Source: a virus
Strand: one strand, 5' to 3'
IMG/VR virus record: IMGVR_UViG_3300027659_000271
Coordinates: 1-20,531 of that record
DNA: 20,531 nucleotides
Every line of letters begins with the position of its first letter. The stretch's first letter is position 1. A program made the translations under genes and the position numbers. Below, one piece after another: positions 1 to 20,531 of the stretch. Below the pieces are notes generated by a model. That model was not told the origin of the DNA and did no database searches. It saw only the letters and a program-made list of their open reading frames with translations.

Positions 1-1360
1 AAAATGATCTTTCAAGCCTTTCAGCCAACTCAATTGGGTTCACGCTGACAACGGAGTCGGCTTCTTGATAAAAAGAGTCATAAACGTCCTTTTTAGCTTG
101 TTCCGCAACAGCCTTGCCCTTTCCAAGTGATTCTTGCAAGTATAGTGCCGCAGCACCCTCATCAATTTTCGGCTTATACATTTGCCGTTGCATTTCCTCG
201 CTTGCGCTTCTCTTTAACGTTTCGGCAGTAGCACTATCTGAAATTGCGACTTGTTTTAGATAAAGATCGTTATCGGCTTTTACCGCTTTCACTGTCTGCT
301 CATAAAGACTATCTGGAAGTGCTTGCCTTGAAACGCTATCATCCATAAATGTGGCAAGCCGTTTTGCTCCAAAAGCTAAGTCTTGACCAATTTTGGAATT
401 TGGCAGGTTTTGGGCGGCACGAAGCATTTTCTCTTGGCTTTCGACGCTCCCACTTGCAAATCGAGCCAAACTTGTTGGATATCCTTCCTTGGCAAGAAAC
501 TCACCAGCTTCGTTGATTAACTTTGTTCTTTCTGAAACAGCACCCTTCCTCATTGTTGCTACGTCACGAAGAAGCGCACCACCAATTTTAGTGATACCAT
601 ATTCAATTGGAAGTCCAATCATTGCCTCTGTTGATCGACGCATAATAGAATTGCCAAACCCTTCTCCAGCACCCATCACGGCCTTTACAAGCGAGTCCTG
701 AAGCGTTCCAGCAGCGGCATACCCAGCAGCACTTCCTATTGCCGTGCCAGCTGGAGTCTTAGACAATCCGGCTCCACCAATGCCACCAGCAATAGAACCG
801 ATCATTGGCCCAACCTCACCAAGAATGTCAATAAAATCTTTTGATGTCATATCATAACGATCAACTGGAAACCAACTGCTTCCATCATTAATAAACCTTA
901 CTGGCTTACCCATGACATTCATCGTCTTTACATTCTGACCACCATACTTTTCTTTGAGATACTCATCTTTGGAAGGGTCGGTCAAGAATGCAAGATTCTT
1001 TCGATCTTCCCATCCAAGTTCTGACTGCATGTTTACTGGTTGCCCAATAACTGCGGATAACCCCTTAGCCAGTTTGTTGTCAATGCCCTCAGAGGTCGTC
1101 AATGGAGCTTCCATTGGATCTTTTTCACTTAAGAATGATCCATCAGCAAGTTTTCTTACAATGTTTTCTTTTTGATTGCCAATCATAAGATCGGCCTCGC
1201 TTACCAAATCAACATACTGCTGCGCTTTTTGTGTTGCTTTGGCTGCACCAAGTTGGTCGCCAGAATCAAATAATGATTGCGCTTGCTTACTTAGCAGTTC
1301 AAATTCCAAAGTGGCTTGTTGTTTTTGACCCTCAAGTTCAGAGATTAGTTTGATTGACAT
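1..1360 (-). CDS. Large virion-associated protein, partial (C-terminus outside window)
   Basis: An open frame starts at the ATG at 1360 (MSIKLISELE...) and stays open to the left edge, so about 453 residues are visible and the C-terminus is missing. The first 60 residues are rich in Gln, Glu, Leu and Ala and look helical. Residues about 179-224 form a Gly/Ala-rich weakly hydrophobic stretch (GSIAGGIGGAG and following), as seen in phage internal or ejection proteins that enter membranes. The rest alternates charged helices. It is the most distal visible gene of the leftward virion operon, 10 nt after the stop of the lysozyme-domain gene. No Shine-Dalgarno is visible; the upstream bases are AATCGAATTAAC. 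The role as an internal/ejection protein is inferred from position and composition; a tape-measure-like or other structural role is also possible. Confidence 0.8.
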   Translation of the reverse strand, partial: MSIKLISELEGQKQQATLEFELLSKQAQSLFDSGDQLGAAKATQKAQQYVDLVSEADLMIGNQKENIVRKLADGSFLSEKDPMEAPLTTSEGIDNKLAKGLSAVIGQPVNMQSELGWEDRKNLAFLTDPSKDEYLKEKYGGQNVKTMNVMGKPVRFINDGSSWFPVDRYDMTSKDFIDILGEVGPMIGSIAGGIGGAGLSKTPAGTAIGSAAGYAAAGTLQDSLVKAVMGAGEGFGNSIMRRSTEAMIGLPIEYGITKIGGALLRDVATMRKGAVSERTKLINEAGEFLAKEGYPTSLARFASGSVESQEKMLRAAQNLPNSKIGQDLAFGAKRLATFMDDSVSRQALPDSLYEQTVKAVKADNDLYLKQVAISDSATAETLKRSASEEMQRQMYKPKIDEGAAALYLQESLGKGKAVAEQAKKDVYDSFYQEADSVVSVNPIELAERLERSF

Positions 1361-1370
1361 GTTAATTCGA

Positions 1371-3203
1371 TTACTGATTGACCTTCAATGCGTCAAGTCT
1401 ATTCTGCAAAGATTGAGCTTCAGGACTAAGTTGACTCTGTTTTTCCTTATCAAACCTCAAAAGGCTTGGATTGTATTTGGTCCAGTCATCTCCCGGCCCG
1501 CCAGTTCCAGTATCTGCAATCCCAAGAATTGATCGTGTTTGTTTATATTCCTTTAGGTAATCGTCAAATACCGGCTTGGAGATCTTCCCATCATTAAACA
1601 ATTTTACCACTTCTTCAGGAGTTCCGTTAACGGATTCAAACTGATTCAATGCTGTTTTTTGCACGTTGGAAACAAGATCATTAGGATTCATGCCAACTTC
1701 CATTTTGCCAAACCTGTTTTCAAACTTGGGCCATTCTTTTTCAGTAATGGTTCCACCTGCTGATCCAGTTGGAGAAGATGCTCGCATTTTCCCGATCTCT
1801 TCTTTGGATGTCTGAACTCTGATGGTTTCCAAGTCCGAGGCAATTCGACCAGATTCTCCGGCAGGCAAAACTTGGCCTAACGTTTGCTGACCTCTTGCGA
1901 TTAACGGGTTTGAGGAAAGAACAGACTGAATTTCAGGGATTATTTTTGAAGCCGATCCAATAATTGCTCTTGACCTTTCAAATGACTGTTCTTTTTGCGC
2001 AGCTTCCGCCTTCTCAGTCTTTGATCCACCTCCACCACGCACAATCCTCATTCCCCCTCCCGGAATAGTTTCGATTGTTTCTCCAGCTTGCCCACCAATA
2101 TCTGCCCCACTAACCATAAAACTGCCATCAGCAAGAGGCCTTGCATTAACCTTAAATCCTTGAACCGCAAGACTTTGAACTTGTTCGGCGGTCATCGGGG
2201 TTTCTTGTTTTTCTGTTTTTGTTGGCTTGAATCCGATGGGGATCTTAGTTGGAGTCAAGAACAAAGCCGCTTCGACACCTCTTCGCTTAACTAGTCCGGG
2301 AAGTTCTTCTCCTCCAGCCTTAGTATATTCCTGCATTTTAGAGACTAATTCTTCTGGCTTATCACCAAACCTTGCGATCAAATCAGCCCCTCGGCCTGTG
2401 TTAAAATCAAACGAGGTGAGAGCGTTAAATTGATTTTCATTCAGCTTTACTCCTTTTAATTTAGCTGCCTCTTCGATTCTTTTCGCGTGACCTGAAAGTT
2501 CAGTGTTCAGCCTATCTGTTGCTTGCGCTTCAGTTAGGACCTCTCCTTCTTTACCCTTTGTCCCATACCCAACGCTTGTTTGCTTGTAATCTCCGTAAGC
2601 ATTTGGATTGAATCCCTCAAATCCTTTCACAAGATCCACAAGTCCAGTTCCTTGCGAGACTCCTGCAACCTGAATTGGTTCAAGCACTCCGGTTCGTGGA
2701 TTAGTCCTCATTTGCACCGTTCCTCCGGGAACGTTAACATCAGTAATCGTTCCGGGCTTGTTTGCCTCGGCTTGCAACTCAGCTATTCTTGCGGCAGTTG
2801 CTTGTTTGTATCGTTCCTTCTCAATATCCATCTCATTAGCTTTCATTCCGAAATTCAGAACATTGCTAATGGAGTTCGATGCTTGTTGAGCATAAGCGGC
2901 AGCTTCAACAGGAGATACGTTTGGATCGTTAATCTTTTCCAAATAAGGTGTCAGGCTTGATTCAACGTCAATGCCAAGGCTTTTGCCCATCTTAATTGCG
3001 CTCTCGATGCCAGTAACAGTCGCCTTGATGCCAGCGTCTAGTTTTTTGCGTTCCTCCTTTGCCTCTCCGTATTTCTGGATGCTGCTTCCAATCTGGCCTC
3101 CGAGATTAGCCATACCTTGCGCTTGTATTTCAGCGGCGCGGGTAAATCCTGAGTAATCCTGAACGAACAGGCGCGGGTCAACGGTTGATCCTAGTAGTGC
3201 CAT
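1371..3203 (-). CDS. Internal virion protein with embedded GH24 lysozyme domain
   Basis: A 610-aa protein. I place the start at the ATG at 3203 (MALLGSTVDP), 11 nt after the upstream stop; an in-frame start farther upstream would overlap the previous gene. Residues 1-150 are helical and Gln/Ala/Lys rich. Residues about 186-320 match T4/lambdoid-type phage lysozyme (GH24): catalytic Glu196 in GFEGF, Asp205 nine residues later as in T4 lysozyme Glu11/Asp20, then TSVGYG (209-214) at the place of the catalytic Thr, LNENQFNALTSFDFNTG (254-270) and LVKRRGVEAALF (304-315). The C-terminal 290 residues are low-complexity and helical, with a Gly-rich linker at 382-394. Position among virion genes suggests a structural, cell-wall-opening lysozyme used at infection rather than the endolysin. 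The enzymatic family is clear; the virion location is inferred. Confidence 0.88.
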   Translation of the reverse strand: MALLGSTVDPRLFVQDYSGFTRAAEIQAQGMANLGGQIGSSIQKYGEAKEERKKLDAGIKATVTGIESAIKMGKSLGIDVESSLTPYLEKINDPNVSPVEAAAYAQQASNSISNVLNFGMKANEMDIEKERYKQATAARIAELQAEANKPGTITDVNVPGGTVQMRTNPRTGVLEPIQVAGVSQGTGLVDLVKGFEGFNPNAYGDYKQTSVGYGTKGKEGEVLTEAQATDRLNTELSGHAKRIEEAAKLKGVKLNENQFNALTSFDFNTGRGADLIARFGDKPEELVSKMQEYTKAGGEELPGLVKRRGVEAALFLTPTKIPIGFKPTKTEKQETPMTAEQVQSLAVQGFKVNARPLADGSFMVSGADIGGQAGETIETIPGGGMRIVRGGGGSKTEKAEAAQKEQSFERSRAIIGSASKIIPEIQSVLSSNPLIARGQQTLGQVLPAGESGRIASDLETIRVQTSKEEIGKMRASSPTGSAGGTITEKEWPKFENRFGKMEVGMNPNDLVSNVQKTALNQFESVNGTPEEVVKLFNDGKISKPVFDDYLKEYKQTRSILGIADTGTGGPGDDWTKYNPSLLRFDKEKQSQLSPEAQSLQNRLDALKVNQ

Positions 3204-3214
3204 GTTATTAATTA

Positions 3215-4069
3215 TTAAGGTTTGGGCGCAAATACTTTCATTGCTGATCCGCCAATTTCCCCAACCGCGCCCCACATAGCCGCACTATGAGCTGCTTGAG
3301 CTTGCGCGTTTGCCATTTGAGCTTGAAGTTGATTTTGCCTTTGCGCCGCGCCAAGGTTAAGTCCCGTGTCTGGGTTGATTAAGCCCGGAGTTCCACGACC
3401 AATCTGCCCCATGCCCATTCCAAGCATTTGTTGCCCAGATTGATACGAAAGCGGTTGTTGACTCAGTAGAGCAAGCCCCGGCTGCGTGTAGAATCCTTGA
3501 GCAGCGTTATATGACTGATTGGCAGCTTGGGCGGCTTCTGCGCGTTTGCGGGCCATGACATTCTCACGTCCCATTGCTTCACTGACAATGCCTAGGTTGC
3601 CACCAAGTCGTCCAGATGCTTGGAAGCCTTCACGCGCTTGTTGTTCGTATCCTCGACGTTCTTGTGGGCTAACGCCCTGAGCTGCCGCTCTTGCTCGTTC
3701 TGCCTCAGTAGCAAATCCCTGAACCGCTGCCGCCTGTTCTGGCGAAAGACCCTCCATAACGCCACGGGTAAGCGGTGCTTGGCCAGCCATTTGTCCTAGT
3801 TCACCTTCACGCGCTGCACCTAGTTGTTGTCCAGCTTCTTGCGATGCCATCCGGCTAAGTCCAAATAAGCCTTCTTGACCGCCGACACCTCCTAAGAAGC
3901 TGGAAATATCTCCAAGGTTAAGCCCTTGGAACTCTGGACGGAATTGCTTTTCAAATCCAAGGACTTGCGGAAGCGCACCACCATAAGCCGATACGAATTT
4001 TCCAATGTCCGCACCGTAATCTGCCTTTGGTGCTTTGACCGTTTTAGGTTTATTGAATAGACTGCCCAT
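3215..4069 (-). CDS. Ala/Gln/Gly-rich internal virion-like protein
   Basis: A 284-aa protein starting MGSLFNKPKTVKAPK, a short basic N-terminus often seen in podovirus internal proteins. The body is very rich in Ala, Gln and Gly, with few Cys or His, and contains long predicted helices (residues about 75-200) and a Gln/Ala segment near 241-262. No enzyme motif is visible. It sits 4 nt after the 107-aa gene and 11 nt before the lysozyme-domain gene, in the same leftward operon. Composition and position resemble the small internal/ejection proteins encoded next to virion lysozymes in T7-like phages. That assignment is inference; there is no diagnostic motif. The start at 4069 is preceded by an A-rich AAATAAAATC rather than a Shine-Dalgarno. 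Confidence 0.78.
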   Translation of the reverse strand: MGSLFNKPKTVKAPKADYGADIGKFVSAYGGALPQVLGFEKQFRPEFQGLNLGDISSFLGGVGGQEGLFGLSRMASQEAGQQLGAAREGELGQMAGQAPLTRGVMEGLSPEQAAAVQGFATEAERARAAAQGVSPQERRGYEQQAREGFQASGRLGGNLGIVSEAMGRENVMARKRAEAAQAANQSYNAAQGFYTQPGLALLSQQPLSYQSGQQMLGMGMGQIGRGTPGLINPDTGLNLGAAQRQNQLQAQMANAQAQAAHSAAMWGAVGEIGGSAMKVFAPKP

Positions 4070-4073
4070 GATT

Positions 4074-4397
4074 TTATTTAAGTTTCGAGTAAAATTGTTG
4101 CATGTTATACGTCCTCACTCTAGGTGAATTCTTAAATTCACGCTGGAATGCGATGTATTCAAAGTCATCGCGGAACTTTCCAAGAACTTTCTGCATGTCA
4201 CCAACGCATATGGTGAAAAAGAGTGTGTTGGAATGGTGAATTTCACAGGCTTGCTCTGGGGACTCTTCTTGCGAGTAGAAGCACATAGCAAAACTATCGG
4301 CATCAGAAACGACAACGCCAAAGCATAAGTGCCAATACAAAAGTTTGTGAAAGTCTTCGCCATATATTTCTGTAGCTTTAGCTAGGTGCTTGTTCAT
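4074..4397 (-). CDS. Hypothetical protein in virion operon (107 aa)
   Basis: A 107-aa protein (MNKHLAKATEIYGEDFHKLL...). Its ATG overlaps the TGA of the fibre-like gene by 4 nt (ATGA, 4394-4397), so translation is probably coupled. It is a mixed alpha/beta, soluble-looking protein with four Cys, a conserved-looking WHLCFGVVVSDADSFAMCFY segment (22-41) and aromatic residues through the C-terminus. I do not recognise the family. In T7-like phages a small internal protein (gp13) precedes the large ejection proteins, and this gene has a comparable place between fibre and internal-protein genes; this is positional analogy only, since no sequence similarity can be claimed by eye. Confidence 0.75.
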   Translation of the reverse strand: MNKHLAKATEIYGEDFHKLLYWHLCFGVVVSDADSFAMCFYSQEESPEQACEIHHSNTLFFTICVGDMQKVLGKFRDDFEYIAFQREFKNSPRVRTYNMQQFYSKLK

Positions 4398-5107
4398 GCA
4401 AGCGTTCCAAAAACCACAAAGTCAATTGCTCTGCTGGAAGATTCTGATAAATGGTTAATCCTGAACTTCGTTGTTGTTTTTCCGTAGGCCATCGGGTTAT
4501 CACTAATGCTAGGTCCCGAAGCTCCAGAAATAGTGGTTTGGCACAATACAGTATATTCAGCACTTAACATCGCAGAAATGAACGTGATTTCTGTATTGGT
4601 TGAATCAATGCGAGTTGCCGACGCATTATAAGATCCAGAAAGCGTTCTTGCAGTTGTTGCTATCGTAAAGCTTCCATAAGCCTTTGCTGCTGGTGGCGAT
4701 TGCTTGACGTTGTCCGCAGTAACCAACTTCGACGCCGTTTCCGCTTTTACTTCAGCCACCGTGCCAACTGCTGCGGTGGCTAACTTGGGGAACGTTACCG
4801 AAAGATCGTTGATTTTACCAGTTGTTACGCCCAAATCAGCAATCTTTCCAGTCGTCACGTTTAGATCCGCTATCTTTGCTGTTGTTACGTTCGCGTCCAG
4901 AATCGCTGTTGTGGTAACTGCATTTGCAGCCAACTCGTTTGCTTTAATCCCTCCGGCTGCAACGGAAAGTTTGCCAGCAGAAACAGCAAGAGTAGTTCCA
5001 ATAATAGCAGTAGGCGTAACCGTGCTTTGATCGAGGATGTTGTTCATCCTTGTGCTAGTGATTACGTCAGTAGCCGTGAAGGTGTAAGTAGTATCAATCG
5101 CGCCCAT
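4394..5107 (-). CDS. Tail-fibre-like protein with ten-residue repeats
   Basis: A 237-aa protein beginning MGAIDTTYTFTATDVITSTRMNNIL. Residues about 62-111 hold five tandem ten-residue repeats of the type xxVTTxKIAD (NAVTTTAILD, ANVTTAKIAD, LNVTTGKIAD, LGVTTGKIND, LSVTFPKLAT). Such VTTAKIAD repeats are typical of trimeric phage fibre shafts. A beta-rich C-terminal domain of about 95 residues follows, rich in Ser and Thr, which would be the distal head or receptor-contact part. It starts 3 nt after the 920-aa gene stop, with AAAGATAAAGT before the ATG. The fibre call rests on the repeats and position. The protein is short for a complete fibre, so it may be one part of a multi-protein fibre or a short spike. 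Confidence 0.82.
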   Translation of the reverse strand: MGAIDTTYTFTATDVITSTRMNNILDQSTVTPTAIIGTTLAVSAGKLSVAAGGIKANELAANAVTTTAILDANVTTAKIADLNVTTGKIADLGVTTGKINDLSVTFPKLATAAVGTVAEVKAETASKLVTADNVKQSPPAAKAYGSFTIATTARTLSGSYNASATRIDSTNTEITFISAMLSAEYTVLCQTTISGASGPSISDNPMAYGKTTTKFRINHLSESSSRAIDFVVFGTLA

Positions 5108-5110
5108 ACT

Positions 5111-7873
5111 TTATCTTTGTGAAATGATTTGTCTATTGGTGACAGAACCAGCCACCTTGATAGAATTGATCTTTGGTGATCCAACGGTTCTTGTCAAGAT
5201 CATTGTTCCCGTAAATCCCCTGATACCACCAAGGCGACACCTAATGCTTGCTGTTTCCGCCTCATTTGGAGTATCTGGAGACGGACCCAAAATTACTCCA
5301 CCAAGGAATTTTGTGGTGGTTCCAATCTCTTGAACAGATTTACGAAGACCCGTCGTCTTGTCTATAATTTGCTCGTAAGTGTCTGGATCTTCCGTAGTAA
5401 AGAAAATATTATATTCTCCATTTTCACCGGGAAGATTCTGAATGTTGATCTGCGCGTCCGTAAATCTTTTGCGCTCCATTGTGGTAAGGTCATATCCCCT
5501 AGTAATAAGAGAAGCACTAATTGACGGGGACACAACAGCCGTAGAGTTATCCACGTTTAACGTGTCATTGGAGCTTTCAGACGCTTCGATTTGGTGCAAT
5601 CCACCATTGGAGGTTACCGCATAGATGTCATTCCTTTCGCTTGCGCTGCCGATTACGAAGTCTTTAATCAAGAATCGAGAATCACCAAAGGTATCCAGCG
5701 ACTCCCACCCTTTGTTTAGGAAGTTATACACCAAGATTGCGTTGTTGCCGTAAGAATCACCAGCCCCCGGCACAGAATCAAGTGGAACAGCAAGATAATA
5801 CCTGTTCTCAAACAGGACACCTACTGCCCTGTCTGAGTAATCAGCGTTTATCCGGTCAATGTATGGCTGAATGTTCTTAGACAGTGGCTCTTCAGTCCCC
5901 CGCAGGTTGTAGTCGTTGAGGAATTCAACCCCATACACACCATCGTCAGACAAGAACAGCATGGCATTGCCGCGCATCACCACGGACTTGCGGGCTAGGC
6001 ATCCAATCTCAGAGGTGAGTTCCTTAACGGTAACGTCCAGAAGGCTTCCAAGCGTCCCTTTGACAAGATGAAGGCTATTCCTATTCAAGACAACCAATCC
6101 ATCATCATAAAACCCGTGCATCCCCACCACATAGTCAGCAGTTCCACCACTGACACGGAATTGGTTCTCGATTTGGTCGAACGTAGTAGTATCTAGAATG
6201 TCAGACACTGAAATCTCATCAGTGATCTTACGGCTAGTGTATGTTGGCGTGTCAAATGTTCCAGACTGATCGTAGTAAAACGGAACCCACAATCTACGCT
6301 GAAAGTGTACCCCCCAAGGTGCGCCGGGTTGGTGCATGAACCCACCACCGACGCTGAATCTGCCTCCAAATTCAAATGTGTTACCAGTAGTATTTACGTT
6401 GTAATTGCCTACAGGTGCGTACCACTTAATAGTTGTCGTTGTTGCTTCCGTGACTTGGTATTCTTTGCCGACCATTTCGGCAAAATCAACGGTTGTTGCT
6501 TGGCGAACAATAATGACATCACCCGCTTTAATCGTGGTATTTCCAGCTACAGTAGCAGTTACTACGCCGGTTGCAACGTCCACGTCTCTTTCTGTAATAT
6601 TAAATGTCTGAGGCTGGGTGTAAGCCCCGCCCGGAGACAAAGTAAACCCATCCGTAGTTGTTGCACTTGCAACTCCAAATGAATCAACTGTTTGACTCGT
6701 CGTAAACGTGTAAGTAAATTGATCCTGTGTCGATACGGCCAACACAGTAAAGACTCCGTTTGCGGGAACCAATGTAGCATGAGTAAGTCCAGCGATTGTG
6801 ATTGATGTTCCAACTACCAACCCATGTTCGAGGACATTCATTGTGACAGTGGTTCCTGATTGAGAGGCGGATAGCACTGGCCGTCCATTTGGATACCACT
6901 CAAGTGCTTGTTTCCCATCACGGAACAACATTACCTTGTCGAACAACTGGATCATGTCAGTGTCGCTACCAAGGGCTTCTCCAGCAGGATACGGAATGTC
7001 GGTAATTGCATACCCATCCAAGTCGATCTTCTTAGCGACGGTATCCAGTGCAATAATAACATACTCCTTGTTGCTGTCATTTGGATCGCTGAACAAGCAG
7101 GATGCACGGACGTTGGCAGCCGCATCGTTGTTGATCGGAGCCTGAGACAACGTGCCAGCACCTGAAACCGACGTGGTTGAGGACGTAACCGGAAATGTCA
7201 TGGTTGTTGCAGAGAGGTAGGTCAAAAGCCTAAGTCCATTAGGATTGGTTCCTCCAAAAGTCAATCCAGCGATTAGCCCATACCCAACGCTATCAATAGC
7301 AAACCCATGCCCAGCCGCAATCGTGATTGTAACGATGCTTGTGGCGACATTGATAGAGGACGATGTAATTGCCTTTGAGGTGGACGTAATAACCTCAGAG
7401 ATTGGTGTAGCAGCAGAAACAGTGTATGTTCCAGATCCACCAACAAGTAAATACTTTATTGTAGATCCTGTTGTTCCAGTGGTCGCAATAAATATACCGT
7501 TGGGATCGCTTCCCGTTGTGTAGCCGATACCAGCAATGTTTAGCGTTGCTCCCACAGCAAGCCCATGAGCAGAAAATGTTGTCAATGTGACAACCCCAGC
7601 AGATACGGAGGCGGCAGTAATTCTGACACTCGTTCCAGTAAGCAGGAAGGGCAGCTGCAATGGAGAACCTCCCGTAGTCAACGCCCCAGTCCTACTTACC
7701 ACGTTCTTCCGTGGCTTCCAGTATCCCTCCATGCGCCCATTCAACGACTCCCTCACCTCCCCCTCTTGGAGTTGGTTAAGCTGAAGCCTCTGGTTCACGC
7801 GATCAAAGAAACGATCAGCAACCTCGCCAATCGCAGAATCCATCGCGCTACCACTCTGGGCAAACTGGGACAT
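5111..7873 (-). CDS. Large tail hub/nozzle-like protein with inserted beta modules
   Basis: A 920-aa protein, the largest complete gene here. The N-terminal 75 residues (Asp/Arg/Gln rich, with LQEGEVRESLNGRMEGYWKP) resemble the start of podovirus tail nozzle or hub proteins. Four related beta modules can be seen: residues about 84-146, 168-230, 333-392 and 424-487. Modules 1-3 share a GHGL/AHGL/EHGL-type turn, a G-I-N/A-G strand and an NG-x-F/L motif. Between and after them lie blade-like segments (SNKEYVIIALD, 267-277; IQLFDKVMLFRDG, 308-320; RRLWVPFYYD, 526-535; DDGLVVLNRNSLHLVKG, 590-606) suggesting a beta-propeller interrupted by the modules. It starts in a TAATG overlap with the 86-aa gene. 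Nozzle/hub is inferred by layout; a receptor-binding or head-tail stabilising role is possible. Confidence 0.83.
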   Translation of the reverse strand: MSQFAQSGSAMDSAIGEVADRFFDRVNQRLQLNQLQEGEVRESLNGRMEGYWKPRKNVVSRTGALTTGGSPLQLPFLLTGTSVRITAASVSAGVVTLTTFSAHGLAVGATLNIAGIGYTTGSDPNGIFIATTGTTGSTIKYLLVGGSGTYTVSAATPISEVITSTSKAITSSSINVATSIVTITIAAGHGFAIDSVGYGLIAGLTFGGTNPNGLRLLTYLSATTMTFPVTSSTTSVSGAGTLSQAPINNDAAANVRASCLFSDPNDSNKEYVIIALDTVAKKIDLDGYAITDIPYPAGEALGSDTDMIQLFDKVMLFRDGKQALEWYPNGRPVLSASQSGTTVTMNVLEHGLVVGTSITIAGLTHATLVPANGVFTVLAVSTQDQFTYTFTTSQTVDSFGVASATTTDGFTLSPGGAYTQPQTFNITERDVDVATGVVTATVAGNTTIKAGDVIIVRQATTVDFAEMVGKEYQVTEATTTTIKWYAPVGNYNVNTTGNTFEFGGRFSVGGGFMHQPGAPWGVHFQRRLWVPFYYDQSGTFDTPTYTSRKITDEISVSDILDTTTFDQIENQFRVSGGTADYVVGMHGFYDDGLVVLNRNSLHLVKGTLGSLLDVTVKELTSEIGCLARKSVVMRGNAMLFLSDDGVYGVEFLNDYNLRGTEEPLSKNIQPYIDRINADYSDRAVGVLFENRYYLAVPLDSVPGAGDSYGNNAILVYNFLNKGWESLDTFGDSRFLIKDFVIGSASERNDIYAVTSNGGLHQIEASESSNDTLNVDNSTAVVSPSISASLITRGYDLTTMERKRFTDAQINIQNLPGENGEYNIFFTTEDPDTYEQIIDKTTGLRKSVQEIGTTTKFLGGVILGPSPDTPNEAETASIRCRLGGIRGFTGTMILTRTVGSPKINSIKVAGSVTNRQIISQR

Positions 7874-8133
7874 TAGGCGTAGTAAACGATCGCCACACCG
7901 GATGTCAGAATCACTTGGCTGAAGTTGCCCCCGATACCCAACCCAGCAGGAAGGGTGATCGTCTGCAACCTAGACGCTCCAGAAACATTGCCAGAGGCAC
8001 TAGCCACGGTCGACAACACAGCATCATTCACCACTTGAATCCAACGGATGTTTCCAGTGTATGTAGTTGCAGCAGACGAAAGCACAATGCTTCCATTTTG
8101 GCCTTGCAGGTCGTAACTTACGGGACTAGACAT
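7873..8133 (-). CDS. Small beta-rich virion-type protein (86 aa)
   Basis: An 86-aa protein (MSSPVSYDLQGQNGSIVLSS...) made of short beta strands with Ser/Thr/Gly/Ala turns and only two charged residues in the last 60. It ends in a VILTSGVAIVYYA strand. Proteins of this size and pattern (short strands, a LPAGLGIGGNF-type turn, hydrophobic C-terminal strand) are common in phage structural operons and are often annotated as hypothetical or decoration proteins. Its TAA shares one base with the ATG of the 920-aa gene (TAATG), indicating coupling. The mRNA before its ATG is AT-rich (TTTAATATATT) with no Shine-Dalgarno. Virion membership is inferred from position and fold-type; no specific function is visible. 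Confidence 0.75.
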   Translation of the reverse strand: MSSPVSYDLQGQNGSIVLSSAATTYTGNIRWIQVVNDAVLSTVASASGNVSGASRLQTITLPAGLGIGGNFSQVILTSGVAIVYYA

Positions 8134-8202
8134 AATATATTAAAGTATCACCAACGCAACACGCACCGGCTCACACGCAAACTACCACAGATCAACAACG
8201 TG

Positions 8203-8949
8203 TCAAGCGTGTTCATTGGAAGCAGCACCAATCCTAGCTTTGGAAATCTCCATGTATTCCTCATCGCGCTCGATGCCTATAAACCGCCTCCTAGTATTCA
8301 CGCACGCAACCCCAGTAGTTCCGCTACCCATGGTATTGTCCAGAACTGTTTCCCCTTCGTTGGTGTAGGTGCGTATAAGATATTCCATCAGGGCTACGGG
8401 TTTTTGGGTGGGGTGAACATATTTACCGTCACTCTGTTTGCTATAAACTAATATGCTCTGTGGATTTTTATCGTTATAGATTCGCGTAATTCCATCATTA
8501 TATTTTAATGGTGAACTATCTGAAGATGATACAACTTTACCTTTAACTGGCTTATCTCGCTTTTCTTTTTGTGGATTCCAATTTGGAGTTCCATCGCAAA
8601 AAACACTTACTAATTCATGTCTTTTCATTGGCACATACTTTGCAATCTGAAAACCAGAAGGACGAACTTTGTCCCAAACCCAGTCATATTTAAATTGCTT
8701 TAAGTTACTAACTCTTAATAAAGAACTAAAAGGTTCGCTTCCAAATAGCACAATAGCCCCGTTCTTTTTAATTATTCTTTTATACTGATCCCACAGAGGC
8801 TCGAATGGTATCACCGTATCCCACTTGCAGGCCGTCGTGCCGTAGGGCAAATCGCATAGCACCATATCTACGCTTCTATCTGGAATCTCTTTCATGCGAT
8901 CCAACGTGTCACCAAGCATCAACCACGGATCACTTGAAGTCTCAGTCAT
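8203..8949 (-). CDS. Orphan DNA methyltransferase (beta-class N6-adenine/N4-cytosine)
   Basis: A 248-aa enzyme that would transfer a methyl group from S-adenosylmethionine to an exocyclic amino group in DNA. Catalytic motif IV DLPYG is at residues 33-37; HPTQKP at 179-184 precedes the SAM-binding motif I VLDNTMGSGTTG (202-213). Motif IV before motif I is the beta-class order. I choose the ATG at 8949 because AGGAGG lies 4 nt upstream (8954-8959); an in-frame GTG at 8973 would extend it by 8 residues. No endonuclease gene is adjacent, so it is probably an orphan enzyme for self-protection against restriction or for gene control. The middle of the gene (8440-8800), covering the likely target-recognition part, is visibly AT-richer than both ends, suggesting exchange of that segment. 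Target sequence is unknown. Confidence 0.93.
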   Translation of the reverse strand: MTETSSDPWLMLGDTLDRMKEIPDRSVDMVLCDLPYGTTACKWDTVIPFEPLWDQYKRIIKKNGAIVLFGSEPFSSLLRVSNLKQFKYDWVWDKVRPSGFQIAKYVPMKRHELVSVFCDGTPNWNPQKEKRDKPVKGKVVSSSDSSPLKYNDGITRIYNDKNPQSILVYSKQSDGKYVHPTQKPVALMEYLIRTYTNEGETVLDNTMGSGTTGVACVNTRRRFIGIERDEEYMEISKARIGAASNEHA

Positions 8950-8953
8950 GCAC

Positions 8954-8959
8954 CCTCCT
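8954..8959 (-). promoter_or_regulatory. Shine-Dalgarno of methyltransferase gene
   Basis: AGGAGG on the minus strand with a 4-nt spacer (GTGC) before the ATG at 8949. It decides the start, and is notable because nearly every other gene in the window lacks a Shine-Dalgarno. Confidence 0.7.
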
Positions 8960-8989
8960 ACTCGCAAGCTCACAACCCGTCAAGCATAT

Positions 8990-9002
8990 TCACAATGTGT
9001 GA
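8990..9002. promoter_or_regulatory. Palindrome, possible operator upstream of methyltransferase
   Basis: TCACA-ATG-TGTGA is a perfect 5-bp inverted repeat with a 3-bp centre, 41 bp upstream of the methyltransferase ATG. The outer bases nearly extend it (TAT on the left, ATA on the right). Size and position fit a repressor operator for the leftward transcript; no bound protein can be named. Confidence 0.35.
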
Positions 9003-9053
9003 TACCATACACAAAAGTGGACGCTTTCCGTCTCATCCTGCATACTCCAGCAC

Positions 9054-9076
9054 ATGGCCCCCTTTAGCCATTTTTT
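9054..9076 (+). terminator. Weak terminator-like hairpin
   Basis: ATGGC (9054-9058), an 8-nt loop, GCCAT (9067-9071) and then a T run through 9076. The stem is only 5 bp and no rightward gene lies upstream, so it could be a fail-safe against stray transcription entering from the left, or chance. Confidence 0.25.
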
Positions 9077-9080
9077 GTCT

Positions 9081-9127
9081 GGCTGGTTTACTTGGCCCAT
9101 TTGCACAATTTTTCTCCGGCTGGTTTA
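9081..9127. repeat. GGCTGGTTTA direct repeat (2 copies)
   Basis: GGCTGGTTTA occurs at 9081-9090 and 9118-9127. Each copy is preceded within a few bases by a T run and TCT or TCC. The 37-bp offset puts the copies about 3.5 helical turns apart. Function unknown; could be a protein-binding pair. Confidence 0.4.
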
Positions 9128-9186
9128 TCGCTAGGGATTTTTAGCCGCGCCCGCCGCTCGACCCCCGCCCCCCCCTATTGCACATG

Positions 9187-9436
9187 GCTTGCATTAGCGC
9201 ATGACTTGTGAATGAAACACCTGTTTAAATCCATCGTTTGATTGAAGTGATCGCTTGTCCGTGAATCCTTAGCACACTGGTAATGTATCGCCTACCATGT
9301 AAACACCCGTTTGAATCACCCGCTTGGCTAGCTTGTCGTATCGAGCTTGCATTAGTCCATTCATTGCGCTTGTGAATCCGTGTGCCAAGTGACAAGTTAG
9401 GGAGGCGATAGACTAAAATCGCTTTGAATCGCCCGC
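9187..9436. repeat. Cluster of imperfect direct repeats (iteron-like)
   Basis: Several short repeats interleave here. AAACACCTGTTTAAATC (9215-9231) and AAACACCCGTTTGAATC (9301-9317) differ at 2 of 17 positions, and the first contains a perfect AAACA/TGTTT inverted repeat. TTTGAATCACCCGC (9310-9323) and TTTGAATCGCCCGC (9423-9436) differ at one of 14. GCTTGCATTAG occurs at 9187-9197 and 9345-9355, and CTTGTGAAT at 9205-9213 and 9369-9377, suggesting an old duplication of about 160 bp. GGCGAT (9404-9409) can pair with ATCGCC (9428-9433). The pattern fits binding sites for a replication or regulatory protein; this is inference. Confidence 0.5.
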
Positions 9437-9532
9437 CCTTGCCATAGTCCCATATTCACGCTCGACGCGCCACAGGCCATCCTCGAGGCATTCTCGTTTC
9501 AGGTGCTGTTTCATGTCCATTTCTAACCGAGC

Positions 9533-9562
9533 TTGACACGTTTTCGGATATCTGATTATAAT
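9533..9562 (+). promoter_or_regulatory. Perfect-consensus sigma70-type early promoter
   Basis: TTGACA at 9533-9538 and TATAAT at 9557-9562, separated by 18 bp: both boxes match the housekeeping-sigma consensus exactly. It points right, toward the early genes, with an expected start near 9569-9570. The -10 box lies in a perfect 10-bp palindrome GATTATAATC (9554-9563), which could also be bound by a repressor. A strong host-polymerase promoter is expected for genes expressed immediately on infection. No other promoter of this quality was seen by eye. Confidence 0.75.
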
Positions 9563-9609
9563 CCATCTGGAAGAGAGACAAGGAAGAGCGTTTCCTTCCA
9601 CGTGACTAT

Positions 9610-9702
9610 CATACTGCGGAGCGTATAGCGGAGCAGGAACGGCACTAACCCTAGTAACCTCTGCGAATGCTCATACTGTGGAGCGACCAGCGGAACAGTT
9701 AC
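9610..9702 (+). repeat. 31-bp imperfect direct repeat downstream of early promoter
   Basis: Copies at 9610-9640 and 9672-9702 both read CATACTG[C/T]GGAGCG, three variable bases, AGCGGA[G/A]CAG, two variable bases, AC. They match at 24 of 31 positions, with a 62-bp offset. They lie about 40 and 100 nt after the predicted transcription start, so they could act as RNA (leader) or DNA (operator) elements. No known family is recognised. Confidence 0.5.
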
Positions 9703-10124
9703 AGGACATCGCGAGGGAATATCAGCGCAGGCGCGTTAGTAATATTATATAGCAAGGGGAATGGATTTTATGGCTTATCATCCTTCATTTTATCGTCCCC
9801 GATTCATTCCTTGGCTTATCCTTCATCCCTCCTTCATTACGACAACAACCCCATAAGCTAGCCATGATTGATCGTCGAGCTTGGATATCTTCCGGCATGG
9901 ATCGTCGCTGCTAATGTAACTAGGGAGCCGTGTTCTTTGCCTGTGATCTGGCTCGTTTCCTCGTCATCCGTGCTTTTCTTGTCCTTGGCAATCCCTTGTG
10001 TTTCCTACGTTTGTGGCTTGGTTTGAAATTATTTTCATTTTTTACGAACTATTTATCGACAATTCTCCCGGGTGTGTCATTCTCCCTACATCGGCCGCCG
10101 CTGCCGCTCTTAACTCCAGAAACT

Positions 10125-10307
10125 ATGAAAACAAGCCAAGACAAGCCAAGACAAGCCAAGCGTTTCGAGACACCTCGCCGGATTGAGCAGACAGCGGATC
10201 AATTTGGATGCGTCGGGTTCATTTCCTACGGGTTCATCCAATACGCTAGTGGGGACATTGTTCATGTTCGCAATCCAGACTTCAACTGGTCCGCTTTTTC
10301 CCGCTAA
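10125..10307 (+). CDS. Small early protein with repeat-encoded N-terminus (60 aa)
   Basis: A 60-aa protein starting at the ATG at 10125 (MKTSQDKPRQAKRFETPRRI). The first 20 residues are strongly basic and encoded in part by three exact copies of ACAAGCCAAG (10131-10160); the remainder (CVGFISYGFIQYASGDIVHV) looks like a small beta domain. I choose this start because ATGAAAAC is also the start of three neighbouring genes and an upstream in-frame extension has no coding character. It is the first gene after the divergent control region. Function unknown. The basic N-terminus could bind nucleic acid. Because the repeat unit is 10 bp, gain or loss of a unit would shift the frame. Confidence 0.65.
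   Translation: MKTSQDKPRQAKRFETPRRIEQTADQFGCVGFISYGFIQYASGDIVHVRNPDFNWSAFSR
10131..10160 (+). repeat. Tandem repeat (ACAAGCCAAG)x3
   Basis: Three exact, head-to-tail 10-bp copies immediately after the start codon of the first early gene. The unit length is not a multiple of three, so a change in copy number would switch the reading frame. Confidence 0.9.
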
Positions 10308-10310
10308 ACA

Positions 10311-10358
10311 ATCCAAGCGGTTCCACCCCGCTTCACACACACACACACACACACCACG
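10311..10358 (+). promoter_or_regulatory. Hairpin plus (CA)n leader, copy 1
   Basis: ATCC, then AAGCGG (10315-10320), a 7-nt loop TTCCACC, CCGCTT (10328-10333), then (CA)10C to 10354 and CACG directly before the ATG at 10359. There is no Shine-Dalgarno. The same layout recurs before the next gene. Likely an mRNA leader element; the hairpin could end upstream translation or transcription or protect the 5' side, while the unstructured CA tract leaves the start site open. Confidence 0.6.
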
Positions 10359-10535
10359 ATGAGAACAAAAACAACTCTTCCCGCCATTCGGGAAATTGAA
10401 ATCAAAACTGCCGATCTCTGGCTTTCCACCGGAGCAATCACCGTGACCGACACGGGAGAAGAAAACACTTATTACATGAACGAGTTTGGTCACCTTTTTT
10501 TCTGTAAAAACCGCGAGGGAATCTCGTCATTCTGA
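10359..10535 (+). CDS. Small early protein (58 aa)
   Basis: A 58-aa protein from ATG 10359 to TGA 10535: MRTKTTLPAIREIEIK, then TADLWLSTGAITVTDTGEE and NTYYMNEFGHLFFCKNREG. The alternating pattern suggests a small beta-rich domain. It is supported as a gene by its leader, which is a near copy of the leader of the next gene (hairpin, CA tract, CACGATGA), and by the similar start codon context. The end of the gene contains CGAG-GGAAT-CTCG, a short inverted repeat. I do not recognise the family, and nothing in it points to a specific function. Confidence 0.7.
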   Translation: MRTKTTLPAIREIEIKTADLWLSTGAITVTDTGEENTYYMNEFGHLFFCKNREGISSF

Positions 10536-10540
10536 AACAA

Positions 10541-10583
10541 CCCAAGCGGGTTCAACCCCCGCTTCACACACACACATACCACG
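10541..10583 (+). promoter_or_regulatory. Hairpin plus (CA)n leader, copy 2
   Basis: CCC, then AAGCGGG (10544-10550), 7-nt loop TTCAACC, CCCGCTT (10558-10564), a CA tract interrupted by one T, and CCACG before the ATG at 10584. Relative to copy 1 the stem gains one G-C pair with both sides changed, so pairing is kept. The arm and loop resemble a tRNA T-arm (5-bp GCGGG/CCCGC, loop TTCAACC), but no tRNA is present. Confidence 0.6.
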
Positions 10584-10766
10584 ATGAAAACTTACCAAGA
10601 ACGATTTGCCGCAGCCTATGACTATTGGATTGCTCAAGATGCACCGCCATCCGCCGCGCGTGACCTCGCGCACGATCAGCTTGATTTTGAGGACCAGCAA
10701 AACGAGCCAGAAACCCTAGGCTCGAACGATAGCCTGCCGCTTCACTCCTACTTAACCCAGCCATGA
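10584..10766 (+). CDS. Small acidic early protein (60 aa)
   Basis: A 60-aa protein starting MKTYQERFAAAYDYWIAQDA. The first half is an amphipathic helix rich in Ala, Tyr and Trp; the second half is acidic and polar (DQLDFEDQQNEPETLG). Start is set by the repeated leader and the ATGAAAAC context. The TGA overlaps the ATG of the membrane protein that follows (ATGA, 10763-10766), so the two are probably translated together. I do not recognise a family. Host-takeover proteins of phages are often this size, but that is only a general expectation for this location. Confidence 0.72.
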   Translation: MKTYQERFAAAYDYWIAQDAPPSAARDLAHDQLDFEDQQNEPETLGSNDSLPLHSYLTQP

Positions 10767-10906
10767 TTTCCTTTCTTTACATTCCTGCCGTCTTCTTTGT
10801 GGCCCTCGTCGCAATATTCGGCATCCGACAAGCACCGGGCATCTTCCTTGGAATCGCCGCCGCCTGTGCCGTCATTTACGCGACAGCAGCAATCATCCAC
10901 GCTTGA
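10763..10906 (+). CDS. Small two-helix membrane protein (47 aa)
   Basis: A 47-aa protein (MISFLYIPAVFFVALVAIFG...) consisting almost wholly of two hydrophobic segments, residues about 3-20 and 27-45, joined by a short polar turn IRQAPG (21-26). It should be an inner-membrane hairpin. Its start overlaps the preceding stop (ATGA). A small two-span protein could be a holin or a superinfection or host-membrane factor; holin is possible but no endolysin gene is next to it, and its place among early genes favours another role. The next gene follows after 4 nt. Confidence 0.65.
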   Translation: MISFLYIPAVFFVALVAIFGIRQAPGIFLGIAAACAVIYATAAIIHA

Positions 10907-10910
10907 TCCT

Positions 10911-11120
10911 ATGAAAACTTACAAGCCAGCAAAACATCCGAAAAGCGGAAAGTGGCACGTTGTCGGGCATGTCGGCGGCGGGCAATACATGGAAATATCC
11001 GGGCCGTTCGACTCGCTAGAACACGCCGAAAAGTGGATTCCGAACCAATTAAAAGCCGATTCTGCCGCTAAGAATGGAACTCTAAATTGGAAACCCGATA
11101 AATTAGAATTTAGTTCTTGA
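10911..11120 (+). CDS. Small hypothetical protein (69 aa)
   Basis: A 69-aa protein from the ATG at 10911, 4 nt after the membrane-protein stop: MKTYKPAKHPKSGKWHVVGH followed by GGGQYMEISGPFDSLEHAEK. It looks like a compact beta-beta-alpha unit with strands WHVVGHV and QYMEIS and a helix SLEHAEKWIPNQL, ending in a Lys-rich tail. The F-D-S-x-E-H-A-E-K-W segment resembles small phage proteins of unknown function in which a strand pair is followed by an A-E-x-W helix, but I cannot name a family. The start ATGAAAAC is shared with neighbours. Soluble, near-neutral, with no catalytic motif. Confidence 0.72.
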   Translation: MKTYKPAKHPKSGKWHVVGHVGGGQYMEISGPFDSLEHAEKWIPNQLKADSAAKNGTLNWKPDKLEFSS

Positions 11121-11203
11121 GTGTCGGCAATTAGTCGTCATTCTGTTCACATATCCAAGCGCGGCCCGCGATGCAGGGCGATCAAATCAAAACAAATCAA
11201 ACT

Positions 11204-11569
11204 ATGAAAACGACACTCAGCACATCAGACATTGCCCGCGCCCTTCACAGAGACGACAACGCCAATTGGTCATGGAACGGGGCGAAAGCCTTGGCCGAAT
11301 ACTTGGAACAGCTTGAGGAGGAAACTGGCGAGGAAATGGAATTTGACGCCGTCGCCATTCGCTGCGACTTCTCAGAATCCACGAGCCTGCCGGATTGGCT
11401 TATGGAGCATCATGGAGCAGAAACGCTGGCATTCGCCTTGCAACGGTCTGGAATCGACATGGAAGGAGACGAGGACGAGGACGAAACGGACGATTTGATC
11501 CGCTCATACATCCAAGACAACGGGACGCTCATTGAGTTTGACGGTGGCGTCATCGTTTCGAGCTTCTAA
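11204..11569 (+). CDS. Conserved-type acidic phage hypothetical (121 aa)
   Basis: A 121-aa protein (MKTTLSTSDIARALHRDDNA...). I choose the ATG at 11204 because it has the A-rich leader (AAACAAATCAAACT) and the ATGAAAAC context; an in-frame ATG at 11171 would add 11 residues. The segment WSWNGAKALAEYLEQLEEET, then GEEMEFDAVAIRCDFSE, matches a phage and bacterial hypothetical protein type I have seen widely (an A-L-x-E-Y-L-E-x-L-E-E-x-T helix followed by V-A-I-R-C-D-F/W-S-E). A very acidic stretch MEGDEDEDETDD lies near residues 86-97 and a strand-rich end closes it. Function of this type is not known to me. An anti-host or DNA-mimic role could be imagined from the acidity, but there is no direct support. 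Confidence 0.8.
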   Translation: MKTTLSTSDIARALHRDDNANWSWNGAKALAEYLEQLEEETGEEMEFDAVAIRCDFSESTSLPDWLMEHHGAETLAFALQRSGIDMEGDEDEDETDDLIRSYIQDNGTLIEFDGGVIVSSF

Positions 11570-11619
11570 ATTCAACCCCGGCGAGGTCCAATCCCTTGCA
11601 AACTTCAACAATCAAAAAA

Positions 11620-11802
11620 ATGACAATCCAAGGAGAATTCAAAAACGGCATGGCAAGCGGCAAATTCCCGCATGAAGAAAACACGCTGAAAGCAATCCGG
11701 GCGGTGACGCGAAAAGACACAGAGCCACTGGTCCGGGCTTACTGGTCTGGCTATCTCTGCCAATTGACGTCTCGCCAGATTGACGACGCTTGCTCGCCAT
11801 AA
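11620..11802 (+). CDS. Small hypothetical protein (60 aa)
   Basis: A 60-aa protein from the ATG at 11620, directly after a run of seven A: MTIQGEFKNGMASGKFPHEE, then NTLKAIRAVTRKDTEPLVRA and YWSGYLCQLTSRQIDDACSP. An upstream in-frame TTG at 11596 would add 8 residues but lacks the A-rich context. The centre is a basic helix and the C-terminal part is mixed with two Cys. After the stop comes a 72-nt gap with two small inverted repeats (ACTCC/GGAGT near 11811-11826 and GCGG/CCGC near 11831-11843) before the next gene. No family recognised. Confidence 0.65.
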   Translation: MTIQGEFKNGMASGKFPHEENTLKAIRAVTRKDTEPLVRAYWSGYLCQLTSRQIDDACSP

Positions 11803-11874
11803 ATTCCGAAACTCCTTCGCGGGAGTCTGGCGGTGAATCCGCTACTGATGAGGAAAACAAACAAACAAAACAAA

Positions 11875-12096
11875 ATGAACACGTTGACCACCATTACCTA
11901 CATCGCAGGAAACACCGAATGCAAAAAATCATTCATCCGCGCATATTCGGCCAAAAGGCCAACCTATGCTGGAGCAGCTCGTATGGTCGCAGCAAAACTC
12001 AATGCCGACAACGATTCGTGCGGCGAGTATCCAATGCTCAAACCGTCCGATATCAGCGTCTCGCGCATTGAGTATTGCGATTATCAGACCCGCTAA
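11875..12096 (+). CDS. Small hypothetical protein (73 aa)
   Basis: A 73-aa protein starting MNTLTTITYIAGNTECKKSF, preceded by a long A/C leader (AAACAAACAAAACAAA) directly against the ATG at 11875. Strands at the N-terminus (TTITYIAG) are followed by a basic helical part (AYSAKRPTYAGAARMVAAKL) and a C-terminal segment with several Ser, Asp and Tyr. Three Cys (16, 49, 68) are too far apart for an obvious zinc site. Soluble. No family recognised. The gap to the next start is 32 nt and again A-rich. Confidence 0.7.
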   Translation: MNTLTTITYIAGNTECKKSFIRAYSAKRPTYAGAARMVAAKLNADNDSCGEYPMLKPSDISVSRIEYCDYQTR

Positions 12097-12128
12097 CCCA
12101 CCGAACCAAACATAAACCAAACGAAACA

Positions 12129-12470
12129 ATGACACACACACACACGCACGGACCATGGGAGCTTGAACATTGCCGAAATGAGGACGGCTCGAAATTTATC
12201 ACTATAAACGGCCAAGGACCGCATGGCGCATGGCTTGCGGACATCCAAGCCGGGGACGTCAACGGGAAGCCCACAGACGTCACGGAAAAGCATCTTGCAA
12301 ACGCCCGCCTGATTGCCGCCGCGCCGGAGTTGCTGGAGGCTTTGGAAGATGCGGAGTTCTTGCTTAGAAAGGCGGGACTAATGGCGGGACCGATGCGAGA
12401 TAGTTTCAACCGTTCAGCAAGTGACGCCCGCGCAGCAATCGCAAAGGCAACGGGGAAGGGGGCCGCATGA
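12129..12470 (+). CDS. NARLIAAAPELLEAL-type phage hypothetical (113 aa)
   Basis: A 113-aa protein with the motif HLANARLIAAAPELLEALED (residues 55-74), a very common signature of phage and prophage hypothetical proteins, usually after an N-terminal part with WELE and an IADI/LADI-like strand, both seen here (GPWELEHC at 8-15, GAWLADIQ at 33-40). The first codons after ATG are a CA repeat, giving MTHTHTHG, unusual and paralleled at 14819. The C-terminal half is a helix rich in Ala and Arg. Start at 12129 follows an A-rich leader (AAACGAAACA). Biological role of this family is unknown to me. The stop overlaps the next gene (ATGA). Confidence 0.83.
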   Translation: MTHTHTHGPWELEHCRNEDGSKFITINGQGPHGAWLADIQAGDVNGKPTDVTEKHLANARLIAAAPELLEALEDAEFLLRKAGLMAGPMRDSFNRSASDARAAIAKATGKGAA

Positions 12471-12847
12471 AATTTGCTTGCTCACGTTGCGGAAGCCGTC
12501 ACTGGCCCGATCCTGACAGTTCCTGCCCGCTATGCCGCGATGATAGGGAAGAACCCGCCGAAGACCTTGGCGACCCTCTAGAGGCTCAAGAACAGGCCGT
12601 TAAGAGGTTTACCCGTGAGGGTTGCGGGCTTCTCTCTTCGCTCAGGTGGTGGCGATTTATTGACAAGCAAACAGACGAGAGTCTTCATCCTGAAACGATG
12701 GCTGAAAGGCTGGCTTGGCTACATGGCGAGGCTTGCCGGGACGCATGGGAGGACATGGAGAAATCGCCATCAAGTTTCGCATGGGCGGATGTTTGCGCCA
12801 TCGCAGGATTTGACCTTTGTAAGCATTACAGAAAAACAAACCAATAG
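12467..12847 (+). CDS. Zinc-ribbon protein (126 aa)
   Basis: A 126-aa protein with an N-terminal zinc ribbon: Cys5-x2-Cys8 and Cys20-x2-Cys23 (CSRCGSRHWPDPDSSCPLC). An acidic linker (about 25-40) leads to a helical Trp-rich domain (LRWWRFIDKQ at 59-68, WLHGEACRDAWEDME at 84-98, FAWADVCAIAGF at 103-114). Zinc ribbons of this kind bind nucleic acid or proteins, so a regulatory or replication accessory role is plausible but not shown. The start overlaps the upstream TGA (ATGA) and follows GGGGAAGGGGG, which may act as a weak Shine-Dalgarno. Next gene starts 11 nt downstream. Confidence 0.78.
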   Translation: MKFACSRCGSRHWPDPDSSCPLCRDDREEPAEDLGDPLEAQEQAVKRFTREGCGLLSSLRWWRFIDKQTDESLHPETMAERLAWLHGEACRDAWEDMEKSPSSFAWADVCAIAGFDLCKHYRKTNQ

Positions 12848-12858
12848 AAAACAAAACA

Positions 12859-13089
12859 ATGAGAACACACAAAAGCGACAGCGTTAACCAATACGGGCAG
12901 GGAGGCTCAACTATTTGCGTGACCCGTGCAGCATGGAGAAGGGAGCATGGAGTTACCAAGAAGGACGTGACCCTGTTTATCGGATCGGCATATGGGGAAG
13001 TTTCCCGGAAGTTTGCCGCTGGCATCATGCGTCAATATCGGAGAACAGATACGGAAATAAGAAACCTAGAGAACAGGGGGACTAAATGA
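12859..13089 (+). CDS. Small basic protein (76 aa)
   Basis: A 76-aa protein (MRTHKSDSVNQYGQGGSTICV...) with a polar N-terminus and a C-terminal half that is Arg/Lys rich (TRAAWRREHGVTKKDVTLFI, then EVSRKFAAGIMRQYRRTDTE). The leader AAAACAAAACA lies directly before the ATG. The stop overlaps the start of the DnaA domain-IV-like gene (ATGA, 13086-13089), so the two products are probably made together. Basic charge and partner suggest DNA binding or a replication accessory role; that is inference, since no known fold is recognisable. Confidence 0.7.
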   Translation: MRTHKSDSVNQYGQGGSTICVTRAAWRREHGVTKKDVTLFIGSAYGEVSRKFAAGIMRQYRRTDTEIRNLENRGTK

Positions 13090-13415
13090 TCGTGGATTTC
13101 GACTTGCTAGTCAGGAAAACTGCGGACGTTTTCGGAGTTTCAACCGAGGACATCTTAGGACCGAAACGGACGAAACTCGCATCATTAGCCCGTCACGTCG
13201 TCATGGCCTGTTGGGCGGACCACCATCCGTATCAAGACGCCGCTGACCGCTGCAATCGGACCTGTCACTCAACGGTTATTTGGGCGCGGCAGAGGGTCTT
13301 GAATGAAGCCGAAATGGATGTTTCATTCGCGGTCATGCTCAACGCCATTTCCCGCCGCTGCCAATACGGAGCGGAACCCGAAGAAAAAGAAAAAGAAATT
13401 GAAATTTGCGCTTGA
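13086..13415 (+). CDS. Stand-alone DnaA domain IV-like DNA-binding protein (109 aa)
   Basis: Residues 6-72 follow the C-terminal DNA-binding domain of the bacterial initiator DnaA (domain IV): a helix LLVRKTADVFGVSTEDILGP (7-26) like V-A-x-x-F-x-V-x-x-x-D-L-x-G in DnaA, the Lys/Arg-rich KRTK (27-30), the helix LASLARHVVMACWAD (31-45) like the A-R-Q-I-A helix, and CNRTCHSTVIWARQRV (56-71) in place of the DnaA signature G-x-R-D-H-T-T-V-x-x-A. The His, Ser/Thr and Val of the signature are kept; Asp is Cys here. There is no AAA+ domain. Known DnaA domain IV binds DnaA boxes, so this protein may bind origin-type DNA to start or control replication. Whether it recruits or competes with host DnaA is unknown. 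The C-terminus is Glu/Lys rich. Start overlaps upstream stop, after AGGGGG. Confidence 0.75.
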   Translation: MIVDFDLLVRKTADVFGVSTEDILGPKRTKLASLARHVVMACWADHHPYQDAADRCNRTCHSTVIWARQRVLNEAEMDVSFAVMLNAISRRCQYGAEPEEKEKEIEICA

Positions 13416-13434
13416 ACCCGGCTTGAACCCGGCT
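13409..13434 (+). repeat. 11-bp tandem repeat at gene end
   Basis: CTTGAACCCGG occurs twice in tandem (about 13411-13432), starting in the last codons of the DnaA-like gene and running past its TGA into the 53-nt gap before recT. Function unknown. Confidence 0.6.
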
Positions 13435-13468
13435 AAAACGATCACGCATTCAGCAACAACCCAAAACG

Positions 13469-14245
13469 ATGACAACAACAACGAAAACAAACGAGGCGAT
13501 TGTGGCGCAAGAACCACAAAACATGGCATTGGCACAGGTCAGCGCGGAGACTCAGGCCTTTGAACTGATTCAACGGCAAGCAATGATGCTTTCCAAGTCC
13601 ACGCTGGTCCCAAAGGACTTTGCCGGGAACGTAGCAAACTGCGCGATTGCTCTCAACGTAGCCAAGCGGACAAGGCTTGACCCCTTGATGGTCACGCAAA
13701 ACCTCGCAATCATTCATGGACGGCCAAGCTGGAGCGCAACGGCACTCATTGGCATGATTAACGCAAGCGGGAAGTTTTCCCCACTCCGCTTCGTGATGGA
13801 CGACGACGACGCTCCGACATCCTGCTACGCCGTAGCAAAGGACAAGGACAGCGGAGAGGAACTCAAGGGAGAGAAAATCACCCTCGAAATGGCAAAGAAA
13901 GAGGGCTGGTCAACCAAGAACGGTAGCAAGTGGCTGACAATGCCGGGGCAAATGCTGCGATACCGTGCAGCGAGCTTCTGGAGCCGTGCATACGCTTCCG
14001 ACATGTCCCTCGGGATGTACACGCAGGACGAAGTGCGAGACTTCGCGGAACCGCCGCGCAACGTGACCCCCGCAAAGGTCAACCCGTTCATCGAGGAACC
14101 CGTGGAAACGCAGGAAATCGAGGCGGAAATCGTGGAACCCGTCGAAGTCGAAGTTGTTCCCGAAACAAAGAAGCAGCCAGTAAAGGCCCACGTTGACAAG
14201 ATAGCGCAAGCATTTGAAGCAATGGCGAAGGAGGTGGAGCCGTGA
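13469..14245 (+). CDS. recT: RecT-like single-strand annealing recombinase
   Basis: A 258-aa protein that would anneal complementary single strands during phage recombination. The core resembles the RecT family: FELIQRQAMMLSKSTLVPKD (31-50), ALNVAKRTRLDPLMVTQNLA (61-80), IIHGRPSWSATALIGMI (81-97) and near the end LTMPGQMLRYRAASFWSR (156-173) followed by GMYTQDEVRDF (182-192). The C-terminal 50 residues are an acidic Glu/Val/Pro-rich linker (EEPVETQEIEAEIVEPVEVE) leading to a helix, probably a flexible tail for partner contacts. It is followed by four small genes and then by a RecE-like exonuclease, the usual functional partner. The N-terminus is Thr-rich (MTTTTKTNEA). The start at 13469 follows CCCAAAACG. 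Family call is strong; exact subgroup (RecT or Red-beta) is not decided. Confidence 0.85.
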   Translation: MTTTTKTNEAIVAQEPQNMALAQVSAETQAFELIQRQAMMLSKSTLVPKDFAGNVANCAIALNVAKRTRLDPLMVTQNLAIIHGRPSWSATALIGMINASGKFSPLRFVMDDDDAPTSCYAVAKDKDSGEELKGEKITLEMAKKEGWSTKNGSKWLTMPGQMLRYRAASFWSRAYASDMSLGMYTQDEVRDFAEPPRNVTPAKVNPFIEEPVETQEIEAEIVEPVEVEVVPETKKQPVKAHVDKIAQAFEAMAKEVEP

Positions 14246-14493
14246 GCCTGTTTGACGATATCCCGCTACCTATCGGCACTGTTTACTACGATAAGGCAGT
14301 TGATGAGTTCGACGCTAAAGAGCAAAAATACCTGATATCTTGCTCAGGGAACGCCTTCAAACATTACCCAAGATGGTTGTCCCGCGAACTCGTCGAACGC
14401 CAGCATGGGCAATCCCTGATGAGCGGAGTTGAGGCGCGACAGGCATCCCCCGGAAATTCTTACAACACTAGATTTTTTAGGTCTAAAGCCTGA
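14242..14493 (+). CDS. Small hypothetical protein, GTG start with strong SD (83 aa)
   Basis: An 83-aa protein (MSLFDDIPLPIGTVYYDKAV...) starting at the GTG at 14242, which overlaps the recT stop (GTGA, 14242-14245). The bases AAGGAGGTGG just upstream are a strong Shine-Dalgarno, rare in this window, and support the GTG. The N-terminus has a FDDIPLP motif, the middle has YLISCSGNAFKHYPRWLSRE, and the last 20 residues are polar and basic. Function unknown. Being coupled to recT, it may be an accessory factor for recombination. It is not recognisable as a known family. Confidence 0.68.
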   Translation: MSLFDDIPLPIGTVYYDKAVDEFDAKEQKYLISCSGNAFKHYPRWLSRELVERQHGQSLMSGVEARQASPGNSYNTRFFRSKA

Positions 14494-14519
14494 ACGAAAC
14501 AACAAACGAAAAAAACAAA

Positions 14520-14822
14520 ATGAAACGATCAGAAACAACAAAAGAAAAGTGGGAAGACGCAGTTTTTGCGGCTGAATCAAAAGAAATCTCGGAATGGGTT
14601 GATTCCTTGCGAGAGATGGATTGCAACGATATCAGGATTACGTCACGCGATAACTATGGTTTATGCACAACAATCATAAGCGATTCCTCATGCGGAGATG
14701 CTTATGTTATAACGAGAAATCTTGACGTTGATGAATTGTCCGAGTCCGTTAGCTTTTTTCTTTTTTCAGACGAAGTGACTAAAGCCATTTCAGATATTTA
14801 CATTTCAAGCAAAACAAAATGA
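14520..14822 (+). CDS. Hypothetical protein (100 aa)
   Basis: A 100-aa protein (MKRSETTKEKWEDAVFAAES...) with a helical, charged N-terminus and a strand-rich centre (CNDIRITSRDNYGLCTTIIS), then a helix LDVDELSESVSFFLFSDEVT. It is AT-richer in codon use than the neighbouring recombination genes, visible as many AAA, GAT and TTT codons. The leader ACGAAAAAAACAAA runs directly into the ATG. The final codons (SSKTK, from AGCAAAACAAAATGA) also serve as the A-rich leader of the next gene, which overlaps by ATGA. No family recognised. Confidence 0.7.
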   Translation: MKRSETTKEKWEDAVFAAESKEISEWVDSLREMDCNDIRITSRDNYGLCTTIISDSSCGDAYVITRNLDVDELSESVSFFLFSDEVTKAISDIYISSKTK

Positions 14823-14977
14823 GAGTCACACACACACCATATAAGACGAAAACCCGCGCAATCGGAAGCGACCTTGAGATGACGCTGGCACTTGTCGGCG
14901 CACTCAAGAACCCAAACAAAAGCGCAATCAGCAAACTAGGCAAGATCGCCACAACCCTCACAAAGCTATTCAAATGA
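14819..14977 (+). CDS. Small basic protein with CA-repeat start (52 aa)
   Basis: A 52-aa protein (MRVTHTPYKTKTRAIGSDLE, then MTLALVGALKNPNKSAISKL) ending in a Lys-rich amphipathic helix GKIATTLTKLFK. It starts in an ATGA overlap with the previous gene and ends in an ATGA overlap with the next, so both junctions support it although it is short. The codons after the start include (CA)5, as in the gene at 12129. Pattern of small, basic and helical could fit a nucleic-acid or membrane-surface peptide. Function unknown. Confidence 0.62.
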   Translation: MRVTHTPYKTKTRAIGSDLEMTLALVGALKNPNKSAISKLGKIATTLTKLFK

Positions 14978-15162
14978 AAGTTTACGCAGCGGATTATGTG
15001 TCACATGCCAACGTATTCAAAGGGACTCTTTACATTGAAGCCGAAGACCACATGGAAGCCATGTCTAAATTCTTCAAGTGGATTCAGACAAAGGAAGTTT
15101 GGGGTCATTTGTGGAAAATCAACGTTAGCATTCAAGAAGCAGAACAAATCGAAACAATATGA
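14974..15162 (+). CDS. Small hypothetical protein (62 aa)
   Basis: A 62-aa protein (MKVYAADYVSHANVFKGTLY...) with strands KVYAADYVS and FKGTLYIEA, a helix AMSKFFKWIQTKE, and a closing strand HLWKINVSIQEAEQ. The layout is of a compact alpha/beta protein like several small phage proteins that carry an EA-x-x-K-F helix between strands. It is bracketed by ATGA overlaps at both ends (14974-14977 and 15159-15162), so it is co-translated with the exonuclease gene. A function in recombination is guilt by association only. Confidence 0.7.
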   Translation: MKVYAADYVSHANVFKGTLYIEAEDHMEAMSKFFKWIQTKEVWGHLWKINVSIQEAEQIETI

Positions 15163-15962
15163 AAATTGAACAAGGACTAGGCAAGACGTATTACGAGCGC
15201 ACAGCGACCCCTTCAGACCCCAAAGCGGGGCCAGTGTCAAAGTCTCTGCTCTGGGATTTCAACAAGTCTCCTTTCAAGTGGCGGCACAGCAAGCCAAGGG
15301 AGGCATCGAAGGCAATGGATCTTGGGACGCTCATTCATGCCGCAACTCTGGAGCCGGAGACGGTAGAGCAAATCATTGCAATTTCTCCCTACGCCGATTT
15401 CAGAACAAAGGAGGCAAGGGAGTGGAAAGCCGCACAAGCTGAATCCGGCAAAATCATAACGTCACAAGACGAAATCGACAAGGCGATCACAATCGCGGAG
15501 ACGGTGACGGATGATTACCTAGCCCACTTCGCCGCCAAATACCAAACCGAGGTTGCTGTTTTCGGCAAAATCGGGGCAACAGAAATCAAAGGGCTCATCG
15601 ACATCGTGCCGGATGGCCTTGATTGCCTAGTGGATCTCAAGACAACCTCTAGCTTCGACTCTCTAGAGTCCATCCAGCGGACCATCGTGAACCGGGGCTA
15701 TCACTGGCAAGCAGCACTTTATTTGGACCTCTGGAACGCCGCAGCAAGCGAGAAGCGCACACGGTTCGTCTTCTGCTTCGTCGAGGTCGATTCCCCGCAT
15801 GAAACGGCATGGGTAGAATTATCTGAGAATTTGCTTGAACTCGGTCGGGCCGGATATATGAACGCCCTAGCCAAGTGGCAAACCTGCGTTGCAACGAACC
15901 ACTGGCCGAAACAAATCGAAGGAATCATCACAATCGAAACACCAAAATACATTACACAATGA
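15159..15962 (+). CDS. RecE-like PD-(D/E)XK exonuclease
   Basis: A 267-aa nuclease of the RecE/exonuclease VIII type, which chews one strand of double-stranded DNA to give the substrate for RecT. Visible motifs: VSKSLLWDFNKSPFKWRH (26-43), GTLIHAATLEPE (56-67) with His60, Glu131 in TEVAVFG (130-136), GLIDIVPDG (145-153) with Asp148, LVDLKTTSS (157-165) with Asp159-x-Lys161, and YHWQAALYLD (181-190) with Gln184. These give the H-E-D-DxK-Q set of the lambda-exonuclease/RecE fold. The length fits the isolated C-terminal nuclease domain, without the long N-terminus of E. coli RecE. Starts and stops overlap neighbours by ATGA. Together with the RecT-like and SSB-like genes it forms a complete recombination set. 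Confidence 0.88.
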   Translation: MKIEQGLGKTYYERTATPSDPKAGPVSKSLLWDFNKSPFKWRHSKPREASKAMDLGTLIHAATLEPETVEQIIAISPYADFRTKEAREWKAAQAESGKIITSQDEIDKAITIAETVTDDYLAHFAAKYQTEVAVFGKIGATEIKGLIDIVPDGLDCLVDLKTTSSFDSLESIQRTIVNRGYHWQAALYLDLWNAAASEKRTRFVFCFVEVDSPHETAWVELSENLLELGRAGYMNALAKWQTCVATNHWPKQIEGIITIETPKYITQ

Positions 15963-16285
15963 AACAAACAATTGATATCAGCATTGACGTATCCAAGATC
16001 GACAAGACGGCTCTTTACGAGTCTCCAAAAACAGGGAAGAAATATCTCAGTATGTCGCTGCTCATCCGTGAGGAGAAAGACAAATACGGGAACGACGGCT
16101 TCATCGTCCAGAAGATCAGCCAAGCTCGAAAAGCGGCTGGCGAGCGTGGACCGATCCTTGGCAACGGCAAAATCATGGATTGGGATGCACCAAAGCAAAG
16201 CCAACACGGCGAGGCGAAGGCTAACGGGTATGCCCCACAAGCAAACGCTCAGGACGATGACGATTTGGATTGTATCCCTTTTTGA
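15959..16285 (+). CDS. Single-stranded DNA-binding-like protein with IPF tail
   Basis: A 108-aa protein (MKQTIDISIDVSKIDKTALY...). The N-terminal 70 residues are strand-rich with the pattern D-I-S-I-D-V-S-K-I-D-K, KKYLSMSLLIREEKDKYGND, and QKISQARKAAGERGPILGNG, matching a family of small phage proteins with an OB-like layout. A Gln/Asn/Ala-rich linker (79-98) leads to an acidic tail ending DDDDLDCIPF. A C-terminal acidic tail ending in I-P-F is the partner-docking tip of SSB proteins. The gene directly follows the exonuclease (ATGA overlap), as SSB genes often do. SSB function is inferred from tail and context; the OB fold cannot be proven from sequence by eye. Confidence 0.72.
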   Translation: MKQTIDISIDVSKIDKTALYESPKTGKKYLSMSLLIREEKDKYGNDGFIVQKISQARKAAGERGPILGNGKIMDWDAPKQSQHGEAKANGYAPQANAQDDDDLDCIPF

Positions 16286-16309
16286 TGTTAGATCAACAAA
16301 CCACACGAA

Positions 16310-16522
16310 ATGGAAATTGAACTCCTCACGCCAGTTGACGCGCATAAAAATGGATACTTGTCACTGACCCGCCCATACGATCAAGCTAAGCCGCATGAAG
16401 TCGAATGGATGAAAACCGTACTCCGCGATTTGACTGGGTGCAATGCCGTCCTTGTCGAAGTCACTGGGGGATACGAAGTGGCTCGTCACAAATCCGAACT
16501 AATCCTAGCTGAACCGCGATGA
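16310..16522 (+). CDS. Small hypothetical protein (70 aa)
   Basis: A 70-aa protein (MEIELLTPVDAHKNGYLSLT...), 24 nt after the SSB-like gene, with ACACGAA before the ATG. The sequence suggests strands (IELLTPV), a helix (PHEVEWMKTVLRDL) and a strand (NAVLVEVTGG) with a polar end. It is supported by the overlap of its stop with the next gene (ATGA, 16519-16522). I do not recognise it. Position in the recombination cluster, before the RuvC-like resolvase, suggests a DNA-metabolism role but there is no motif to say which. Confidence 0.68.
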   Translation: MEIELLTPVDAHKNGYLSLTRPYDQAKPHEVEWMKTVLRDLTGCNAVLVEVTGGYEVARHKSELILAEPR

Positions 16523-16725
16523 GCGACTTATTCCCCGAAACAGGAGGCGACCTTTCACCGCGACTTAAGTGGCAGGAAGTCAAACGCATTAAAACGCTTC
16601 GACGAGAAGATGGTAAATGGGTGGCGTTCAAATCCGAGACGAGCCACAGCTTCACCGACGAGGTTGAGCTAGACGCCGTGATCGGACTCGCCAAGAAACT
16701 AAAACTCAAGTTGTGGAATCAATGA
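16519..16725 (+). CDS. Small hypothetical protein (68 aa)
   Basis: A 68-aa protein (MSDLFPETGGDLSPRLKWQE...) bracketed by ATGA overlaps with its neighbours. The MSDLFPE start is similar to short acidic openings of other genes here (MSLFDDIP). The centre has LKWQEVKRIKTLRRE and a strand WVAFKSE, and the C-terminus is a Lys/Leu helix, IGLAKKLKLKLWNQ. No family is recognised. Its tail codons overlap the start region of the resolvase. Confidence 0.68.
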   Translation: MSDLFPETGGDLSPRLKWQEVKRIKTLRREDGKWVAFKSETSHSFTDEVELDAVIGLAKKLKLKLWNQ

Positions 16726-17144
16726 CAACAATCGGAATAGATGCTGGCAAGAATGGTGGCATTGCATGGATCACGGACGGGAAGCCCTGCGTGGAGAAGA
16801 TGCCTGATACGTTGCAAGACTTGTGGGAGCTATTCCGTGATATCACCAGCGAAGGGGAATGCCGCGCCTACCTTGAGCAAATCCACAGCTCGCCGCAGAT
16901 GGGTGTTGTCTCCAGCTTCACCTTTGGGAATGGCTTCGGGCATCTTGAGATGGCACTCACGGCAGCAGGAATCCCCTTTGAACGTGTCAGGCCGCAAGTC
17001 TGGCAAAAAGCAATGGGATGCATGACGAGGGGAGACAAAAACGTCTCCAAACGTCGAGCGCAGGAGCTATTCCCAAGCATCAAGATCACCCACGCAATCG
17101 CAGACGCACTACTAATCGCCTCATACGGGGCAAAACAGCCATGA
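16722..17144 (+). CDS. RuvC-like Holliday junction resolvase
   Basis: A 140-aa enzyme of the RuvC/RNase H-like superfamily, expected to cut four-way DNA junctions from recombination or packaging. Seen: the first acidic strand TIGIDAGKNGGIAWI with Asp7, a second acid in YLEQIH (Glu52), then FTFGNGFGHLEMALTAAGIP (67-86), PQVWQKAMG (91-99), KRRAQELFP (110-118), and THAIADALLIASYG (123-136) with His124 and Asp128 at the places of the last active-site pair of RuvC. I choose the ATG at 16722 because it overlaps the upstream stop (ATGA); a GTG at 16713 would add 3 residues. It is shorter than cellular RuvC, which is usual for phage members. Confidence 0.88.
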   Translation: MTTIGIDAGKNGGIAWITDGKPCVEKMPDTLQDLWELFRDITSEGECRAYLEQIHSSPQMGVVSSFTFGNGFGHLEMALTAAGIPFERVRPQVWQKAMGCMTRGDKNVSKRRAQELFPSIKITHAIADALLIASYGAKQP

Positions 17145-17503
17145 GACAAATCAACCCAACCGGATTCGCATACAAGGAAGCTGAAACTCGTCTTAGCAGG
17201 CGGGAATACGCACAGGCACTTGATCGCAGAAAACGAAAGGAGATCGACTCTTGGGCGGCTGAATCGCATACTGTCATGGAGCTTGTAGGGGGCGAACCAA
17301 CCGGACTCATCAAAGAGATGCTGGGGACGGCTATGTTCGACCAGAACGCAAACGCACTGGCGATCTACCTGCAAGAAATGGGCAACTGGGATGCTCTTGG
17401 GGGCGAACCAAAACCAAGGCTGCGCGAATTTGTAACCCCAAGCAAATTCAAAAGCCTTGTTTACAGGGAGAAGAAACAAAACAAAACAAAACAAACAAAA
17501 TGA
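17141..17503 (+). CDS. Hypothetical protein (120 aa)
   Basis: A 120-aa protein (MRQINPTGFAYKEAETRLSR...) starting in an ATGA overlap with the resolvase. The first 50 residues are a basic helix (RREYAQALDRRKRKEIDSWA), then a helical acidic part with GTAMFDQNANALAIYLQEMG, and a Pro/Lys-rich end. The last codons encode EKKQNKTKQTK from an (ACAAA)n tract that also acts as the A-rich leader of the next gene, so the protein tail appears shaped by the leader. A long antisense frame covers it (16868-17509) but has a low-complexity, Phe/Cys-rich start that is the complement of this tract. Function unknown. Confidence 0.7.
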   Translation: MRQINPTGFAYKEAETRLSRREYAQALDRRKRKEIDSWAAESHTVMELVGGEPTGLIKEMLGTAMFDQNANALAIYLQEMGNWDALGGEPKPRLREFVTPSKFKSLVYREKKQNKTKQTK

Positions 17504-17778
17504 CACCAATAGACAGAAATCCAGACATACTCTTCAACGATGAGGAGCCATACACGGCCCAGACACCAAGGGGCTACAAGGTCATCGAGGGAAAGAATCT
17601 CATGCACACAGCGAGGTCAGCAAAGATCCCATTCGGCGTTGCCAGCATTATCAATAAGGTGACTCACAACTCAAGGCCTCAAACCGTTGGGCTTGTGATC
17701 CGAGACGCTGACATTGAACGATTCGATGCAGCAATTAAAAAGAAGCTCGCAAGGAAACTAGCCGAAAGCAAATCATGA
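17500..17778 (+). CDS. Hypothetical protein (92 aa)
   Basis: A 92-aa protein (MTPIDRNPDILFNDEEPYTA...) with a polar N-terminus, a centre GYKVIEGKNLMHTARSAKIP, an alternating segment QTVGLVIRDADIERFDAAIK and a Lys-rich C-terminal helix. ATG lies directly after an A-rich tract (ACAAAACAAAACAAACAAA) and overlaps the upstream stop; its stop overlaps the ATG of the membrane peptide that follows. The composition looks like a small soluble nucleic-acid-associated protein, but no known domain is visible. Confidence 0.68.
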   Translation: MTPIDRNPDILFNDEEPYTAQTPRGYKVIEGKNLMHTARSAKIPFGVASIINKVTHNSRPQTVGLVIRDADIERFDAAIKKKLARKLAESKS

Positions 17779-17891
17779 GCGCAATAAGCATTGTAACACT
17801 GTTGCTGATATGGATCTTTGTAGGATTGATCCTCGCTGCCCTATGGCATGCAATCGTCAGCGGAAACGACGACAATTACCCGAAACCATAA
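17775..17891 (+). CDS. Single-span membrane peptide (38 aa)
   Basis: A 38-aa protein (MSAISIVTLLLIWIFVGLIL...) with one hydrophobic segment at residues about 4-28 and a short acidic tail (GNDDNYPKP). It begins in an ATGA overlap and ends in a TAATG junction with the next gene, which supports it despite its size. It should be a small inner-membrane protein, N-terminus short, tail polar. Possible roles (membrane anchoring, lysis timing, host-process inhibition) cannot be separated. Confidence 0.58.
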   Translation: MSAISIVTLLLIWIFVGLILAALWHAIVSGNDDNYPKP

Positions 17892-18247
17892 TGAACGAAG
17901 AAATCAAAATCAAAGGCCATTACGGCACACATACTGTAACGGCAATCGAAGTCTCCGACGGAGTTTACCGTTTAATGCTGGTTGAGAACTCTTGCAGATT
18001 CGGCGGATTTACGGACGACATCTCAGGGGGGTTGAGCTTTATCGACCCGTCCGGTGGCCCATTCATTTCCCACGGCTCTATCGCCCGCGAGTATCATTCC
18101 GATCTCCCCAATCTCAAGATCAAGGGGCTATTCCACAGGATGGACGGTGGTTTGGTGATGCACCTTGAGTCTATTGACGCTGATCTCGACGAGCCTCTGG
18201 GTGAAGCCTGTAGGCTTGATGATCCCGAATGTGAAAGCTGCCAATAA
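17891..18247 (+). CDS. Hypothetical protein (118 aa)
   Basis: A 118-aa protein (MNEEIKIKGHYGTHTVTAIE...) whose ATG shares one base with the TAA of the membrane peptide. It is beta-rich (TVTAIEVSDGVYRLMLVENS, then GGLSFIDPSGGPFISHGSIA) with several Gly turns and ends in a Cys-containing acidic tail (CRLDDPECESCQ). The tail Cys could bind metal with other Cys in the chain, but no classical motif is seen. No family recognised. After its stop is a 4-nt gap to an in-frame ATG of the following gene, or 67 nt to the preferred one. Confidence 0.7.
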   Translation: MNEEIKIKGHYGTHTVTAIEVSDGVYRLMLVENSCRFGGFTDDISGGLSFIDPSGGPFISHGSIAREYHSDLPNLKIKGLFHRMDGGLVMHLESIDADLDEPLGEACRLDDPECESCQ

Positions 18248-18314
18248 AACGATGAGCGGACTAGACGGCCTTGGGTGGCCTAACCCCGAAGATGAACCGA
18301 AACAAAACAAAACC

Positions 18315-18623
18315 ATGAACTCGCAACTCGAAATTAAACTCGCACCTACACCGGAAACCGACGCTATGGAATACTTCGACGCAATGTGCGATCCAGATCG
18401 GGTCGTTGAAGCAGACTTCGCACGAAAGCTGGAACGCGAGCGGGATGTGGTCACCGAGCAACGCGACAGGCTGGCTGCGGCTGTTAATGCGGCAACCGTC
18501 CTGATCGCTGCAAAAGGGCGACACAATACGCTGCTGGCCTACGAAGGACTCCGCTCCGCGCTTTCTCCGCAGAACGCTAGGGATCTGGCACCGCCGCCTC
18601 AGATGCCCGAACTCGACAAATGA
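18315..18623 (+). CDS. TPETDAM coiled-coil protein, copy 1 (102 aa)
   Basis: A 102-aa protein (MNSQLEIKLAPTPETDAMEY...). The TPETDAM motif, an ADFARKLERERD helix and EQRDRLAAAV form a small coiled-coil protein type also present at 19986-20408, with the same order of motifs, so the two are paralogs. I prefer the ATG at 18315 because it has the A-rich leader (AACAAAACAAAACC); an in-frame ATG at 18252 would add 21 residues (MSGLDGLGWP...) and has a short AAAACG before it. The last 16 residues (ARDLAPPPQMPELDK) are shared with the gene at 19253 and lie in a duplicated DNA element. Function unknown. Confidence 0.72.
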   Translation: MNSQLEIKLAPTPETDAMEYFDAMCDPDRVVEADFARKLERERDVVTEQRDRLAAAVNAATVLIAAKGRHNTLLAYEGLRSALSPQNARDLAPPPQMPELDK

Positions 18624-18666
18624 CTTCCCGGCGGTTGCCAGCATCCCATTGTTCTCCTTCTTAATT
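18571..18666 (+). repeat. Duplicated 96-nt structured element, copy A
   Basis: A 96-nt stretch repeated at 19590-19685. The first 40 nt are identical, the next 16 differ widely, and the last 40 have 4 differences. CTGGCACCGCC (18585-18595) can pair with GGCGGTTGCCAG (18630-18641) with one bulged base. Copy A spans the end of the upstream gene, its TGA (18621-18623) and the gap before the Mom-like gene. Confidence 0.85.
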
Positions 18667-18674
18667 TTACGCCA

Positions 18675-19256
18675 ATGAATAGCTTTCGCGCAGATGATGT
18701 AACAGACAGCATGCCACTCTTCCGGAGTGGAGGAGGCGGTGCAATTCCGACCTCTGCGCTCCAACTTGAAATCCTGAAATGCAACGTGCATAGAGCAATC
18801 GAACTGAATGCAGAATGGCACAGTCGCCTGCCAAAAGTGGACTGGTCGAATGTCGTCCGTGCAAGTCCAAGCATCTGCTTCGTGGCGGAAAGCGATGCGA
18901 TGGCCTACGCATCTGCCATCTGGTCGGCACCGTGCGCGCGCCTCCTGAATGGGAGGAACTGGTTAGAACTCCGCCGCCTCGCAATCGCACCGAATGCACC
19001 GAAGAACACCGCCACGCGGATGCTGCGGGTGATGCGCCTGATGATCGTCAAGAACCTGCCTCAAATCGTCCGCCTGATAAGCTACCAGGACACGGAAGTC
19101 CACACGGGAACGATCTATAAGGCGGCAGGGTGGATAACAGGAAACCGCAGCGAAGGAGGGGAGTGGTCAAGGCCATCGAGAGGAAGGCAAAAAGCACAAA
19201 CATCTTCGGATAAAATCCGTTGGGAATACCAACTACAACCAGAACCAAAACTATGA
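18675..19256 (+). CDS. Mom/GNAT-like protein (193 aa)
   Basis: A 193-aa protein with features of a GNAT-fold acetyltransferase-like family that includes the phage Mu DNA-modification protein Mom: FVAESDAMAYASAIW (69-83), LELRRLAIAPNAPKNTATRM (98-117) with the strand, substrate-loop and helix order of GNAT motif A, IVRLISYQDTEVHTGTIYKA (131-150) followed by AGW, and a Trp/Arg/Ser-rich stretch GEWSRPSRGRQ near 162-172. In Mom-type proteins this stretch pattern (strand, DT-x-x-H-x-G-T-I-Y-K-A-x-G-W) is typical. Mom modifies adenines to resist restriction; that would fit with the methyltransferase, but the substrate here is not known. A general GNAT enzyme is the alternative. The stop overlaps the next gene (ATGA). 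Confidence 0.68.
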   Translation: MNSFRADDVTDSMPLFRSGGGGAIPTSALQLEILKCNVHRAIELNAEWHSRLPKVDWSNVVRASPSICFVAESDAMAYASAIWSAPCARLLNGRNWLELRRLAIAPNAPKNTATRMLRVMRLMIVKNLPQIVRLISYQDTEVHTGTIYKAAGWITGNRSEGGEWSRPSRGRQKAQTSSDKIRWEYQLQPEPKL

Positions 19257-19660
19257 GCAGATCCTTCGCAGCAATGCATAACGACCACCTAGACCCTGAC
19301 CGATACGACAGACTCTACGCGGAGGATGACCAGCCCGACCCGCCAGAGATGGCGTGGCACTTGAACCGTCTGCAAGACGGCAAGGAAACACTCCTCGGCA
19401 CCTTCTCGCCATTCGACGGGCAGGATGTGATGGGATGCGACATGGACGAGTGGATGCGCGAGAACGGCCACTACGGGACGGAATCGCCGGATGACTACGA
19501 ATGGGAAGGCGACTCGGAAAGCGTGGCGATCATGGCGAAACGCGAGGGAATGCCGGAATACCGCTTCGAGTGGCGGGCAATTTCTTTGGAGAACGCTAGG
19601 GATCTGGCACCGCCGCCTCAGATGCCCGACTTCAAGAACGATGCTCCCGGCGGTTGCTAG
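19253..19660 (+). CDS. Acidic hypothetical protein with shared C-terminus (135 aa)
   Basis: A 135-aa acidic protein (MSRSFAAMHNDHLDPDRYDR...) rich in Asp, Glu, Trp and Met, for example WHLNRLQDGKETLLGTFSPF, DMDEWMRENGHYGTESPDDY and YEWEGDSESVAIMAKRE. Its last residues (ENARDLAPPPQMPDFKNDAP) nearly repeat the end of the 102-aa gene because both genes end in the duplicated 96-nt element. Here the frame runs through the variable centre and stops at TAG within the right arm of the stem (19658-19660). It starts in an ATGA overlap with the Mom-like gene. No known domain is seen. Confidence 0.7.
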   Translation: MSRSFAAMHNDHLDPDRYDRLYAEDDQPDPPEMAWHLNRLQDGKETLLGTFSPFDGQDVMGCDMDEWMRENGHYGTESPDDYEWEGDSESVAIMAKREGMPEYRFEWRAISLENARDLAPPPQMPDFKNDAPGGC

Positions 19661-19685
19661 CATCCCATTGTTCATCCTCTTAATT
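19590..19685 (+). repeat. Duplicated 96-nt structured element, copy B
   Basis: Partner of copy A at 18571-18666, with a 1019-bp offset. CTGGCACCGCC (19604-19614) pairs with GGCGGTTGCTAG (19649-19660), one position being a G-U pair where copy A has G-C. The pairing is therefore kept despite the base change. Confidence 0.85.
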
Positions 19686-19705
19686 CCGAACTACCAAAAA
19701 CGCTA

Positions 19706-19924
19706 ATGACACAATATGAAACCGACAAAGAACGCGCTAGTCTGCGCGCTCAAATCCTCATGGCTCGCGAACATGCTGGCCGAACCACCGGCAAGATGCG
19801 CGAGGCGAATCTTGGTCACATGAATGCCGCAATCGTGGCACTCCGCGAAATCAACCGCCCGCAAGATGGGCGCGTCTGCCAATGCGAGGACGCTCCATGC
19901 TGTGGGCATTATTCTCTCGGGTGA
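19706..19924 (+). CDS. Small helical protein with Cys-rich end (72 aa)
   Basis: A 72-aa protein (MTQYETDKERASLRAQILMA...) with one long helix through residues 5-50 and a C-terminal Cys cluster (Cys58, Cys60, Cys65, Cys66, followed by His68) which might bind a metal. The leader CCAAAAACGCTA precedes the ATG at 19706. A 61-nt gap follows containing CCGG-TTCG-CCGG, a small tetraloop hairpin. No family recognised. Confidence 0.65.
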   Translation: MTQYETDKERASLRAQILMAREHAGRTTGKMREANLGHMNAAIVALREINRPQDGRVCQCEDAPCCGHYSLG

Positions 19925-19985
19925 ACGCCACAGCCCATCCGGTTCGCCGGGAGGGCCAGCCCGATACAAATCAACCTCTCTAATC

Positions 19986-20408
19986 ATGGAAAACTCTGAC
20001 AACACGGCTTATGGCGAATCGGATGCGGCGACTTGTTCCCCGTCTTCATTGACGCCGGAAACGGATGCGATGGTCGCAGCCGATCTTCACCACTTGGAAG
20101 ACGACGAAACATGCCCAGCTACCTCATACTGGCGGATGACAGGACTGGCCCGAACGCTAGAACGCGAGCGCGATGAGGCGCAGGAAACAATCGCCACGAT
20201 GGAAATTCGCCATGCCGCCGTGATGCTCCACACTCAAAGCATTGTTGACGATGCCAACCAATGTAGAGAGCAGCGGGACAGGCTGGCGGAAGCTTTGCGG
20301 AAACTAGCTGACTGCGACTGGGTTATCACCCCACACGATAGGATGGATGCGGTGCGTGAAATAGCTCGTAAAGCCCTCCAATCCCTAACCCCGAACGAAA
20401 AACCATGA
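19986..20408 (+). CDS. TPETDAM coiled-coil protein, copy 2 (140 aa)
   Basis: A 140-aa protein (MENSDNTAYGESDAATCSPS...) with LTPETDAM (residues 22-29), GLARTLERERDEAQETI near 52-68 and CREQRDRLAEALRKLADCDW near 93-112, then RMDAVREIARKAL. The order of motifs matches the 102-aa gene at 18315 and the DNA is also similar in patches (GAACGCGAGCG and GACAGGCTGGC). The N-terminus is acidic and Ser/Thr rich. It is a likely coiled-coil, perhaps self-assembling. Role unknown. Its stop overlaps the next start (ATGA). Confidence 0.75.
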   Translation: MENSDNTAYGESDAATCSPSSLTPETDAMVAADLHHLEDDETCPATSYWRMTGLARTLERERDEAQETIATMEIRHAAVMLHTQSIVDDANQCREQRDRLAEALRKLADCDWVITPHDRMDAVREIARKALQSLTPNEKP

Positions 20409-20531
20409 ACACACCACACGACCACGACCACAATGATATGACACCGCTAGACCACGCACTAGCACACAACAAGCAGCTAACCCAACGGATTGAAGAAGTA
20501 ACCAAGGAAAGAGATCTTTGGAAAGCTGAGA
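20405..20531 (+). CDS. Partial helical protein at right edge
   Basis: An open frame from the ATG at 20405, overlapping the upstream stop (ATGA), runs off the right edge after 42 codons: MNTPHDHDHNDMTPLDHALA, then HNKQLTQRIEEVTKERDLWK. The start is His/Asp rich (metal-binding-like), followed by a charged helix similar in character to the LERERD helices of the two upstream genes, so it may be a third member of that set. The C-terminus is outside the window. Confidence 0.62.
   Translation, partial: MNTPHDHDHNDMTPLDHALAHNKQLTQRIEEVTKERDLWKAE

Follow-up and report, generated by a model that had tools for sequence, protein, structure and literature searches.

T-arm-like hairpins between stop and start codons: a recurrent RNA element of uncultured phages

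Many lineages of uncultured phages carry a small hairpin with the loop of a tRNA T-arm between the stop codon of one gene and the ATG of the next, and as an object this hairpin very likely represents a phage RNA motif that is widespread, uncatalogued and a mimic of the tRNA T-arm. It consists of a 5-9 bp stem closed by a G-C pair and a 7-nt loop U(U/C)CNA(U/C/A)C. The window, by which we mean the whole analysed stretch of 20,531 nucleotides, is a viral contig of 20.5 kb in which the structural genes run leftward and occupy the part up to ~9 kb, while the early genes, among them RecT, exonuclease VIII and a RuvC-like gene, run rightward from ~10 kb. As stated in the original prediction, two adjacent small genes are preceded there by leaders made of a hairpin and a CA tract (10315-10354 and 10544-10576), neither of which has a Shine-Dalgarno (SD) sequence, and the pairing is preserved by the extra pair in the second stem, with one base inserted on each side. 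The third relative that had been proposed at 11153-11161 is a mere 9-nt match at which the covariance model finds nothing; the true third element lies at 11581-11599 and had been overlooked (Table 1). The observation is real, and it was understated. The conserved core of the element is, judged by its sequence, a tRNA T-loop hairpin, which had gone unnoticed.

Table 1. Hairpins, leaders and adjoining reading frames in the window (CM, covariance model).
Feature	Position	Strand	Remarks
60-aa ORF	10125..10307	+	stop TAA 10305-10307, 7 nt 5' of copy 1
T-loop hairpin copy 1	10315..10333	+	AAGCGG[TTCCACC]CCGCTT, 6 bp; sequence, fold, CM R1
Leader of copy 1	10334..10358	+	SD-less, A/C-rich, to ATG 10359
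58-aa ORF	10359..10535	+	3' of copy 1 (MRTKTTLPAIREIEIK...)
T-loop hairpin copy 2	10544..10564	+	AAGCGGG[TTCAACC]CCCGCTT, 7 bp; CM 32.0 bits
Leader of copy 2	10565..10583	+	SD-less, A/C-rich, to ATG 10584
60-aa ORF	10584..10766	+	3' of copy 2 (MKTYQERFAAAYDYW...)
T-loop hairpin copy 3	11581..11599	+	GCGAGG[TCCAATC]CCTTGC, one G-U pair; CM 27.2 bits
Leader of copy 3	11600..11619	+	A-rich, without CA tract, to ATG 11620
ORF	11620..11802	+	3' of copy 3 (MTIQGEFKNGMASGKF...)

The full covariance model finds only copies 1-3 above noise in the window, with E-values that are optimistic as the model contains all three window sequences; likewise, model R1, which scores copy 1 with 24.1 bits (10312-10336), was built including the copy 1 sequence. 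Folding is predicted with -7.2 kcal/mol (z -2.8) for copy 1, -10.5 kcal/mol (z -3.9) for copy 2 and -7.9 kcal/mol for copy 3, and in copies 1 and 2 the CA tract is predicted to be unpaired. This tract is (CA)10C in the first leader (10334-10354) and (CA)6 in the second (10565-10576), and in both ACCACG stands between tract and ATG. The stem starts 7 nt past the upstream stop in copy 1 and 8 nt past it in copy 2, whose slot is opened by the TGA of the 58-aa ORF (10533-10535); copy 3 lies 11 nt past a TAA (11567-11569) and 20 nt before its ATG. In L066, a hairpin of this kind likewise precedes a relative of the 60-aa ORF after copy 2, and the family of the ORF after copy 3 also follows T-loop hairpins in L136, L143 and L187. 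Elsewhere in the window, CA repeats stand directly after the ATG of two genes (12129-12150 and 14819-14840; ATGACACACACACACACGCAC and ATGAGAGTCACACACACACC), so that the same phage carries CA repeats both upstream and downstream of ATGs. The small gene preceding copy 1 contains an exact threefold tandem 10-mer, ACAAGCCAAG (10131-10160), of which CAAGCCAAG is similar to the 5' edge of the hairpin.

A lack of further copies before the genes of related phages would have spoken against the prediction, but such copies were found. A first pattern scan of IMG/VR gave ~97 matches, mostly chance, which were kept only with a T-loop and a stop and ATG context; the loops of these relatives read TTCRATC and are closed by G-C, as in the T-loop of tRNA. 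Later scans with a uniform filter that included tRNA removal by ARAGORN resulted in 154 in-context matches and, after doubtful ones were discarded, in 144 elements from 90 viral loci. These scans used the loop or chosen stems, whereas the controls described below were free of loop bias, with relatives gathered by their RecT protein, a criterion blind to the hairpin. The 144 elements comprise ~47 stem sequences, such as AAGCGG(G), GGCGAGG, GCAAGG, AAGTAGG, GCCGGG, GCGCCGGG and GGGGCGAGG. A scan of genome contigs for AAGCGG...CCCGCTTCACAC gave 28 matches, none of them a T-loop in context. In a separate phage group, L248 (4870-4925, minus strand), L247, L249, L254 and L265, GCAAGG[TTCCACC]CCTTGC occurs soon past a stop codon with no close ATG; in L248, a repeated GGCAGCC element and an ATG are found ~90 nt beyond the hairpin. 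One relative phage, L173, has T-loop hairpins at 6452-7757 and, near them, a sub-threshold match to the twister-P1 ribozyme (8201-8258, plus strand; 45.9 bits with a gathering threshold of 67.2, E 6e-07). Numerous long palindromes with AAGCGGGC(TTC/GAA)GCCCGCTT as their core and GGTGTG/CACACC as borders are scattered over a metagenome-assembled Anaerolineae genome (L105, L106, L111, L121, L128); they are unrelated to the phage element.

As the loop is that of a T-arm, the hairpins might be thought to be relics of tRNA genes or of tRNA-gene integration sites, and blastn of three consensus leaders against named phages indeed returned tRNA genes or chance matches, with one exception in a crAss-like phage; the exact matches there are tRNA genes. 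However, ARAGORN finds no tRNA at the elements (52 tRNA-borne matches had been set apart by it and excluded), an acceptor stem is absent, and several copies with different stems occupy a fixed stop-to-ATG slot within one phage, which makes such an origin hardly credible. The excepted match (L373:711-731, NC_055892.1, phage cr109_1) is an unannotated hairpin AAGCGGG[TTCCAAC]CTCGCTT of 7 bp with one G-U pair, with a TAA just upstream and an ATG 17 nt downstream, after which only a very short ORF follows. Phage cr113_1 gave a blastn match of equal quality; both are gut phages of another kind.

Stem pairing is well conserved while its sequence changes. Among 79 distinct elements, covariation was 0.730 for the true partners and at most 0.152 for slid partners, double-changed cells numbered 175 compared with 53 in shuffles, and changes on both sides were found at 6 of the 7 stem pairs; the counted elements had to pair, so that the inner pairs are conditioned. 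These substitution patterns suggest that selection acts on the element at the RNA level. The genes around it vary, with 36 upstream and 39 downstream gene families flanking 64 copies, which together with the compensatory changes bears out the idea of a reusable leader module. Such strong reassortment of flanking genes could also be expected of a recombination linker, that is, of a boundary sequence for the exchange of small gene cassettes. A linker would need conserved DNA, yet changes in the stems are matched on the opposite side so that pairing persists, and even a single phage has different stems (AAGCGG, GGCAAGG and GGCGAGG in L138), and we regard this explanation as very unlikely.

The loop was assessed in the RecT-selected relatives, whose 1031 gaps contain 30 T-loop hairpins compared with 0.15 in shuffled sequences. 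All 20 hairpins with the loop TTCNAYC lie between a stop and an ATG on the coding strand, as do 6 of the 7 with TCCNAYC, and this U55 to C change is the sole tolerated departure: single departures at U54, C56, A58 or C60 left 0-1 hairpins in context. Permuted loops gave a mean of 0.2 in context and a maximum of 9, the latter probably stemming from permutations that overlap the true pattern. In 120 distinct elements, G53-C61, U54, C56, A58 and C60 are conserved to 100%, which is partly due to selection of the elements, and position 55 is U in 106 and C in 14. A comparison with Rfam 15 left the element unmatched, both in the window at the gathering threshold and in nine relative loci at E up to 1.

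For TrmA, TrmFO and TruB/PUS4, a 7-nt T-loop on a stem of 5 bp is the smallest hairpin that serves as a substrate (PMC7912444). The corresponding sequence rule, GUUCNANYC with 5 or more stem pairs, is obeyed by 106 of the 120 elements as far as sequence can tell, and in the window the copies fit it except for U55 in copy 3. The phage element shares with the tRNA T-arm the 7-nt loop, U54, C56, A58, Y60 and the closing G53-C61 pair, but it differs in lying outside tRNA, in the stop-to-start gaps of mRNA, in its stem of often more than 5 bp, in allowing C55, and in position 57, which can be any base (a purine in 79 of 120) and is a purine in tRNA. T-arm-like sites within mRNA are also known from eukaryotes (GUUCNANNC / GUUCNANYCY, for m1A and PUS4), where GUUCNANYCY is the mRNA motif of PUS4 (PMC10606696). 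These share the loop motif but are scattered in transcripts, whereas the phage element is repeated, phage-specific and bound to a fixed intercistronic slot. As 14 of the 120 elements carry C55, a pseudouridylation at position 55 cannot be the essential function.

The position of the hairpin is narrowly defined. The distance from stop to stem is 6-13 nt with a median of 10, that from stem to ATG is 12-31 nt (5-95%), and neither depends on stem length; spacing measured to the loop rather than to the stem is likewise uncorrelated with it. According to ribosome footprints, a hairpin 7-13 nt past a stop is just beyond a terminating ribosome, and one that ends 12-31 nt before an AUG touches the rear edge of an initiating ribosome or lies behind it. 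Taken together, the element seems to fit a ribosome-free slot between two translated genes, an argument built on general footprint knowledge and not on data from this host. This exact fit, and stems that are stable while their sequence varies freely, would also suit a passive mRNA hairpin that acts as barrier or insulator against exonucleases or sliding post-termination ribosomes, with the T-loop only as a compact and stable fold. For such a role, GNRA or UUCG tetraloops should do as well. The hairpins in the slot comprise 25 T-loops, compared with 0.0 in shuffles, and 67 others with scattered loops, among which neither a tetraloop family nor another rival loop family was found. Moreover, C56 and C60 are invariant even though the T-loop fold itself does not require them, and we think that a passive function is unlikely. 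Rather, two findings favour a loop that is read: its conserved bases are those on which tRNA-reading factors rely, and other stable loops are lacking.

Other readers than a T-arm-binding factor have to be considered. The elements number up to six per record, mostly clustered within about 1-3 kb, and such grouping in one region and the untranslated position, as in lambda nutR, would agree with a nut- or put-type signal for processive antitermination, or another transcription signal, with RNA polymerase or a phage antiterminator binding to the hairpin. Lambda nut (boxA/boxB) is a short hairpin in the untranslated RNA of an early phage operon, and to this extent it resembles the phage element, which differs in its 7-nt T-loop, in its several copies per operon and in its strong link to start and stop codons. 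One copy suffices in lambda and 2-6 are present here, the loop is not the 5-nt GNRA-like pentaloop of boxB, the stems are variable, and a promoter scan revealed no known early promoter pattern adjoining the element; antitermination is therefore rather improbable. An intrinsic terminator was rejected, as the stem is followed by CACACA or an A/C-rich leader and not by a U tract, and the plus-strand scan was negative. Alternatively, RNase P or another tRNA-processing nuclease could cut the polycistronic mRNA at the T-arm, given that some mRNAs are cleaved by RNase P, an enzyme that binds the T-stem-loop (PMC11143913). This enzyme uses a 12-bp T-loop measure for its cut (PMC11143913), which makes it an unlikely reader of stems that have 5-9 bp in 142 of 144 elements, and a 3' RCCA is absent where the stems of the copies end; we consider processing in general quite improbable.

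The leader after the stem has a composition of A 0.47, C 0.35 and G 0.04, the spacer is likewise A/C-rich and nearly free of G, and an SD-like sequence was found in none of the 30 T-loop gaps of the RecT set. The original prediction treated hairpin and CA tract as one element. Of these, the hairpin is conserved; the CA tract is not defining, as it ranges from 0 to 21 nt even in the window's nearest relatives, and other lineages have CACTATCACAAACC or ACAACCAACCAGAACC after the stem instead. A/C-rich leaders are usual in these phages, and the CA tract is a lineage-specific form of them. Upstream CA tracts as such have been described before: in Salmonella, upstream CA/ACA tracts are translation enhancers, proposed to serve as an anchor for the 30S subunit or protein S1 (PMC3879156). 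These enteric enhancers (yifK, dppA, and the downstream CA repeats) share the unpaired CA-rich leader before the start codon, but they come with an SD and without a T-loop hairpin, whereas the phage leaders are SD-less and their CA tract is variable and lineage-specific. In Flavobacterium, A-rich upstream bases aid initiation (PMC6847099). By analogy, the A/C or CA leader probably helps SD-independent initiation.

Based on these data we propose that the hairpin acts in cis in phage mRNA as a mimic of the T-arm, kept folded between ribosomes and read by a T-arm-binding factor, a reading to which we give an even chance as a whole. A stand-alone mimic would sit in the short untranslated gap of phage early mRNAs, followed by an unstructured, SD-less A/C-rich leader. 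Its start would lie just outside the ribosome that terminates on the upstream stop codon and its end just outside the one that initiates at the downstream AUG, so that it could remain folded during translation of both genes. A T-arm-binding factor might then, with less certainty, bind the hairpin, keep its fold and tune the downstream gene, while the A/C tract, here CA, would let SD-independent ribosomes load. The simplest candidate for the reader is a host tRNA T-loop protein of the TruB or TrmA/TrmFO type, and an alternative would be a phage protein with the same taste. As no protein family is common to all element-bearing lineages in the partial loci compared, a host reader appears likelier than a phage one. 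One gene family did mark the carriers; it was rejected, as it merely tracks the phage clade. In the stretch examined, a copy is missing from about half of the RecT relatives, and the element therefore seems dispensable for that kind of phage.

A sample of 442 bacterial genomes (145 Verrucomicrobiota, 148 Bacteroidota and 149 Planctomycetota) contained one convincing in-context copy, in the Verrucomicrobiota genome G131 (L367:10071-10115, GCGGGAGG[TCCGAAC]CCTCCCGC), 7 nt past a TAA and 18 nt before an ATG. It is located downstream of a DUF3560 gene and precedes a methyltransferase-like gene, and an equal-scoring match occurs in another genome from the genus of G131. The 920-aa tail protein of the window likewise has its best homologue among 278 Verrucomicrobiota genomes in G131 (E 5.5e-35). 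T-loop elements were found neither near this homologue nor in Verrucomicrobiota prophage-like regions around RecT matches. The element copy and the tail-protein homologue together point, weakly, to Verrucomicrobiota as a plausible host, and some members of this phylum are listed among the SD-scarce bacteria (PMC10783764).

The finding adds a very short, strongly conserved RNA motif of many uncultured phage lineages that apparently has no catalogue entry, and it offers a clean system for studying the start and insulation of SD-less genes in dense phage operons. As the loop obeys the rules of T-arm recognition, it leads to the concrete prediction that phage mRNA is a target for a T-arm-binding factor of the host, and a hairpin that is conserved, recurrent and absent from Rfam suggests that a host tRNA-binding factor may read phage messages. 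More generally, and tentatively, many phages of SD-independent bacteria could punctuate their early polycistronic mRNAs with T-arm mimics, by which a tRNA-elbow or T-loop protein of the host would be recruited. If this is true, a tRNA-maturation factor would be a regulator of phage genes, and the hairpins would represent a class of phage-host RNA mimicry that has not been described before.
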